Positions 1 to 53,903 of a stretch of DNA of 53,903 nucleotides are shown one piece after another; position 1 is the stretch's first letter, and each line of letters begins with the position of its first letter. The DNA lies in the IMG/VR virus record IMGVR_UViG_3300028284_000009, positions 1 through 53,903 of that record. One strand, written 5' to 3'. Under the pieces are notes generated by a model. That model was not told where the DNA came from and made no database searches. It saw only the letters and a list, made by a program, of their open reading frames with translations. The DNA comes from a virus. The position numbers and the translations under genes were made by a program.

Positions 1-220
1 TTGCAGCTTGTTTGTAATCTTCAGCTTCAATACTAGCCTTTAGATCTGATTCTAAATCTGTTATAAGATCCTTTGCGCCTGAAGTATTGTAAGTGTATAT
101 AATATTATTGCTTGACAACTGATCCATATCAATTTGAAACTGAGCATCGTATTCTTCTTGCCTTTTAAATATTATATCTGCTATTTTATTAGCTAACTTT
201 TCAATATCTTTGTCTGTCAT
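1..220 (-). CDS. hypothetical protein, 3' end cut by window
   Basis: An open frame runs on the minus strand from an ATG at 220-218 to the window edge, giving 73 residues (MTDKDIEKLANKIADII...). The visible part is hydrophilic and acidic with probable helices. It is not recognised. The ATG follows the stop of the KTSC gene after one base, so the two are translationally linked and probably share the promoter at 463-498. Confidence 0.6.
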   Translation of the reverse strand, partial: MTDKDIEKLANKIADIIFKRQEEYDAQFQIDMDQLSSNNIIYTYNTSGAKDLITDLESDLKASIEAEDYKQAA

Positions 221-221
221 A

Positions 222-443
222 TTAGTATTTTCTGAATTTATACTCACCGATTACGTACTTGTTTATATATCTACCTTTTGATTCAGCTTCGCGTAAGCCG
301 TCGAATACATGCAATGGTACTTCGAAGTAATCATACTCTGATAAGTTCTTAAACTTCAGTGTTAACGTGCTATTGTCCCTGTTGAATTTAGCTTTACTGA
401 TAGCTACTGAATCTACTTTAATTGTTTCTGTTAATGTGCTCAT
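222..443 (-). CDS. KTSC domain protein
   Basis: This 73-aa protein fits the KTSC family (small proteins named for a Lys-Thr-Ser-Cys motif, function unknown). A start near residue 10 (VDSVAISKAKF) is followed by a beta-rich stretch (LTLKF, YDYFEVP) and the typical end, in which LREAESKGRYINKYV matches the family's L..A.S.G.(F/Y)(F/I)N...I pattern. KTSC domains are common as small proteins in phages, sometimes fused to replication enzymes. It is the first gene after promoter-like copy 1, with only 19 nt between the element and the start codon. The family call rests on pattern memory. Confidence 0.65.
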   Translation of the reverse strand: MSTLTETIKVDSVAISKAKFNRDNSTLTLKFKNLSEYDYFEVPLHVFDGLREAESKGRYINKYVIGEYKFRKY

Positions 444-462
444 ATATATATATTTGGTTTAT

Positions 463-498
463 TATATTATCGTTCGCTGAACGTATTATTTTTGTAAA
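463..498 (-). promoter_or_regulatory. early promoter-like element, copy 1
   Basis: Read on the minus strand the shared pattern is TTTACAAA-NN-ATACG, exactly 10 nt, then GATAATATA. This copy ends 19 nt before the KTSC start and overlaps the end of the gene at 486. Its spacer and edges also form a small palindrome (CGTTC-gct-GAACG). Confidence 0.6.
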
Positions 499-701
499 TC
501 CTGGTTTTTAAGCTCTGACTCCTTAGTCCATTTAGCCCATTTCTTTTTAATCCTTCTGTTTTCATTCATGATGACGCTACGATCAAGCATTCTGCTGCAT
601 TCAAAGCCAGTTATGCTGTTTACAAGCCTACCTTTTGACATAAGATCTTGCATTCTACGTCTTTGCATATCTTTGAACTGTTGTAATGTTTGATTTTCCA
701 T
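486..701 (-). CDS. hypothetical basic protein
   Basis: This 71-aa protein is rich in Lys and Arg, with a cluster near residues 13-17 (MQRRRM) and another near 49-57 (RRIKKKWAKW). It has no recognised domain. It is probably a nucleic-acid-binding or host-takeover peptide, but that is inference from charge alone. Its start is one base past the stop of the GP88-like gene, so both are read from the promoter at 1324-1358. Its last codons lie inside promoter-like copy 1. Confidence 0.6.
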   Translation of the reverse strand: MENQTLQQFKDMQRRRMQDLMSKGRLVNSITGFECSRMLDRSVIMNENRRIKKKWAKWTKESELKNQDLQK

Positions 702-702
702 A

Positions 703-1308
703 TTAGTGTATAATTAGTCCTACTTTATTTGTTTTATTAAACCATTTAGTTGCCATAAGGTCGATAGAAGATGCATCAGTATAACCGGCATCATCTAATT
801 CTGCCTTACTAGAGAATATTTTAGTGTGTCTGTGTTGGATTTTGTCTATCATATGCTTTTGTTTACCTGAATCGCTGAATATGATGTCGAAGTTACTAGG
901 CAGAGATGTGTATAGCATCATCTCGACCATGTTAGTATAACTATAAAACTTAACCTCTGGAAATAATAAGGCGATGTCGATCCATTTGTTTAGATATTTT
1001 TTAGAATAATAATCGCCTGAGTCGTGTACCCTTACATAGTCTGGTTTCTTTTTAACTATTTCTGAGTACATTTTATTAACAAAGTCATCTGTCTTAGATA
1101 ATTGATAACGCTTTTCGAACGCTGGTTGTACATTAGACCAGATGTATGCGCCTTTTTTAGCATAACAAAACTTGACACAAGCATCTGCCATAGGGCATGT
1201 TAGTTTGCCTGATGCAGATTTATAAGCTGGTATACCAAAGTTGAATACACGGACACCTAGCGATTTAGATGTCTTTTTTAATTTTGAGTTTTGAGTTAGT
1301 AAATTCAT
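703..1308 (-). CDS. GP88-like protein with cysteine motif
   Basis: This 201-aa protein resembles the phage GP88 family (gene product 88). It shows the family signature of an N-terminal NSKLKK segment, FGIPAYKSASG, then a cysteine cluster CPMADACVKFCYAKKG (C38, C44, C48) followed by GAYIW, and a later YVRVHDSGDYYS segment. The biochemical role is not settled; the Cx5Cx3C arrangement and the HDSGD segment suggest metal or Fe-S binding (inference). It is the first gene downstream of promoter-like copy 2 (15 nt away). The length is usual for the family. The call is from motif memory. Confidence 0.65.
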   Translation of the reverse strand: MNLLTQNSKLKKTSKSLGVRVFNFGIPAYKSASGKLTCPMADACVKFCYAKKGAYIWSNVQPAFEKRYQLSKTDDFVNKMYSEIVKKKPDYVRVHDSGDYYSKKYLNKWIDIALLFPEVKFYSYTNMVEMMLYTSLPSNFDIIFSDSGKQKHMIDKIQHRHTKIFSSKAELDDAGYTDASSIDLMATKWFNKTNKVGLIIH

Positions 1309-1323
1309 GATGTATTATTTTAA

Positions 1324-1358
1324 TATATTATCTTACTTGTGTCGTATTATTTTTGTAA
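1324..1358 (-). promoter_or_regulatory. early promoter-like element, copy 2
   Basis: TTACAAA and GATAATATA blocks with the 10-nt spacer, on the minus strand. It lies 15 nt upstream of the GP88-like gene, the shortest gap of all copies. Confidence 0.6.
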
Positions 1359-1712
1359 CTATTCTTCGTCGTCAATTATATTGAATAAGTATTCAACACT
1401 GTCTGATATAGATTCAGCAAGGTCATCAGCTGCGTCAAACTCAATATTGCTTAACTGTATTCTATTGTCATAATCTATTTCTAACTCATAAGAATAAGAG
1501 TCTGATCTATCAAAATCATAGTTGCTAATTGTTTGAGTAATAGCTTCTCTGATTTCATCTACAGTTTCCTTAGTTATTTTAGGTAGATTAATTTTTTCTA
1601 GTGCGACTTTTGCAAGTGATAGCTCTTTACTCATCTGAGTTGAGTCTTGTTTAGCTTGTGCTAGTAATGTTTCTAATGATTTGATTCTGTTTTCTAATAC
1701 TTGTGCTTCCAT
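1359..1712 (-). CDS. hypothetical acidic coiled-coil protein
   Basis: This 117-aa protein has an N-terminal heptad-like helix (residues 3-42, rich in L, A, K and E), a middle helix, and a strongly acidic second half ending in IIDDEE. There is no family match. An acidic C-terminus plus a coiled coil suits a small oligomeric adaptor or DNA mimic, but nothing in the sequence proves this. It sits three bases after the gene at 1716, in the same minus-strand run. Confidence 0.6.
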   Translation of the reverse strand: MEAQVLENRIKSLETLLAQAKQDSTQMSKELSLAKVALEKINLPKITKETVDEIREAITQTISNYDFDRSDSYSYELEIDYDNRIQLSNIEFDAADDLAESISDSVEYLFNIIDDEE

Positions 1713-1715
1713 AAT

Positions 1716-1946
1716 TTATTCTTTATTTGATTTTTCTATTAATTCTGTTATATATTGCCATACTTGTAATTCAATTCTACTACCTTTGAGCACTAGCTCT
1801 AGTTCTTCAGCACTGATAGGACCAGTATTGTTAGTTTTTATATCGTCTTCTAGCTGCTCAATATCAATCTTTAACATTGTGGATTTGGCAAATGCTTTAT
1901 CGCTAGCTCTGTTTTGTAGTTCGTATCTGTTAATCATCTCTTTCAT
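1716..1946 (-). CDS. hypothetical protein
   Basis: A 76-aa, largely helical and charged protein. The upstream gene's stop lies inside its beginning. Starting at the second Met (1937) would cut the overlap from 17 to 8 nt, so the start is uncertain. No domain is recognised. Confidence 0.5.
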   Translation of the reverse strand: MKEMINRYELQNRASDKAFAKSTMLKIDIEQLEDDIKTNNTGPISAEELELVLKGSRIELQVWQYITELIEKSNKE

Positions 1947-2169
1947 TTAAAATGTTATCGCCATACTTTAGATCCCATACGCTAGTTTTTATTAAATCTA
2001 TGTTTGCGAAAGTGTATATACTACCTATAGTGCTTAGTGATAAGTCATTATAGAAATACTCACTACTTAACGTTACTAATATTTTATCTACACTACTAGA
2101 ATATCTGTCTCTGTTTGATTCTAATTGTAGTTTTACTTCTGGCTTTAATCTTTCTAATAGGTTTTTCAT
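1930..2169 (-). CDS. hypothetical protein
   Basis: A 79-aa protein starting MKNLLERLKPEVKLQLESNR. It is mixed helix and strand, with no known motif. It is the first gene after promoter-like copy 3 and leads a three-gene run (1930, 1716, 1359) with overlapping or abutting ends, which suggests co-translation. Confidence 0.55.
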   Translation of the reverse strand: MKNLLERLKPEVKLQLESNRDRYSSSVDKILVTLSSEYFYNDLSLSTIGSIYTFANIDLIKTSVWDLKYGDNILNERDD

Positions 2170-2193
2170 TGTTTATTTTTTATTTGTTACATA

Positions 2194-2229
2194 TATATTA
2201 TCATATGGTGATCGTATTTTGTTTGTAAA
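2194..2229 (-). promoter_or_regulatory. early promoter-like element, copy 3
   Basis: Same pattern, with an ACAAAC variant of the upstream block. It lies 24 nt before the start at 2169. Confidence 0.55.
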
Positions 2230-2231
2230 GG

Positions 2232-2417
2232 CTAAAAGTCATAACCAAAGTCTTTCATAACTCTTTTTATGTGAATTATATCTTCACATAGCTCTAGTAT
2301 TTCTTCAAAATAGTCGTTATCTGTTATTTCGTCTAATTGTTCTTTTAAATCGTCGTCTTCGAAGGATCTACTTAGGTTTGCTTCGAATTCTTGTAGTTCT
2401 TGATAAAGGTATTTCAT
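2232..2417 (-). CDS. hypothetical acidic protein
   Basis: A 61-aa very acidic protein (many E and D through residues 7-45), probably helical. No family is recognised. It follows the gene at 2423 after five bases and so belongs to its transcript. The excess negative charge could fit a DNA-mimic inhibitor, but that is only a possibility. Confidence 0.55.
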   Translation of the reverse strand: MKYLYQELQEFEANLSRSFEDDDLKEQLDEITDNDYFEEILELCEDIIHIKRVMKDFGYDF

Positions 2418-2422
2418 ATTGT

Positions 2423-2758
2423 TTAGTTTTTAATTGTTGATGGGTTTCTTTTATAAGAAGTTGTATCGTAGTATGCTTGTTTAAAATCCCACATAAGATC
2501 TTGTTCGAACTTTTCAAAAGAATCCTCGCCATATAATTTTCCGTATAATTCTTTGAAGCCTTGGTATCTACAGTATTTACCGTTGATTTCGTATGATAAC
2601 TCGATGTCGTTTATCTCGTGATCGTAATCCTCGTTATTCATGTTGAAGTTAACATAACTCCATACGGTTGCATTTACTTTGAATAAATCTAAGTCTTTAG
2701 TGAATCCAGTGCTTAAACTGTAGCTTTTTTCTTCGAATGTTTTAATCATTTTACTCAT
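2423..2758 (-). CDS. hypothetical protein
   Basis: A 111-aa protein with alternating aromatic and charged residues (YDHEINDIELSYEINGKYC) that suggest beta strands, then a helical tail. It is not recognised. It is the first protein gene after the structured RNA region 2781-3015; both should be transcribed from promoter-like copy 4. Confidence 0.55.
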   Translation of the reverse strand: MSKMIKTFEEKSYSLSTGFTKDLDLFKVNATVWSYVNFNMNNEDYDHEINDIELSYEINGKYCRYQGFKELYGKLYGEDSFEKFEQDLMWDFKQAYYDTTSYKRNPSTIKN

Positions 2759-2780
2759 ATCATTTAATTTAATTAGTTAG

Positions 2781-3015
2781 TAACTAGTGAGGAATCGAAC
2801 CTCATACCCGTCGGTAGCCTGACCTAAAGATCACCTGACCTAGTTCCACTAGCAATTCACTTATGTAATTTAGGTACCATTTGTCGTGGTATCTTTACAG
2901 CATTCGCCCACCTAAATCCTAATTAAGTTACTCGTCTAGTTATAACACCATTCCAGGATCTTCGTCAGCTTAACAATTTATACTACCATTGCCGTACTGA
3001 GCCCCACAAAGTGTT
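2781..3015 (-). ncRNA. structured RNA candidate with tRNA-like T-arm
   Basis: This gene-free stretch in a packed block folds well as minus-strand RNA. A T-arm-like hairpin (stem 2788-2792 with 2800-2804) carries a TTCGATT loop, exactly like a tRNA T-loop. Beside it is TACC-GACG-GGTA (2805-2816). Further on, ATTTAGGT/ACCTAAAT (2868-2875 with 2910-2917) encloses TACCA/TGGTA (2875-2879 with 2887-2891). A perfect 7-bp helix, TAACTAG/CTAGTTA (2936-2942 with 2781-2787), could close the whole 160-nt unit. A 9-nt direct repeat (CCTGACCTA, 2818 and 2834) lies inside. I could not fit a normal D-arm and anticodon arm, so a plain tRNA is unlikely. Promoter-like copy 4 lies just upstream. Confidence 0.45.
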
Positions 3016-3032
3016 TGTTGTGTTGTTACATA

Positions 3033-3066
3033 TATATTATCCTGCTTGTGTCGTATTTTTTTTGTA
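3033..3066 (-). promoter_or_regulatory. early promoter-like element, copy 4
   Basis: Same blocks and 10-nt spacer. It is the only copy whose immediate downstream sequence is not a coding gene but the structured RNA region, with the gene at 2758 beyond it. It overlaps the 3' end of the gene at 3037. Confidence 0.6.
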
Positions 3067-3255
3067 TTTCTTTTGACCTAGATTTAGATCTTGATACATA
3101 CGGCTAACTACACGGTGCATAAGCTCGGTGTGTATAGCAGCAAACTCGTCGCCGTCCTCTATGATATGATCACCATCAAGTTCCCATTCACATACTTCTG
3201 ATAGTTTATCTAACATTGTAACGGATATTCTATTTACTTTTAATTGTGTCTTCAT
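3037..3255 (-). CDS. hypothetical protein
   Basis: A 72-aa protein with no recognised domain. It is acidic in the middle (ELDGDHIIEDGDEF) with a basic end. Its start overlaps the stop of the gene at 3255 by one base, so it is the last gene of the run 4022 to 3037. A GTGTATAGCA decamer (plus-strand 3130-3139) lies in its coding sequence. Confidence 0.55.
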   Translation of the reverse strand: MKTQLKVNRISVTMLDKLSEVCEWELDGDHIIEDGDEFAAIHTELMHRVVSRMYQDLNLGQKKYKKNTTQAG

Positions 3256-3461
3256 TATAATATTCTTTTTAGTTGTTCTTTAATTAATAGTATATCTTCG
3301 TCAGTTACTTCCCCAATCTCGCACATGCTTTCCCGTTCAAATATAATATCGTACATTGCTTCATGAAAATGGTTACCCACTATTTCATCTAAGCGATTAG
3401 CGATGTCTTTAATTTCTTCCCATGTTAACTTCATCTTGTTTTTTTTCTTTAAGTCTTTCAT
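3255..3461 (-). CDS. hypothetical protein
   Basis: A 68-aa protein with a basic N-terminus (MKDLKKKNKMK) followed by helices rich in E, I and L. It is not recognised. It overlaps the upstream gene by four bases (ATGA), which indicates coupled translation. Confidence 0.55.
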   Translation of the reverse strand: MKDLKKKNKMKLTWEEIKDIANRLDEIVGNHFHEAMYDIIFERESMCEIGEVTDEDILLIKEQLKRIL

Positions 3462-3748
3462 ATTAGTTCTAGTTTTTCAATTAATTCTTTTGATTTTTTA
3501 GCTACCATAGCATCGATGTAAGACTTTTTTAATGATTTTAATAAAGCTTCTTTAAACCTGTAGTGATTCATACAAGATGATGAGTGGTGTGAATGACCTA
3601 CTACTTCGTCAGATAGATCGAACCATCCACCACCACCGTACTTGTCTGTTAAAAATTCTAATGATCTTGCAAAGCTAGTTACCACTTGCTCTAGTTCTTC
3701 TTCAGCAGATTTTTTTAGTCTTTTTTCTATTTGATTTAAGTCTTTCAT
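3458..3748 (-). CDS. hypothetical protein with GGGGWFDL motif
   Basis: The ATG at 3748 is preferred over one 72 nt further up, because it falls one base after the upstream stop. The result is 96 aa. Residues 37-60 hold a glycine run with WFDLSDEV and a His/Ser-rich stretch (GHSHHSSSCMNH) that could bind metal. The rest is helical. No family is recognised. Confidence 0.55.
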   Translation of the reverse strand: MKDLNQIEKRLKKSAEEELEQVVTSFARSLEFLTDKYGGGGWFDLSDEVVGHSHHSSSCMNHYRFKEALLKSLKKSYIDAMVAKKSKELIEKLELI

Positions 3749-3749
3749 A

Positions 3750-4022
3750 CTATTGACAGTTTTTTTGGTTAAATGCGTAAAGAAGTTTAATTCTATCGAT
3801 GTGATCTGGCACAAGTTCACGCTTGAAATTTACCCACAATGGATTGTTCTCATTTACATACGGTGTTTTCTTGTTGATTTGATAGAATAAACGCTTTTTG
3901 TGGTACCAGTTTTCACCTTTTGTACTTACTCGTACATAACCTGACTCAGATACTGTACCTGTTCTGCCGTCTGACATTTCGAAGTGTAAACTTCCTTTGC
4001 TTGTGATTTTAATTAGTTTCAT
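3750..4022 (-). CDS. hypothetical small beta-rich protein
   Basis: The start at 4022 (MKLIKITSKG) is chosen because the alternative ATG at 4043 lies inside the promoter-like element, while 4022 follows an A-rich leader typical of this phage. The protein of about 90 aa begins with short strands (SLHFEMSDGRTGTV, YVRVS) and has a basic second half. The first part resembles small DUF-type phage proteins that modify or bind DNA, but I cannot name one. Confidence 0.55.
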   Translation of the reverse strand: MKLIKITSKGSLHFEMSDGRTGTVSESGYVRVSTKGENWYHKKRLFYQINKKTPYVNENNPLWVNFKRELVPDHIDRIKLLYAFNQKNCQ

Positions 4023-4044
4023 ATTATTTATTTTTAGTTTCATA

Positions 4045-4080
4045 TATATTATCTACGAGTGATCGTATTATTTTTGTAAA
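4045..4080 (-). promoter_or_regulatory. early promoter-like element, copy 5
   Basis: A full match to both blocks (TTTACAAA and GATAATATATATG) with a 10-nt spacer. It lies 22 nt before the start at 4022 and overlaps the last codons of the DnaA-like gene. Confidence 0.65.
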
Positions 4081-4454
4081 AAGTAACTCTGCTGAATAAA
4101 CTCTAGTTGCTCTTCGTTAAGATCGCTCCAGTTCACACCGTACTCGATGCTAGCTATAGTGTTTAACGCTTTGATACCGATAGCTCGCCTGCCGGAGTTG
4201 TTAATCTGCTGCTTGATGCTTGTGTATAGCACTTGATCTGTCACTGGAAATACTTTATGTACACCATGAAGAACAGTTGCATAGTTTTTATTTAGCTCGT
4301 TACCGATAGTTTCGAAAGTATCGTTAGTATATTCTCGACACAGCTTATAAAATAAAGCTCGAGCATCTGAGTGATAACGTTTTCTACCTTCAATACTTAA
4401 ATTGAAGCCAACATTGTCTTCTACTATATCTCTTATTTGCTTTATGTTAATCAT
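4068..4454 (-). CDS. DnaA domain-IV-like DNA-binding protein
   Basis: A 128-aa protein whose residues 30-70 match the DnaA C-terminal helix-turn-helix: R32-ALFYKLCREYTNDTFETIG then NKNYATVLHGVHKV. This lines up with the DnaA signature in which an aspartate, a histidine, a serine/threonine and VLHA precede a basic helix. Here the central DHST is replaced by NYAT. There is no AAA+ ATPase domain, so it cannot open DNA as full DnaA does. It could bind an origin, recruit or block host DnaA, or act as a regulator. It is co-transcribed with the gene at 4447 (8-nt overlap). Confidence 0.6.
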   Translation of the reverse strand: MINIKQIRDIVEDNVGFNLSIEGRKRYHSDARALFYKLCREYTNDTFETIGNELNKNYATVLHGVHKVFPVTDQVLYTSIKQQINNSGRRAIGIKALNTIASIEYGVNWSDLNEEQLEFIQQSYFLQK

Positions 4455-4764
4455 TTGCTTGTATTTTAGCTACTAATGTTTGTAAGAACCAGTCACAGCT
4501 TGAGCTGCCGCCAACACTCCATGTTGTTAGTGATTTTTTAGTATATTTCTTATCATAAGTTTTCCAGTCATACACTCTGAATACTTTATCGGTGTATAGT
4601 ACAACCCACTGATACTGTACTTTGCCGTCGCCTGAATTGCTTGGCTTGAAAGTTGGTTTGCCTAATGCTTTTTTTATCTGCTGGTAGGTAAAACCATTTA
4701 ATTCACCTACCTTGTAACCGTTAAGGTTTACGTTATCTAACTCGTCTATGTTTAGTTTTCTCAT
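4447..4764 (-). CDS. conserved marine-phage hypothetical protein
   Basis: A 105-aa protein with the sequence ALGKPTF, then SGDGKVQYQWVVLYTDKVFRVYDWKTYD, then WSVGG. This pattern recurs in many marine phage genomes as a protein of unknown function (from memory). It is predicted to be a small beta fold, soluble and slightly basic. It is followed by the 58-aa gene upstream in the same run. Confidence 0.6.
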   Translation of the reverse strand: MRKLNIDELDNVNLNGYKVGELNGFTYQQIKKALGKPTFKPSNSGDGKVQYQWVVLYTDKVFRVYDWKTYDKKYTKKSLTTWSVGGSSSCDWFLQTLVAKIQAND

Positions 4765-4765
4765 A

Positions 4766-4942
4766 TTATTCCGCTATCCAAGTTAAACCTTTGTAATTGA
4801 ACCATTCTGTTATACCATCTTTGTCTTCGTTCTCGTCGTAGATAAAGCCAAAAGACTTAGGAATTTCACTGATACTATAGCCTCTGTATACTGTGTCTTG
4901 ATATATTAACTTTGTCTTACTTTTAAATTTTAATGCTTGCAT
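4766..4942 (-). CDS. hypothetical 58-aa protein
   Basis: A short open frame begins with ATG at 4942 (MQALKFKSKTKLIYQDTVYRG...), 22 nt after promoter-like copy 6, and ends with TAA at 4766, one base before the next start. Position, promoter and tight packing support it as a real gene. It is rich in aromatic residues near the end (ITEWFNYKGLTWIAE). It is not recognised. Confidence 0.55.
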   Translation of the reverse strand: MQALKFKSKTKLIYQDTVYRGYSISEIPKSFGFIYDENEDKDGITEWFNYKGLTWIAE

Positions 4943-4964
4943 GTTATATATTTTTAATTACATT

Positions 4965-4999
4965 TATATTATCTTGCTCGTGATGTATTATTTTTGTGA
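4965..4999 (-). promoter_or_regulatory. early promoter-like element, copy 6
   Basis: The downstream block GATAATATA is intact; the upstream block is degenerate (ATACA in place of ATACG, TCACAAA in place of TTTACAAA). The spacer is 10 nt. It lies 22 nt before the start at 4942. Confidence 0.5.
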
Positions 5000-5161
5000 T
5001 AGTAACGCTCTTGCTTTGTTCGCTATGTCCCAACACTCATAGTATCTTCTTCTGTTTTCCCTCTCGTCTAACACATCTCGGATACCATCATCTTTAAATT
5101 GTTCCATTAACGCTTCCATACCTAGTATCACTAAGCTTAATTCATTCTTGTCTAGTTTCAT
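4988..5161 (-). CDS. hypothetical helical protein
   Basis: About 57 aa from the ATG at 5161; a start three codons earlier, at 5170, is possible. The protein is mainly helical and charged, with a basic patch (ERENRRRYYE, residues 33-42). No family is recognised. It is the last gene of the run that begins at 5640. Confidence 0.5.
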   Translation of the reverse strand: MKLDKNELSLVILGMEALMEQFKDDGIRDVLDERENRRRYYECWDIANKARALLSQK

Positions 5162-5162
5162 A

Positions 5163-5315
5163 TTATACATTATTAGTTTTATACTCTTTTAACCACCTTG
5201 AAATACCTTTTTGTTGCTCGGTCATTTCAGGTTCTACTACATTCACTCGTGTTACTTGTACATACTTTGTACCATCTGCTTTGGTTTTCACCTCTGATTT
5301 ATACTCTGTACTCAT
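5163..5315 (-). CDS. microprotein, DGTK family, copy A
   Basis: A 50-aa open frame with the core ADGTKYVQVTRVN, then EQQKGISRWLKEYK. It is about 56 % identical over 39 aligned residues to the 43-aa protein at 6813-6944, which shows that both are real genes. The DGTK(Y/C)VQ(V/I)TR(V/I)N hairpin and the KGIxRWLxxYK helix are conserved. It directly follows a membrane peptide gene, as does its paralogue. Function unknown. Confidence 0.6.
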   Translation of the reverse strand: MSTEYKSEVKTKADGTKYVQVTRVNVVEPEMTEQQKGISRWLKEYKTNNV

Positions 5316-5316
5316 A

Positions 5317-5484
5317 TTACTTGATTAATCCGCCTACAGTACTGAATGACTCTGGGTTTTGTAGTAGTTTGGTTACTATTAAACCGACACCGCTTACCGT
5401 TAAGACTGTTAGTGATACCATAACTGCTTTGATAGCTACGCTTGTAATTGTTATTAAAGTTTTGTGGAAAAATTCTCTATTCAT
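5317..5484 (-). CDS. small membrane protein
   Basis: A 55-aa protein with a short basic N-terminus (MNREFFHK), a long hydrophobic helix of about 25-28 residues (about 10-40) and a soluble tail. It sits in the inner membrane by prediction. It precedes the DGTK microprotein by one base; a second membrane peptide precedes the second DGTK copy in the same way. Possible roles are holin-like regulation or exclusion, which cannot be decided from sequence. Confidence 0.55.
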   Translation of the reverse strand: MNREFFHKTLITITSVAIKAVMVSLTVLTVSGVGLIVTKLLQNPESFSTVGGLIK

Positions 5485-5487
5485 AGT

Positions 5488-5640
5488 TTATTTATATTTT
5501 TGTATAAGTTTATTAATTTCGCTTAGGTTTGAGAAGTGATAGTGATATATTACTTCTTTAGTTATTGAGTTTAAGATACTAAAGTCATACATTTTAAGTG
5601 TTGAGCAATAGTAGATTTTAAAGAATACTTTGTTTGACAT
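5488..5640 (-). CDS. hypothetical 50-aa protein
   Basis: The start at 5640 (MSNKVFFKIYYC) is taken because an in-frame start further up would lie beyond the promoter-like element at 5665. The protein is rich in Tyr, Phe and Ile and is probably a small beta hairpin plus helix. It is the first gene of a run of four. Not recognised. Confidence 0.5.
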   Translation of the reverse strand: MSNKVFFKIYYCSTLKMYDFSILNSITKEVIYHYHFSNLSEINKLIQKYK

Positions 5641-5664
5641 GGTGTATTTATTTTTAGTTACATA

Positions 5665-5700
5665 TATATTATCCGTGAGCGGACGTAATTTGTTTGTAAA
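5665..5700 (-). promoter_or_regulatory. early promoter-like element, copy 7
   Basis: TTTACAAA, then a TTACG variant, a 10-nt spacer and GATAATATATATG. It lies 24 nt before the start at 5640 and inside the 3' end of the gene at 5669. Confidence 0.6.
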
Positions 5701-5872
5701 GGTCATTTACTAAATCTTCTTCATTGTCACCGTCTTCTAGTACACAGTCAGTTTCTACGAACGCTTGTATTCTATCATAAAGATCTTCACCTGATACGTA
5801 AGAACTTGTGAATTGAAAGTAGTTTATGGTTTCTTCATTCCATAAATAAGTTTTATTTCTTGTATTACTCAT
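5669..5872 (-). CDS. hypothetical acidic protein
   Basis: A 67-aa protein with an acidic centre (ETDCVLEDGDNEEDLVND, about residues 39-56). There is no known domain. Its last codons overlap promoter-like copy 7. It is the third gene of the run that starts at 6081. Confidence 0.5.
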   Translation of the reverse strand: MSNTRNKTYLWNEETINYFQFTSSYVSGEDLYDRIQAFVETDCVLEDGDNEEDLVNDLYKQITSAHG

Positions 5873-5882
5873 AGTATTTTAT

Positions 5883-5978
5883 TTATTCTTCATCATCAAA
5901 TTCTGCCCACTCTTGGCAATCTCCACATAGTTCGTCGCTTAAAAAGCTTGGCTCGGCGCCACAACAGTTACTCATCAT
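5883..5978 (-). CDS. 31-aa zinc-ribbon-like microprotein
   Basis: The open frame (M)MSNCCGAEPSFLSDEL-CGDC ends in an acidic tail. Paired cysteines (NCCGA and CGDC, 12 residues apart) match a half zinc ribbon seen in many tiny phage proteins (from memory). The start overlaps the 3' end of the next gene by 11 nt. Both ATGs (5978 and 5975) are possible. Confidence 0.5.
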   Translation of the reverse strand: MMSNCCGAEPSFLSDELCGDCQEWAEFDDEE

Positions 5979-6081
5979 AGTTTTCTGGTTTTAGTAGAAA
6001 GAAAATATCATCGGAGACAGTTTGAAAGTACTTATCAAAGCAATCTAGTTCTTCATTGAAGTTATATTCTTTTTTAAGCAT
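5968..6081 (-). CDS. hypothetical 37-aa protein
   Basis: The open frame MLKKEYNFNEELDCFDKYF... ends PENYDE. It lies 55 nt after promoter-like copy 8 and overlaps the zinc-ribbon-like gene. Similar short acidic partners often precede CCGA-type peptides in phages. Supported mainly by position. Confidence 0.4.
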   Translation of the reverse strand: MLKKEYNFNEELDCFDKYFQTVSDDIFFLLKPENYDE

Positions 6082-6136
6082 ACATGTTTATAATACGATT
6101 ACTTTTATAAACATATATATTTATATTAGTTTCATT

Positions 6137-6170
6137 TATATTATCTACGAGTAGACGTATTTCATTTGTA
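6137..6170 (-). promoter_or_regulatory. early promoter-like element, copy 8
   Basis: Both blocks and the 10-nt spacer are present, with a TACAAATGAAATACG variant upstream. It lies 55 nt before the start at 6081, in a 239-nt gap that otherwise holds only the terminator at 6272 and a CTCTAAC/GTTAGAG inverted repeat. Confidence 0.5.
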
Positions 6171-6271
6171 GACAGTGTTTTCACTGACTCTAACACACCG
6201 TAACTTGTTTATATACATAGATATAAGAATACTATATTTTACTCAGTTAGAGGTGTTGTTTTATTTGTGTG

Positions 6272-6304
6272 AAAAAAAAGGAGTAGAGTAGTAACACCAC
6301 TCCT
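6272..6304 (-). terminator. intrinsic terminator
   Basis: On the minus strand, AGGAGT (6304-6299) pairs with ACTCCT (6284-6279) across a 14-nt loop and is followed by a run of eight T (6279-6272). It stands 17 nt past the stop of the gene at 6321, in the right place to end that transcript. Confidence 0.7.
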
Positions 6305-6320
6305 CTTAGTGTCTCAAGAG

Positions 6321-6548
6321 TTAAATTATTACTTTATCTCTCAATATTACTGGTATTGAAGAAGAAGAAGTGTATGATTTATACTTTTTAAAACATTCCA
6401 TTACTTCTAATTTTTCTTTCATTATCTCAAAGGCGAGGTCATGGTTGTAGGTGGCAGTTTTACCATTTTTGAATGTTACTTCAATTACTTGGTTTTTACC
6501 AATTAGTGACTTTCTAATTACAAATCTTTTACTTTTTAAATTTTCCAT
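6321..6548 (-). CDS. hypothetical protein, LKSKRF family, copy A
   Basis: A 75-aa basic protein, 57 of 75 residues identical to the protein at 7340-7567. Conserved parts are LKSKRFV(I/V)RKSLIGKNQ, a beta hairpin (VIEVTFKNGK), a helix, and an end that reads KYKSYTSS.SIPVILRDK. No domain is recognised. The high lysine content and hairpin suggest nucleic-acid binding, as inference. It has its own promoter-like element and terminator. Confidence 0.65.
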   Translation of the reverse strand: MENLKSKRFVIRKSLIGKNQVIEVTFKNGKTATYNHDLAFEIMKEKLEVMECFKKYKSYTSSSSIPVILRDKVII

Positions 6549-6592
6549 TGTTTAAGTTATTTAAGTTATTATTATTATTTTTTGGTTACATA

Positions 6593-6628
6593 TATATTAT
6601 CTATAAGTGGACGTATTATTTTTGTAAA
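6593..6628 (-). promoter_or_regulatory. early promoter-like element, copy 9
   Basis: A full match with a 10-nt spacer, 44 nt before the start at 6548. An AAT-rich leader separates it from the gene. Confidence 0.6.
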
Positions 6629-6647
6629 TTTGTCAAGCAGAGCGAGG

Positions 6648-6737
6648 TGCTATACACAAGAGTGTCTATTAAATATTATCTTAAGCGAAGCGTAATTTCT
6701 TTGTAAAAAGCGAAGTGCTATACACTATGCTATACAC
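6648..6737 (+). repeat. TGCTATACAC repeat cluster
   Basis: Exact copies of TGCTATACAC at 6648-6657, 6716-6725 and 6728-6737, each near GCGA(A/G)G. A one-base variant is at 7938-7947, also just right of a promoter-like copy. They lie in the non-coding space beside copies 9, 10 and 13 and may be operator or processing sites. Confidence 0.45.
6672..6707 (-). promoter_or_regulatory. early promoter-like element, copy 10 (degenerate, tandem)
   Basis: TTTACAAA, a TTACG variant, a 10-nt spacer and GATAATATT. It sits 79 nt upstream of copy 9 with no gene between, so the gene at 6548 may have two promoters, or this copy is decaying. Confidence 0.45.
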
Positions 6738-6790
6738 AGCGAGTTGCTGCGTTATGTAAAGTGTGACATTAGGGTCTTAATGATTAGATA

Positions 6791-6809
6791 GTAAGGGGCA
6801 ATTGTCACA
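6791..6809. repeat. GGGGC-ATTGTCACA motif, copy 1
   Basis: GTAAGGGGCAATTGTCACA. About 40 nt to the left, TGTGACATTAG begins an upstream part that is also shared with copy 3, and TGTGACA/TGTCACA form an inverted pair. It lies just past the stop of the gene at 6813. Confidence 0.5.
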
Positions 6810-6812
6810 GTT

Positions 6813-6944
6813 TTATTTGTATTGCTCTAACCATCTCATGATACCCTTTTGTTCGTCAGTGAAGGGTGTTTCTTCTTTGTTTATTCGTGTTATTTGCACA
6901 CATTTAGTACCATCAGGTCGGGTGATAATTTCTTTTTTATACAT
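6813..6944 (-). CDS. microprotein, DGTK family, copy B
   Basis: A 43-aa open frame with PDGTKCVQITRIN and EQKGIMRWLEQYK, paralogous to the 50-aa protein at 5163. Conservation of the protein sequence with diverged DNA supports a real, selected gene. It follows a 37-aa membrane peptide gene, repeating the order seen at 5163-5484. Confidence 0.6.
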   Translation of the reverse strand: MYKKEIITRPDGTKCVQITRINKEETPFTDEQKGIMRWLEQYK

Positions 6945-6948
6945 AATG

Positions 6949-7062
6949 TTATACTGGAATGTATGGAGTGGATGTCTTCAATCCCCAGATTATTAGTGTC
7001 CAAAATATTGCAGTTATCACAACTACCATTATAAAAAACTTTGTTTCTTCTGATATTTTCAT
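6949..7062 (-). CDS. 37-aa membrane peptide
   Basis: The open frame MKISEETKFFIMVVVITAIFW... has one hydrophobic helix (residues about 9-28) and a short polar tail. It lies between the DGTK copy B gene (four bases away) and the gene at 7064 (one base away). Supported by packing and by the parallel membrane gene beside copy A. Confidence 0.5.
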   Translation of the reverse strand: MKISEETKFFIMVVVITAIFWTLIIWGLKTSTPYIPV

Positions 7063-7063
7063 A

Positions 7064-7270
7064 TTATATTTGTTTTAGTAATTCAGTTAATCTTTCAGTA
7101 TTAGTGTAGTTTAGTTTATCATCAAACCAATCTTGATTTACTATGTTATTGTTTAAGAAGTAATCGAATATGTTGTTTTCGTTTGTTACATTATCTTCAC
7201 TTCCCCAGTATTCTGGATTTGTATTTAGTTTGTTAATTTCGTTTGTGATTACATTTTTAGTTACTTGCAT
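7064..7270 (-). CDS. hypothetical protein
   Basis: A 68-aa protein rich in Asn and acidic residues (NPEYWGSEDNVTNENN). There is no known domain. It is the first gene after promoter-like copy 11 and leads the second membrane/DGTK cassette, as the gene at 5488 leads the first; the two leaders do not look alike in sequence. Confidence 0.5.
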   Translation of the reverse strand: MQVTKNVITNEINKLNTNPEYWGSEDNVTNENNIFDYFLNNNIVNQDWFDDKLNYTNTERLTELLKQI

Positions 7271-7292
7271 AGTTTATTTGTTTAGTTACATT

Positions 7293-7328
7293 TATATTAT
7301 CTTTGTGCATTCGTATTACTTTTGTAAA
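7293..7328 (-). promoter_or_regulatory. early promoter-like element, copy 11
   Basis: A full match with a 10-nt spacer, 22 nt before the start at 7270. The upstream gene stops at 7340, so this copy is wholly intergenic. Confidence 0.6.
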
Positions 7329-7339
7329 ATACTGAGAGA

Positions 7340-7567
7340 CTAGACTATTTCTTTGTCTCTCAAGATTACTGGAATACTTGTTGATGAAGTATAAGACTTA
7401 TATTTGATGAAACAATTCATAGTTTCTAATTTGTCTTTCATGATACTATATACTTTATCATGATTGTATGTTACTTGTTTTCCAGATTTGAATGTTACTT
7501 CAATGATTTGATTCTTTCCGATTAATGATTTTCTTACTACGAATCTTTTACTTTTTAATGTTGACAT
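7340..7567 (-). CDS. hypothetical protein, LKSKRF family, copy B
   Basis: 75 aa, 76 % identical to the protein at 6321-6548; the differences are mostly conservative. It has its own promoter-like element 39 nt upstream. Role unknown. The 56-aa protein at 7644 has a similar strand-then-helix order and could be a distant third member. Confidence 0.65.
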   Translation of the reverse strand: MSTLKSKRFVVRKSLIGKNQIIEVTFKSGKQVTYNHDKVYSIMKDKLETMNCFIKYKSYTSSTSIPVILRDKEIV

Positions 7568-7606
7568 AATTTAGTTATTTAGTTATTATTATTATTTAGT
7601 TACAGT

Positions 7607-7643
7607 TATATTATCTAATGATACTCGTATTTTCTTTGTAAAA
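7607..7643 (-). promoter_or_regulatory. early promoter-like element, copy 12
   Basis: TTTACAAAG-AAAATACG, a 10-nt spacer, GATAATATA. It lies 39 nt before the start at 7567. Confidence 0.6.
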
Positions 7644-7814
7644 TTATATAGTTTTATAAGTTATATAATTTTGGTCAAGAAGTTTATATATTTTTTCTGG
7701 GTCAAAGGTTGAAAGGATAGTTAATTTATTATTTATAAATTGAATTCTATAATGGTTATTGGTTAAGATATTGGTAGTTAATTTAATTTGGTATTTATTA
7801 ATTTTTAAAATCAT
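7644..7814 (-). CDS. hypothetical 56-aa protein
   Basis: The open frame MILKINKYQIKLTTN... ends ITYKTI. It is unusually rich in A/T codons (Ile, Asn, Lys, Leu). Its stop touches promoter-like copy 12, and copy 13 lies 65 nt upstream, which supports it as a gene. FDPEKIYKLLDQ near the end is a helix. Not recognised. Confidence 0.45.
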   Translation of the reverse strand: MILKINKYQIKLTTNILTNNHYRIQFINNKLTILSTFDPEKIYKLLDQNYITYKTI

Positions 7815-7832
7815 AATTTATTTATTTATTTA

Positions 7833-7869
7833 ATTATTATTATTATTATTATTTATTATTATTATTATT
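7833..7869 (-). repeat. ATT/AAT triplet tract in a leader
   Basis: Two runs of AAT triplets on the minus strand lie between promoter-like copy 13 and the start at 7814. Shorter AAT runs precede the genes at 6548 and 7567. They make the leader unstructured and A-rich, as favoured by Bacteroidetes ribosomes. Confidence 0.6.
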
Positions 7870-7879
7870 TGGTTACAGA

Positions 7880-7914
7880 TATATTATCCAACAACAAGCG
7901 TATTATTTTTGTAA
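7880..7914 (-). promoter_or_regulatory. early promoter-like element, copy 13
   Basis: A full match with a 10-nt spacer. It is the outermost copy, at the border of the minus-strand block. The sequence to its right resembles that beside copy 9 (GTAAA-TTGTC and a TGCTATACA). Confidence 0.6.
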
Positions 7915-7990
7915 ACTTGTCGGTGCGATCAGCAAGATGCTATACATTTTTCTAAAGAAAAAAGATAGAAGGTTGTAGAAAAAGTCTAAG

Positions 7991-8010
7991 TAGTAGGGGG
8001 TATTGTCACA
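7991..8010. repeat. GGGG-ATTGTCACA motif, copy 2
   Basis: TAGTAGGGGGTATTGTCACA. It matches copies 1 and 3 apart from one or two bases and lacks the upstream ACATTAG part. Confidence 0.45.
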
Positions 8011-8176
8011 AAAAGTCGTTATATATACACAAAAACGCAAAAAAACAAGGGGGGCCCGGCAATTTGAAACGAATTTGGTAAACAGTTGGTAGTCAGCGAG
8101 ATAGGGGGTAACACTTTTCCCCACAATTTCTAACAATTTTTTTAAAAACAGGGACATTAGCCTTATAGAGTATAGA

Positions 8177-8195
8177 GTAAGGGGCTATTGTCACA
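8177..8195. repeat. GGGGC-ATTGTCACA motif, copy 3
   Basis: GTAAGGGGCTATTGTCACA, preceded by GGACATTAG about 25 nt to the left, as in copy 1. It lies 72 nt before the first plus-strand gene, so it could be a regulator site for the late block. Confidence 0.5.
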
Positions 8196-8267
8196 CTGAC
8201 CACATATACGTCAAGTGTAAAATAAGGCCATTTCGTGTAAGTATATAGACTATGTAATTTAAAGAAC

Positions 8268-8540
8268 ATGGGAAAACAAAAACTAAGCGCTAAAGCAGCG
8301 AGAGATAAGGCGATTAGAGACTTAGCGGCGGCTAACACAAAAGACAGGAAAGAGAAAAGGGCAGAAAGCCAAATGGAGAGGCGAGCAGCAGAGAAGAAGC
8401 ATGGAGCGAACTGGTTAATTGGTAAAGATTACGATCACAATACTGGTAGATTCACATCGGCAAAGCACAATAGAGGCGGAACACAAGCGAAAGGAAAGAA
8501 AGACGGTACTAAAGCAGAAAAAAAACAATCTAAAAAATAA
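8268..8540 (+). CDS. small highly basic protein
   Basis: A 90-aa protein in which Lys, Arg and other charged residues dominate, with repeated KA/AK stretches and a Lys-rich tail. The middle segment ANWLIGKDYDHNTGRFTSA is the only ordered-looking part. It is probably a virion or DNA-associated protein, as inference from charge and its place at the head of the structural block. Confidence 0.55.
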   Translation: MGKQKLSAKAARDKAIRDLAAANTKDRKEKRAESQMERRAAEKKHGANWLIGKDYDHNTGRFTSAKHNRGGTQAKGKKDGTKAEKKQSKK

Positions 8541-8543
8541 AAC

Positions 8544-9092
8544 ATGGCAAATATTTCAAGTTACCCAAGCAAAGCACCTAAGCTAAGTGATATAATGATC
8601 TTCTCAGAGACGTATGACGCCGATGCAGCAAGTCCAGTGGTTGGTAACCCAACTAAAAGCACTTCAGTATCAGGTATTGGAGCAGCTATCTCCCCTACTA
8701 TCGCAACAGGTACTATTAACACTATAGCGATGTTCACAACAGCTAATAAAACTGGTGATTCACCTATTGTATATGATGGTTCTAGCTCCACGGCTATAAC
8801 AGGTGATTTAAACGCTTCGAACGATTTAACAGCCGGTAGAGATCTTACTGTTACAAGAACTGCTAATATTTCTGATTTAAATACCACTGGATCAGCTGTT
8901 ATTGGAGGTAACATTACTGGAAACAGCAATATTACAGCACTTAACAACGTTTCTGTTGGTAATGACTTAAGCGTTATTGGTAAAACACTAATAGCAGTGG
9001 ATGAATACAATGACAATGCTGATGCATTAGCCGGAGGTGAAGTAATAGGTACAATTTACAGGAATGGCGACTTACTTAAAATAGTACATTAA
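8544..9092 (+). CDS. fibre-type structural protein
   Basis: A 182-aa protein rich in Thr, Ser, Asn, Gly and Ala, as trimeric fibres are. The N-terminal SYPSKAPKLSDIMIF resembles that of the next protein (SYPKDKNIQDKDAWI), probably a shared attachment segment. The middle has N-I-T-G type repeats. The end, DALAGGEVIGTIYRNGDLLKIVH (residues about 160-182), is a tip seen in many marine phage fibres and decoration proteins (from memory). Confidence 0.6.
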   Translation: MANISSYPSKAPKLSDIMIFSETYDADAASPVVGNPTKSTSVSGIGAAISPTIATGTINTIAMFTTANKTGDSPIVYDGSSSTAITGDLNASNDLTAGRDLTVTRTANISDLNTTGSAVIGGNITGNSNITALNNVSVGNDLSVIGKTLIAVDEYNDNADALAGGEVIGTIYRNGDLLKIVH

Positions 9093-9098
9093 TAGAAC

Positions 9099-9800
9099 AT
9101 GGCAATAATAAACTCTTATCCAAAGGACAAAAACATTCAAGACAAAGACGCTTGGATAGGAACTGACTCATATAACAGACAAACTAGACAATATACAGCT
9201 GAAGCTGTCGCTAAGTACCTAAACGTAAAAGGAAAGGTGTCTATAGCTGGTCAAGTTAATTACAAGTTTGTTCAGTTACCAAAAACAGGTGCAGGAACAA
9301 TAGCATTAACAGCTGGAGGAGGGGATGGTACACCCTTTTCTAATTTAACTGAGTTTAAAATCTCAAAAGTAGACTTATCTGGTCAAACAGTAGTTGCTTA
9401 TTTAGATTTTCTTGTAGATCAAGAGATTCTAATCATGAGCCAAACAGATAAAGAAGCTTTTGGGCATTATAAAATCACTTCTTACGTAGTGGACTCTGCA
9501 AATAGTAATTTTTACACGCTTCAACTAGCTTTTTTAGCTGGTAACGGTAGTATTACGATAGATGATTATTACGACATCGTTAATTTTACTTTTGGTAAAG
9601 ATGCGGACAAAACGTTTGAATTTACACAACCTACTCCATCAGTAGAGTGGACAATACAGCATGATATGGGTAAATTTCCATCGGTATCTGTGGTTAACAA
9701 TAATAATATACTAATGTACGGTAACACTACATACGTAGACACAAACAACTTAATAATAAACTTTACAGCTGGCTTCTCGGGCAAAGCGTACCTAAACTAA
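9099..9800 (+). CDS. tail/head fibre protein
   Basis: A 233-aa protein with an N-terminal attachment-like segment and a beta-rich body. The C-terminal 60 residues (WTIQHDMGKFPSVSVV... ending FSGKAYLN) form a common fibre tip of short strands. It probably projects from the virion and touches the host surface. It lies six bases after the previous fibre gene and 10 before the next, in one transcript. Confidence 0.6.
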   Translation: MAIINSYPKDKNIQDKDAWIGTDSYNRQTRQYTAEAVAKYLNVKGKVSIAGQVNYKFVQLPKTGAGTIALTAGGGDGTPFSNLTEFKISKVDLSGQTVVAYLDFLVDQEILIMSQTDKEAFGHYKITSYVVDSANSNFYTLQLAFLAGNGSITIDDYYDIVNFTFGKDADKTFEFTQPTPSVEWTIQHDMGKFPSVSVVNNNNILMYGNTTYVDTNNLIINFTAGFSGKAYLN

Positions 9801-9810
9801 ATTAAAAAAA

Positions 9811-11274
9811 ATGGCAATTAATTATTTAAACAATGTTGATTTTAACAGAAACGAACTGCAAGATGCGCAGCTGATAAGATCACAAGTAGAAAACCAACCA
9901 AACGACGCCGCTGTAGGTGGAACACCTGTAGAAGGTCAGTTATATTTTAACACATCGAGTGATGTACTAAAAGTGTACGCTAACGGAGCTTGGGTAGAAG
10001 TAGGTGGTGGAGTAGAAACAATTACTACAACAGATGGTACTTACATCGACTTAACACCTAACTCCGCAACATCGGGAGCGGTAACTGTAACAGCGGATCT
10101 TTCTGCTGCTGATGGTACAGCGACTGCAGCCTCTAGGTTCTTAACAAAAGATAATACCTGGGCAACGGTTCCTCAAGGTGATATAACTGGTCTTACAGGA
10201 GGTACTTATATTAACATCGATAACCCAGGAGGTCCGATACCTACTATTAATCACGACGCTACAACAAGAACGGATGGAACAACAGCAGAGACATTAACCT
10301 ATGGTGGTACTTTTACTGCTTACACAGATGTAACTACAAATGCTACTGGTCACGTCACTGACTCAGAAGAGACTACTTTCACGATGCCAGCGGCAATAAC
10401 GTACGATCTAACAACAGCTCCAACTGGAACTGCTATAAGATTGACAGATGGATCGAATGTAGATGATGTAACGATATCAGGTACGGGTTCAGAAGTAGAT
10501 GTAACAAGGATTAGCGCGACTGAATTAAGAATCGGTCTTCCAGCTGACGTTGTAATAACAGACACTTTAGAAGTTGGAGACAACCTACTAGTTACCGGAG
10601 ACGCTCAGTTCGACGGTACTGCTTTTGACATTGCTTCAGGGGCAGCTATTGATTTTGGTAACAACAGGATTACTGAAGTTGCAGATCCAACAGCCGCGCA
10701 AGACGCAGCTACAAAGGCTTATGTTGATAGTTCAAACGCTGGGCAACTAGTGTACCAAGGTGGTTATAATGCAAATACGAATGTACCTAACTTAGACAAC
10801 ACGCCTACGATTACGATTAACAAAGGATTCACATGGACTGTTACTGCTGATGGATTATTCTTCACGGAGCAAGTTAGAGTTGGTGACTTAATCGTCGCTA
10901 ATGTAAACTCTCCTACAGCGCTAGCTGATTGGACGACAGTTCAAAACAATGTGGATCTAGCTGATCTAACAACTGTAGGTATTGGTAATGTAAACGCTGG
11001 TACTGGTATATCGGTTGCATACTCTTCAGGAACTGCCACTGTAACAAATACAGATACAAATACTTCTAACACCGACACGGGTACTATCGCGATTGGTAGT
11101 CTAACAGGGACAGTTAATCATAACTTTGGTACTAAAAACACTATAGTTCAAACAATAGACAGCTCAGGTGATACAGTTTACTGTGATGTATCTAGAGCAA
11201 ACAACTCCGTTACAGCAACAATTTCAACAGCTCAAACAGGAGCAATAACTATACTAGTTCAGAAGATAGGATAG
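9811..11274 (+). CDS. tail fibre / adhesin
   Basis: A 487-aa protein. The N-terminus includes a small domain (EGQLYFNTSSDVLKVYANGAWVEV, about 46-69) found in many phage fibres. A Thr/Gly-rich repetitive shaft follows, then a segment DPTAAQDAATKAYVD (about residue 295) typical of fibre trimer junctions. The last 60 residues (tip with NHNFGTKNTIVQ and ITILVQKIG) resemble other fibre tips. A receptor-binding role is likely. Confidence 0.65.
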   Translation: MAINYLNNVDFNRNELQDAQLIRSQVENQPNDAAVGGTPVEGQLYFNTSSDVLKVYANGAWVEVGGGVETITTTDGTYIDLTPNSATSGAVTVTADLSAADGTATAASRFLTKDNTWATVPQGDITGLTGGTYINIDNPGGPIPTINHDATTRTDGTTAETLTYGGTFTAYTDVTTNATGHVTDSEETTFTMPAAITYDLTTAPTGTAIRLTDGSNVDDVTISGTGSEVDVTRISATELRIGLPADVVITDTLEVGDNLLVTGDAQFDGTAFDIASGAAIDFGNNRITEVADPTAAQDAATKAYVDSSNAGQLVYQGGYNANTNVPNLDNTPTITINKGFTWTVTADGLFFTEQVRVGDLIVANVNSPTALADWTTVQNNVDLADLTTVGIGNVNAGTGISVAYSSGTATVTNTDTNTSNTDTGTIAIGSLTGTVNHNFGTKNTIVQTIDSSGDTVYCDVSRANNSVTATISTAQTGAITILVQKIG

Positions 11275-11296
11275 TAATAAATAAAAAGATTACTAT

Positions 11297-13870
11297 ATGG
11301 CAATTAAATTTTTAAACAACTCGAGCGTAACAGGTCAGCTAACAGTCACTAATGGAATAGAGATGACTAGTGGTAATTTCAATGCTGGAGACAACGAGAG
11401 GATTAGGCTCGGTAACTCTGCTGATCTTCAAATATACCATGACGGAAGTAATAGTTTTATACAAGACGCAGGGACTGGAAGCTTAAAAACTGTAACAAGT
11501 GGTTTTCAATTGTTGAATTCTACTCAAACTCAGTTTATGATGCTTGCTGACGGAGGTGCTACAAGTTGGATTAAGTTATACTACTCAGGAAGTGAAAGAC
11601 TCGCAACCACAAGCACAGGTATCTACGTGACAGGTGAAGGTTACTCAACAGCAGGTTGGGGAGTTGGTACGGGAGAAACACCTGTTGGTAAAATATTTAA
11701 TAACTCAGGAGTATTTAATGTTAGAGCAGAAACAGCAAGGGAAATTGCTTTTGGAAACGTAACTAATGGAGAAGCTGTTAGGATTGATACAGTAGGTAAC
11801 GTAGGTATTGGGACGACAAGTCCAACATCTAAATTAACAATTAGTTCTGGTGTAGGTGGTGACGGTAGCTGGAACGATTCAGGTATACTGGTTGAAAATA
11901 CTTCAACTACGACTGGAGAACCTACTTTAGCTTTCAGAAACGCAGGCACAGCTGGGACTGGCTCAAGTTATTGGTTTACAGGTTTAAATCAATCAAATTT
12001 ATATAAAATAGCTTTCGGAACATCTTTTACAGACGGCAACACTAAGCTTGAGCTTTCTACCACTGGAGGTTTAAGATTAAATTCTTATACGCAAGGTTTT
12101 TTACAAACTGATGCTAATGGAAATGTAAGCACGTCAGGCGGCGGTGTATTACCTGGTGGTCCTTACTTACCGCTTACAGCTGGGTCGGGATCTCCTTTAA
12201 CAGGTGATTTATACATAACTAAAAACTCTCCCTTACTAACAATAACCGATACGTTAGCAAGTGATTTAAAACTTGAAATAAAGCAGTCTGGTTCGACTGC
12301 TAATTTTATGTCAAGAGGTGGTACTTCCAGCAAGGGTCAATTCAATTTTAGAATAACAGACGGATCAACAATTACTAGTGCTTTATTTATAAATCAACAA
12401 GCTAACGTCGGAATCGGGACGACTAGTCCTGGAACTGATCTAGAAATTGGAGATGGTACAGGTTCACCTGGTTTAACTTTAAACAAAGCAACTACAGGTA
12501 CAGCTTCTTTATTTTTTGATAACGCAGGAAATAACAAAAACTGGATAAAGGCTGACGCAACGGAGAGTTTAATATTTGGAACTAATAATAGTACAAATGT
12601 AACTATAAAAGAAGGCGGTAACGTAGGTATCGGGACGACTAGTCCTCAATCAAAGTTAGATGTAAAATTAGTTAATAATTCAACCGCTAATATTGGAGGC
12701 ACTATATCTGTTGGGGCTTTTGCTGGTTTGTCTTTTGGATATTCCGAAGTAGGTAATTCTAATTATAGGCATTCAGCAATTGTATTTGAAAGAGATGATG
12801 CTGCTTTTGGTGACGCAAGAGGTAAGGTACATATATTAAACAGCCCCTCTGGAAGTACGAGTGCTGACTTAGGAGATGCTAGATTAACAATACTACCTAC
12901 CGGTAAAGTCGGTATCGGGACGACTAACCCTTATTCTGCTCTACAAGTTGGTGACCCTGAACAAACTACAGCTGCAGAGTTAACAATAGCTAGTAGATAC
13001 GGGTCTTCAGCGCCTATACTTAACTTTAGATCTGGTCACGCTTCAAATAATAATGTTTGGAATATGGCTCGTATTGTAGCTACTGATGATGGTAACTATA
13101 ATGGTAGGTTAGAGTTTAGAACGTCTAATAGTGGTCAAGCTGATCCAACTGTTAAAATGGTCATCAAAGCTACAGGTAACGTCGGGATCGGAACAACAGC
13201 TCCGTCGCAAAAACTTCACGTAGCTGGTAACATGAGGTTACAGAATCAATTATATGATTCAACTAACTCGATTGGTAGCAATGGTCAGGTGCTTACAAAG
13301 ACATCGGCAGGTACTATATGGGCAGACAATAGAGGTCTAACACCAACAACACCTGGTGGAATAGTAGCCACGATTGTAGGGGAGACAATAGAGATAGCTT
13401 TTAACCAGTCAACAACGTCTAACATAGATTATTATCAAGTATGGTCCTCTGATGACGGAGGTGATTACGGTATTATAGGTCAGATTGCACCATCGGACTT
13501 TTCTTCGACTATGACAGTCGTGGATACTACTTTCGTTACAGGAGGAACAATGTCTTATAGAGTTTACGCCGTTAAATCAGGAGTTTACTCTCCAGCAGGA
13601 ACAGTTAGCAAAGCTTATACTGTAAGCGCGTTATCCGTGACGAATATGACTGTTGTAAACCTCAACACAGCTTACTACATACAATACGAAAAACCTCTTT
13701 CAAGATTCATAGACCACGTAGAAATATACATGGATTCTCAAACAACCTCAGCAGCTTTAAGCAGGTCAAATGCTAGTATAGTTTATAGTGGTCAAAACGC
13801 ATCGTACATGAGAAATGTTGGTACTAGTAATAATTTTCACCAGTTTTGGGTAGAAATAGTAACATCTTAG
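11297..13870 (+). CDS. large fibre with GIGTTSP repeats and Fn3-like end
   Basis: An 857-aa protein. The N-terminus (MAIKFLNN, then RIRLGNSADLQIYHDGSNSFI) is a common marine phage fibre start. Five copies of (G/A)(N/K)VGIGTT(S/N/A)P lie in the shaft. These mark the start of repeated beta units in bacterial and phage fibres. From about residue 675 come two fibronectin-type-III-like domains (YYQVWSSDDGG..., SYRVYAVKSG). It probably binds surface sugars. There is no S74 chaperone end here. Confidence 0.65.
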   Translation: MAIKFLNNSSVTGQLTVTNGIEMTSGNFNAGDNERIRLGNSADLQIYHDGSNSFIQDAGTGSLKTVTSGFQLLNSTQTQFMMLADGGATSWIKLYYSGSERLATTSTGIYVTGEGYSTAGWGVGTGETPVGKIFNNSGVFNVRAETAREIAFGNVTNGEAVRIDTVGNVGIGTTSPTSKLTISSGVGGDGSWNDSGILVENTSTTTGEPTLAFRNAGTAGTGSSYWFTGLNQSNLYKIAFGTSFTDGNTKLELSTTGGLRLNSYTQGFLQTDANGNVSTSGGGVLPGGPYLPLTAGSGSPLTGDLYITKNSPLLTITDTLASDLKLEIKQSGSTANFMSRGGTSSKGQFNFRITDGSTITSALFINQQANVGIGTTSPGTDLEIGDGTGSPGLTLNKATTGTASLFFDNAGNNKNWIKADATESLIFGTNNSTNVTIKEGGNVGIGTTSPQSKLDVKLVNNSTANIGGTISVGAFAGLSFGYSEVGNSNYRHSAIVFERDDAAFGDARGKVHILNSPSGSTSADLGDARLTILPTGKVGIGTTNPYSALQVGDPEQTTAAELTIASRYGSSAPILNFRSGHASNNNVWNMARIVATDDGNYNGRLEFRTSNSGQADPTVKMVIKATGNVGIGTTAPSQKLHVAGNMRLQNQLYDSTNSIGSNGQVLTKTSAGTIWADNRGLTPTTPGGIVATIVGETIEIAFNQSTTSNIDYYQVWSSDDGGDYGIIGQIAPSDFSSTMTVVDTTFVTGGTMSYRVYAVKSGVYSPAGTVSKAYTVSALSVTNMTVVNLNTAYYIQYEKPLSRFIDHVEIYMDSQTTSAALSRSNASIVYSGQNASYMRNVGTSNNFHQFWVEIVTS
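11795..13203 (+). repeat. direct DNA repeats coding GxVGIGTT
   Basis: Near-identical 28-29-nt copies at 11795, 12402, 12617, 12902 and 13175, with a sixth in the next large fibre gene at 19192. They share a core of GT(A/C)GG(A/T)AT(C/T)GGGACGACTA at most positions. They could serve as recombination points between fibre modules. Confidence 0.6.
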
Positions 13871-13872
13871 AT

Positions 13873-14028
13873 ATGGAAGAAACTAGAGAGTATTGGTTAA
13901 ATTGTTTAGCCGAGTATGAAGAAGCGTTGGAACAGGAGTTCTTAATGAAAGAAGGAAAAGGATTTAACGATAACATGATACAATTACTTAAATTTGAAAT
14001 AAACGAATGTATAAAACATCTAGCCTAG
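13873..14028 (+). CDS. hypothetical acidic helical protein
   Basis: 51 aa from ATG at 13873, two bases after the previous stop. It is acidic, almost all helix (EEALEQEFLMKEGKG, LLKFEINECIKHL). It overlaps the next gene by 22 nt. It may be a small chaperone or assembly factor for a neighbouring fibre, but this is inferred only from position. Confidence 0.5.
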   Translation: MEETREYWLNCLAEYEEALEQEFLMKEGKGFNDNMIQLLKFEINECIKHLA

Positions 14029-15746
14029 AAAGATCACATATAAATTCCATAGTTGGAGCTATAACAAACGACTATCAAGGTCAAGTGGCTATAGTACCTG
14101 TAACTAAAAGAGGTATGAGCAATACTACTGTAAGTAGTGGTTCTGGTGAATATGACGGTGGAGATAGAGTTATCGGTTGGAATAATGGCTATGAGATAGA
14201 CGGGGATTTACTTTTTACTGTAGGTTGGGGTGATGGATTTGCTGTTCGTAGAATAAACAACGATGGAACAATGACGAGGTTGTTTTTTGATAGCAATTTC
14301 TTATGGAGAGACACTACCTCTACTTATAACCACTTACAGTCTGTAGCTATAGATAAAACAAATAAAATAGGTGTTGTAATGACTTACAATGTCGAAGGCT
14401 ACACTACTTTTGACTATAGTGGTTGTATTAACGGAGGGACAACGTTCGTTAAAGACCCTAGACCTACTCACAGTAATCCAGACTTTTTCATAGGTTCACA
14501 AGACACAGGTGGTGGTTATGTAAATAGAGTGGGTGGTGGATACTATAGCGGTTTAGCTGCTGCAGGTGAATGGATTTACGCTTCTGACCACGATGCTCAT
14601 CACTATAAAAAAGTAATGAGAAAAAACATAAACACAGGAGTTGAAGAAAGATTGTCGACTACGGACACTAATGTTATGTATCCTGGATCTGCTCCTGAAG
14701 ATAGAAATGGCTATAGAGGTAAATGCGCATACGACGAAGTTAACGATAGGATTATGTATGGTAAGTTCTATAATGCAAACTTTGTATTGGTGTTAGACGC
14801 GTCTACAGCTAATCCTAGAACGGTTTGGTGTGATATGGCTGACGCTGGTCAAGGAGATGACGGATATGAGCATGGGTTTTTTGTTCCAGATCCTGTTAAC
14901 GAACCTAACGTTATCTGGGTTGGATGTAATACTAGGTTTTCTAAAATGGATGTTACACCTTGCTTTTCTGGCAACACAGCTACTATTTTAGAAGTGGTAT
15001 TCGTTGGAAGTCAAAACCCTGGTAACAACTATGCTGTAGAATCTAGAGCAGGTACAAAATACCAATCTGCTGAAAGCGGTCAACCAACAGACAAAATGCC
15101 AGGGCATCCTAACTTTATGCCTACATCATCGGATAGAGGTAAAGCTATGATTCCAGGTTGGATAGATGAAGAAAACAATAGAGTAGTAGCGTTATTAAGA
15201 CACGATAACACAACTGAAGATACAACTTCCTTAGGTAGAGGTAGGTCGTATAGAAGTGATTATGGTAACAACCTAGTTAGAATGTACTCAGCAAATGGGA
15301 CACCTTGGTGGGTCCAAACAGGATATGGTTATGATGGTCATGGTTTTAGAATATGGAGTGACACATACAAAAATGAACTAATTGAAAACTGGAGTGTAGA
15401 ATATGGTACTTACGCTTTGGCTAACGAAGCTAACATAAACTTTGTTTTTTGGAATCGAATAGATTACTTTATTCCATCGGGTTGTACCTTAAGCTTTTTT
15501 GTATCAAACAACAATGGTAGTACATGGGAGTCTTATAATGGCACAGAAACAACGGAACACAACTTTACATCAACAGGTAGTCAATTACTGTGTAAGGTGC
15601 AAGGAGATGGTACAGTTGCTAAAAACGCTTACAAAATGAGTGATAGTAAAGACAGTATAATATTAGGTACAAAGTACGCTTCAGAAATGGATCCTAGTAT
15701 TAAGAGCAAGATGACAAAATTTAAACTAAAAGGTAAAAAAATATAA
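14007..15746 (+). CDS. beta-propeller-like tail protein
   Basis: A 579-aa protein. It has repeated short motifs of a propeller or sialidase type (LLFTVGWGDGFAVRRINNDG, WIYASDHDAHH, NVIWVGCN, MIPGWIDEENNRVVAL), many aromatic residues, and a separate end domain of about 90 residues. It could bind or cut a host surface glycan; no catalytic residues can be assigned. It starts inside the previous gene's end. Confidence 0.5.
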   Translation: MYKTSSLERSHINSIVGAITNDYQGQVAIVPVTKRGMSNTTVSSGSGEYDGGDRVIGWNNGYEIDGDLLFTVGWGDGFAVRRINNDGTMTRLFFDSNFLWRDTTSTYNHLQSVAIDKTNKIGVVMTYNVEGYTTFDYSGCINGGTTFVKDPRPTHSNPDFFIGSQDTGGGYVNRVGGGYYSGLAAAGEWIYASDHDAHHYKKVMRKNINTGVEERLSTTDTNVMYPGSAPEDRNGYRGKCAYDEVNDRIMYGKFYNANFVLVLDASTANPRTVWCDMADAGQGDDGYEHGFFVPDPVNEPNVIWVGCNTRFSKMDVTPCFSGNTATILEVVFVGSQNPGNNYAVESRAGTKYQSAESGQPTDKMPGHPNFMPTSSDRGKAMIPGWIDEENNRVVALLRHDNTTEDTTSLGRGRSYRSDYGNNLVRMYSANGTPWWVQTGYGYDGHGFRIWSDTYKNELIENWSVEYGTYALANEANINFVFWNRIDYFIPSGCTLSFFVSNNNGSTWESYNGTETTEHNFTSTGSQLLCKVQGDGTVAKNAYKMSDSKDSIILGTKYASEMDPSIKSKMTKFKLKGKKI

Positions 15747-15747
15747 T

Positions 15748-18700
15748 ATGGCTACGGTAGCAGGATCAAAAAGATTATTAGATATATCTGGAAATAATAT
15801 ATCCACAGCTGTAAGCTTAGCAGCTTCAGGAACGTTACTTGACGTTAACGGCACCGCTGGAACTTCAGGCCAAGTGCTTAGCTCTACAGGCTCAGGTGTA
15901 GATTGGATTACTAACAATAGTGCTAACTACTACCTTGACGGTATAACTAAGTCAGGCAATACACTTACTTTTAGCGTGCTGGGAGCAGCTAACCAATCAT
16001 ATGCTTTTGGATCAAATGCTTTTACAAGTACTGCTATTCCAACCGTAAACAACGCTACAGTAACAATTAATACAGCTACTGGTTTAGACGGTGCAACAAC
16101 TTTTACTTTAAATCAATCAGCTGATAAAACTATAAGTTTATCTCTAGATTTAAGTGAGTTTGCGGAATCTGGAACATTAATAGCTACAGATCAATTGATA
16201 ACACTAGATGGAAACGCAGAACGTAAAAGCACAATATCTTCCATACCATTAAGTATATTCAACAATAACAGCGGCTGGACTTCTAACACAGGAACTACAA
16301 CACCATCTAATACGCAGACATTTACAAATAAATCTGGTAACATTTCTCAATGGACTAATGACTCTGGGTATGTAACATCTTCAGGTGGTTCAATGTCTAC
16401 TTGGATTTTAAAAGAAGGTAATGGTACTGAAACAAGCACAGTGTCCAATGGAGAAACAGTAACTATTGCACAAGGTACTGGTATACAATCTGAACTTACT
16501 TCTACTTCAAGTGGCGGTACGTTGACTATAACAAACACAGCGCCTAACATTGTTCAGACTACAGTTTCAGGTAACGCAGGATCTGCTACCAAATTATTAA
16601 CCGCAAGAACAATAGCGGGAGTATCTTTTGATGGTACTGCTAACATTTCTCTAAACAACAACGCTATTACTAATGGTGCTGGTTATACAGCTAATACAGG
16701 TGATATTACACAAGTTACAGCAGGTAATGGTCTTACAGGCGGAGGTACATCGGGTGCGGTTACCCTTAATGTTGTTGGCGGCACTGGTATAACTGCCAAC
16801 GCCGATAACATAGCTATAGACGCAACGGTGGCAACCTTAGCTGGAACACAAACATTTACCGGAACAAAAACAATAAATACTCTAAAAATAGGTACAGCTA
16901 ATAAAATTCAATTCGCCAATAACGATTTTATTAGATATGACGACGCTAGTGGCGTTGGTAGATTTCACTTTGATTCTGATGGAGGAACAAATAACTCATC
17001 AGTACAAGCTGCAACTTTTGTAGGGGCTTTAAGCGGTAATGCTGCAACAGCTTCAACTTTACAAACTTCAAGAACAATTGCAGGTGTTTCTTTTAATGGA
17101 TCAGCAAACATATCTTTAAATAATAACGCTATTACTAATGGAGCAGGCTACACCTCAAATACAGGTACAGTAACAGGCGTAACGGCCAGCGCGCCTATAA
17201 CATCTTCTGGAGGAACAGCTCCTAACATTAGTGCAATAGTACCTTCGTCTGGAAGCTGGTGGAACACCGGGGTTGTTTACGTACAGACTGACGGCGTGAT
17301 GGAAGCTGGTAAATACTTTGACATGCATGCATCCAATACTGCAACTTCAGATTTTGACGTTAGACTAACAGCTTCAACAGGTAGTTTAAATGTTTCCGGA
17401 GACCTAGTTATAGGTGGTGGTGATATTACTCTTTCAGGTACTGGTAGAATCCAAGGTGTAGACACAGTAAGTGCTGGAACTGATGCAGCGAATAAGACAT
17501 ACGTTGATAATGCTGTATCAGGTGTAAGTAGTGGTGTAACATCTGTAGCGACTACTAACGGTATTACAGGTGGTACAATAACCTCAACAGGAACACTTCA
17601 AGTAGACTCTACGGTAGTAAGGACATCAGGTGATCAAACTATAGGTGGTATTAAAACATTTTCTACTTATATAGGAATGGAAGCAGATCATTATGTAAAC
17701 TATCGTTTTGAAATGATTGAAAATGCATCTCCTCAATACATATTGCTATGTAGAAATACATCAAGCAATGATATTAATGGTGTTATCCGCATGGACAGAA
17801 CATCAGGAAATTGGCAATCAGCTTCTGTAGAAGTTATAGTATCAGCGGGAAGTGGAGCAATGTATGGAGGTACTTTGCGTACTCTTCAAGTTACACAAAG
17901 TTCAGAAGATTACAGACTAATTTCTTGTACATACAATAGCATTAGTTATATTGCTATCAAATATGCAGGTAATACTTATCCAGAAACATCAGGTGCTTAT
18001 TTTACAGGTCGTGCAAAAATAAGTGCAGGAACACTATTTGAAGTTGTTTCATCAGGAGTTTCAAATGAAGCTTCTTTTGGAGGCACTACCGAGTCTTATA
18101 ATGAAGTAGACAGTTTTGTAGTAAGTGGCGATGCTACTATCTCAGGCGGTGATATTACACTAGGAGGCACAGGAAGAATACAAGGTGTTGATACAGTAAG
18201 TGATAATACAGACGCGGCTAATAAACTATATGTTGATAATGCTGTTTCTGGAGTGCCTCAAGGTACTGTAACAAGCGTTGGTGGAACAGGTACACAAAAT
18301 GGATTAACTCTTACAGGTACAGTTACAAGTTCAGGTGACTTAACACTTGGAGGTAACCTAGCTATTAACAACTCAGATTGGTCAGGTACTGATTTATCAG
18401 TTGCTAATGGTGGAACAGGGTCTAGCTCGGCTTCAGGAGCAAGAACTAATTTAGGTATTGTCAATGATACAGGTATACCAGCTATATTATCAGATGGAAC
18501 AGCACCTAGTTTAAACACGGGTATAAGCGCCACTGAAGTAAGGTCGCTTATCGGAGCAGGTACTTCAAGCACGGTAGGTACTGTAACTGAAGTTACATCT
18601 ACTATTGACGGAGACGCGTTGGGAGTTGCGGTTACAGCTGGAACTACAACACCTGCAGTAAACTTTGATTGGCAAGGTAGTTCAAGTGAATATGTTAATG

Positions 18701-19722
18701 GTGAAGGAACTTTAACATCTTTCCCAAGTATACCTCAAGGTGATATTACCGCTGTTGTCGCAGGAACGGGTATGACAGGCGGAGGTACTTCAGGCTCTGT
18801 TACACTAGACTGCGATATAACAAACAACAATCAGTTAACAAACGGCGCTGGTTATACTACTTTTACAGCTAATCAAGCTTTAGATACTACTTCTAACCCA
18901 TCTTTTAATGATCTTTATATAGCTGATCAAATATTACACACAGGAGATACTAATACCTATATGCAGTTTCACGCTAATGATCAATGGAGAGTTGTAACTG
19001 CTGGTGCAGAAAGATTAGAAGTTAACAACACTCAAGTTACAGTAGCTAATAACTTACAAGTAGGTGGGTCTATATACGCTTCTCAGTATATTTACCACAC
19101 AGGAGACACTAATACATATATGAGGTTTCCTTCTAATGACACTATTAGTTGGAATACGGCTGGAACAGAGAGAATGCGTATAAATTCCTCTGGTAACGTC
19201 GGGATTGGAACTACTAACCCAGGTTCATACAAGTTAAAAGTTGCTGGTGTTTCAGACACTCAGGGGCTTGTTGTAGGGTATCAAGATTTGCTTCTGTATG
19301 ATAACAATACTTATTCTCCTGAGTTCAAGATGACTAACAATACACATTCTTTAGGTGTTGATTACCAAAATAATGAGACGTTAAGGTTCATTACAAGGTC
19401 AGGTGTAACTACAGTTCCTATTACTTTTCAAATGAGAGCAGGTACTATAACAGCTGTTAACTTCATACTGTCTTCAGATGAAAGAAAAAAGACAAAAATA
19501 GAAAACCTCAAAAGTAGCACAGTAGACGTACAATGGAAGTCTTTCGAAATGAAAGATAACGAAGGTGAATATAGAACAGGTGTAATAGCTCAAGAACTTG
19601 AAGAAAACCATCCTGAGTTTGTTAATACTGATGAAGAAGGGTATAAGTCTGTCAAGTATATTGATTTATTAATTGCTAAAATAGCCGAGTTAGAAGCTAG
19701 GTTAGAAAAACTAGAGAAATAA
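15748..19722 (+). CDS. giant tail fibre with S74-type chaperone end
   Basis: A 1324-aa protein made of repeats: TRTIAGVSF(D/N)G(T/S)ANISLNNNAITNGAGYT occurs twice (near residues 288 and 444), as do GGDITL.GTGRIQGVDTVS units and one GNVGIGTTNP. The last 83 residues (from about 1242: SSDERKKTKIENL...) match the intramolecular chaperone of the endosialidase type (peptidase S74), which helps trimer folding and then cuts itself off. The final 20 residues are a coiled coil. It is the main receptor-binding candidate. Confidence 0.75.
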   Translation: MATVAGSKRLLDISGNNISTAVSLAASGTLLDVNGTAGTSGQVLSSTGSGVDWITNNSANYYLDGITKSGNTLTFSVLGAANQSYAFGSNAFTSTAIPTVNNATVTINTATGLDGATTFTLNQSADKTISLSLDLSEFAESGTLIATDQLITLDGNAERKSTISSIPLSIFNNNSGWTSNTGTTTPSNTQTFTNKSGNISQWTNDSGYVTSSGGSMSTWILKEGNGTETSTVSNGETVTIAQGTGIQSELTSTSSGGTLTITNTAPNIVQTTVSGNAGSATKLLTARTIAGVSFDGTANISLNNNAITNGAGYTANTGDITQVTAGNGLTGGGTSGAVTLNVVGGTGITANADNIAIDATVATLAGTQTFTGTKTINTLKIGTANKIQFANNDFIRYDDASGVGRFHFDSDGGTNNSSVQAATFVGALSGNAATASTLQTSRTIAGVSFNGSANISLNNNAITNGAGYTSNTGTVTGVTASAPITSSGGTAPNISAIVPSSGSWWNTGVVYVQTDGVMEAGKYFDMHASNTATSDFDVRLTASTGSLNVSGDLVIGGGDITLSGTGRIQGVDTVSAGTDAANKTYVDNAVSGVSSGVTSVATTNGITGGTITSTGTLQVDSTVVRTSGDQTIGGIKTFSTYIGMEADHYVNYRFEMIENASPQYILLCRNTSSNDINGVIRMDRTSGNWQSASVEVIVSAGSGAMYGGTLRTLQVTQSSEDYRLISCTYNSISYIAIKYAGNTYPETSGAYFTGRAKISAGTLFEVVSSGVSNEASFGGTTESYNEVDSFVVSGDATISGGDITLGGTGRIQGVDTVSDNTDAANKLYVDNAVSGVPQGTVTSVGGTGTQNGLTLTGTVTSSGDLTLGGNLAINNSDWSGTDLSVANGGTGSSSASGARTNLGIVNDTGIPAILSDGTAPSLNTGISATEVRSLIGAGTSSTVGTVTEVTSTIDGDALGVAVTAGTTTPAVNFDWQGSSSEYVNGEGTLTSFPSIPQGDITAVVAGTGMTGGGTSGSVTLDCDITNNNQLTNGAGYTTFTANQALDTTSNPSFNDLYIADQILHTGDTNTYMQFHANDQWRVVTAGAERLEVNNTQVTVANNLQVGGSIYASQYIYHTGDTNTYMRFPSNDTISWNTAGTERMRINSSGNVGIGTTNPGSYKLKVAGVSDTQGLVVGYQDLLLYDNNTYSPEFKMTNNTHSLGVDYQNNETLRFITRSGVTTVPITFQMRAGTITAVNFILSSDERKKTKIENLKSSTVDVQWKSFEMKDNEGEYRTGVIAQELEENHPEFVNTDEEGYKSVKYIDLLIAKIAELEARLEKLEK

Positions 19723-19910
19723 TGGCAGTACAAAATACAAGTACATTTACGCTACAGGATGTAGTAAACGAAATAAACCCATCGTCAAATACTTTACAAG
19801 CCTGTTTCGCTGCAGCTAGCTCAAAAGGATTTGTACTGTCCTACGCTGGATCTTCTGATAGGTTATCAAATTTTAGAGGTTATTCACATGGGACAGGAGG
19901 TTCTTATTAA
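19722..19910 (+). CDS. small fibre-associated protein
   Basis: A 62-aa protein whose start shares one base with the fibre stop (TAATG). The pattern TLQACFAAAS..FV.SYAGS.DRLSNFRGY is common right after fibre genes in flavobacterial phages (from memory). It is probably an accessory fibre part or chaperone. Confidence 0.55.
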   Translation: MAVQNTSTFTLQDVVNEINPSSNTLQACFAAASSKGFVLSYAGSSDRLSNFRGYSHGTGGSY

Positions 19911-19923
19911 TAAAAAATAACAA

Positions 19924-20559
19924 ATGAATATACCAAAAAAAATACACCAAGTATGGATTGGACCAAGGGTTCTTCCTGAAAAGTATGTAGAAATGACTGC
20001 CGCTATGCAAGCCATGCATCCCGAGTGGGAATATAAGATGTGGACACACGATGAGATATTTAATGACAGGTATGCTGATGATATATATTTGCAAGCGTAT
20101 ATACAAGACCCAGATACTTTTAAGTGGGCTTTTATAACAGATAGAATAAAGCTTTTACTATTAAGAGACTTTGGAGGTGTTTACGTGGATGTAGACGCAA
20201 AGTATGTGAAGTCATTTGACTTGGTTATGGACAAACTAGAAGAAAAGCATACTTTTTTTGCAGGTATGAAAACATACGATGTTCAGTCTTCATTGATAGA
20301 GTGCGCTGTGTATGGTGCAGCTCCAAACAGCAGGTTAATAAACTTGTGTCTAGACTTCTATTCAGATACACGATGGGCTCATGGGTGTATGGATTTTAGT
20401 AACGTTATAGTACATAACCTAGAGGATGATGCTCTACTGTTAAATAGTAAATATTTCTACAGCTTTGAAGAGTTTGATCAAACTATCGTGTTGCACGAAC
20501 CAGAAGACATAAGACTTTATTCTCACTCAGACGAAAACAATGCTAAAGAAGAATACTAA
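19924..20559 (+). CDS. GT32-like glycosyltransferase
   Basis: A 211-aa protein. The N-terminus IPKKIHQVWIG (3-13) is the hallmark of the sugar-transferase family with a DxD motif (GT32, Och1-like). Residues 68-91 (WAFITDRIKLLLLRDFGGVYVDVD) hold the conserved R-x-L-Y/G-G-x-Y-x-D-x-D region, with D89 and D91 binding the metal-sugar nucleotide. The length fits one catalytic domain. It sits between fibre and chaperone genes, so it may glycosylate virion fibres or host surface glycans; the target is unknown. Confidence 0.8.
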   Translation: MNIPKKIHQVWIGPRVLPEKYVEMTAAMQAMHPEWEYKMWTHDEIFNDRYADDIYLQAYIQDPDTFKWAFITDRIKLLLLRDFGGVYVDVDAKYVKSFDLVMDKLEEKHTFFAGMKTYDVQSSLIECAVYGAAPNSRLINLCLDFYSDTRWAHGCMDFSNVIVHNLEDDALLLNSKYFYSFEEFDQTIVLHEPEDIRLYSHSDENNAKEEY

Positions 20560-20576
20560 TAAATAAATAAACAAAT

Positions 20577-20951
20577 ATGATTACTTACAATTGGGATTGC
20601 AAAACAGTGGATGCTTATCCACAAGATGGAGAATATACAGATTTAGTGTACAATGTGCATTGGATTGTTACTGGTGTATCAGATCAATTGAACCCAGAAG
20701 GCGTTGCTTACTCGGCAACTAGCATTGGAACACAAACACTAGACACTAGTGAAGTTACAGATTTTATCCCGTTTGAGGATTTAACAAACGAACAAGTTGT
20801 TACTTGGACAAAAGGAGCGATAGGTGAAGAGCAAGTTGCTTCTATTGAGGCTGGCATTCAATCTCAGATCGATGCTTTGATTACACCTACAACTGTTACT
20901 TTGACTATTGGAGAGCCAGTGCCACCTACAGAAGAAGAAACTGAAGAGTAA
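20577..20951 (+). CDS. conserved marine-phage protein (DUF7936-like)
   Basis: A 124-aa protein beginning MITYNWDCKTVDAYPQDGEYTD, then VVYNVHWI-like LVYNVHWIVTG. Many marine phages carry this family near tail genes. The end is Pro/Glu-rich (PVPPTEEETEE). It is probably structural or assembly related. Function unknown; the family label is from memory. Confidence 0.55.
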   Translation: MITYNWDCKTVDAYPQDGEYTDLVYNVHWIVTGVSDQLNPEGVAYSATSIGTQTLDTSEVTDFIPFEDLTNEQVVTWTKGAIGEEQVASIEAGIQSQIDALITPTTVTLTIGEPVPPTEEETEE

Positions 20952-21027
20952 TTATCAGGCAAAACCTGTAATGATACTATCAACGAAGCTTTAAAAAGCG
21001 GGAATCAAATCTAATTAATTTTAATAT

Positions 21028-22587
21028 ATGTCAGACAAGATAGTAAAGAACCTTAATTTTGGTGAAGAAGCCAGAAATAATGTATTTAAAGGAATAGAAA
21101 AGCTTACATATGCTGTTAGCTCTACTTTAGGAGCTAGTGGTAAATGTGTGATGCTAGAAGATGGGTCAGGAAGACCAGTAATTACAAAAGATGGTGTAAC
21201 AGTTGCAGATTCTATTGTATTACTAGATCCAGTTGAAAACATGGGAGCCACCCTATTAAAAGAAGCGGCTAGGAAAACTGTTAGAGAAGCCGGTGACGGA
21301 ACTACAACAGCTACAGTATTAGCACATGCAATTTTAAAAGAAGCTTATAAGGTTTCAAACAAAACAAACTCCAGAGAGTTAAAAGATGGTATTGTATCAG
21401 CTACAGAAAAAGTAGTTAAATACTTGCAAAAGAATTCTACTAGTGTCAAGGGTGACATGATTGATCAGATAGCTACTATATCTACTAATAACGACCAAGA
21501 GTTAGGTAAGTTAATAGCAGACGCTTTTAGAGCTGTAGATAATACAGGTATAGTTATGATGGAGACATCATCATCTGGAAAAACAGAAGTAGAAGTTGTT
21601 GATGGTATACAATATGACAAGGGACTTAAAAACTCTCATTTCATTACTAACCAACAAAATAAATCAGCTGAACTAGACAATCCTTTAGTTTTGCTAATTG
21701 AATCTCCTGTTGAGTCGATAAGACAAATACAATCAGTGTTAGAGTATGTAATAAAAAACAACAAACCTCTGCTCATCATAGGTGATTTAGAGCAAGGTGT
21801 TTTATCAGCTCTAGCAATGAATAAAAACAAAGGAAACATTAAGGTCAATGTTATTGACGCGCCTACCTTTGGAATTAGCAAAAAAGAGGTGTTAGATGAT
21901 CTAGCTTTATTAACTGGAGCTACCATCATTAACGAAGACTTAGGTGATGATATGGATTTGATCCAGATCGAGCACTTAGGAACATGCTTAAGAAGTATTA
22001 CTACACATAGTGAAACTGTTTTGAAAGTTGGAGAACCAACTGAAGATGTTTTAAGTATTATAAAAGACTTAAAAGAAGAATTGCTTGTAGAAAAGCAGTC
22101 TTATAAGATTATTAAGTTAGAAACAAGATTAGCTAGATTATCAGCTAAAATAGCTATTGTTAAAGTTGGTGCTAACTCTGAGATAGAGTTGCAAGAAAAG
22201 AACGATAGAGTAGAAGATGCGATTTGTGCTACTAAAGCAGCTATTAAAGAAGGTATTGTCCCAGGTGGTGGTATTGCTTTATTAAATGCTTCAATGTATA
22301 TCAAGCCGATGAACCAAGGAGAAGAAGTGCTGCTAGAGGCAATTAGAGCGCCTTTTAAGACAATATTAGATAACGCAGGTATAACAGACATAAAAATTCC
22401 CAAGAGCAAAGGTAAAGGCCTTAATGTGATTACAGGAAAAACTGTTACAATGGTAAAGTCTGGTATTATCGATCCTTTATTAGTTACAAAGTGTGCATTG
22501 CAAAATGCTTCATCAGTTGCTACTACAATATTATCAACCGATTGTGTAATCAATAATTTAAGAGTTGGAGATGAGAGCAATAGGTAA
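21028..22587 (+). CDS. groEL: phage chaperonin GroEL
   Basis: A 519-aa homologue of the 60-kDa chaperonin. The ATPase motif is intact: EAGDGTTTATVLA (D90), ITKDGVTVAD, VPGGGIALL (G413-415) and the VEDAICATKAAIKEG segment with the catalytic Asp before it. TLGPKG is changed to TLGASG (33-38), near the phosphate loop. It ends GDESNR without the GGM tail that lines the bacterial ring cavity, so it is shorter than the usual 540-548. It should form a folding chamber with the GroES partner just behind it (16-nt overlap). It probably folds capsid or other virion proteins. Confidence 0.9.
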   Translation: MSDKIVKNLNFGEEARNNVFKGIEKLTYAVSSTLGASGKCVMLEDGSGRPVITKDGVTVADSIVLLDPVENMGATLLKEAARKTVREAGDGTTTATVLAHAILKEAYKVSNKTNSRELKDGIVSATEKVVKYLQKNSTSVKGDMIDQIATISTNNDQELGKLIADAFRAVDNTGIVMMETSSSGKTEVEVVDGIQYDKGLKNSHFITNQQNKSAELDNPLVLLIESPVESIRQIQSVLEYVIKNNKPLLIIGDLEQGVLSALAMNKNKGNIKVNVIDAPTFGISKKEVLDDLALLTGATIINEDLGDDMDLIQIEHLGTCLRSITTHSETVLKVGEPTEDVLSIIKDLKEELLVEKQSYKIIKLETRLARLSAKIAIVKVGANSEIELQEKNDRVEDAICATKAAIKEGIVPGGGIALLNASMYIKPMNQGEEVLLEAIRAPFKTILDNAGITDIKIPKSKGKGLNVITGKTVTMVKSGIIDPLLVTKCALQNASSVATTILSTDCVINNLRVGDESNR

Positions 22588-22831
22588 TAACATAATAATA
22601 GAAAAGCTAAAAGAAGGTACCACCTCTACAAAGGGTGGTCTTTTCTTAGCTGATTCACATAGAGAAGATATTAGATACGTTGAAGGAAAGGTTATCTCAG
22701 TTGGAGATGCTGTGTCTGGAATCGAAGAGAATGATGTTATATATTTTGATAGACATGCTGGTCACAAGATAGAACTTAAAAAAGAAACTTTTCACTTAAT
22801 CAAAATGGGTGACGTAGTTGTAGTTTTATGA
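22571..22831 (+). CDS. groES: phage co-chaperonin GroES
   Basis: 86 aa from ATG at 22571; a TTG six bases up is a weaker start. Family segments: GNNIIIEKLKEG, a mobile loop (TSTKGGLFLADSHRED) in place of the bacterial GGIVL type, GKVISVGD, NDVIYFDRHAGHKIEL, and MGDVVVVL. The mobile loop contains GGLFLAD, which likely caps the phage GroEL. It overlaps groEL by 17 nt and the next gene by four (ATGA), so all three are co-translated. Confidence 0.85.
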   Translation: MRAIGNNIIIEKLKEGTTSTKGGLFLADSHREDIRYVEGKVISVGDAVSGIEENDVIYFDRHAGHKIELKKETFHLIKMGDVVVVL

Positions 22832-23271
22832 GGTTAACACCTGGTGATCTTAAAGATCTAAATTTATTTAAACATTACAGAATAGTAAGAAAGTGGGCTT
22901 GTAGAAATAACAATTTAAATGATGCTGATTTAGAGCTTTTAATATATCTAGACTGCATAGAGTTGTTTTCTAAAAAAGATTTTGTAGCAGGTTCATACTC
23001 TTACAGTTGGAACAACCGAAGATGGAATAAGCTTATACAAGATGGTTGGATTACTGTGTGGAGACCAAGAAACAGGACTACACAAAAATACAACATATAT
23101 AAAGTATCTTTTAAATGCAAGCAACTTATAGTTAGAATGTATAAGATAATGCTAGGCGAAGAAGATATACCTATAAGCACTAGAAGAAACAAAATAATGA
23201 AAGGTCAAACGTATACAGACAAAGTGTTGATGACCTCTATAGACAATGTTAATAAAGATAAAAATAGATAA
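22828..23271 (+). CDS. putative winged-helix DNA-binding protein
   Basis: A 147-aa basic protein with KHYRIVRKWACRNNNLNDADLELLIYLDC (16-44), then YSWNNRRWNKLIQDGWITVWRPR. The second part reads as a helix-turn-helix wing. The overall pattern is like MarR-type winged helices. It could be a regulator of late genes or, less likely, a DNA-packaging partner. It follows groES with a 4-nt overlap. Confidence 0.5.
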   Translation: MRLTPGDLKDLNLFKHYRIVRKWACRNNNLNDADLELLIYLDCIELFSKKDFVAGSYSYSWNNRRWNKLIQDGWITVWRPRNRTTQKYNIYKVSFKCKQLIVRMYKIMLGEEDIPISTRRNKIMKGQTYTDKVLMTSIDNVNKDKNR

Positions 23272-23273
23272 TT

Positions 23274-23468
23274 ATGAATAACCAAGTAGATCCTATGACA
23301 GGTCAACCAGTTCAGTACGGTGTAACACCACCTGCTCCAGCTAGTTTAGTAAGTCCTTTTTCTCCACAAGCTCAACAAGTCGGTAACGGCGTAATGGGTA
23401 GCGTAGATCAAAGACAAGCATCCTTAGGAAACAATACTCCATTATTTAAGAAAAGCTGCGGCTACTAA
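23274..23468 (+). CDS. small Pro/Gln-rich protein
   Basis: A 64-aa protein, low complexity, rich in Pro, Gln, Ser and Val with a final KKSCGY. There is no known domain. Probably a minor virion protein, as inference from its place in the structural block. Confidence 0.5.
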   Translation: MNNQVDPMTGQPVQYGVTPPAPASLVSPFSPQAQQVGNGVMGSVDQRQASLGNNTPLFKKSCGY

Positions 23469-23477
23469 AAAAAAGAT

Positions 23478-23675
23478 ATGAAAGGAAAAAACGGAATTGT
23501 AGGAGAAAATACTTTATGGGACGGACCATTAAGTCAAGAAGGTAGACCACACGGAAAAGGATCTAGCTCAGGATCTAAAGGTATGAAGTTAAAAGTAATG
23601 CAACCTTGTGGCTGTATTGGTGATTGTGGCTGTGCAGGATTGCAAGGGCCAATCACAGCAAGAGCTAAAGGATAA
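23478..23675 (+). CDS. small Gly/Cys-rich protein
   Basis: A 65-aa protein with a Gly/Ser-rich middle and a cysteine cluster CGCIGDCGC (about 44-52), which could bind a metal or form disulfides. It starts nine bases after the previous stop. Not recognised. Confidence 0.5.
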   Translation: MKGKNGIVGENTLWDGPLSQEGRPHGKGSSSGSKGMKLKVMQPCGCIGDCGCAGLQGPITARAKG

Positions 23676-23676
23676 G

Positions 23677-23838
23677 ATGTTTTGCATGGGAGACATAAAA
23701 CTATATATGGCAAATATGCTAACGTTAAGTGTAACTACGTTTACAAATATAGAAATGGGATTAAAAATCGTTTTATTGTTAGTAACTATAGGATACACTA
23801 TTAACAAGTGGCTAGAGTTAAAAAAATCAAAAAAGTAA
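23677..23838 (+). CDS. small membrane protein, holin-like candidate
   Basis: 53 aa from ATG at 23677 (MFCMGDIKLYMANM); a longer frame starting at 23608 would overlap the previous gene heavily. An amphipathic start leads to one hydrophobic helix (MGLKIVLLLVTIGYTINKW, about 29-47) and a Lys-rich tail. Similar proteins occur in marine phages. It could be a holin or part of an inner-membrane complex. Confidence 0.5.
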   Translation: MFCMGDIKLYMANMLTLSVTTFTNIEMGLKIVLLLVTIGYTINKWLELKKSKK

Positions 23839-24119
23839 TGGCATATATTCAACCAGATAGCTCCCCTTTTTTAAAGGTTAGAAAAACAACTAAAGGTAAA
23901 GGTAGAAACTTTTTATCAACAGAAGAAGGAGCAGGAATGACCTCTACTGGTGTTAAGAAGTACAGAAAAGAAAACCCTGGCAGTAAGTTGAAAACAGCCG
24001 TGACTGGAGATGTTAAACCTGGAAGTAAAGCTGCTAAAAGAAGAAAATCATTCTGCGCTAGATCTAAAGGCTGGGACGGTGAAAGAGGTAAAGCTGCTCG
24101 TAAAAGATGGAAATGCTAA
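23838..24119 (+). CDS. conserved basic marine-phage protein
   Basis: 93 aa from ATG at 23838, sharing a base with the previous stop. The pattern GAGMTSTGV.KYR..NPGSKLKTAVTG, then SKAAKRRKSFCARS.GW.GERGKAARKRW.C is found in many marine phages. Strongly basic, so possibly DNA- or RNA-binding in the virion. Function unknown. Confidence 0.65.
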   Translation: MAYIQPDSSPFLKVRKTTKGKGRNFLSTEEGAGMTSTGVKKYRKENPGSKLKTAVTGDVKPGSKAAKRRKSFCARSKGWDGERGKAARKRWKC

Positions 24120-24437
24120 ATGAGCTTTAAAATGAAGATGGGTAAATTGTCCATGGATAACACACCGATATACCAGATAGACGAAGAGGATGGTATTATG
24201 GGTAGAGCTAATAAGAACGGCTCTATCACACTAAATAAGAATCTAAGTCCATTAGAACAAGAAGATGTTATAAAACACGAGAAAGTGCACTTAGATCAGA
24301 TGGAGAGACTCGACTTAGATTATGACGACGAATACGTTTACTGGAAAGGTAAAAAATACCCTAGATCGAAGATGGAGGAAGGTGCTAAAAGTCTTCCGTG
24401 GGAGAAAGAAGCTTACAAAGCTAATAGATTAAAATAG
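24120..24437 (+). CDS. HExxH-containing small protein
   Basis: A 105-aa protein with HEKVH at 53-57 in a helix (EDVIKHEKVHLDQM), the zinc-binding HExxH motif of metallopeptidases, and an acidic segment with Asp and Glu that could give a third ligand. It is very short for a protease. It could be a virion maturation peptidase or a metal-binding protein without activity. The pairing of KHE and a following DQ is like gluzincins. Confidence 0.5.
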   Translation: MSFKMKMGKLSMDNTPIYQIDEEDGIMGRANKNGSITLNKNLSPLEQEDVIKHEKVHLDQMERLDLDYDDEYVYWKGKKYPRSKMEEGAKSLPWEKEAYKANRLK

Positions 24438-24440
24438 GCT

Positions 24441-24496
24441 TTATTTTTTATAGTTTTTTTGTTATATTAGACATTATAAACTTAAATTTAAATAAA
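24441..24496 (+). promoter_or_regulatory. host-like promoter for the exported protein
   Basis: The T-rich tract TTTATTTTTTATAG then TTTTTTTG is followed by TATATTAG (24463-24470), one base from the Bacteroidetes TAnnTTTG box, and an A/T-rich leader to the ATG at 24497. It is the clearest host-type promoter of the plus block. Confidence 0.4.
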
Positions 24497-24856
24497 ATGA
24501 AAAACTTATTATTAGTATTAGCCTTAACAACAACACTATTATCAAATGCTCAAGTAAACAAAATGGAAGGTTCTTGGGTTAGTGAAACATCATCGTACGT
24601 TATGACTATCATAACAAATGACTCTAAGCCAGTTAAAGTTTTTAATACTAGCTTCTTAGAAAATAAAGTAATAGAAGAAAACATTACAAGCAGCAACGCA
24701 ACATCATTTACAACTAAACTATACAACGCAGATAACAATTATTCTGTTAATGTTAAGTATGTTTTAAAGGATTCAAACACAATGTTATGTTACTACACTG
24801 GTGACTTAAACGAAACAATTACAGTTAAAAAGTTATCGCACTTTTACATAGAATAA
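24497..24856 (+). CDS. exported protein, possible moron
   Basis: A 119-aa protein with a signal peptide of flavobacterial type (MKNLLLVLALTTTLLSNAQ, cut after NAQ). The mature part is about 100 residues of beta strands (GSWVSETSSYVMTII, NVKYVLKD), like small lipocalin-like or similar beta-barrel proteins. It has its own promoter, so it may act as an exclusion or surface factor in the infected cell rather than in the virion. No family is recognised. Confidence 0.55.
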   Translation: MKNLLLVLALTTTLLSNAQVNKMEGSWVSETSSYVMTIITNDSKPVKVFNTSFLENKVIEENITSSNATSFTTKLYNADNNYSVNVKYVLKDSNTMLCYYTGDLNETITVKKLSHFYIE

Positions 24857-24881
24857 ATAAATAAATAAATAAACAATTATT

Positions 24882-25442
24882 ATGGCTTATCAGCAAAACC
24901 CAGGTAAAAACCCAATGAAGAAAACAGGTAGTGGAATTCCTTCTGCTTTACTACAGGTAGATCCAACAGATCCTGTTAAAAAGAAAAAAGATGAAAAATC
25001 AGGAGACAAACCTTTTGTTCCAGCAGGTGGGGATTACAATCGATCAATGACGCCAGCGCCTAAGCTAGACGGTAAAGACGCTACTAAGGATTCTTACTTA
25101 AAGTATCTACATAAACAAAACATAGCTATAGATAGTACTAATAACGCTGCTAGAGAAAGAACAATGACTAAAATAGGTTGGCCTAAAGTAGGTGATAAAT
25201 TTGGTAAACGTGGAGTTGTAAAGAGCATCGACTCTAAGACAGGAGACTACAGCATTAGACGACCGGGTAACTCTACTAAGAACCAAATGGTGTCAAGAAA
25301 AAATGTTCGTAGAGCTAGTACCCTTAAAGCGCGTGGTGAAGGCGAAATAAAACTAACGCCACAAGGTGGATCACACTATGACAAATACCCTAAAGGTAAA
25401 GTTCAAGTTGGAGGTTGGACACTAGGCGGTGGTAAAAAATAA
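24882..25442 (+). CDS. hypothetical basic protein
   Basis: A 186-aa protein, low complexity N-terminus, Lys-rich, then a segment WPKVGDKFGKRGVVKSIDSKTGDYSIRR that could be a small beta barrel (SH3-like). It ends GGWTLGGGKK. It lies 25 nt after the exported protein, with an A/T-rich leader, so it may be a separate translation unit. Role unknown. Confidence 0.45.
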   Translation: MAYQQNPGKNPMKKTGSGIPSALLQVDPTDPVKKKKDEKSGDKPFVPAGGDYNRSMTPAPKLDGKDATKDSYLKYLHKQNIAIDSTNNAARERTMTKIGWPKVGDKFGKRGVVKSIDSKTGDYSIRRPGNSTKNQMVSRKNVRRASTLKARGEGEIKLTPQGGSHYDKYPKGKVQVGGWTLGGGKK

Positions 25443-25444
25443 AG

Positions 25445-25843
25445 ATGAATAAAATATTCCAATGGCTTACAGGTGGCGTTATCAAGAATATTGGTAACGT
25501 CATTGATGAGCTTACTACTACTGAAGAAGAAAAACTTTTAATTAAGAAGCAGATTCAAGAAATACTAGAGAAAGCTGACAGCGATGCTCAAGCTCAAGTT
25601 ACAGATCGTTGGAAGTCAGATATGACTAGCGATAGCTTTCTGTCCAAGAACATACGCCCGCTTGTCTTAATATACTTAACTGTTATTTTTACTGTTTTAT
25701 CTTTCTTTGATGGTAACATTGGAGGCTTTGCTGTCGCGGAGCAATACGTACCAATTTTCCAATCATTGTTGATCACAGTGTATGGAGCTTACTTCGTAGG
25801 AAGGACTTGGGAAAAATCAAAAAGATCAAGTGATAATAAATAA
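25445..25843 (+). CDS. holin of the 3TM family
   Basis: A 132-aa protein matching the Holin_3TMs pattern: an N-terminal helix with EEEKLLIKKQIQ, then DSFLSKNIRPLVLIYLT, two hydrophobic helices (about 74-90 and 102-118) and a C-terminal GRTWEKSK. It would form inner-membrane pores that let the endolysin reach the cell wall. The endolysin itself is 27 kb further on in the same block. Confidence 0.7.
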   Translation: MNKIFQWLTGGVIKNIGNVIDELTTTEEEKLLIKKQIQEILEKADSDAQAQVTDRWKSDMTSDSFLSKNIRPLVLIYLTVIFTVLSFFDGNIGGFAVAEQYVPIFQSLLITVYGAYFVGRTWEKSKRSSDNK

Positions 25844-26107
25844 ATGAAAACAATTAAATTAAATCAAATGGAAAACAAGATCACAGCAGAAGAACTAAAA
25901 TTAGTTCAAGAGAACCAAGGAAAAATGACTCAAGCATTATCTCAAGTAGGTGTGTTAGAGACTCAAAAGCATGGTTTGATCGCTCACATTCAAGAGTTGA
26001 ACAAAGAAGTAGAAGACAACAAAAAAGTCTTAGAGGAGAAGTACGGAGCAATCAGTATCAACCTAGAGGACGGAAGCTTCGAAGAAATTAAGAAAGAAGA
26101 AGAGTAA
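25844..26107 (+). CDS. coiled-coil protein
   Basis: 87 aa from 25844; a start at the internal Met (25868) is also possible. It is a long amphipathic helix with LSQVGVLETQKHGLIAHIQELNKE and an acidic tail. Similar short coiled coils follow holins in marine phages (from memory). It may be a spanin-like or scaffold-like partner; not proven. Confidence 0.5.
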   Translation: MKTIKLNQMENKITAEELKLVQENQGKMTQALSQVGVLETQKHGLIAHIQELNKEVEDNKKVLEEKYGAISINLEDGSFEEIKKEEE

Positions 26108-26108
26108 G

Positions 26109-26336
26109 ATGTCATCTGTTATAAGAAAAATTAGTATAGGTTCTGATTACAAAACTGACGCAATGCATTATGCTGTTGGTCAGTCTGTTTATGGGGGTCA
26201 CGAAATATCTCACATACTACACGACGAATCTGATAACTCTTATAGCGTTCACATTAAGAAAAAAGACGAGGTAATGCCGTGGAAGAAGTTTAATTCTAAC
26301 ATGGCAGTATCTGTCGAATACGATCTAGCGTATTAA
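26109..26336 (+). CDS. conserved marine-phage hypothetical protein
   Basis: A 75-aa beta-rich protein (KISIGSDYKTDAMHYAVGQ, then SHILHDESDNSYSVHIKK). It belongs to a family often seen next to this point in marine phages, of unknown function. Its stop and the next start share a base (TAATG). Confidence 0.55.
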   Translation: MSSVIRKISIGSDYKTDAMHYAVGQSVYGGHEISHILHDESDNSYSVHIKKKDEVMPWKKFNSNMAVSVEYDLAY

Positions 26337-26962
26337 TGCAAAGTTTATTCAGCTTTATTGTAAAGCCTGTAAATAAAAGATATGACAACGAGGTTAAAGT
26401 TGGTAAAAAAACCCTCATAACTAACAGTCGTATAGAATCGTGGAAATCAATTAGTAACGAAGCAATTGTACTTGAGGTACCTAAAGCTTTTACCACTAAG
26501 ATACGTAAAGGTGACACTATAGTGATACATCACAACGTCTTTAGAAGATTCTATGATATTAGAGGCAATCAAAAAGATAGCAGATCAAAATTTATCGATG
26601 ATAAGTTTTTCTGTGATATAGACCAAGTTTATTTATATAAACAAGATGGTAAATGGAACGCTTTTGGAGATCGATGCTTTATAAATCCTATTTTAGATAA
26701 CGACGATTTAACGGCAGATAAAGAAAGAAAGCTTATAGGAATACTGAAATACGGTAATAGTTCCTTAGAAGCTATAGGAATCAATCCTGGTGATCTAGTT
26801 GGTTACACTCCTAATGGTGAGTTTGAATTTGTAATAGATAACGAGAGATTGTACTGTATGAAATCAAATGATATTGTAATTAAATATGAATACGAAGGAA
26901 ACGAAACTAAGTATAATCCAAGCTGGGCAAGCGGCAGTTCAAGAACTGATCAAAGTAGCTAA
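26336..26962 (+). CDS. tandem GroES-like protein
   Basis: A 208-aa protein. Residues 110-186 match GroES along its length: FGDRCFINPI (as in HDRVIVK), LIGILKYG (G-V-L type), INPGDLVGY (KVGDIVIF) and DNERLYCMKSNDIVIKYE (DNEEVLIMSESDILAI). Residues about 23-102 repeat this more weakly: IRKGDTIVIHHN and DDKFFCDIDQVYLYKQ. So it appears to be two fused GroES domains without a clear mobile loop. It may partner the phage GroEL or act alone in assembly. It overlaps the next gene by 77 nt. Confidence 0.6.
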   Translation: MQSLFSFIVKPVNKRYDNEVKVGKKTLITNSRIESWKSISNEAIVLEVPKAFTTKIRKGDTIVIHHNVFRRFYDIRGNQKDSRSKFIDDKFFCDIDQVYLYKQDGKWNAFGDRCFINPILDNDDLTADKERKLIGILKYGNSSLEAIGINPGDLVGYTPNGEFEFVIDNERLYCMKSNDIVIKYEYEGNETKYNPSWASGSSRTDQSS

Positions 26963-27161
26963 AGAAGCAATAGTCGACGGAGGAGAGGATATCTCAGCTG
27001 ATAGACTGAAAAACGCAGCTGCTACAAAAAAGCTTGCTATCTTTGATGCATTTGAAATATTAAAACGTATTGAAGAAGAAGAAGACTTGTTGAACGAAAA
27101 ACCAAAAGAAAAGAAAGAGAAAAAAGCTTTCAGTGGTTTTGCAGAAGGAAGATCTAAGTAA
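26886..27161 (+). CDS. candidate small terminase subunit
   Basis: A 91-aa protein just ahead of the large terminase, sharing one base with its start (TAATG). It is helical, with IIQAGQAAVQELIKVAKEAI (about 9-28) and a Lys/Glu-rich tail. Position, size and composition fit a small terminase, but no helix-turn-helix can be fixed by eye. It begins inside the previous gene in another frame. Confidence 0.45.
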   Translation: MNTKETKLSIIQAGQAAVQELIKVAKEAIVDGGEDISADRLKNAAATKKLAIFDAFEILKRIEEEEDLLNEKPKEKKEKKAFSGFAEGRSK

Positions 27162-29368
27162 TGTATAAGCAGAGTTTATACAGAATAGTACCTAACCATA
27201 TAAAATCTAGCGTCTTAAAGAAAAAGAACAAGCATAAGAAATGGGAGTATGGGTACAACGAAGAACACGACATGGTTGTCATCAGCAAGACTGGTGAAGT
27301 CGGTGAAGTATATGAGATACAAAATCTTAAAATAGCTTTACCTCTAGAAAATGACGTTGTTACTTTTGAGGGAAATAAATGGATGGCTCAGGAATATCCT
27401 AAAGAGCTCAAGGGGATAAAGACCATCTTTGATTGGAAGAATTATAAAGAAGACTTTAAAGAAGAATGGTATGAATTTATTGATCAAGAGTTTAAAAGAA
27501 GAGAACAAGGTTTTTGGTTTGTTAACAAGGACAAGCCTACTTATATTACTGGTACTCATTTTGTCTACTTGCAGTACTCCAAGATTGATATTGGGAAGCC
27601 AGACTTTAGAGAATCAAACAGATTATTCTTCATATTCTGGGAAGCTTGCAAAGCAGACGGCCGTTGTTATGGAATGTCATATCTCAAGAACAGAAGGTCA
27701 GGTTTTTCGTTCATGGCTTCAGCTGAGACCGTTAACATGGCAACAATATCGTCCGACGCACGGTTTGGAATTCTGTCCAAATCTGGAGCCGATGCAAAGA
27801 AAATGTTCACAGATAAAGTGGTACCTATCAGCGTTAATTACCCGTTCTTCTTCAAACCGATACAAGACGGTATGGACAGGCCCAAAACGGAGATTGCCTA
27901 TCGTGTCCCCGCGTCAAAGCTTACAAGAAGATCCATCACCGAAACCGTTAGGCCCGAGAGTCTTGACGGTCTTGATACCACCGTCGATTGGAAAAACACC
28001 GGTGATAACGCATACGATGGAGAAAAACTAAGACTACTAGTACACGACGAGAGTGGAAAGTGGGAAAGACCGAACAACATATTAAATAACTGGCGAGTTA
28101 CAAAAACGTGTTTAAGATTAGGTTCTAGAATTATTGGAAAGTGTATGATGGGTTCGACCTCAAACGCTTTAGACAAAGGTGGTGCTAATTTTAAAAAACT
28201 ATATAACAATTCAGATGTCACTAAAAGAAACAGCAACGGGCAGACTAGCTCAGGACTATATTCTTTGTTCATACCTATGGAATGGAATTACGAAGGATAC
28301 ATTGATTCTTATGGATTTCCTGTATTCGAAAACCCGAAAGAAAAAGTAGTAGATGCTTTTGGTGATGAAATAAAAATAGGTGTATTAGAGTACTGGAAAA
28401 ATGAAGTAGAAGGATTAAAAGATGACCAAGATGGTTTAAACGAATTCTACAGACAATTTCCTAGAACTACTGAACACGCTTTTAGAGATGAAGCTAAAGA
28501 ATCTTTATTTAATCTAACTAAAATATACGAGCAAATAGATCACAATGCTGATCTCAATAACATAGCTTCTGTTACTATTGGTAGTTTCCAATGGGAGAAC
28601 GGAGTTAGAGATTCTAAAGTTATGTTTATGCCAAATAAGGACGGTAACTTCAGAATATCTTGGGTTCCACCTTATAATCTACAGAATCGTGTAATAGTAA
28701 AGAATGGAACAAAGTATCCAGGTAACGATCACTGTGGAGCATTTGGTTGTGATAGCTATGATATATCAGGCACGGTTGATGGTAGAGGTTCTAATGGATC
28801 TCTTCACGGGTTAACTAAGTTTAGTATGGAAGACGTGCCACCTAATCATTTCTTTTTAGAATATATAGCTAGACCTCAGACGGCTGAGATATTTTTTGAA
28901 GATGTTTTAATGGCTTGCGTATTTTACGGAATGCCTTTGTTATGCGAAAACAATAAACCTAGATTATTATATCATTTCAAAAGAAGAGGTTATAGAGGTT
29001 TTTCAATGAATAGACCTGATAAGGTTTGGAACAAGCTATCTATCACAGAAAAAGACATTGGAGGAATACCTAACTCCAGCGAGGATATCAAGCAAGCGCA
29101 TGCTTCAGCTATTGAAACATATATAAACACAAGCGTTGGCTCTACGGAGGACGGGTTTGGTGATATGTACTTTCAAAGAACGCTAGAAGATTGGGCTAGA
29201 TTCAATATCAACAATAGAACAAAACACGATGCATCTATAAGCTCTGGACTAGCTTTAATGGCTTGCAATAAGAACAGATACATACCAACAGCTAAGAAGG
29301 AATACAAGGCAATAAACTTAGGTATAAAAAAATATGATAACACCGGTTCATCATCAAAAATTATTTAA
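27161..29368 (+). CDS. terL: terminase large subunit, crAss-like
   Basis: A 735-aa DNA-packaging ATPase and nuclease. The ATP loop is a variant: YLKNRRSGFSF (174-184), where a P-loop normally has GKS/T; the same variant is recalled in crAss-like terminases. Walker B is LRLLVHDE (290-297), coupling motif GST (331-333). The nuclease part has CDSYD (529-533) and an acidic residue E595. Segment GDAKK-like GADAKKMFTDKVVP and NNILNNWRVTKTCLRLGS are typical of this family. It pumps DNA into the head through the portal. The part around 27655-28020 has GC of about 50 % against 37 % nearby. Confidence 0.85.
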   Translation: MYKQSLYRIVPNHIKSSVLKKKNKHKKWEYGYNEEHDMVVISKTGEVGEVYEIQNLKIALPLENDVVTFEGNKWMAQEYPKELKGIKTIFDWKNYKEDFKEEWYEFIDQEFKRREQGFWFVNKDKPTYITGTHFVYLQYSKIDIGKPDFRESNRLFFIFWEACKADGRCYGMSYLKNRRSGFSFMASAETVNMATISSDARFGILSKSGADAKKMFTDKVVPISVNYPFFFKPIQDGMDRPKTEIAYRVPASKLTRRSITETVRPESLDGLDTTVDWKNTGDNAYDGEKLRLLVHDESGKWERPNNILNNWRVTKTCLRLGSRIIGKCMMGSTSNALDKGGANFKKLYNNSDVTKRNSNGQTSSGLYSLFIPMEWNYEGYIDSYGFPVFENPKEKVVDAFGDEIKIGVLEYWKNEVEGLKDDQDGLNEFYRQFPRTTEHAFRDEAKESLFNLTKIYEQIDHNADLNNIASVTIGSFQWENGVRDSKVMFMPNKDGNFRISWVPPYNLQNRVIVKNGTKYPGNDHCGAFGCDSYDISGTVDGRGSNGSLHGLTKFSMEDVPPNHFFLEYIARPQTAEIFFEDVLMACVFYGMPLLCENNKPRLLYHFKRRGYRGFSMNRPDKVWNKLSITEKDIGGIPNSSEDIKQAHASAIETYINTSVGSTEDGFGDMYFQRTLEDWARFNINNRTKHDASISSGLALMACNKNRYIPTAKKEYKAINLGIKKYDNTGSSSKII

Positions 29369-29371
29369 TAA

Positions 29372-31777
29372 ATGAAGATACAGACTAACACTAATAGTTC
29401 ATTTCCTAACCAAGTGGTTAGCGACGAAGTAAAAGCTAGCCTAGAGTACGGTGAGCAAGTCGCTAGAGCGATTGAAGGAGAATGGTTTCAAGAAGGTAGG
29501 TCTGGTAACAGATACGTTCAAAGTTATAGTAATTTTCATCAGTTGAGATTATACGCTCGTGGAGAGCAAAGTGTTCAAAAATATAAAGATGAATTATCCA
29601 TAAACGGTGATTTATCTTATCTTAATTTAGACTGGACACCTGTTCCAGTTATCTCTAAGTTCGTAGATATAGTAGCTAATGGAATGAGCAACAAATCTTA
29701 CGATATATCAACAGTAGCTCAAGATCCTTTTTCAATAAAAAATAAAACTGATTACGCTAAAGCTATAGAAAGCGACATGGCTAATAGACAAGCTTTGGCT
29801 GATATACAAGAGGTTACGGGCAAGGATATGTCGTTGACTCAAAACATGGTAGAGTTACCGGATTCAAAAGATGAGTTGGATATTCACATGCAAATGTCTT
29901 TTAAGCAGAATGTTGAAATTGCTGAAGAAGAAGTTATAAACAACGTATTAGAGTACAACAAGTACAATCAAACTAAAAAGAGATTAGCTACTGATTTAAC
30001 AGTGCTTGGTATTGCCGCTTGTAAGACAAGGTTTGATAAAACAGAAGGTATAAAAATTGATTATGTTGATCCAGCTTATATGGTTTACTCATATACTGAG
30101 GACCCTAACTTTGAAGACGTATACTATGTTGGAGAAGTAAAAGCTATAACAATACCAGAACTTAAGAAACAGTTTCCAGACCTTCCTGAAGAAGAATTAG
30201 AGAAGATACAGAAAATGCCAGGTAATTCCCAGTTTGTAACTGGTTGGGGTAATTACGATGAAAACACTGTTCAAGTAATGTACTTTGAGTATAAAACTTA
30301 TATGAACCAAGTTTTTAAGATAAAGAAAACTGATCAAGGTCTAGAGAAAACATTAGAAAAAACAGACGAATTCAATCCACCACCTAATGATAACTTTGAT
30401 AGAGTATATAGGACCATAGAGGTTTTGTACACTGGCGCAAAAGTATTAGGTAACAATTTCATGTTAGAGTGGAAGATGGCTGAGAACATGACTAGGCCAA
30501 TTGCTGATACTACGAAGGTAGAAATGAATTACTGCATTACAGCTCCTAAAATGTATAAAGGACGTATAGAGTCTATAGTTAGTAGGATAACTGGATTTGC
30601 TGATATGATTCAGCTTACCCACTTGAAACTTCAACAGGTAATGTCTAGGATAGTTCCTGACGGTGTTTTCTTAGATATGGATGGTTTAGCTGAAGTTGAT
30701 TTAGGTAACGGAACTAATTACAATCCAGCAGAAGCTCTTAATATGTATTTTCAAACTGGATCTGTGGTTGGTAGATCATTGACTCAAGAAGGAGGTATGA
30801 ACGCAGGTAAGGTGCCTATTCAAGAACTATCAACATCTTCAGGCCAAGCTAAGATACAAAGTTTAATTGGTACTTATCAGTACTACTTACAGATGATTCG
30901 TGACGTAACTGGATTAAACGAAGCTAGAGATGGAAGTGCTCCAGATAAAGATGCTTTAGTTGGATTGCAAAAGCTAGCGGTAAACGCTTCTAACACAGCC
31001 ACTAAGCACTTAATGGATTCGTTGTTATACATCACACTTAGAATGTGTGAAAACATAAGTCTAAAGGTAGCTGATATATTACAGAATCCACTTACCGAGA
31101 ACTCGTTAACAAACTCTATTAGTAAATTTAATAAAGAGACATTGATAGAGCTTAGAAATCTACAGCTGCATGATTTTGGTATATTTTTAGAAATGGAACC
31201 AGAGCAAGAGGAGAAAGCTTTACTAGAACAAAACGTTCAAATGGCTTTACAAACAGGTGCCATCGCTTTGTCAGATGCGATTGATATCAGAGAAATAAAG
31301 AACACTAAGCTAGCTAACCAGTTTTTGAAACTTAGACAACGTCAGAAAATAGAAAGAGAACAAGCAGCTCAGCAGCAAAACATACAGGCTCAAGCGCAGG
31401 CTAATGCTGAATCCGCTGAAAAAGCAGCTATGTTTGAAGTGCAAAAGCAACAAGCTTTAACTCAAGAGAAAGTTAGTATAGAGCAAGCTAAGTCTCAATT
31501 CGAGATACAAAGAATGCAAACGGAAGCTCAAATCAAAAGAGAGTTAATGGCTGAAGAATTTGGATATCAAATGCAGCTAGCGCAGGCTAGGATACAAGCA
31601 GAGTCTTCTAAAGATAAAGAAATTGAAGATAGAAAAGATAAAAGAGTAAAAATACAAGGAACACAGCAATCAGAGCTAATAGACCAAAGACAAAATGATC
31701 TATTACCAAAAAACTTTGAATCCGCTGGAAACGATAATTTAGATGGGTTTGGATTAGAACAATTTGGGCCTAGCTAG
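29372..31777 (+). CDS. portal protein
   Basis: An 801-aa protein three bases after terL. The N-terminal YARGEQSVQKYKDELS then LNLDWTPVPVISKFVD matches portal proteins of crAss-like and other marine podoviruses. The C-terminal 130 residues are Gln/Ala/Glu-rich coiled coil (about 645-765), the barrel or scaffold-contact region. It forms the 12-subunit ring at one vertex for DNA entry. The size agrees with the family (about 800). Confidence 0.75.
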   Translation: MKIQTNTNSSFPNQVVSDEVKASLEYGEQVARAIEGEWFQEGRSGNRYVQSYSNFHQLRLYARGEQSVQKYKDELSINGDLSYLNLDWTPVPVISKFVDIVANGMSNKSYDISTVAQDPFSIKNKTDYAKAIESDMANRQALADIQEVTGKDMSLTQNMVELPDSKDELDIHMQMSFKQNVEIAEEEVINNVLEYNKYNQTKKRLATDLTVLGIAACKTRFDKTEGIKIDYVDPAYMVYSYTEDPNFEDVYYVGEVKAITIPELKKQFPDLPEEELEKIQKMPGNSQFVTGWGNYDENTVQVMYFEYKTYMNQVFKIKKTDQGLEKTLEKTDEFNPPPNDNFDRVYRTIEVLYTGAKVLGNNFMLEWKMAENMTRPIADTTKVEMNYCITAPKMYKGRIESIVSRITGFADMIQLTHLKLQQVMSRIVPDGVFLDMDGLAEVDLGNGTNYNPAEALNMYFQTGSVVGRSLTQEGGMNAGKVPIQELSTSSGQAKIQSLIGTYQYYLQMIRDVTGLNEARDGSAPDKDALVGLQKLAVNASNTATKHLMDSLLYITLRMCENISLKVADILQNPLTENSLTNSISKFNKETLIELRNLQLHDFGIFLEMEPEQEEKALLEQNVQMALQTGAIALSDAIDIREIKNTKLANQFLKLRQRQKIEREQAAQQQNIQAQAQANAESAEKAAMFEVQKQQALTQEKVSIEQAKSQFEIQRMQTEAQIKRELMAEEFGYQMQLAQARIQAESSKDKEIEDRKDKRVKIQGTQQSELIDQRQNDLLPKNFESAGNDNLDGFGLEQFGPS

Positions 31778-31807
31778 TATTTATTAATTATTTAATCATA
31801 TTATATT

Positions 31808-32941
31808 ATGTCAGAAACAAAGCAGGAAGGAGACTTTAAGATAAAGTCAAAACCTAAAATGAAGAAATTTAACAATAAGTCTGGAGAACCTGTTAAGGTA
31901 GATTTATCAAAACCGGTTGAAGAAACAACCAAAGTGGTTATTCCTAGTGAAGAGCCAGCCAAGGTAGCTGTGGAAGAAGAGGTTAAACCGATTCTAGAAG
32001 AAATTGTAGAAGAAGTAGTTGTAGAAAAAGCAAAAGAACCTGAAGAAGAACCTACGATGATTGGAGAACTTCAAACTACTAAGTTTGAGCCAGAGGAAAT
32101 TATAGCTGAAACAGCAACGCTACCTGAGAACATAGAGAAATTAGTTTCTTTTATGAACGAGACAGGTGGTAATATTGAAGATTACGTAAGATTAAACGCG
32201 GATTATTCTTCCGTCGATGATAACACATTGTTAAAAGAATACTATAAAAAATCTAAGCCACATCTCAACGCTGATGAGATCTCTTTTCTAATGGAAGATA
32301 AATTTTCTTACGATGAAGAGATTGATGATGAAAGAGATATTAGATTTAAGAAACTAGCAATTAAAGAAGAGATTGCAGAGGCTAGAACCTTTCTAGAGCA
32401 AACAAAGAGTAAATACTACGACGAAATCAAGTTGAGACCCGGCGTAACTCAAAAGCAACAGAAAGCAACTGACTTCTTCGATCGATATAATCAGGACCAG
32501 AAAGTAGCTGAGCAACAACACTTAGACTTTAAATCCAAAACTAATAAATATTTTTCCGACGATTTCAAAGGTTTTGATTTCAATGTTAGCGGGAAAAAAT
32601 TTAGGTATGGAGTACAAGATCCAGGTAAAGTAGCAGAAGACCAATCTAACATTAACAACTTTGTAGGGAAGTTCCTAGACAAGAAAGGTAATGTAACAGA
32701 CGAGAAAGGTTATCACAAAGCGCTATATATGGCTTCCAATGCTGATACAATCATTAATCATTTCTATGAACAAGGAAAATCAGACGCTACCAAACAGATT
32801 GTTAGTAGCTCTAAAAATCCTAGCTTGGATGTTAGACAACCAGCTCAGAAAAATGGATTTGTTAATGGTATTAAAGCAAAGGTACTAGGCCAAGACGGAA
32901 GAGACTCTTCTAAATTGAGTATAAAAAGAATTAAAATTTAA
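31808..32941 (+). CDS. scaffold-like / head assembly protein
   Basis: A 377-aa acidic protein between portal and capsid, the usual place of scaffolds. The first 95 residues are low complexity (Glu, Val, Pro, Lys), the middle is helical (KKLAIKEEIAEARTFLEQTKSKY) and a segment SGKKFRYGVQDPGK lies at about 262-275. It ends basic (RIKI). A scaffold is expected to leave the head after use; processing cannot be judged. Confidence 0.6.
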   Translation: MSETKQEGDFKIKSKPKMKKFNNKSGEPVKVDLSKPVEETTKVVIPSEEPAKVAVEEEVKPILEEIVEEVVVEKAKEPEEEPTMIGELQTTKFEPEEIIAETATLPENIEKLVSFMNETGGNIEDYVRLNADYSSVDDNTLLKEYYKKSKPHLNADEISFLMEDKFSYDEEIDDERDIRFKKLAIKEEIAEARTFLEQTKSKYYDEIKLRPGVTQKQQKATDFFDRYNQDQKVAEQQHLDFKSKTNKYFSDDFKGFDFNVSGKKFRYGVQDPGKVAEDQSNINNFVGKFLDKKGNVTDEKGYHKALYMASNADTIINHFYEQGKSDATKQIVSSSKNPSLDVRQPAQKNGFVNGIKAKVLGQDGRDSSKLSIKRIKI

Positions 32942-32952
32942 AAACAAGAATT

Positions 32953-34410
32953 ATGGCAGTAACACCAACATTCGGTTCAATTAAGCCGAGTCAAAAACAA
33001 CAATTATTAGAATCTAACTACCTTTCTTTCAACGGAGGATCAGGAGATGGAGATTCAAACTCATTTGCACAACAGTACTTACCTGAGATCTACGAACAAG
33101 AAGTAGAGCGTTACGGAAACAGAACTTTATCTGGATTCTTACGCATGGTTGGAGCTGAAATGCCAATGTCTTCTGATCAAGTAATTTGGTCTGAACAAAA
33201 TAGATTACACGTAGCTTACAATGACGTTTCTACAACAGCAGTAGCGAATGAATTAACTTTCGTAGTTGGTGGAACTGGAAAAGACTTTGTAGAGAATGTT
33301 ATTTCTAAAAATCAAACTATCGTAATTTTAGATCCTGCTGGAATTGAGATTAAAGCTTTAGTTATTGAGTCTTCTCAAACTGCATCTTTAGCAACTTTAT
33401 TAGTAGCTCCTTATACAGCTGCTGATTTAACTGGCTTTGCAGCTTCTGGATTGAAGATCTTTGTATACGGTTCTGAATATGACAAAGGAGTATCTGTTAC
33501 CAACTCTACTGGAGCTGGAGATATTTCAGGTTACAAAACAGTAAACCCTTCTTTCACACAATTCTCTAACTCGCCTATTATTATTAGAAACAAATTTGTT
33601 GTATCTGGTTCTGACATGGCACAGATTGGATGGGTTGAAGTGGCTACAGAAGATGGAACTGGAGGATACTTATGGTATTTGAAAGCTGAATCTGAAACTA
33701 GATTACGTTTTGAAGACTATTTAGAAATGGCTGTAGTAGAAGGAGAATTAGCTACTGGAGCAGCTGCTTCTAGTGTTAAAGGAACCCAAGGTTTATTTGC
33801 TGCTATCAAAGATAGAGGTAATACAAACGTAGGATTTACTGCTGCAGGTGGTTTAGCTACTTTTGACGAGATCTTGAAAAACTTAGATACACAAGGAGCG
33901 ATTGAAGAAAATATGTTATTCTTGAACAGACAAACATCTTTAGACTTTGATGATATGCTAGCTGGTGTAGGTGCTGCTTCAGGCGGTGTTTATGCAGGTG
34001 GTAGTTCTTATGGAGTATTTGAAAACTCTGAAGATATGGCGTTGAACTTAGGTTTCTCTGGTTTCAGACGTGGATCTTACGACTTTTATAAGACTGACTG
34101 GAAATACTTAAACGATGCATCAACTCGTGGAGCAATCCAAGGAGCTACAGCTAGTGTTGAAGGTGTTTTAGTTCCTGCTGGAACTTCTACTGTTTATGAT
34201 CAAATCTTAGGAACTAACATCAGACGTCCATTCTTGCACGTTAGATATAGAGCTTCTCAAGCTGATGATAGAAGAATGAAGTCTTGGTTAACTGGTTCTG
34301 CCGGTGGAGCAGCGTCTTCTGACTTAGATGCAATGGAAGTAAACTTCTTATCTGAAAGATGTTTATGTGTACAAGCAGCTAACAACTTCGTATTATTTCA
34401 AGGAGTATAA
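32953..34410 (+). CDS. major capsid protein
   Basis: A 485-aa protein in the standard place after the scaffold. It is rich in Gly, Ala, Ser and Thr with little Cys and a balanced charge, and codon choice is unusually biased (GGA, GCT, TCT), as in highly expressed genes. N-terminal segment FGSIKPSQKQQLLESNYL, later LPEIYEQEVERYGNRT, and IRNKFVVSGSDMAQIGW resemble crAss-like capsids. It is expected to have the HK97 fold. It is followed by a strong RNA hairpin (34425-34451). Confidence 0.75.
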   Translation: MAVTPTFGSIKPSQKQQLLESNYLSFNGGSGDGDSNSFAQQYLPEIYEQEVERYGNRTLSGFLRMVGAEMPMSSDQVIWSEQNRLHVAYNDVSTTAVANELTFVVGGTGKDFVENVISKNQTIVILDPAGIEIKALVIESSQTASLATLLVAPYTAADLTGFAASGLKIFVYGSEYDKGVSVTNSTGAGDISGYKTVNPSFTQFSNSPIIIRNKFVVSGSDMAQIGWVEVATEDGTGGYLWYLKAESETRLRFEDYLEMAVVEGELATGAAASSVKGTQGLFAAIKDRGNTNVGFTAAGGLATFDEILKNLDTQGAIEENMLFLNRQTSLDFDDMLAGVGAASGGVYAGGSSYGVFENSEDMALNLGFSGFRRGSYDFYKTDWKYLNDASTRGAIQGATASVEGVLVPAGTSTVYDQILGTNIRRPFLHVRYRASQADDRRMKSWLTGSAGGAASSDLDAMEVNFLSERCLCVQAANNFVLFQGV

Positions 34411-34424
34411 TTATTATGTAATCT

Positions 34425-34451
34425 TTACCCTCGTTATATCGACGGGGGTAA
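34425..34451 (+). terminator. strong hairpin after the capsid gene
   Basis: A 10-bp stem (TTACCCTCGT with ACGGGGGTAA, one G-U pair) and a 7-nt loop, 14 nt past the capsid stop. There is no U run, so it may protect the capsid mRNA end or partly stop transcription rather than fully terminate. Confidence 0.5.
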
Positions 34452-34488
34452 CTATTACCCTTAACAAACTATTTAATTTTATTATATT

Positions 34489-35310
34489 ATGGCAAAACAA
34501 GCTACAGCTAAGAAGACCGAGGTGGCACCTCAGGCAATCGTAGAACCTATTAAAGTTGCTACGCCACCAAAACCAACGTGGGAAATAAAAGACAGAACGT
34601 ATATATTAGCTAGAGGAATGAGTCCTTTAACTATGACAATACCTTCAAAACATACACTAAAGCATTCTCTACTGTATTTCGACGAAGCCTCAGGCGAACA
34701 AAAAGAAATAAGATATGCTACTAATCAAGCCTCTGTGTTTGTTGAAGAACAGAAAGGAGAAGCAACCTTAGGTCATATTGTATTTAAAGATGGTATTTTA
34801 ACAGTGCCTAAGCAAAAACAAAGCTTACAAAAGTTATTATCACTTTATCATCCACTAAGAGGTAAGCTTTATAACGAATTTAAACCTGTACAAGTTGCTG
34901 CAGAAGAATTTGATATTTTATCTTTACAAGTAGACGCTATGACGGCAGCAAGAGAAATGGATATCGACATGGCTGAAGCTATAATGAGAGTTGAGGTCGG
35001 ATCTAAGGTGGATAAGATGAGTTCTAAGGAGCTTAGAAGAGACTTGTTATTGTTTTCTAGAAGTCAACCAGAGTTGTTCTTAGAATTAGCGTCTGATGAT
35101 AATGTTCCTTTAAGAAACTTTGCTATTAAAGCAGTTGAATTTGGAATAATCAAACTAGCTCAAGACCAGAGAACATTTACCTGGGCGTCTAACGGTAGAA
35201 AATTAATGACAGTTCCATTCGATGAACACCCTTACTCTGCTATGGCAGCATTCTTCAAGACCGATGAAGGTTTAGAAATATACAGATCAATTGAGAAAAA
35301 GTTCTCATAA
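34489..35310 (+). CDS. conserved virion-associated protein
   Basis: A 273-aa protein after the capsid gene. The N-terminal 30 residues are Ala/Lys/Pro-rich; then a beta part (YILARGMSPLTMTIPSKH, KEIRYATNQ) and a helical C-terminal half. It is a recurrent neighbour of capsid genes in flavobacterial phages. It could be a head auxiliary or decoration protein. Role not known. Confidence 0.5.
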   Translation: MAKQATAKKTEVAPQAIVEPIKVATPPKPTWEIKDRTYILARGMSPLTMTIPSKHTLKHSLLYFDEASGEQKEIRYATNQASVFVEEQKGEATLGHIVFKDGILTVPKQKQSLQKLLSLYHPLRGKLYNEFKPVQVAAEEFDILSLQVDAMTAAREMDIDMAEAIMRVEVGSKVDKMSSKELRRDLLLFSRSQPELFLELASDDNVPLRNFAIKAVEFGIIKLAQDQRTFTWASNGRKLMTVPFDEHPYSAMAAFFKTDEGLEIYRSIEKKFS

Positions 35311-35326
35311 CATGTAATACTAATAT

Positions 35327-35348
35327 AGGGCTCGTTAACTCGGGCCTT
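35327..35348 (+). terminator. terminator-like hairpin
   Basis: An 8-bp stem (AGGGCTCG pairing with CGGGCCTT, two G-U pairs) around a TTAACT loop, then TTTATATTATAAT. It lies 16 nt after the stop of the gene at 34489. The U run is weak, so it probably terminates only in part. Confidence 0.5.
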
Positions 35349-35370
35349 TATATTATAATAAATAAAAAAA

Positions 35371-36135
35371 ATGGCAATAAACGTAGACACAGTATACAAG
35401 ACAGTCCTACTTATACTGAACAAAGAACAGAGAGGTTACGTAACCCCTGACGAGTTCAATAAGACAGCTACTCAAGTACAGCTTGATATATTCGAACAAT
35501 ACTTCGAAGACTTAAACCAGCAACTACGAGTGCCGCAATCAGATTACGATTACTCGGATAGACAGATGAGTATCGACGAGAAAATATCTCCTTTTAAAAC
35601 AAGTGGCGACTGCGTGTATAGCAGTGGTAAGTTCAGTTTACCCGTATTGGATGCTGACGGTAACACAGTTTTAAACTCAGGGATAGAACCAACAGCGTTT
35701 ACCCAAGTTTCTTTTTATAAAATAGGTACGCCAATATACTCTCCAGCAAGCGGCTTTCCAACAGAGGTACAAAGATTGCAACGTAATGATTTTTATAATA
35801 TTGAAAAATCACCATTAACAGCTTCAGTTAAAGCTTTTCCAACTTATTTATACGAGTCTAATAAAATAACTATTAGACCGACTAGCATAACCGATGGCGT
35901 TAGTGTTAGTTTTATAAGAAAACCTAGAAACGTAATATGGAACTACACTCTTGGTAACTTAGGTCAGTATGTATACACAGCTACAGGTTCTCAGCAAATA
36001 GAACTAAACTCTTCAGAGCAAGTTGAATTCATAACTAGAGTATTGTTTTACTCTGGCGTTATAATTAGAGATCCTCAAGTTATACAGGTAGCTGCTCAAG
36101 AAATACAGAACAACGAAATAAATCAAAAAAGCTAA
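35371..36135 (+). CDS. ring / head-tail adaptor protein
   Basis: A 254-aa protein. The start MAINVDTVYKTVLLILNKEQRGYVTPDEFNK is the pattern of the crAss-like ring (adaptor) protein, which sits under the portal. Beta strands follow (SFYKIGTP, YLYESNKITIRPT) and a helical end. It should be part of the neck. Family label from memory. Confidence 0.65.
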   Translation: MAINVDTVYKTVLLILNKEQRGYVTPDEFNKTATQVQLDIFEQYFEDLNQQLRVPQSDYDYSDRQMSIDEKISPFKTSGDCVYSSGKFSLPVLDADGNTVLNSGIEPTAFTQVSFYKIGTPIYSPASGFPTEVQRLQRNDFYNIEKSPLTASVKAFPTYLYESNKITIRPTSITDGVSVSFIRKPRNVIWNYTLGNLGQYVYTATGSQQIELNSSEQVEFITRVLFYSGVIIRDPQVIQVAAQEIQNNEINQKS

Positions 36136-36138
36136 TAC

Positions 36139-37332
36139 ATGTCACTAATAACAGAAAACAATAAACAGTATTACGCTGGATCTCAAAGCTTCTTAGTCAC
36201 AGATGCTGAAGTTAATTCTTTCACTACAACATTTGATACTAAATTAGTTTTCGGAAGCTATGACCCACTAGAGAGCAATTACGCTTTAAATAACTTCAAA
36301 CTATATACAGCGGTAGCTGGTGTGTTAGACTACACAGAGTATATTGATGAATACACTGTTACTGGTAATACAATTTCAATTGAAGGAGGTTTAGATTTAA
36401 ATACCAGCTTGATAGTTCAATTGAAAACGGAGACAGGAGGTAACTTTGGAAACAGAGACGCTTATGGTGATACCGTTCAAGAAAACTGGGGATCATATGC
36501 TTATACTAAACTTGATGATATTATAAATAACTTTTTAGTAGCTTACGTTGGTGCTGGTAAACTAATACCAAGTGTTAAAAGAACTGACTTAATATTCTTT
36601 GCTAAAAGAGCAATGCAAGAGTTTAGCTATGACACTTTAAAAAGTATTAAATCTCAAGAACTAAACATACCACCAAGCTTAAGCTTACCTATGCCTCAAG
36701 ACTACGTCAACTACGTTAAGATGAGCTGGGTTGATAATTCAGGTATTAAGCATGTTATATATCCTACAACTTTAACTAGCAATCCTTACAGAAACCCCGT
36801 TCAAGATGCTAACGGCATACCAACTCAAGATAATTTTGGAAACAATACACTAGGTACTTCTATTACTGAAGAAAGATGGGATTCAAATGGAATAAATAGA
36901 ATAAACAAAGCTCTTAAAGATGACTTATCACCTATAGTTGACGGGCTTGGCAACGTGCAGACTAGAAGCGGAGCTTATGGACTAGATCCTAAAATAGCTC
37001 AAGTCAACGGATGGTTTACTATAAATGAAAGACAAAATACTTTTTCTTTCTCGAATGACTTAGTTGGTCGTCTAATAATTTTAGAGTACGTTTCTGATGG
37101 TTTAGCATATGATTTAGATACTAAAGTACCTAAAATGGCTGAAGAAGCTATGTATGCTTACATGAGCCACGCTATAATGTCTACAAGATCTGGTCAGCCA
37201 GAATATGTTATCAATAGATTGAGCAGAGAAAAAACAGCAAAACTTAGAAATGCTAAAATAAGATTATCTAACATCAAGCTTGAAGAAATATCTCAAGTAA
37301 TGAGAGGTAAGTCTAAATGGATAAAATCATAA
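36139..37332 (+). CDS. ring / tail tubular protein
   Basis: A 397-aa protein. Its N-terminal 130 residues (LVTDAEVNSFTTTFD, LKTETGGNFGNRD) look like a small fibre-anchor domain. From about 150 comes the adaptor part KRTDLIFFAKRAMQEFSYDT, LPMPQDYVNYVKMSWVD, then a helical end. This kind of protein forms the ring below the adaptor, where fibres attach. The N-terminal part supports a docking role. Confidence 0.65.
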   Translation: MSLITENNKQYYAGSQSFLVTDAEVNSFTTTFDTKLVFGSYDPLESNYALNNFKLYTAVAGVLDYTEYIDEYTVTGNTISIEGGLDLNTSLIVQLKTETGGNFGNRDAYGDTVQENWGSYAYTKLDDIINNFLVAYVGAGKLIPSVKRTDLIFFAKRAMQEFSYDTLKSIKSQELNIPPSLSLPMPQDYVNYVKMSWVDNSGIKHVIYPTTLTSNPYRNPVQDANGIPTQDNFGNNTLGTSITEERWDSNGINRINKALKDDLSPIVDGLGNVQTRSGAYGLDPKIAQVNGWFTINERQNTFSFSNDLVGRLIILEYVSDGLAYDLDTKVPKMAEEAMYAYMSHAIMSTRSGQPEYVINRLSREKTAKLRNAKIRLSNIKLEEISQVMRGKSKWIKS

Positions 37333-37338
37333 AACAAT

Positions 37339-40300
37339 ATGGCTGAGGTTAAGAATGCTTTTATAAAGTCTAAAATGAACAAAGACCTAGATGATAGACT
37401 TATACCATCTGGAGAATACAGAAACGCTTTAAACGCTCAGATTAGTAAATCAGAAGGTTCAGACGTTGGAGCTTTAGAAAATGCTCTAGGTAACTCAATA
37501 AAACAGCAATTTGAATCAGACATAGCTAATACATCCTCCATAGGTTACTTGGTTGATGAAGCTAGGAATGAAATATATGTATTTATAACAGACAATAATG
37601 ATTCTAGTTACGTACCTACTGGAGCTGGATCTAATCATTTTATATATAAATACAATCCCGTAACTAACGTTAAAACAAAACTAGTTGAAGGGGCTTTCTT
37701 AAACTTCTCTAAGTTAAACCCCATTTACGGAGTTAACTTGTTAGAGAATTTGTTATTCTGGACAGATAATAGAAATCAACCTAGAAAAATAAACGTAATA
37801 GACGCTGCTACAACAGGTTACTACACTACGGAAGATCAGTTATCAGTTGCTAAATATAATCCTTACAAAACAATAGAGCTTTTTGAAGCTAGCACGCTTT
37901 CTCCTGGAGACTATGAAAGCACAATGAAAGATGTTGTAACTAAATTCATGCCCAACGGAGGATCATGTATTACTACAGCTGCTACTTCTGGCGGTACTGT
38001 TATTATACCTATAGGTCAAATACAAATACCTTACTACCCGTTAACACCTGTTTTAGGAATGACTGTTAAAAGAGTCGATAGTTCAGGTAACATAGTTCCG
38101 GTGCAATACCAAGGAACAGATATTTTCCCAACAGTTGTATCTTATGATGCCAATGCTAACACAATGGACTTAAGTGAAGTGGCCGATATACCTATCAACA
38201 CCGAGCTAATATTCAATGCTAATCCTTATTATATAAATGGTTACAATGGAGATCCTAGATTTTTAGAAGACAAATTTGTTAGATTTAGCTACAGGTTTAA
38301 GTTCGATGATGGAGAATATTCCCTAATAGCGCCATTTACACAGCCTTGTTTTATACCAAAGCAAGATGGTTACTTTTTGAACGAAACAGTTGAGCTAGGA
38401 GATATGCAACAAGCATACTCGTCTACTATACTTGATTTTATGGAAAATAAAGTCAATAAGATAGATTTAAGAATACCTCTACCCACTGACGCAAATGCTC
38501 TTACAAGCACGTTACATGTAACTGATATAGATATTCTTTACAAAGAATCTGATGGCTTAGCTATTCAAGTGGTTGAGACAATACCTACAAACAGTTCTGA
38601 TTTCTTAGCTATAGTAGGAGACATATATGAATACTCTTATCAGTCACAGAAGCCATACAAAACACTACCAGCTAAAGACACTACAAGAGTTTACGACAAG
38701 ATACCTGTAAAAGCTTTTAGCCAGGAAGTTATAAGCAATAGAGTTGTCTATGGTAATTATCAAGACAAACATACTCCACCCGCTTTCTTGAACTACAATG
38801 TAGCAGCGACTTCTAAGTCTGATTTTTCAAGCACTGGATCAGTGTCTGATACAACTAGTAAAGTAGAATACCCTAACAGCTCTTTAAAAACAAATAGAAC
38901 GTACCAGGTAGGAATTGTATTGGCTGATAAATTTGGTAGACAGTCTACAACTATATTATCAAACTCTACTACTTCGTTATCAGTTGGGCCAGTTGGGTCC
39001 TCAACATTGTTCTCAGGCTCTACATTGTATTCACCTTACGAAGATGGTGATATAGCTCCTGAAAACTGGGTTGGTAACTCTTTAAAAGTAATATTCAATT
39101 CTACTATAAACGGTGTCGATGGACCAGGCTTATACAACAACGACGTTAACAGCTTGTCATATAATCCTTTAGGATGGTATTCGTATAAAGTAGTGGTTAA
39201 ACAAACAGAGCAAGAATATTATAACATATATACAGCTGGTTCAATGCTAGGGTTGCCTTACGATTACTCTGGTGGATCTGCTGTAGTAGATAAAAACACT
39301 TCTTTTGTTTCTTTGTTAAATGACAACATTAATAAGATACCTAGAGATCTTTCAGAGGTAGGACCTCAAGATAAATCTTTTAGAAGTTCAGTGGAGCTTT
39401 ACGGTAGAGTTGAAAACGCGCAAACTAGCGTAGTAGGAAATGTCAATACGTCTAGCCAACAATTTTACCCAGGAAGAACTTCTTTTACAACATCTTCCAT
39501 AGAAGATCTTTTTAACATGTTTGACGTAGCGGAGTATAAACAAAGTGGTAACACTGTGCCAATAACTGACTTAACAAACCCATTTAGTTCTTTCTACAAG
39601 TCTGACTCAGATCCTTTTATAGCTAGAATAACAACTTCTCAAGCTTCAGTGGAGCAATTTGGTGTTGCAAATACATTAGATCAAGGTGATTATATACCTA
39701 TTGCTAGTTTAGCTGTATTTGAAACAAAACCAGTAGAATCAAGATTAGATATATTCTGGGAAACATCCACCACTGGTTTGATATCAGAGCTAAACACAGC
39801 TATACTTACTCAAGACAATGGAGCTGCTTTTATAAGTGATTTCAATCTAACACCATTTAACGAAGCTATAAGCACTGCTGGAAGTTATATACTGCAAAGC
39901 GATTTTACTATAGCTGACGTACTAGGCACTAACATACCTGCTGGCGATTTTGATCAAGACATTACTATGACAGTAAAAGACAACCAGTCAACTCCTCAAT
40001 TCGTTCCTAACTTATTTACTTTGGTAAAAGTAGATGCTAATCTACAAAACTACAATATAGCTGTAACTCAAGATTTCATAGATAGTGTGTACTTTGGCGA
40101 CAACGCAGGTTTAAGAAACTTTACGTTTTTCTTCGATGTGTACGTTAATGGAAATGACGTTGAGGTATTTGAAAAACAAGCTAATCTAACTAACGTAGTA
40201 CCTATTATAACTTCAAACGGCGGTATAGATATAGATATGGATAGAGGTACAAATATAACCTCCATATATAACTTATCCGCTAAGAACGGAGCTTTTGGAA

Positions 40301-40860
40301 GCGCTACTATATTAAAAAATAAAAATGGACTTGACTGGGATATAATGTCTGGTAATGATGACGGGTATTTTTCTTTAGGTAATTCTAACACAGATACATG
40401 TACACTATACAATGATTATCCTTCGACTATACCAGCTACTAATTATCCATTACAGATAAGAGTAACTGACGCTGGAGGATCTACAGATACTATTGGCTTT
40501 GACATTAACTTCTTAGCTAATGTAACTTCAGTAGTAGAATGGAGAGCTACAACAAACGACGGAGGTTCTGACCCAATTGATTACTACTATACTATAATAG
40601 GAGTTTCCGGTTGGACAGAGGGAACAAGAAACGGTTGGTATATATACGCTAACACATGGGACAGTTTTGGTGGCAGTACTAAACAGATAAATTACACTGG
40701 AGCAAACAAAGGAGGTACTGGTTGTGCTGGTAGTTGGTACTACGATAGTGACGCTACGGCAGTTACTAATCACTGGAAAAGCTGCGTGCTAGGCTCTTCT
40801 CAAGCAAGCTACTCTGGAACAACTATAGATATAACGAACGTAGACTTTACTATAATATAG
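37339..40860 (+). CDS. tail muzzle / stabilisation protein, N-terminal part
   Basis: A 1173-aa protein. The start KSKMNKDLDDRLIPSGEYRNALN is the crAss-like and marine-podovirus muzzle pattern (stabilisation, nozzle-like). Other family parts: NLLFWTDNRNQPRKINV, a later segment VISNRVVYGNYQDKHTPPAFLNYNV and LADKFGRQSTTILS. The last 220 residues add a cadherin/Ig-like domain and a Cys-containing tip. It should form the tail tube end. The usual C-terminal half seems to be a separate gene at 41309. Confidence 0.65.
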   Translation: MAEVKNAFIKSKMNKDLDDRLIPSGEYRNALNAQISKSEGSDVGALENALGNSIKQQFESDIANTSSIGYLVDEARNEIYVFITDNNDSSYVPTGAGSNHFIYKYNPVTNVKTKLVEGAFLNFSKLNPIYGVNLLENLLFWTDNRNQPRKINVIDAATTGYYTTEDQLSVAKYNPYKTIELFEASTLSPGDYESTMKDVVTKFMPNGGSCITTAATSGGTVIIPIGQIQIPYYPLTPVLGMTVKRVDSSGNIVPVQYQGTDIFPTVVSYDANANTMDLSEVADIPINTELIFNANPYYINGYNGDPRFLEDKFVRFSYRFKFDDGEYSLIAPFTQPCFIPKQDGYFLNETVELGDMQQAYSSTILDFMENKVNKIDLRIPLPTDANALTSTLHVTDIDILYKESDGLAIQVVETIPTNSSDFLAIVGDIYEYSYQSQKPYKTLPAKDTTRVYDKIPVKAFSQEVISNRVVYGNYQDKHTPPAFLNYNVAATSKSDFSSTGSVSDTTSKVEYPNSSLKTNRTYQVGIVLADKFGRQSTTILSNSTTSLSVGPVGSSTLFSGSTLYSPYEDGDIAPENWVGNSLKVIFNSTINGVDGPGLYNNDVNSLSYNPLGWYSYKVVVKQTEQEYYNIYTAGSMLGLPYDYSGGSAVVDKNTSFVSLLNDNINKIPRDLSEVGPQDKSFRSSVELYGRVENAQTSVVGNVNTSSQQFYPGRTSFTTSSIEDLFNMFDVAEYKQSGNTVPITDLTNPFSSFYKSDSDPFIARITTSQASVEQFGVANTLDQGDYIPIASLAVFETKPVESRLDIFWETSTTGLISELNTAILTQDNGAAFISDFNLTPFNEAISTAGSYILQSDFTIADVLGTNIPAGDFDQDITMTVKDNQSTPQFVPNLFTLVKVDANLQNYNIAVTQDFIDSVYFGDNAGLRNFTFFFDVYVNGNDVEVFEKQANLTNVVPIITSNGGIDIDMDRGTNITSIYNLSAKNGAFGSATILKNKNGLDWDIMSGNDDGYFSLGNSNTDTCTLYNDYPSTIPATNYPLQIRVTDAGGSTDTIGFDINFLANVTSVVEWRATTNDGGSDPIDYYYTIIGVSGWTEGTRNGWYIYANTWDSFGGSTKQINYTGANKGGTGCAGSWYYDSDATAVTNHWKSCVLGSSQASYSGTTIDITNVDFTII

Positions 40861-41297
40861 TGTATTTAAATAAAAAAGAAATCGCTGGCTTTATTGCTAA
40901 ATTACTAAAGTTGGACTGGTCAGGTTTTAAGCTCTACTTAGTTGGTGGATGCTTAGAGGAGTGGGAAACTAAAGACATAGATATATGTATTGTTGGGAAG
41001 ATAAACGAAGAACTGTTGTTTAACAACTGCCAATCAGCTAGGAAGCTAGGACCATTTGACCTATATTATATAGGCGAAGAAGAGCCGTATAGTGGATCGG
41101 AGTTAACTAAACCTATAACTATTAGAGCCGCTAAGTCTTACGACAGGTGGGATAAAAACGCTCACCCTTGGCCTGGAGAATGGATAGGTAAACTATATTG
41201 GAGAACTTTAACATTTCCATATGAAAAGCATAAAAACAGAACTCACACGTATATACCTAGGTTGATACTTGATGATTGTAATAAAAAAATAAAATAA
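40860..41297 (+). CDS. nucleotidyltransferase-like protein
   Basis: A 145-aa protein starting with GTG at 40860, sharing one base with the muzzle stop. Residues 28-41 (LVGGCLEEWETKDID) contain the GG-x(n)-DxD signature (G29, G30, D39, D41) of the nucleotidyltransferase fold used by MNT, polyA and tRNA CCA enzymes. No third Asp is obvious, and it is short. It may be an active or inactive member, possibly of a toxin-antitoxin or RNA-modifying kind. It lies between the two apparent halves of the muzzle protein. Confidence 0.55.
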   Translation: MYLNKKEIAGFIAKLLKLDWSGFKLYLVGGCLEEWETKDIDICIVGKINEELLFNNCQSARKLGPFDLYYIGEEEPYSGSELTKPITIRAAKSYDRWDKNAHPWPGEWIGKLYWRTLTFPYEKHKNRTHTYIPRLILDDCNKKIK

Positions 41298-41308
41298 GTG
41301 ATAATTAT

Positions 41309-42709
41309 ATGGGGGCGATAATAGAAGTAAAGTATTTCAATAGCTTTGTATTAAAGAAGGTAAATACAAGCATTCCAGTAGATGTTCCACTATGGAACGG
41401 GTCACTAGGCGTACCCTCTGACATAGGAGGTTATCCAGTTAATACAACTAGTATCGGATCTTCTAACTGGGCTATAGAAGAAGCAAGGATAAGAGGTGGA
41501 TATAATAATACTAATGTTGATTATGGTGTTAGAGCTTATTTAGTAGAAGAAGAACCTAACGCATCTACAAGAAGTAATTCTCTTATATATTCTGGTATAT
41601 TTAACAGTAGAACAGGTATAAACGATACAAACGTATTCTCAGTAGCTGAATCTATAACTAAATCAGCAGACCCTGCTAATGGTAGTATACAGAAACTATA
41701 TGCAGAAGATACTAACTTAATAATATTTCAAGAAGCTAAAGTATCTAGAGCTTTAATTGATAAAGACGCTATATATACCGCAGAAGGAAGTAGTAGTATA
41801 TCCAATGTTAATACAACAATAGGTACAATACAGCCTTATGGTGGAAACTTTGGTATAAGTAGAGACCCTGGTAGTTTTGCTGTTTATGGGTATAGAAAAT
41901 ACTTTACTGACAAAGACAGAAACGCAGTGCTTAGATTATCTATGGATGGTTTAACTGAGATATCAAACTATGGTATGTATGATTACTTTAGAGATGAGTT
42001 TAACAATATTGACTCAGGAACACTCAAAGGAACTCTACTTGGTGGATGGGATATACACAATAAGCAATATGTATTATCGTCACAAACAAATTTAATAAAT
42101 CCAGTGCCTACGTATAACACTTTATCATTTGATGAGTCTGTACGGGGTTGGACTAGTTTCTTCTCGTATAAGCCAGATCATGTGTTTAGTTTAAGAAACA
42201 ACTTATATACCATGAAGGATGGTGACTTATGGCTTCACTACGACAACAGTGTAAATAGAGGTAGCTTTTACGGTGTTACCACGCCCGCTTCTGTTACTTT
42301 TGTTTTTAATCCTAACGTTGGTATGTCCAAGGTGTTTAAAACTATTAGCTACGAAGGTAGCAATGGGTGGCAAGTCAACTCTTTCACTTCTGACGCTACA
42401 GGTTACGATTCTTTTGCGCCGCACTTGTTTAGTGATTCAACTAGATTAGTGTATAGTTATGACGGTGGTAAGTATACAGAAGGTGGTGTAATAAAAAGAG
42501 CTGGGTTTGATAGAAAAGAGAATAAATACCATGCAAGCTTAATAAACAACACTAGCGCAAGAGAAGCAGAGGTTGTATGGGGAAACAGCGTGTCAGGTAT
42601 AAAAGGCTTTTACTGCACAGTTAAAGTTTCTACTGATAACACTACTAATGTGGGTGGAGCAAAAGAGTTGTTTGCTGTGTCTTCAAACTACTCAGAATCA
42701 TCTTATTAA
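41309..42709 (+). CDS. tail muzzle protein, C-terminal part
   Basis: A 466-aa protein. Segments NSLIYSGIFNSRTGIN, GSIQKLYAEDTNLIIFQEAKVSRALIDKDAIY, GISRDPGSFAVYGYRKYFTDKDRNAVLRLSMDGLTEI are, by memory, the C-terminal half of a long marine-phage muzzle protein. Here they form their own gene with a start at 41309. The protein should assemble with the 1173-aa part in the tail. Start is preceded by an A/T-rich leader (ATAATTATATG). Confidence 0.6.
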   Translation: MGAIIEVKYFNSFVLKKVNTSIPVDVPLWNGSLGVPSDIGGYPVNTTSIGSSNWAIEEARIRGGYNNTNVDYGVRAYLVEEEPNASTRSNSLIYSGIFNSRTGINDTNVFSVAESITKSADPANGSIQKLYAEDTNLIIFQEAKVSRALIDKDAIYTAEGSSSISNVNTTIGTIQPYGGNFGISRDPGSFAVYGYRKYFTDKDRNAVLRLSMDGLTEISNYGMYDYFRDEFNNIDSGTLKGTLLGGWDIHNKQYVLSSQTNLINPVPTYNTLSFDESVRGWTSFFSYKPDHVFSLRNNLYTMKDGDLWLHYDNSVNRGSFYGVTTPASVTFVFNPNVGMSKVFKTISYEGSNGWQVNSFTSDATGYDSFAPHLFSDSTRLVYSYDGGKYTEGGVIKRAGFDRKENKYHASLINNTSAREAEVVWGNSVSGIKGFYCTVKVSTDNTTNVGGAKELFAVSSNYSESSY

Positions 42710-42745
42710 AAATATAGAAAATATGAACATAAAAAATAACGAACT

Positions 42746-43429
42746 ATGTCAGCAGCATTAATAGGGGCAGGAGTGCAAATAATAGGAGGCTTAATTGGTA
42801 TGGGCTCTGCTAGGCGTAAAGCTAAAGCAGCAGCAGCTAAGCAAAGAGCTTTACAAGCTAAACTAACTTCACTTGAAAACAGTAGACAAGAAATAAAAAA
42901 TCCTTATGAAAACTCTGAGGACCTTAGCTCTAGCATGTCGAATCCATACGCACAATTAGGAGTTGCTACGCAGGCAGCAGAGATGCAAGCTGAAGAAGCT
43001 GACATATCACTAGCTAATACGCTAGACACGATTAGAGCTACAGGCGCGAGCGCTGGTGGTGCAACAGCCTTAGCTCAAGCAGCTTTACAGTCAAAGAAAG
43101 GTGTTTCAGCTAATATAGAGCAACAAGAAGCAGCTAACGAAAAACTAAAAGCTCAAGGTGAGCAAAACCTACAACAGAGACAGACAGCTGAAAAGCAAAG
43201 AATGCAAAGTGTTGATGCGCAAGGTAATATATTTCAGTTTAACGCTACGGAAACAAGAGAGGTTGCTCAAATGGATAGGGTTGCTACACAGATGGATAAC
43301 GCTGCCGCTCAAGAAATGCAAGCGAACGCAGATGCAAATGGAGCCTTTACGGGCATGATGGGTGCAGTGGGTGGTATAGCTAACGCTTATGTAACCGCAA
43401 ACCCCGATAAAGAAAAAGAAAACGAATAA
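42746..43429 (+). CDS. internal virion protein (gp14-like)
   Basis: A 227-aa protein. An N-terminal Gly/Ala-rich hydrophobic helix (AALIGAGVQIIGGLIGMGSA, 3-22), a long Ala/Gln/Glu coiled coil, and a second hydrophobic Gly-rich segment (FTGMMGAVGGIANAYVTA, about 203-220). This layout is that of short internal virion proteins that leave the head first and form a channel through the host envelope. It leads the run with the 494- and 2415-aa proteins. Confidence 0.6.
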   Translation: MSAALIGAGVQIIGGLIGMGSARRKAKAAAAKQRALQAKLTSLENSRQEIKNPYENSEDLSSSMSNPYAQLGVATQAAEMQAEEADISLANTLDTIRATGASAGGATALAQAALQSKKGVSANIEQQEAANEKLKAQGEQNLQQRQTAEKQRMQSVDAQGNIFQFNATETREVAQMDRVATQMDNAAAQEMQANADANGAFTGMMGAVGGIANAYVTANPDKEKENE

Positions 43430-43431
43430 TA

Positions 43432-44916
43432 ATGAGCTATAGAAACCCAGCGAGAATAGTAGATACGCAATCAGGACAACACTTTAGAGACATGCAGAAG
43501 TCCTTAGCCCAAGGAACCATTAACAGCATTAACTCTGAAGCTGAAAGAAAAAGAAAAGAAGCAGAAAAAGCAGAAAAAGAACAATCTTTAGTTATACGAA
43601 AAATCGAAAAGCAAGATCAAGATGCTCGTGACGCTGCTATACAGTCTAGCGTACAGTCAGGTACAGGTACCGTGTGGAATCTTGAGCCTCTTTTACAAGC
43701 TAATGCATATGCCGCGGGTTTAAAACCGGGTCAACGAACTGAGGACGATAAAAAGGTTTTAACTAATGCAAGAAACCTTAAACCCGTACTGATGGAAGCA
43801 ATGTCAAACGTAGCCAGTTACGAAGAAACTTATAGATCAACCATAGCTAAAGTAAAAGGTGAAGAGGGTGGTTTAAATAGATGGAGCAAGACGAACGCTA
43901 ACAAAATAAAAGGTCTTAGTATATTCTATGATGGTAGAAACGGTAGAAGTGAAGGTACCATTGACCCTTATACAGGTGTTGTAAGTATGAAAGCCTACTG
44001 GAAAGGCGAAGAAGGTGAAACCTTGGCGACTGAAATTTCATCTAAAGGTGTTGATATTGAACTAGACACTGTGCCCGAAACGAAGCAGGCTAGGGTAGAT
44101 ATGACTGCGAATCTATTGAAAATGATGAAGCTAGAGAAAGGTAATAGCGATGTTTTTATAGGGTCTAAAGCTACGAGCGTTAAACAGGAAGGAACTAATG
44201 CTACAATATGGTCTAGACAGCCAACAAGAGAGGCTGTTGAAAAAGCCTTGTACCCTGATGCTTTAGCTACCGTAATGGGAATGTCAGCTGCTGAAGGCAT
44301 TGTTTGGAATAACAATAGAAAAGGCATGGGCCCAAAAGTAGACGGGTTTATCACCTCTTCATACACTGACGAAGAGAAGTATGTAAAGAACGCTGAAGGC
44401 GAAATGGTGCCAAGAGAAGAAATAGTTGCTATAGCCAAAGCTCTCGCTAAAAACGCTGTCGACACTGAAGGTCAAACACTTTTAGCTAACATCGAATACG
44501 CTGGGGTTGGTGCACCTAAAGACACTAAACCAAATCAAACGGAAATAAATTACGCTAGAAGGAAGCAGGATTACGAAGATGGTGTTGCTGTGATAGATGC
44601 TTACGAAGACGACTTATCGTTTAATAGATACAGCACTAATGACTCTTTTAACGATATAAAGGAATTTGCTGGACAAGCATCAATAGGGCTTGCAGACGCG
44701 TTTAAACCTCAAACAGCTGAAGATGACGACACGAAAATCATAGGATTCACTGTTAAGTTTTTAGACGGAAAAGGATCTGCTGCGGTAAAACCAGGTATGT
44801 CAGACAAGCAAGTTAGAAAAGTAATTAAAAGAGCTATGCTCGGTGGGCAATCATTCTATAAAGAAAAACCTATCAAGAAAAACACGGCTGCTCAATTTAA
44901 CCAATCACAAGAATAA
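43432..44916 (+). CDS. internal virion (cargo) protein
   Basis: A 494-aa protein, two bases after the previous gene. The N-terminal coiled coil (SINSEAERKRKEAEKAEKEQ, about 28-47) is followed by a mixed domain with no recognised motif. It lies between the channel-like protein and the giant one, as ejection proteins do. It is likely packaged in the head and delivered into the host. Confidence 0.55.
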   Translation: MSYRNPARIVDTQSGQHFRDMQKSLAQGTINSINSEAERKRKEAEKAEKEQSLVIRKIEKQDQDARDAAIQSSVQSGTGTVWNLEPLLQANAYAAGLKPGQRTEDDKKVLTNARNLKPVLMEAMSNVASYEETYRSTIAKVKGEEGGLNRWSKTNANKIKGLSIFYDGRNGRSEGTIDPYTGVVSMKAYWKGEEGETLATEISSKGVDIELDTVPETKQARVDMTANLLKMMKLEKGNSDVFIGSKATSVKQEGTNATIWSRQPTREAVEKALYPDALATVMGMSAAEGIVWNNNRKGMGPKVDGFITSSYTDEEKYVKNAEGEMVPREEIVAIAKALAKNAVDTEGQTLLANIEYAGVGAPKDTKPNQTEINYARRKQDYEDGVAVIDAYEDDLSFNRYSTNDSFNDIKEFAGQASIGLADAFKPQTAEDDDTKIIGFTVKFLDGKGSAAVKPGMSDKQVRKVIKRAMLGGQSFYKEKPIKKNTAAQFNQSQE

Positions 44917-44933
44917 CAATCAAAAAATAAAGC

Positions 44934-47900
44934 ATGAACGAAGAAGCATTACTATATTCATTTGAATTATTTTCTAAAGATGGTTACAAAGGAAGCATAG
45001 AAGACTACAAAGAGTTAATAAAAACGAATAAAGAAGCGTTAGACTACTCTTACAGTCTTTTCTCTAAGGATGGATATGAAGGTAGCGAGGAGAGTTTTCA
45101 AAATTTAATTACTGCTGAACCAGCAAAGACAAAAGATGCTGTAAAGGTAACTGCGGATGCAGCATCGGAAAATCAAGCAGAAGACACGGGTTTAGAATCG
45201 GAAGCTGGTTTATTGGATTCGTCAAGCGATAAATTTAAAGAGTTTCTATTAAAACAAGGTGTTGAGCCTCAGCAAGATATTACTGATGATGAGTTTGAAA
45301 GCTTTTTAGATGCTGCTGACGGTATATCACCAGGAGCTAAACTAGATCTTAAGACAGCTGGTTACAAGGTAAAAATAAAGGATGAAACTAAATCTATATT
45401 AAAAAGTAAATCATCGCAGCTGCCTAAAACGGATCTCGGCGCTATTGATTTTGATAACAAAAAAGCTATTGAAAAATTTAGAAAAGACGCTTTTTTAGAT
45501 TTTACCTCTAAAAATAGCACTATCCAGAACAAGATCATACCTAATATAAAGAAAGACATAAAACCTGCTGTTGACGAATACGTTAAACAAGCCATGGCTA
45601 AGTACGATCTAAACGATCCAAGCAGCATGACTCAGGACAACATTGACGCTTTTAATAAAGATGTTAATTCTTTTTATAGCAACTTGATGAATACTAAGTT
45701 GTCTAACAATATTGATTTTAAAGCATTGACTTCAGCTTTTGATGAATCTGTAGATGACCAAACGGCTAGTTCTTTACAAGGTTTTATTCGATCAAAAGAC
45801 ATGCCTACATTGTATAAGATGGGGCAGAAAGCTAAAGAATTTGGTTACGGCACGCCTACAGCTGTAAAGTCTATAGTGAAAGCAGTTACCAGTATTAGAG
45901 GTATCAATGAAAGTACTAAAGAATGGACTAATAACGCTAATTACAAACAAGTCATAGACAAAGCTGTTGACTTTGAAAAAAACGAAGCTAGAGCCAAAGA
46001 GGAAGGTTGGAGCGAGCAAACTGAAGGTTACTTTATAGAAGACAAAAACAATAAAAAAGGATCTTACAGATTTGTACCTAGGTTCAGAGGGCGCTTGAGT
46101 TCTAAAGACGGGGTTTCTTATAGAGATGAAAATGATTTAGTAGAGCAAAACAAACCCGCCAACTCTGAGCTTGTGACTTGGGGTAATTTTAAGCTCATCT
46201 TCAAGCAATATGAAAAAGAACAAGATGAAAAAGCGTTAAAAGCTTTTGCTGATATACAAGAAGAGCAATTTATACTTTCCAATTACGACAGTAGTGAGTT
46301 AGATGAGATATTCAAAGGTAATGACATTGTTGCAAACTCTATAACGTTAGCAGCAGAGCAGCTTCCTCAAATGGCTTTAGCTGTCATTACGTTAGGTGCG
46401 TCTGGAGCTTTACAGATGGGTGGTGAGATATACACACAGGGAATAGATGTTGAGGCTAGAAAAAGATTCAATCTATCTGATCAAGACAGAGTAACTTTAG
46501 ATATGAAAAAAGAAATATTTAAAGATAAAAAGTTTATGAACTCTTTAGAGGCTAAAAGTGTAGCTGGAGGATTCGTAGCTGGTCAAATGGAAAGATTTGG
46601 TGCTGGTAAAACATTGAAACCTTTTCTTGCAGGAGCAAATAAGTCACTATTGAGAAGTGGTTATAAAAACTTTTTAAAGGAAGTAACAAACAGAGTAGTT
46701 GCTAATACTCAGAACTCCAGCATGGAAGCCATAACAGAAACAGGCCAAGAATTAATAACAGCGGCTGCTTCTGGAGGAGACCTAGATGCTAATCAGCTAT
46801 TTGATTCTGGTGCTACTGGTTTTATATCTTCTTTCGCTACCGGATTAGGAGGTAACATAAAGAGTCAATCTGTAGCTGAAGCAAAAGCTTTTAGCAGAAT
46901 CATAGCAGGTAAACTAAACTCTAATAGCTCTGAAGCTATACTTAACTTTAAAATAAAAGAAATAGAAAATCTAGCTAGTAACGAAACTGACGCTAATGTC
47001 AAAAAGGATTTATTAGAAAAAAGAGACGTTATTTTAGATGTTAGAAACGTAGGTTTAACCATACCTAAAGATTTTAATAGTAATTCTAAAAGCAAAGCTA
47101 TAGACCTTATAGTTAAGAAAAAGCAAATAGAAAAAGACATAGAAGGTAAAGACCCTGAGTTAGTTACAAAACAGAAAGAAGAAATAAAAAAGATTAATAG
47201 CCAACTACAGGCTGTAGCTGAGAACAACGTATTTGAAAAGACATTAGAAAATGTAGAAAAGCTATCTGGTAAAGTAAAAAGAGTAAACGTTAAGTCGTTA
47301 GATAACGCAAAAGCCGTAGATAACTTTATAAAAGAAAACAATTTAGAAATAGATAAAAAAGCTTCTGAGCAACAAGGTTTTATATATCAAAACAAGGAAA
47401 CGGGTGAGCAAACTATAATAATAAACAAAGAAGTAGCTCTAAAAGATAAAGCTGTAAATGTAGCTGCTCATGAGTTTTTACATGCTCTGCTTTTTCAAAC
47501 AGTTAAAAACAGCCCGGATACACAAGTAGCTCTAGGTGATTCTTTAAAAAGCTATTTAAACGAGGTAGATGCTAGTCAAATAAAAGACAGTCAATTTGCT
47601 AAGAGACTAGATCAATATAAAAAAGACCCAAAAAACATAGCTGCCGAAGAGGTTATAACTTTGTTTTCTGATGCTTTAGCTACTGGAGATATTAAGTTTA
47701 ACGAAAGTGTTTTTACCAAAATAGGAGATGTAGTTCGTAGAGCTTTGCAGTCTGTTGGTGTTAACATTAAGTTTAACTCTGGTAAAGACGTTTATAATTT
47801 CGTAAAAGATTACAATAAAAGTATATCTAAAGGAAAACTAACTAAAGCGCAGATAAAAGCCTCTAAAGGCGTTGAAGGTAATTTAGTAGCTAAAGAAGTG

Positions 47901-50900
47901 GAAAGCAGTTCTAAAGCTGAAGTAAAGTTAGCTAAAACATTATCACCAGAGCAAAGTGCGGAGTTGTCTTCTGACATATCTACTATAAAGAACTTAGCTG
48001 AAGATAATGCAGTAATAGCTAAAAAGTTTGGTAAAGAACCTATAAAAGGAGCTAAGCAATTTAGGCTAGAGCAGAAAGTTTTAAGCGGTGTAAAAGATGT
48101 TGTAGATAAACTAGTAACTAACAGAACAAAAGCACTTTATGATCCTATTGCTTCAGACGCAAAAAGAAACGTCAGTAGATCAGAGTATATGGATTCTATG
48201 AGGTCTGATGTAGAGACAATGATTTTGAATGAGTATAATGGATCTCAAGATCTAGAAAAATTTATTATAAGTCGAGGTTACTTAAGAGCAAATAATCTAG
48301 CGCAAAGACTAGGTATTGAGTCAAAAGAAGATGGAGGCATAAAGTCTGATGTTACAGAAGCAAAGAACTTATCAAGTAGCGAAAGCGATTTTAGTTCTGA
48401 AACAAGTATTGACGCTGATGTTAAACTAATTAAAGCTACTAAAATACTATCAAAAGAGCAATATGATAAAGTTTTTAAAGAAGTTGAAGCGGCTGTATCA
48501 TCTATAGACCCTAAAGATTTAAGTTACAAAAAAGTTAAAGGGTTTGGAGCTGAAATCTTGTCTGAAATCACAGGTGTTCCTGTCGAAAAGATATTAGAAA
48601 CAAACAAAAACATGTCTAAAGGACAGACTACCAGCGGCGCTATGTTTATTGAGAAAAACATCGACTACATTAGAAAAACTTTACCAAAAGGAGCTGTTCA
48701 AGAGGCAGCTAACGATGATTTAATGGGCACAGCAACTAATCTTCCTAATAAAGTTCTTAAAAAACTGTATAATAAAAACCCTAGAATTACTAAAAAATCT
48801 GGATTATCCCCTTATACGTTAAAACCAGGTTTAAGAAACCAAGATATACTAGACGCTATAGGAAGACCTAAAAGAGATGACGGTAAGAAAATACAAATAA
48901 ACCCTAGATCACCTGAAGCTGTAGCTATTCAAGGTTTATTAAACATAATCGAAAGAAACATTTCTAATGAGTTAGTTAGAACTGTTGAAAGTGATTTAAC
49001 TCTTGAGCAAAAACAAGATGTTGCAGCAGGTAAGAGTGATACAATGTTTTCTAAAAGAATTGAAGACGTTACAAGCAAAGATTTTCTAAGCAGCGAAGTA
49101 TCTGCAAAAGCTAAAACTTCTATAATTAGCAACGTTAGCAAAGTGTTAATTGGTTCTAGAGCCAGTGATAAATTAATGACAGATCTTAATAGCGCAATAT
49201 CAAAAAAGATTGAAGAGTCTAAAAACATGAGCCAGGTTCTAGAATCAATGTTTGAAGAATCTGAAAAAATATTAAGTACTAGGCAGTCTAGAGAGCTTCA
49301 AGCTAAATTAATTGTTGCTATTCAAGACAGCTTTACCGAAAACCCAAGTAATAGATCTTTAGTTTATAGCGCAGCTAAATCTATAAGAACATTTTTTAAG
49401 TATCAAAGAGAAATAATAGGATACGGGTACATAAAAAACAAACTAAAAGAAGACGTTAGTAAATCTGAAACTTTAGAAGAAAAAGTTAAAACTATTAAAG
49501 AGTTTTTAGTTTTTGGTAGTAGATCTATAAGAACATCTAAAATTGATGGTATAACAACTAATAAAGAGATTTTTAATAAAATAATTAAACCACTAAAAAA
49601 CGCAGACAAAGACTTAGAAGGTTTTCGTACTTTTACTAGAAAAAATAGATCTTATATTACCTACAACGGTAAGGTAGTAGCTGGTTTATCTAGCATATAC
49701 GATATTAAGAACAATTTCGCTAATAGTGAAAATTTAATAAATGATGAAGCAACGAAATCTAGAGATTATATTATAAAGCAAATAGATCAAGCTAGAAAAA
49801 ATAAAGATATAGACGGAGTTATAGCTATGCTAGCAGTGCTATCTTCTGATCAAAGAGGTGCTTTAAGAAAATCGTCTCAAGCAGGTTTCTATGTTGAAGG
49901 TGTTGATTCTGGAAAACTTATATTAGAGCATGAAATGGAAGCTTTTTCAATACATGAGTCTTATGTGCAATACGCTAAAGATGGCGATATAATCAAGCTA
50001 AAACAAGCACTCTCTGAAGCTTACGTTAATTCTATACCTAAATACTTGGACGCTTTATTAAACTTTAAAGGCAATAAACTGTCAAATATAGAAAGATATA
50101 AAACAGAAAAGATCATCAATGAGTTAAGAAGACTAAACAAAGAGGGTAGATTAAAGAATTTTGACCAATCAAGATACGGTGTTAAGCTGAGTAAGTCTAT
50201 TAACTTAGACAAAGAGTTTAATGACATTATCGAAAACAAAACAGGTATAGAGTCTTACAAAAACTACAAAAAAGTTAAAGCTCAAGTAGTTGGAGCAAGT
50301 AAAGGTAAATTTAACTTCTTTATCGCTCCTTCAGCTGAAGACTTTGTTGGGTTGCTGTATAAAACCTTAGGTAAAGGCAAGATTGGAGACGCTCAGATGG
50401 CTTGGTACAAGGAAAACTTACTTGACCCGTATGCAAGAGCTATGCAGAAAGTGTCTAGAGATAGAAACTTTATGGCTAGAAATTTTTTAGCAATCAAAAA
50501 AGAGCTAAAGATTGTGCCTAAAAACTTGAAAAAGAAAATACCAGGAGAACCTTTTACTCAAGAACAAGCTATTAGAGTTTATATTTGGAACAAAAAAGGA
50601 TCTACTATACCAGAAATATCTGAAAACGATAGTATATACTTAACAAACTTTGTGGAAAACAATGAAAAGTTGAAAACTTTTGCAGATCAAGTGATAGCTC
50701 TTAGTGGTATTGAAGATTACGCTAAACCTGGTGACTCTTGGGTTACTGGAACTATTACAACTGACATGTTAGAGGCTTTAAACACTACAAAAAGAGCAAA
50801 ATACCTGGAATTATGGCAACAGAATGCAGATGAAATATTTTCTGAGAAGAATTTAAACAAGTTAGAAGCTGCTTTTGGAGCTGATTACAAAGAAGCAATG

Positions 50901-52181
50901 AAAAACATTCTAAAAAGAATGAAAACCGGTAGAAACAGAGCTTTTGGTGGTGATAGCTTAACAGGTAGATTTGTTGACTGGATGACAGGTGCTACTGGTG
51001 CTATCATGTTCTTCAACACTAGATCTGCTGTTCTTCAGACTTTGTCAGCTATTAACTTTATAAACTTTGGTGATAACAATATATTTGCCGCTTCTAAAGC
51101 GTTTGCTAATCAAAAACAATATTGGAGTGACTTTAAGATGTTGTTTAACTCTGACTTTTTAGTTGAGAGACGTGATGGGTTAAAAATCAATGTAAATGAA
51201 GCTGATATTGCTGATATCGCTAAAGAAAAAGGCGTTAGAGGTTTAATCAACAAGCTGCTTAAATTAGGTTTTACACCTACGCAGTTAGCGGATAGTTTTG
51301 CTATCGCAACCGGTGGAGCTACTTTTTACAGAAACAGATTAAAATCATTGATAAAAGATGGTATGGATCCTGTTGCAGCTGAGAAACAAGCAATGAGAGA
51401 CTTTAGAGAAACAGCTGAAGAGTCTCAGCAATCAAGTAGACCTGATAAAATTAGTGCTCAACAAGCGGGTCCATTAGGGCGTACTATACTTGCTTTCTCT
51501 AACACACCAGCACAATACGCACGTATAATTAAAAAAGCTGCTAGCGACATTAAGAATGGCCGAGGAGACTTAAAAACGAATATATCTAAGATCATGTATT
51601 ACGCCATTGCACAGAACTTATTGTTTAATGCATTACAAAAGGCTTTATTCGCTGCTGTGTTTGATGAAGACGAAGAAGAAATTGATGATAAAACTATTAA
51701 TATAGTAAACGGTATGGCTGATTCAATACTTGTAGGTACTGGTGTAGTTGGAGCCGTAGTATCTGTGTTGAAGAACGCTGGGGTGAGATGGGTTAAAGAA
51801 GAACAAAAATCAAATCCAAAATATGATAATGCTGCTTTTGAGTTATTAAAAATATCTCCACCATTATCTTCTAAAATAAACAAGCTTAGAGCTGCTTCTC
51901 GATCCTATGATTGGGATAGAAATAAGATGAAAGAAAGTGGTTTGAGCATCGATAATCCAGCTAACTTAGCTATAGGTAATGTTGTTTCTGCTGTCACAAA
52001 CATACCTTTAGATAGAGTCGTAAAGAAGGTGCAGAATATAAAAGCGGCAAGTGATTCGGAAATAGAAACTTACAAAAAAATATTTCTACTAGCTGGTTGG
52101 AGCAAATGGGATCTTGGTATTAAAGATACTAAGAAAAAGAAAAAGAAAAATAAAAGAAAAAACAAAAAAATATTTTATTAA
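44934..52181 (+). CDS. giant internal virion protein with HExxH domain
   Basis: A 2415-aa protein. It begins with two near-identical units (YSFELFSKDGYKGSIEDYKELI, residues 8-29, and YSYSLFSKDGYEGSEESFQNLI, 38-59). Around residue 488 is a hydrophobic stretch (LPQMALAVITLGASGALQMGG). At 846-850 HEFLH (in VAAHEFLHALL) is a zinc-protease motif. Later parts are helical; near 2140-2200 lies an Ala-rich segment typical of large polyvalent phage proteins. It ends in a Lys run. It is probably injected with the DNA to act on host targets. It has no DxDxD RNA-polymerase motif that I can see. Confidence 0.65.
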   Translation: MNEEALLYSFELFSKDGYKGSIEDYKELIKTNKEALDYSYSLFSKDGYEGSEESFQNLITAEPAKTKDAVKVTADAASENQAEDTGLESEAGLLDSSSDKFKEFLLKQGVEPQQDITDDEFESFLDAADGISPGAKLDLKTAGYKVKIKDETKSILKSKSSQLPKTDLGAIDFDNKKAIEKFRKDAFLDFTSKNSTIQNKIIPNIKKDIKPAVDEYVKQAMAKYDLNDPSSMTQDNIDAFNKDVNSFYSNLMNTKLSNNIDFKALTSAFDESVDDQTASSLQGFIRSKDMPTLYKMGQKAKEFGYGTPTAVKSIVKAVTSIRGINESTKEWTNNANYKQVIDKAVDFEKNEARAKEEGWSEQTEGYFIEDKNNKKGSYRFVPRFRGRLSSKDGVSYRDENDLVEQNKPANSELVTWGNFKLIFKQYEKEQDEKALKAFADIQEEQFILSNYDSSELDEIFKGNDIVANSITLAAEQLPQMALAVITLGASGALQMGGEIYTQGIDVEARKRFNLSDQDRVTLDMKKEIFKDKKFMNSLEAKSVAGGFVAGQMERFGAGKTLKPFLAGANKSLLRSGYKNFLKEVTNRVVANTQNSSMEAITETGQELITAAASGGDLDANQLFDSGATGFISSFATGLGGNIKSQSVAEAKAFSRIIAGKLNSNSSEAILNFKIKEIENLASNETDANVKKDLLEKRDVILDVRNVGLTIPKDFNSNSKSKAIDLIVKKKQIEKDIEGKDPELVTKQKEEIKKINSQLQAVAENNVFEKTLENVEKLSGKVKRVNVKSLDNAKAVDNFIKENNLEIDKKASEQQGFIYQNKETGEQTIIINKEVALKDKAVNVAAHEFLHALLFQTVKNSPDTQVALGDSLKSYLNEVDASQIKDSQFAKRLDQYKKDPKNIAAEEVITLFSDALATGDIKFNESVFTKIGDVVRRALQSVGVNIKFNSGKDVYNFVKDYNKSISKGKLTKAQIKASKGVEGNLVAKEVESSSKAEVKLAKTLSPEQSAELSSDISTIKNLAEDNAVIAKKFGKEPIKGAKQFRLEQKVLSGVKDVVDKLVTNRTKALYDPIASDAKRNVSRSEYMDSMRSDVETMILNEYNGSQDLEKFIISRGYLRANNLAQRLGIESKEDGGIKSDVTEAKNLSSSESDFSSETSIDADVKLIKATKILSKEQYDKVFKEVEAAVSSIDPKDLSYKKVKGFGAEILSEITGVPVEKILETNKNMSKGQTTSGAMFIEKNIDYIRKTLPKGAVQEAANDDLMGTATNLPNKVLKKLYNKNPRITKKSGLSPYTLKPGLRNQDILDAIGRPKRDDGKKIQINPRSPEAVAIQGLLNIIERNISNELVRTVESDLTLEQKQDVAAGKSDTMFSKRIEDVTSKDFLSSEVSAKAKTSIISNVSKVLIGSRASDKLMTDLNSAISKKIEESKNMSQVLESMFEESEKILSTRQSRELQAKLIVAIQDSFTENPSNRSLVYSAAKSIRTFFKYQREIIGYGYIKNKLKEDVSKSETLEEKVKTIKEFLVFGSRSIRTSKIDGITTNKEIFNKIIKPLKNADKDLEGFRTFTRKNRSYITYNGKVVAGLSSIYDIKNNFANSENLINDEATKSRDYIIKQIDQARKNKDIDGVIAMLAVLSSDQRGALRKSSQAGFYVEGVDSGKLILEHEMEAFSIHESYVQYAKDGDIIKLKQALSEAYVNSIPKYLDALLNFKGNKLSNIERYKTEKIINELRRLNKEGRLKNFDQSRYGVKLSKSINLDKEFNDIIENKTGIESYKNYKKVKAQVVGASKGKFNFFIAPSAEDFVGLLYKTLGKGKIGDAQMAWYKENLLDPYARAMQKVSRDRNFMARNFLAIKKELKIVPKNLKKKIPGEPFTQEQAIRVYIWNKKGSTIPEISENDSIYLTNFVENNEKLKTFADQVIALSGIEDYAKPGDSWVTGTITTDMLEALNTTKRAKYLELWQQNADEIFSEKNLNKLEAAFGADYKEAMKNILKRMKTGRNRAFGGDSLTGRFVDWMTGATGAIMFFNTRSAVLQTLSAINFINFGDNNIFAASKAFANQKQYWSDFKMLFNSDFLVERRDGLKINVNEADIADIAKEKGVRGLINKLLKLGFTPTQLADSFAIATGGATFYRNRLKSLIKDGMDPVAAEKQAMRDFRETAEESQQSSRPDKISAQQAGPLGRTILAFSNTPAQYARIIKKAASDIKNGRGDLKTNISKIMYYAIAQNLLFNALQKALFAAVFDEDEEEIDDKTINIVNGMADSILVGTGVVGAVVSVLKNAGVRWVKEEQKSNPKYDNAAFELLKISPPLSSKINKLRAASRSYDWDRNKMKESGLSIDNPANLAIGNVVSAVTNIPLDRVVKKVQNIKAASDSEIETYKKIFLLAGWSKWDLGIKDTKKKKKKNKRKNKKIFY

Positions 52182-52215
52182 TTGAATTTAAAACTAGAAA
52201 AATAACAATTAGAAG

Positions 52216-52497
52216 ATGAATAAAATTTCTGAAAACACAGAGGTAACATTAGATGTAAAGACATTAATAATAATTATATCGTTTGTGGTATCATTCGTTG
52301 GTCTTTATTTTGCTTTGCAAACCGACATAGAGTTAGCTAAAAAATTACCAAAGCCTCAAGTAACTAGAACAGAGTACGATCTTAAAGATCAGTTGATTAG
52401 AGAAACAATCATAAATACTCAAGAGAAGGTGCAGGAAAATAGTAAGAAACTAGACAAAATTGACGAGAAATTGTATGAGATAATAGAAAAAAAATAA
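52216..52497 (+). CDS. membrane-anchored coiled coil, spanin-like
   Basis: A 93-aa protein with one membrane helix (LIIIISFVVSFVGLYFAL, about 17-34) and a long soluble coiled coil (TRTEYDLKDQLIRE to the end). This N-in, C-out layout is that of inner-membrane spanins, which help break the outer membrane. It lies 35 nt after the giant gene and directly before the thioredoxin-like and endolysin genes. Confidence 0.55.
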   Translation: MNKISENTEVTLDVKTLIIIISFVVSFVGLYFALQTDIELAKKLPKPQVTRTEYDLKDQLIRETIINTQEKVQENSKKLDKIDEKLYEIIEKK

Positions 52498-52500
52498 CCC

Positions 52501-52815
52501 ATGAAAAAGATTTTAATTTTAATTTTATTAACCTTTGCCTCTAGTATGTGTGCTCAAAAATACGTGCTACTAGAAATAAATTCCAAGTGGAATGCAGGAA
52601 ACCCAGCTATAATAGCTAAACTACAAAACGTAAAGCATATAAAAGCGTTTTTAGAGGATCAACCAAAAAGCGTTAGAGATAAAGTTAGAGCTGTACCTTT
52701 TGTAACTATGTACAAGGACGGCAAACCTATTGGTAAGTGGACAGCTGATATAACATTTAAGTTATGTATATCTCCAGAGCAGATACAAGAAGCTATAAAA
52801 AAATCTAACAAATGA
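52501..52815 (+). CDS. exported thioredoxin-fold protein without active cysteines
   Basis: A 104-aa protein with a signal peptide (MKKILILILLTFASSMCAQ). The mature part has a thioredoxin order: a strand YVLLEIN, then W30-N-A-G-N-P where WCxxC is expected, and a cis-proline loop AVPFVTMYKDGKPIGKW (64-80). The catalytic CxxC is missing, so no redox work is likely; binding to a wall or outer-membrane partner is more probable. Set in the lysis group, it may be the outer spanin-like partner. Confidence 0.55.
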   Translation: MKKILILILLTFASSMCAQKYVLLEINSKWNAGNPAIIAKLQNVKHIKAFLEDQPKSVRDKVRAVPFVTMYKDGKPIGKWTADITFKLCISPEQIQEAIKKSNK

Positions 52816-53198
52816 AATTAACAAACAACTTTAGTTTAAAAGAGTTTGAATGCAACTGTGGTTGCTCTATGCCTAGCTTCGTTAAAGACAATGTGCTGAA
52901 ACTCGTTGAAGATCTTCAAGTTATAAGAGAAAAAATAGACAAGCCGATTAAAATAACAAACGCTTATCGATGCAAGTCACATAACGCAAAAGTTGGAGGC
53001 GCTAAGAACTCTCAGCATTTACTAGGTAAAGCTGCAGATCTTCAAGTGAAAGACGTTAAACCTAAAGAAGTAGCTGACTTAATTGAGTCGTTAATGAAGA
53101 GTGAATTAATTAATAAAGGTGGTGTTGGTAGATACTCTAGTTTTACGCATGTAGACATAAGAGGCACTGATGCTCGATGGAATTTTGTAAATAAATAA
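52812..53198 (+). CDS. M15-type peptidase endolysin
   Basis: A 128-aa protein of the M15 D-Ala-D-Ala carboxypeptidase-like family: a Cys cluster FECNCGC (12-18), zinc ligands H69 and D76 in SQHLLGKAADLQ, and H113 in THVDIRG. RCKSHNAKVGGAKNSQH is typical. It cuts the peptide part of peptidoglycan. No signal peptide, so it needs the holin. It overlaps the previous gene by four bases (ATGA). Confidence 0.85.
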   Translation: MKLTNNFSLKEFECNCGCSMPSFVKDNVLKLVEDLQVIREKIDKPIKITNAYRCKSHNAKVGGAKNSQHLLGKAADLQVKDVKPKEVADLIESLMKSELINKGGVGRYSSFTHVDIRGTDARWNFVNK

Positions 53199-53199
53199 T

Positions 53200-53370
53200 A
53201 TGGAAAGAAAAGGGATTGGGCCTCAAGGCTTAGGGAGTAAAGGAAACAATGGTTTTTGGGTTGGATCTCCAGCACAACAAAATTGTTGGGACACTCATAA
53301 AATAGGAAGTCCTAAAACAAAGATATCTGATAAAACTGGAAAAAGAGTTAATAATTGTGTAAAAAAATAA
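53200..53370 (+). CDS. hypothetical 56-aa protein
   Basis: An open frame MERKGIGPQGLGSKGNNG... starting one base after the endolysin stop region, Gly/Lys-rich, with two Cys. The tight spacing and the clean ATG support a gene. Not recognised. Confidence 0.5.
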   Translation: MERKGIGPQGLGSKGNNGFWVGSPAQQNCWDTHKIGSPKTKISDKTGKRVNNCVKK

Positions 53371-53371
53371 T

Positions 53372-53449
53372 ATGATAGAGAAACTAAAAAAAGAATGGAA
53401 CTCGTTTTTATACTGGTTGATGTTCAAGAAAGAAAAAGGAACAAAATAA
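53372..53449 (+). CDS. possible 25-aa peptide
   Basis: A tiny frame MIEKLKKEWNSFLYWLMFKK ending KEKGTK, one base after the previous stop. Amphipathic, possibly membrane-active. Supported only by position; the last candidate of the plus-strand block. Confidence 0.3.
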   Translation: MIEKLKKEWNSFLYWLMFKKEKGTK

Positions 53450-53483
53450 ATAGGCGTACCATACCTAAAGTTCCTGTACCAAG

Positions 53484-53519
53484 AAAGGGCCCTCGTATTG
53501 AGGACCCTTTTTTTTTGTT
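53484..53519 (+). terminator. bidirectional intrinsic terminator
   Basis: AAAGGG-C-CCTC, a GTATT loop, GAGG-A-CCCTTT, then nine or more T. On the other strand the same stem is followed by a short T-rich tail. It stands between the plus block and the convergent ribonucleotide reductase gene and should end both. Confidence 0.8.
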
Positions 53520-53538
53520 TACAGGTATGTATAGCATA

Positions 53539-53903
53539 CTAGCCGTCACACGCTAGACAATCTTCACTCATTGCTTGTTGTGCAATATCTCCACGTAGAA
53601 CACTTTCAGTTCTTGTGTAGTACAAAGTCTTAACACCTGATTTCCAAGCTTCGTAATGAACTTTGTTCAACCACTTTGGAGTAGCTTCAGAAGGAAAAGC
53701 TAGGTTTAAACTTACTGACTGATCTATATACTGTTGCCTTAAACCAGCTTGGTTTACTAACTCTAACTGATTAATTTCTTTAAAAGTTCTAAAAACTTCT
53801 TTAACAGGTATATCATGATTACCAACAAGAACATTATCAAGCTCTTTAATATCTTGCACAGATCCTCCATCAACTAATATTTTATTCCATACATCACTAG
53901 TAT
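53539..53903 (-). CDS. nrdA: ribonucleotide reductase alpha subunit, C-terminal part
   Basis: The frame is open from the window edge to the stop at 53539, about 120 residues. SDVWNKILVDGGSVQ, QSVSLNLAF, KTLYYTRTESVLRGD and the end EDCLACDG match class I alpha subunits; the CxxC at the end is the pair that re-reduces the active site. It makes deoxynucleotides for DNA replication. The 5' part lies beyond the window. It shows that a minus-strand block with nucleotide or replication genes follows. Confidence 0.85.
   Translation of the reverse strand, partial: TSDVWNKILVDGGSVQDIKELDNVLVGNHDIPVKEVFRTFKEINQLELVNQAGLRQQYIDQSVSLNLAFPSEATPKWLNKVHYEAWKSGVKTLYYTRTESVLRGDIAQQAMSEDCLACDG

Follow-up and report, generated by a model that had tools for sequence, protein, structure and literature searches.

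An anticodon-less tRNA-like RNA domain predicted at the 3' end of an exchangeable module array in a phage

The window analysed here is a stretch of viral DNA of 53,903 nucleotides (IMG/VR record IMGVR_UViG_3300028284_000009). Between its minus-strand genes at 3037-3255 and 2423-2758 lies a gap of 278 nt (2759-3036) that is free of genes, as an initial annotation had stated, and that contains a structured RNA of the minus strand (Table 1). Read 5' to 3' on that strand, the locus comprises a promoter-like sequence, two structured modules designated M3 and M2, and a tRNA-like domain designated T1, after which the downstream gene begins; the product of this gene had no match in PHROGs. The initial annotation had also placed a promoter copy immediately upstream of the RNA, and such a copy was found there; we infer that it is active as a promoter. 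Roughly ten similar copies precede early genes on the minus strand of the window. The strand of the RNA itself was corrected to the minus strand, that of the neighbouring genes, and the plus-strand reading was rejected (fold z of -0.52, genes oriented the opposite way). Elsewhere, an ORF at 21028-22587 on the plus strand encodes a GroEL-like chaperonin, and groEL occurs in related phages too. The relatives of the terminase are podoviruses of Flavobacterium and Cellulophaga, with 44% identity to Elemovirus and 61% to an uncultured relative, which points to the window being a podovirus related to the phages of Flavobacteriaceae.

Table 1. Coordinates of the RNA locus and of related elements; positions refer to the window unless another record is named.
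Feature	Sequence	Position	Strand	Observation
Promoter-like sequence	TACAAAAAAAATACGA-n-GATAATATATATGTAAC	3025..3066	-	immediately precedes the RNA; same letter at 42/42 positions of sister phage L015
Promoter-like copies, 5' ends	TTTACAAAnnAATACGA-n9-GATAATATATATGTAAC	485, 1346, 2216, 3055, 4067, 5687, 6615, 7315, 7629, 7902	-	
M3	GGGCTCAG...TTAAGCTGACGAAGATCC	2949..3007	-	59/59 identical in L015
M2	ACTAG-ACGAGTA-ACTTA ... insert ... TAAGT-GAATTG-CTAGT	2848..2941	-	fold z -3.07
Exchangeable hairpin inside M2	GGATTTAGGTGGGCGAATGCTGTAAAG...GGTACCTAAATTAC	2865..2919	-	same insert type in M2 of L030, L046, L165
T1, tRNA-like domain, 65 nt		2781..2845	-	model R1 65.1 bits, E 4e-20; MFE fold equals comparative structure
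T1 acceptor, 5' strand	AACTAG	2840..2845	-	pairs with 2787-2782; 6 pairs, 100% formed, 4 changed on both sides
T1 D-like segment	GTC-AGG	2834..2839	-	GTC pairs with GGC 2819-2817; GG at the place of the D-loop GG
T1 variable arm	TGATC-TTTA-GGTCA	2820..2833	-	stands where the anticodon arm would be
T1 short hairpin ahead of the T-arm	TACC-GACG-GGTA	2805..2816	-	co-variation TACC/GGTA vs TACT/AGTA
T1 T-arm	TGAGG-TTCGATT-CCTCA	2788..2804	-	stem co-varies: GAGGG/CCCTC, AAGAGG/CCTCTT, CGAGG/CCTCG
T1 acceptor, 3' strand, and discriminator-like A	CTAGTT + A, then C	2781..2787	-	
Next gene, 111 aa ORF		2423..2758	-	start codon 22 nt past T1
tmRNA-like domains without tag frame, with G3:U70		L010:754-834; L138:7290-7371(-); L152:8372-8448(-); many others		

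The initial annotation had described a perfect tRNA-type T-arm in an RNA that lacks a normal tRNA body. The T-arm was confirmed on the minus strand, and the wider description is now strongly supported, with an acceptor helix, a GG in a D-like segment, the T-arm and a 3' A-C all in place and the anticodon arm absent. Where that arm would be, T1 carries a variable arm whose sequence and length are wholly exchangeable, ranging from nearly none in L046 to more than 80 nt in L029 and differing in sequence in the sister phage L015. The relatives share the frame acceptor - GTNNGG - arm - NAC - TACYGACGRGTA - T-arm - acceptor - A-C, and the A-C after the acceptor was present in nearly all T1 copies, with G-C in L029 as the exception. 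A 7-bp closing helix proposed earlier (TAACTAG/CTAGTTA) turned out to be a coincidence of the self-complementary CTAG, which occurs four times in the RNA region and thus permits several alternative pairings; the real closing helix has 6 bp and a nearer partner. In 42 distinct relatives this nearer helix, CTAGTT with AACTAG, was completely paired, and four of its pairs had changed on both sides; the far partner of the 7-bp helix is missing in L015 and altered in many M2 copies. The three further helices drawn at that time are parts of the separate modules M2 and M3, and the relatives decide for a structure in which M2 and T1 each close on themselves.

For the 42 distinct T1 cores, aligned after the variable arm had been cut out, 97.2% of the paired cells formed, 11 of 17 pairs were changed on both sides, and double changes accounted for 57 cells. 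None of 500 shuffles, in which relatedness among the cores was ignored, attained any of these three values, and sliding the partners destroyed the signal. Compensatory changes in related phages, which had been proposed as a check, were thus found in all four T1 helices: in the acceptor (GGATAG/CTATCC, AACCAG/CTGGTT, AGCTAG/CTAGCT, AGACAG/CTGTCT), in the 3-bp D-like helix (GTA/TAC, GTC/GAC, GTC/GGC, GTT/AAC, ATA/TAT), and in the short hairpin and the T-arm (Table 1). Since the searches had demanded GACGRGTA together with a portion of the T-arm, the invariance of those letters is no evidence. Core extraction had demanded a fully paired acceptor; a scan free of the acceptor requirement still yielded the same four acceptor variants. 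Moreover, L156, which was reached through M2 and not through the T1 pattern, has an AACTAA/TTAGTT acceptor and a TATC-GACG-GATA hairpin, both compensatory. The exact 26-nt 3' end of T1 is present in 20 other viral contigs, and looser patterns gave, among the matches listed, many more stretches with the same frame around very different sequences. Model R1, built from the cores with the window sequence as a member of its training set, matched the window at a single place. Folding energy was less informative, with z values of -0.95 for the whole region, -1.27 for T1 and -0.03 for M3, M2 being the only unusual element, and whole-region energy was rejected as proof of structure because it is near random. 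The initial annotation had held that random folding energy would count against a structured RNA; such energy was indeed found, M2 excepted, and we rate it a weaker test than comparison.

At the same place in L015, the promoter-like sequence and M3 are identical to those of the window and the 3' part of T1 matches at 38 of 39 positions, while M2 is absent, the T1 arm is different, and the downstream gene is only 71% identical. This amounts to a natural exchange of modules, and it shows that the T1 frame is under selection. A decayed tRNA, as the initial annotation had allowed, or a chance hairpin would agree with the near-random folding energy and with the lack of a tRNA call, but this explanation is refuted by the compensatory changes in four helices, by the recurrence of one design across the phage clade and by conservation of T1 above that of the adjacent gene, and we consider it hardly conceivable. 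Based on these sequence comparisons, we regard it as close to certain that T1 is a tRNA-like RNA domain of the minus strand that lacks an anticodon, is under selection and forms the 3' element of a composite M3-M2-T1 RNA in an early region of the phage.

With respect to known families, ARAGORN made no call on the region and Rfam gave no match at gathering thresholds, whether to GOLLD/ROOL or to any other large-RNA family, so that neither of these previously proposed checks identified a standard tRNA or tmRNA. The only sub-threshold match in the tRNA clan, tRNA-Sec, was rejected at 16.9 bits (E 1.1). T1 does have the 5-bp T-arm with a TTCRANY loop and the 3' discriminator of a tRNA (RF00005), but it falls below the family threshold and has no anticodon arm with a 7-nt loop; the arm at that position has no fixed loop. 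A tRNA with an intron was rejected as well, since there is no constant anticodon arm and the arm present is freely replaced. Relative to canonical tRNAs and class II tRNAs with a long variable arm, the T-arm, the 3' A and a short hairpin at the variable-arm position are alike, whereas the missing anticodon arm, the 6-bp acceptor and the absence of an ARAGORN or Rfam call set T1 apart. For tmRNA (RF00023), T1 yielded no more than fragments of its T-arm, at 12-17 bits against a gathering cut-off of 47 bits; the third acceptor pair was C-G or A-U in 42 of 42 cores instead of G3:U70, the tmRNA D-loop sequence TTGAC is absent, and neither a tag reading frame (by inspection) nor an ORF of at least 60 aa was found in the 65-nt T1. 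T1 is thus no tmRNA and would at most act in the manner of a tmRNA's tRNA-like domain. Mycobacteriophage DS6A has a tmRNA that consists of the tRNA-like domain alone (PMC4131195; PMC11915505), and T1 resembles this RNA, as well as the plastid tmRNAs without a CDS, in its acceptor and T-arm, its D-like GG and its lack of an anticodon arm and a tag frame, and is, like that of DS6A, phage-encoded. It differs in having no G3:U70, in its 6-bp acceptor, extra TACYGACGRGTA hairpin, 3-bp D-like helix and exchangeable arm, and in going unrecognised by the tmRNA model. In the literature searched, neither T1 nor the nested modules had been described.

The window terminase was present in 48 of the 50 T1-bearing records as near-complete copies of 65-78% identity, and T1 was present in all 50, mostly as one strong copy. 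A DNA search of annotated phages with the RNA region gave no match; T1 had no match in MW202828, with a terminase 61% identical, and only weak, chance-level matches in Elemovirus NC_055852. In bacterial genomes there was a single exact-pattern match (L180); the 6.7-kb scaffold that carries it comes from an Ilumatobacteraceae MAG, holds M2 and a tmRNA-like domain as well, and is probably viral, a mis-binned phage contig. Only 2 of 34 records picked by M2 or the terminase held T1, a rough measure of prevalence given that these records are mostly short and all possibly incomplete; T1 is therefore not universal in the phage group and is one of several alternatives, and most array-bearing records have T1, a tmRNA-like domain, or both. 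Weaker T1-like matches of 26-27 bits with other acceptor sequences, at L052:5741-5791 and L118:1006-1056(-), are possible distant relatives.

The alternative ends of these arrays are themselves tRNA-like. Similar arrays in the same phage group often terminate in tRNA-like domains of tmRNA without a tag reading frame, mostly of about 70-145 nt, which score 51-69 bits with RF00023 in one class (T2) and mostly 32-45 bits in another. The G3:U70 alanine identity pair is present in 60 of the 62 domains of this kind whose acceptor has GG, A-C follows in 62 of 62, and a four-nucleotide linker plus GG is common to T1 and most of them (ATATGG, AAATGG versus GTATGG in T1). Mini tRNA-like genes, about 45 nt long and made up of GAGCATA or GAGCGTG, CTACGGTACTAAG and a T-arm, were seen at L033:2211-2256, L049:2074-2119 and L156:8718-8763(-); to our knowledge, this is far below the length of any bacterial tRNA. 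A further 45-nt element of this kind (acceptor, CTACGG, T-arm) sits within an M2 hairpin at L168:3305-3349, which hints at a further use of tRNA-like folds as plain structural plugs. Some arrays are followed by tRNA-Met(CAT) genes, some apparently of the initiator type (L016:2370-2444, L017:533-607, L138:7213-7286(-), and others), and a few by tRNA-Gln(TTG). The tRNA arrays of jumbo phages and mycobacteriophage clusters are likewise clusters of tRNA-type genes, but most elements here are unable to decode.

Upstream of these ends, the modules show a similar mixture of constancy and exchange. M3-related copies occur in L005, L011, L014, L021, L030 and L035, with CTCAG/CTGA versus CTTAG/CTAA by inspection. 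The 5' half of M2 was found in 67 other viral stretches; in 52 distinct copies its core helix is C-G in 38 and G-C in 14, and its closing stems co-vary (for example GCTAG/CTAGC, GTTAG/CTAAC, GCCAG/CTGGC). The insert type of the window's M2 recurs in L025 on a different scaffold, a tmRNA-like domain, and identical 15-mers of inserts are shared across scaffolds, ACCGCGGCGTAAGCA by T1, M2 and m_g and GGTGAGGGATCGTTA by T1 and M2, the m_g regex being used only for matches within an array because it gives false matches in coding DNA. Minimal inserts occur as well, with GGAAAC in M2 and almost nothing in the T1 of L046. Modules nested at hairpin tips were observed in the M2 regions of L135, L143, L149 and L175, with inserts common to different scaffolds; in L175, by inspection, the M2 hairpin encloses m_a, which encloses m_b, which encloses a further hairpin.

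One explanation for this architecture is that M3, M2, T1 and other modules would build one ornate RNA of exchangeable structural parts, in spirit like the GOLLD/ROOL cages. The large GOLLD/ROOL RNAs also occur near tRNA genes and, like the arrays here, are ornate phage-borne non-coding RNAs. The sharing of hairpins between scaffolds, their nesting several deep and the identity of M3 between sister phages are in keeping with such an assembly, but L015 retains T1 and M3 without M2, and the modules here are individually exchangeable and nested with no fixed overall layout and no match to a large-RNA family, so we consider a single assembly unlikely. Alternatively, T1 might be a processing or stability cap, a form of tRNA punctuation in which cleavage at its ends frees the upstream M3-M2 and leaves a clean leader of 22 nt on the downstream gene, without the fold needing a target of its own. 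That T1 lies just ahead of the following start codon, both in the window and in many relatives, that its 3' A-C is conserved and that different tRNA-like ends substitute for one another would all be expected of a cap; a real tRNA gene would serve equally, however, and these phages have such genes, and hundreds of bases of conserved upstream modules would be left unexplained. We judge this role less likely than not, though only slightly behind the reading preferred below. Still less probable is an anti-defence substrate, a tRNA look-alike without an anticodon loop that absorbs or resists host tRNA-cleaving nucleases while its changing arm tracks the attackers. A hypervariable arm in a conserved frame would suit this idea, and tRNA-cleaving defences are known, one of which is reported to cut a tRNA variable loop (PMC13096335), but the arm sequences are recurring modules rather than anticodon mimics, and neither a nuclease nor a host was identified.

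Our preferred, though tentative, reading is that T1 may be a processed decoy for the tRNA or ribosome-rescue machinery. The RNA would be transcribed from the upstream promoter copy and, by analogy with tRNA biology, excised by the tRNA maturation enzymes of the host, with RNase P cutting the 5' end and the 3' tRNase the 3' end, and with CCA added at the discriminator-like A. It would then occupy, to the benefit of the phage, factors whose recognition of tRNA depends on its acceptor/T-arm half; the most plausible ones act in ribosome rescue (SmpB, EF-Tu, the tmRNA pathway) or in tRNA maturation. The DS6A RNA is proposed to inhibit the tmRNA of its host in this manner. A tRNA-like-domain molecule similar to that of DS6A is a strong inhibitor of tmRNA with or without the capacity to be charged with alanine, perhaps through titration of SmpB (PMC4131195; PMC11915505). 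This precedent, together with the arrays of the same group that end in reading-frame-less, G3:U70-bearing tmRNA domains, favours a decoy, and it bears directly on the sister tmRNA-like domains. The absence from T1 of G3:U70 and the tmRNA D-loop sequence, along with its low tmRNA model score, means that binding of SmpB or AlaRS cannot be read from its sequence, and its target could equally be EF-Tu, RNase P, the CCA enzyme or enzymes that modify the T-arm. Against a decoy stand the mini element inside the M2 hairpin of L168 and the rarity of T1 among records picked by M2 or the terminase.

Taken together, these data describe a covariation-supported tRNA-like RNA family that was missed by Rfam and ARAGORN and that, within the tests made, is restricted to one phage clade, and they show that anticodon-less tRNA and tmRNA domains, known before as a single oddity in DS6A, are common in a whole marine phage group. 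It is conceivable, if still speculative, that the arrays are a previously undescribed genetic system, in which modules are mixed, swapped and nested at hairpin tips and every array closes with a tRNA-like domain that lacks an anticodon, be it T1, a tmRNA-like domain with G3:U70 or a mini form of 45 nt. The exchangeable hairpins would then be the variable payload and the tRNA-like ends would see to delivery or maturation, which would give these phages a combinatorial arsenal of RNAs that recombines from one phage to another. Nested modules that act as a payload would represent a novel route to RNA diversity in phages, and a block of ribosome rescue or tRNA handling by T1 or its relatives, if it occurs, would make them a natural inhibitor and reveal a phage strategy that can be tested.

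Follow-up and report, generated by a model that had tools for sequence, protein, structure and literature searches.

A tandem GroES-like co-chaperonin encoded upstream of the phage terminase, and its possible part in a mixed chaperonin lid

Co-chaperonins with two domains in tandem are known chiefly from plastids, and it is debated why one-domain and two-domain lids exist there together with a seven-fold chaperonin. The Cpn10 and Cpn20 proteins of plants and algae form seven-domain hetero-oligomers (PMC5780408; PMC4242682). In apicomplexan Cpn20 the mobile loop and the roof are kept in both domains (PMC3542282), and the ClpP complex of Chlamydomonas carries CPN11, CPN20 and CPN23 (PMC8889267). 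Among phage co-chaperonins, T4 gp31 is missing the roof loops, which leaves a wider opening that is thought to help in folding gp23 (PMC6318259).

The first-pass annotation of the DNA studied here had noted two fused GroES domains accompanied by a GroEL/GroES pair, and knew of no phage in which a system with these three parts had been described. Such sets are in fact annotated already. In RefSeq, Flavobacterium phage elemoF 6-3D has genes named groEL, GroES and, beside the terminase, another 'co-chaperonin GroES', and all three parts (GroEL, a single GroES and a second GroES) also occur in Maribacter phage Panino. Of the papers searched, only that on Panino touches on its GroEL and GroES homologues, in a single clause.

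The tandem gene and its surroundings

The source of the DNA is a 53.9-kb record of a marine phage, analysed at its full length and referred to below as the window. The open reading frame that had been proposed at 26336..26962 on the + strand is real at exactly these coordinates. It encodes a protein of 208 amino acids which, from the reading frame, its PHROG match, AlphaFold2 and Foldseek and a 56-member alignment, is a tandem (double) GroES-like co-chaperonin. PHROG 13932, whose label is already 'co-chaperonin GroES', matches the protein full length (E 7e-21; protein 1-182, profile 1-197).

The tandem gene lies between two small open reading frames on the same strand. Its start uses the last base of the stop codon of the upstream frame (26109..26336, 75 aa, unknown function; TAATG overlap), and its 3′ end overlaps, in another frame, a 91-aa reading frame at 26886..27161. 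The upstream frame is part of a conserved gene order: in 181 of 187 loci such a frame stops where the tandem gene starts, and in 151 it is 74-75 aa long. Its copies in Manatee and Panino match by tblastn. It has the motif RKISIGxDYKxxAMHYxVGQ and no PHROG or Pfam match, and is a constant partner of the tandem GroES. The 91-aa frame also gave no match to PHROG or Pfam; judged by position only, its product is possibly the small terminase. It leads into the terminase large subunit (TerL; 27161..29368, + strand, phrog_6681, E 1.8e-163), which begins 199 nt past the tandem gene. The portal protein (29372..31777, + strand, phrog_6547, E 6.5e-140) and a virion structural protein (32953..34410, + strand, phrog_13704, E 2.3e-89) lie further downstream; the latter, which to judge from the gene order is probably the major capsid protein, is a candidate client.

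The window also encodes a 519-aa phage GroEL (21028..22587, + strand; PF00118, E 7.6e-59; phrog_5725, E 1.8e-135) and a single GroES of 86 aa counted from its ATG (22571..22831, + strand). The single GroES is identified by a match to PF00166 above the cut-off (E 1.8e-12) and by alignment with E. coli GroES; it has a GGLFL mobile loop and is without a roof hairpin. The tandem gene had been described as lying next to the GroEL/GroES pair and next to the terminase genes. The pair is present but is not adjacent, since it occupies 21028-22831 and ends 3.5 kb upstream; the tandem gene does lie upstream of TerL, but with the 91-aa reading frame between them.

At the C terminus of the tandem protein, residues 186-208 (26891..26959, + strand; ...YNPSWASGSS...) form a tail that is seen only in the window-type lineage; in alignments it is absent from the Manatee, elemo and phi40:1 types. 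The last ~25 codons of the gene (26886-26962) share DNA with the next reading frame in its other frame. Because of this overlap and of its restriction to one lineage, the YNPSWAxSS tail may have arisen by overprinting.

Relatives were gathered from IMG/VR in four scans, which returned 262, 4, 20 and 540 matching stretches; about 830 stretches encoding tandem relatives were thus found, with possible overlap between scans. A terminase follows the tandem gene within 950 nt in 136/136 loci with at least 3 kb of downstream sequence. The position directly upstream of the terminase large subunit, typical of PHROG 13932, is therefore occupied in the window and in every relative with room for it (136/136), and the arrangement of a tandem gene just upstream of the terminase, alongside an ordinary single GroES, is found in hundreds of related phages. 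A scan of genomes gave 29 tandem loci, all in metagenome-assembled genomes (MAGs) that bear a mixture of names; most of the contigs are short. These loci look like binned phage contigs and give no indication that the gene came from a host. A further relative (L227) is found inside CP070801.1, a 1.05-Mb MAG chromosome named Aenigmatarchaeota, and is likely to be chimeric or mis-joined phage sequence.

Four other features of the window were recorded. A glycosyltransferase with a DXD sugar-binding region (19924-20559; PF04488, E 1.8e-6) is encoded between the tail-fibre genes and GroEL, and may modify sugars of the host or virion surface. The end (SSDERKKTKIENL...GVIAQELEE) of a 1324-aa tail-fibre-like protein (15748-19722) looks, by eye, like an endosialidase-type intramolecular chaperone. 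On the - strand, a 128-aa reading frame at 4068-4454 resembles by eye the C-terminal DNA-binding domain of DnaA. Also on the - strand, near the window end, a 106-aa reading frame (53539-53859) matches only the last 64 positions of PF02867 (E 1.5e-14); it is either a gene fragment or the final part of a split gene for the ribonucleotide reductase large chain.

Predicted fold and domains of the tandem protein

An AlphaFold2 model of the whole chain, built on the 56-member alignment, contains two GroES-like barrels (pLDDT 85.6, pTM 0.79). When this model was compared with the PDB by Foldseek, only 7ekq_R and 7ekq_Q scored below 1e-3, followed by GroES chains. These two are chains of 194 and 205 residues from the Chlamydomonas ClpP complex, and their length suggests that they are its tandem subunits. 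TM scores against these chains of about 200 residues were 0.51 (7ekq_R, 207 columns) and 0.47, compared with 0.22-0.30 for single GroES chains. Both halves of the model therefore fit the reference chain simultaneously, placed next to each other in the manner of a ring, and the predicted chain has the two adjacent GroES domains that characterise Cpn20. A role as a ClpP cap, as in 7ekq, was considered; there was no ClpP-related evidence for it. In a viral structure library, the best Foldseek matches include the 200-aa 'Chaperonin cpn10' of Cellulophaga phage phi18:3. Another match to the model (E 6e-11, TM 0.70 by query) is BFVD A0A516L046, a viral protein of 304 aa that may have a third domain.

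When the N-terminal half was modelled alone (pLDDT 88.9), its first 24 Foldseek matches in the PDB were all GroES-family chains, with a top probability of 1.00 and a best E value of 0.018 (none below 1e-3). AlphaFold2 and Foldseek, applied to the whole protein and to the N half, thus uphold the claim that a phage with its own GroEL and GroES also encodes a separate chain with two GroES domains. A half without the GroES barrel, the outcome that the first-pass annotation had named as fatal to its reading, was looked for by the same methods, and the GroES/Cpn10 barrel fold was predicted in both. The proposed bounds shift somewhat: the C-terminal domain spans residues ~104-185 rather than 110-186, and the N-terminal domain ~1-106 rather than 23-102.

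In sequence comparisons the two halves differ in strength. The window protein as a whole falls under the 21.1-bit cut-off of Pfam Cpn10 (PF00166), with 12.9 bits and E 0.11 over residues 145-183. Relatives exceed the cut-off, both as whole proteins (phi18:3, 32.6 bits; G013, 26.0 bits) and in their C halves (phi18:3, 34.7 bits; L087, 27.1 bits; phi40:1 type, 24.1 bits). The C-terminal domain (residues 104-185; 26645..26890, + strand) is supported by these scores and by an hhalign comparison with the single GroES of phages (P 9.2e-8, 94%). The N-terminal domain (residues 1-106; 26336..26653, + strand) is placed by its AlphaFold2 model, its PDB matches and the scores of relatives with an HMM built from single phage GroES proteins; profile-profile comparison of the N half with the single GroES by hhalign was weak (P 1e-3 to 4e-4, 18-36%). 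When the single-GroES HMM was run over 338 reading frames, it hit two domains in each of the tandem proteins of phi18:3, elemo, phi40:1 and the window, and these four ranked directly under the single GroES proteins. As a control, each half was shuffled 1000 times. None of the shuffles reached the scores of the window, L087 or phi18:3 C halves, nor those of the elemo and phi18:3 N halves (16.3 and 15.4 bits); the 6.3 bits of the window N half were reached by 7/1000 and are not significant alone.

The N half might then be a chance β-barrel, with only the C half a true GroES domain. Besides the shuffles that reach the window score, the modest Foldseek E value of 0.018 and the lack of a Pfam Cpn10 match in the N halves of all 56 members speak for this. 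The elemo and phi18:3 N halves nevertheless score above all 1000 shuffles, and every convincing PDB match of the N half is a GroES-family chain, so that we find a chance resemblance scarcely credible. We take both halves to be GroES domains, the N half being the more diverged, on the basis of structure prediction and homology. A search of PDB sequences with the tandem protein or the 56-member profile gave nothing significant (best GroES, 0.026). Profile comparison of the N half with the C half likewise found nothing (P 0.02), and the sequences therefore could not show that one domain had been duplicated to give the tandem protein.

The two domains differ in their loops. Residues 16-35 (26381..26440, + strand) occupy the mobile-loop position of the N domain, with the hydrophobic run L27-I28-T29 and invariant Y16 and N18. 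Position 27 is L, F, I, V or M and position 28 is I, V, A or L in 187/187 aligned relatives; position 29 is V, L, T, I or F, with T in the window and 39 others. The hydrophobic tripeptide of a GroES/Cpn10 mobile loop is thus present at residues 27-29, and is lacking in the C domain of the window protein. Other types also have mobile-loop-like N loops (GGIxFIV in the Manatee type, SGLILN or SGLVLN in the elemo type, KTESGLEL in phi18:3). Residues 11-40, which span this loop, are the low-confidence part of the model, and the segment is presumably flexible. The C domain has a long loop in L087 (ETKMIGSIIVPNSG), phi18:3 and phi40:1-like members, but a short one in the window, Manatee and elemo types. 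The window type therefore departs from the Cpn20 pattern of a mobile loop in both domains, for which the L087 and phi18:3 types have long loops. Since these two types keep long C loops, loss of the second loop was probably secondary, and the window, Manatee and elemo lineages have probably lost one of the two loops per chain. By alignment, neither half of the tandem protein could accommodate the roof hairpin that E. coli GroES has, and nor could the single GroES, in which a gap of 9 residues falls at the site of the E. coli roof; T4 gp31 likewise lacks the roof.

A conserved insertion in the N domain (residues 65-89; 26528..26602, + strand; HHNVFRRFYDIRG...SRSKF) lies at the site of the short NDGYG turn of GroES, against which it was placed by eye from the alignment. 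H65, N67 and G77 are invariant in 187/187 relatives, and position 66 is H or Q. The NDGYG turn of GroES lines the cage, and for this reason the insertion may be a client contact. As it is without a GroES counterpart, it could also mean a different job.

Partners of the tandem protein and its possible roles

Counts of the accompanying genes were made on whole records of at least 48 kb. All 21 such records carrying the tandem protein also encode a separate single GroES, and 18 of the 21 encode a phage GroEL. The records represent about six lineages (window type, Manatee type, Elemovirus, Callevirus, Panino and Pachyviridae), and some are near-identical and not independent. GroEL is absent from the whole records of Cellulophaga phages phi18:3 and phi46:3, which are complete Pachyviridae genomes, and from one 72.8-kb phi40:1-like record. 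In four unrelated Cellulophaga phages no GroES was found. Because the single GroES is present in 21/21 records and GroEL in only 18/21, the invariant unit is the single plus the double GroES, with the chaperonin coming from phage or host.

We lean towards a reading in which the phage double GroES is of the Cpn20 type, forms a mixed lid with the single GroES on phage or host GroEL, and helps to fold a head or packaging protein. From the constant pairing of single and double, with GroEL optional, we infer that the two proteins would build a mixed seven-domain lid, for example of three doubles and one single or of two doubles and three singles. This lid would cap the phage's own GroEL, or that of the host in relatives without one. 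As all the GroES domains are without a roof hairpin, like T4 gp31, the dome would be more open and suited to large phage proteins. The client would be a head or packaging protein folded late in infection, most likely the capsid or portal protein, because the tandem gene lies directly upstream of the terminase and portal genes, in the late block. Several observations count against a mixed lid: the window, Manatee and elemo lineages have a shortened mobile loop in the C domain, the gene for the double is at a distance from that for the single (and in elemo on the other strand), and the insertion at residues 65-89 could point to a different function.

The separation of the genes, compatible with different timing, would fit a different arrangement, in which the single GroES acts at another stage of infection and GroEL is capped by a homo-oligomer of the double alone. 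Such a cap, of which the Cpn20 of Plasmodium and of Arabidopsis is capable, would be made of three or four chains and so have six or eight domains. Cpn20 homo-oligomers do work with seven-fold GroEL, and six- and eight-domain concatamers function (PMC5780408; PMC3542282). The single GroES, however, accompanies the double without exception (21/21), and with the C-domain loop shortened in most lineages such a cap would be left with only three or four loops. We regard it as rather unlikely.

The double might instead have given up GroEL altogether and become a dedicated assembly factor or scaffold, derived from GroES, for terminase, portal or capsid. The invariant site upstream of TerL (136/136), the conserved H65-H/Q66-N67...G77 insertion unlike anything in GroES, and the three phages that keep the double without any phage GroEL are in keeping with this. 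A protein released from GroEL would not be expected to retain hydrophobic residues at positions 27 and 28 of its N loop in 187/187 relatives, to keep a long loop also in the C half in phi18:3 and phi40:1-like members, or to have the single GroES as a constant companion, and we consider this role improbable. An unproven reuse for head assembly, which the first-pass annotation had suggested, fits the invariant site upstream of the terminase.

As the tandem gene lies inside the structural block, its product could also be a minor component of the virion. In the records of phi40:1 and phi18:3, which carry virion-proteome notes, nearby structural genes are labelled as detected by mass spectrometry (MS), whereas the tandem genes gp089 and gp096 are not. 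A non-virion role is therefore more likely, and we attach very little weight to a place in the particle.

Returning to the mixed lid, a fuller version can be put forward only tentatively: flavobacterial phages, independently of plastids, would have evolved a seven-domain lid of the Cpn10/Cpn20 type that is open like gp31, has asymmetric mobile loops, carries an insertion (65-89) adapted to one head protein, and acts on phage or host GroEL. To judge from how widespread the tandem gene is, many phages of flavobacteria may depend on a specialised cage in which a head or packaging protein is folded.

Comparison with described co-chaperonins

The phage proteins already placed in PHROG 13932 (phi18:3 gp096, phi40:1 gp089 and the elemo and Panino homologues) belong to the same family and occupy the same site before the terminase. 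The window double differs from them by divergence only, and their annotation is silent on the tandem nature of the protein and on its pairing with a single GroES. A literature search, in which most subscription journals were not covered, found no paper on the tandem fold, the likeness to Cpn20 or the rule of single plus double. The genes are thus known and annotated in cultured phages, and it is their tandem, Cpn20-like description that was not found in the literature searched. As a widespread counterpart of the plastid proteins that occurs in cultured laboratory phages, the family offers a simple genetic system for the question of why the two kinds of lid coexist, with natural variants in which the phage's own GroEL is present or absent and each chain has one or two mobile loops.

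With T4 gp31 and other single-domain phage co-chaperonins the double shares the co-chaperonin fold, the missing roof loops and a probable role with head proteins. Unlike gp31, which has one domain and uses host GroEL, it has two domains and is accompanied by a single GroES and often by a phage GroEL.

The closest likeness is to chloroplast and apicoplast Cpn20 (Arabidopsis Cpn20, Chlamydomonas CPN20 and CPN23, Plasmodium cpn20), in which two GroES-like domains are likewise joined head to tail in one chain. Chains of Chlamydomonas that are probably of the Cpn20 type (7ekq_R, 7ekq_Q) are the best fold match in the PDB, and, as in plants and algae, where the partner is Cpn10, the phage double coexists with a single-domain co-chaperonin. 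In contrast to Cpn20, with which it has 12-15% identity, it is phage-encoded, has no transit peptide and no roof hairpins, carries the insertion at 65-89, and in most lineages has a shortened C-domain mobile loop. The phage double is likely to have arisen by a fusion independent of that which gave plastid Cpn20.
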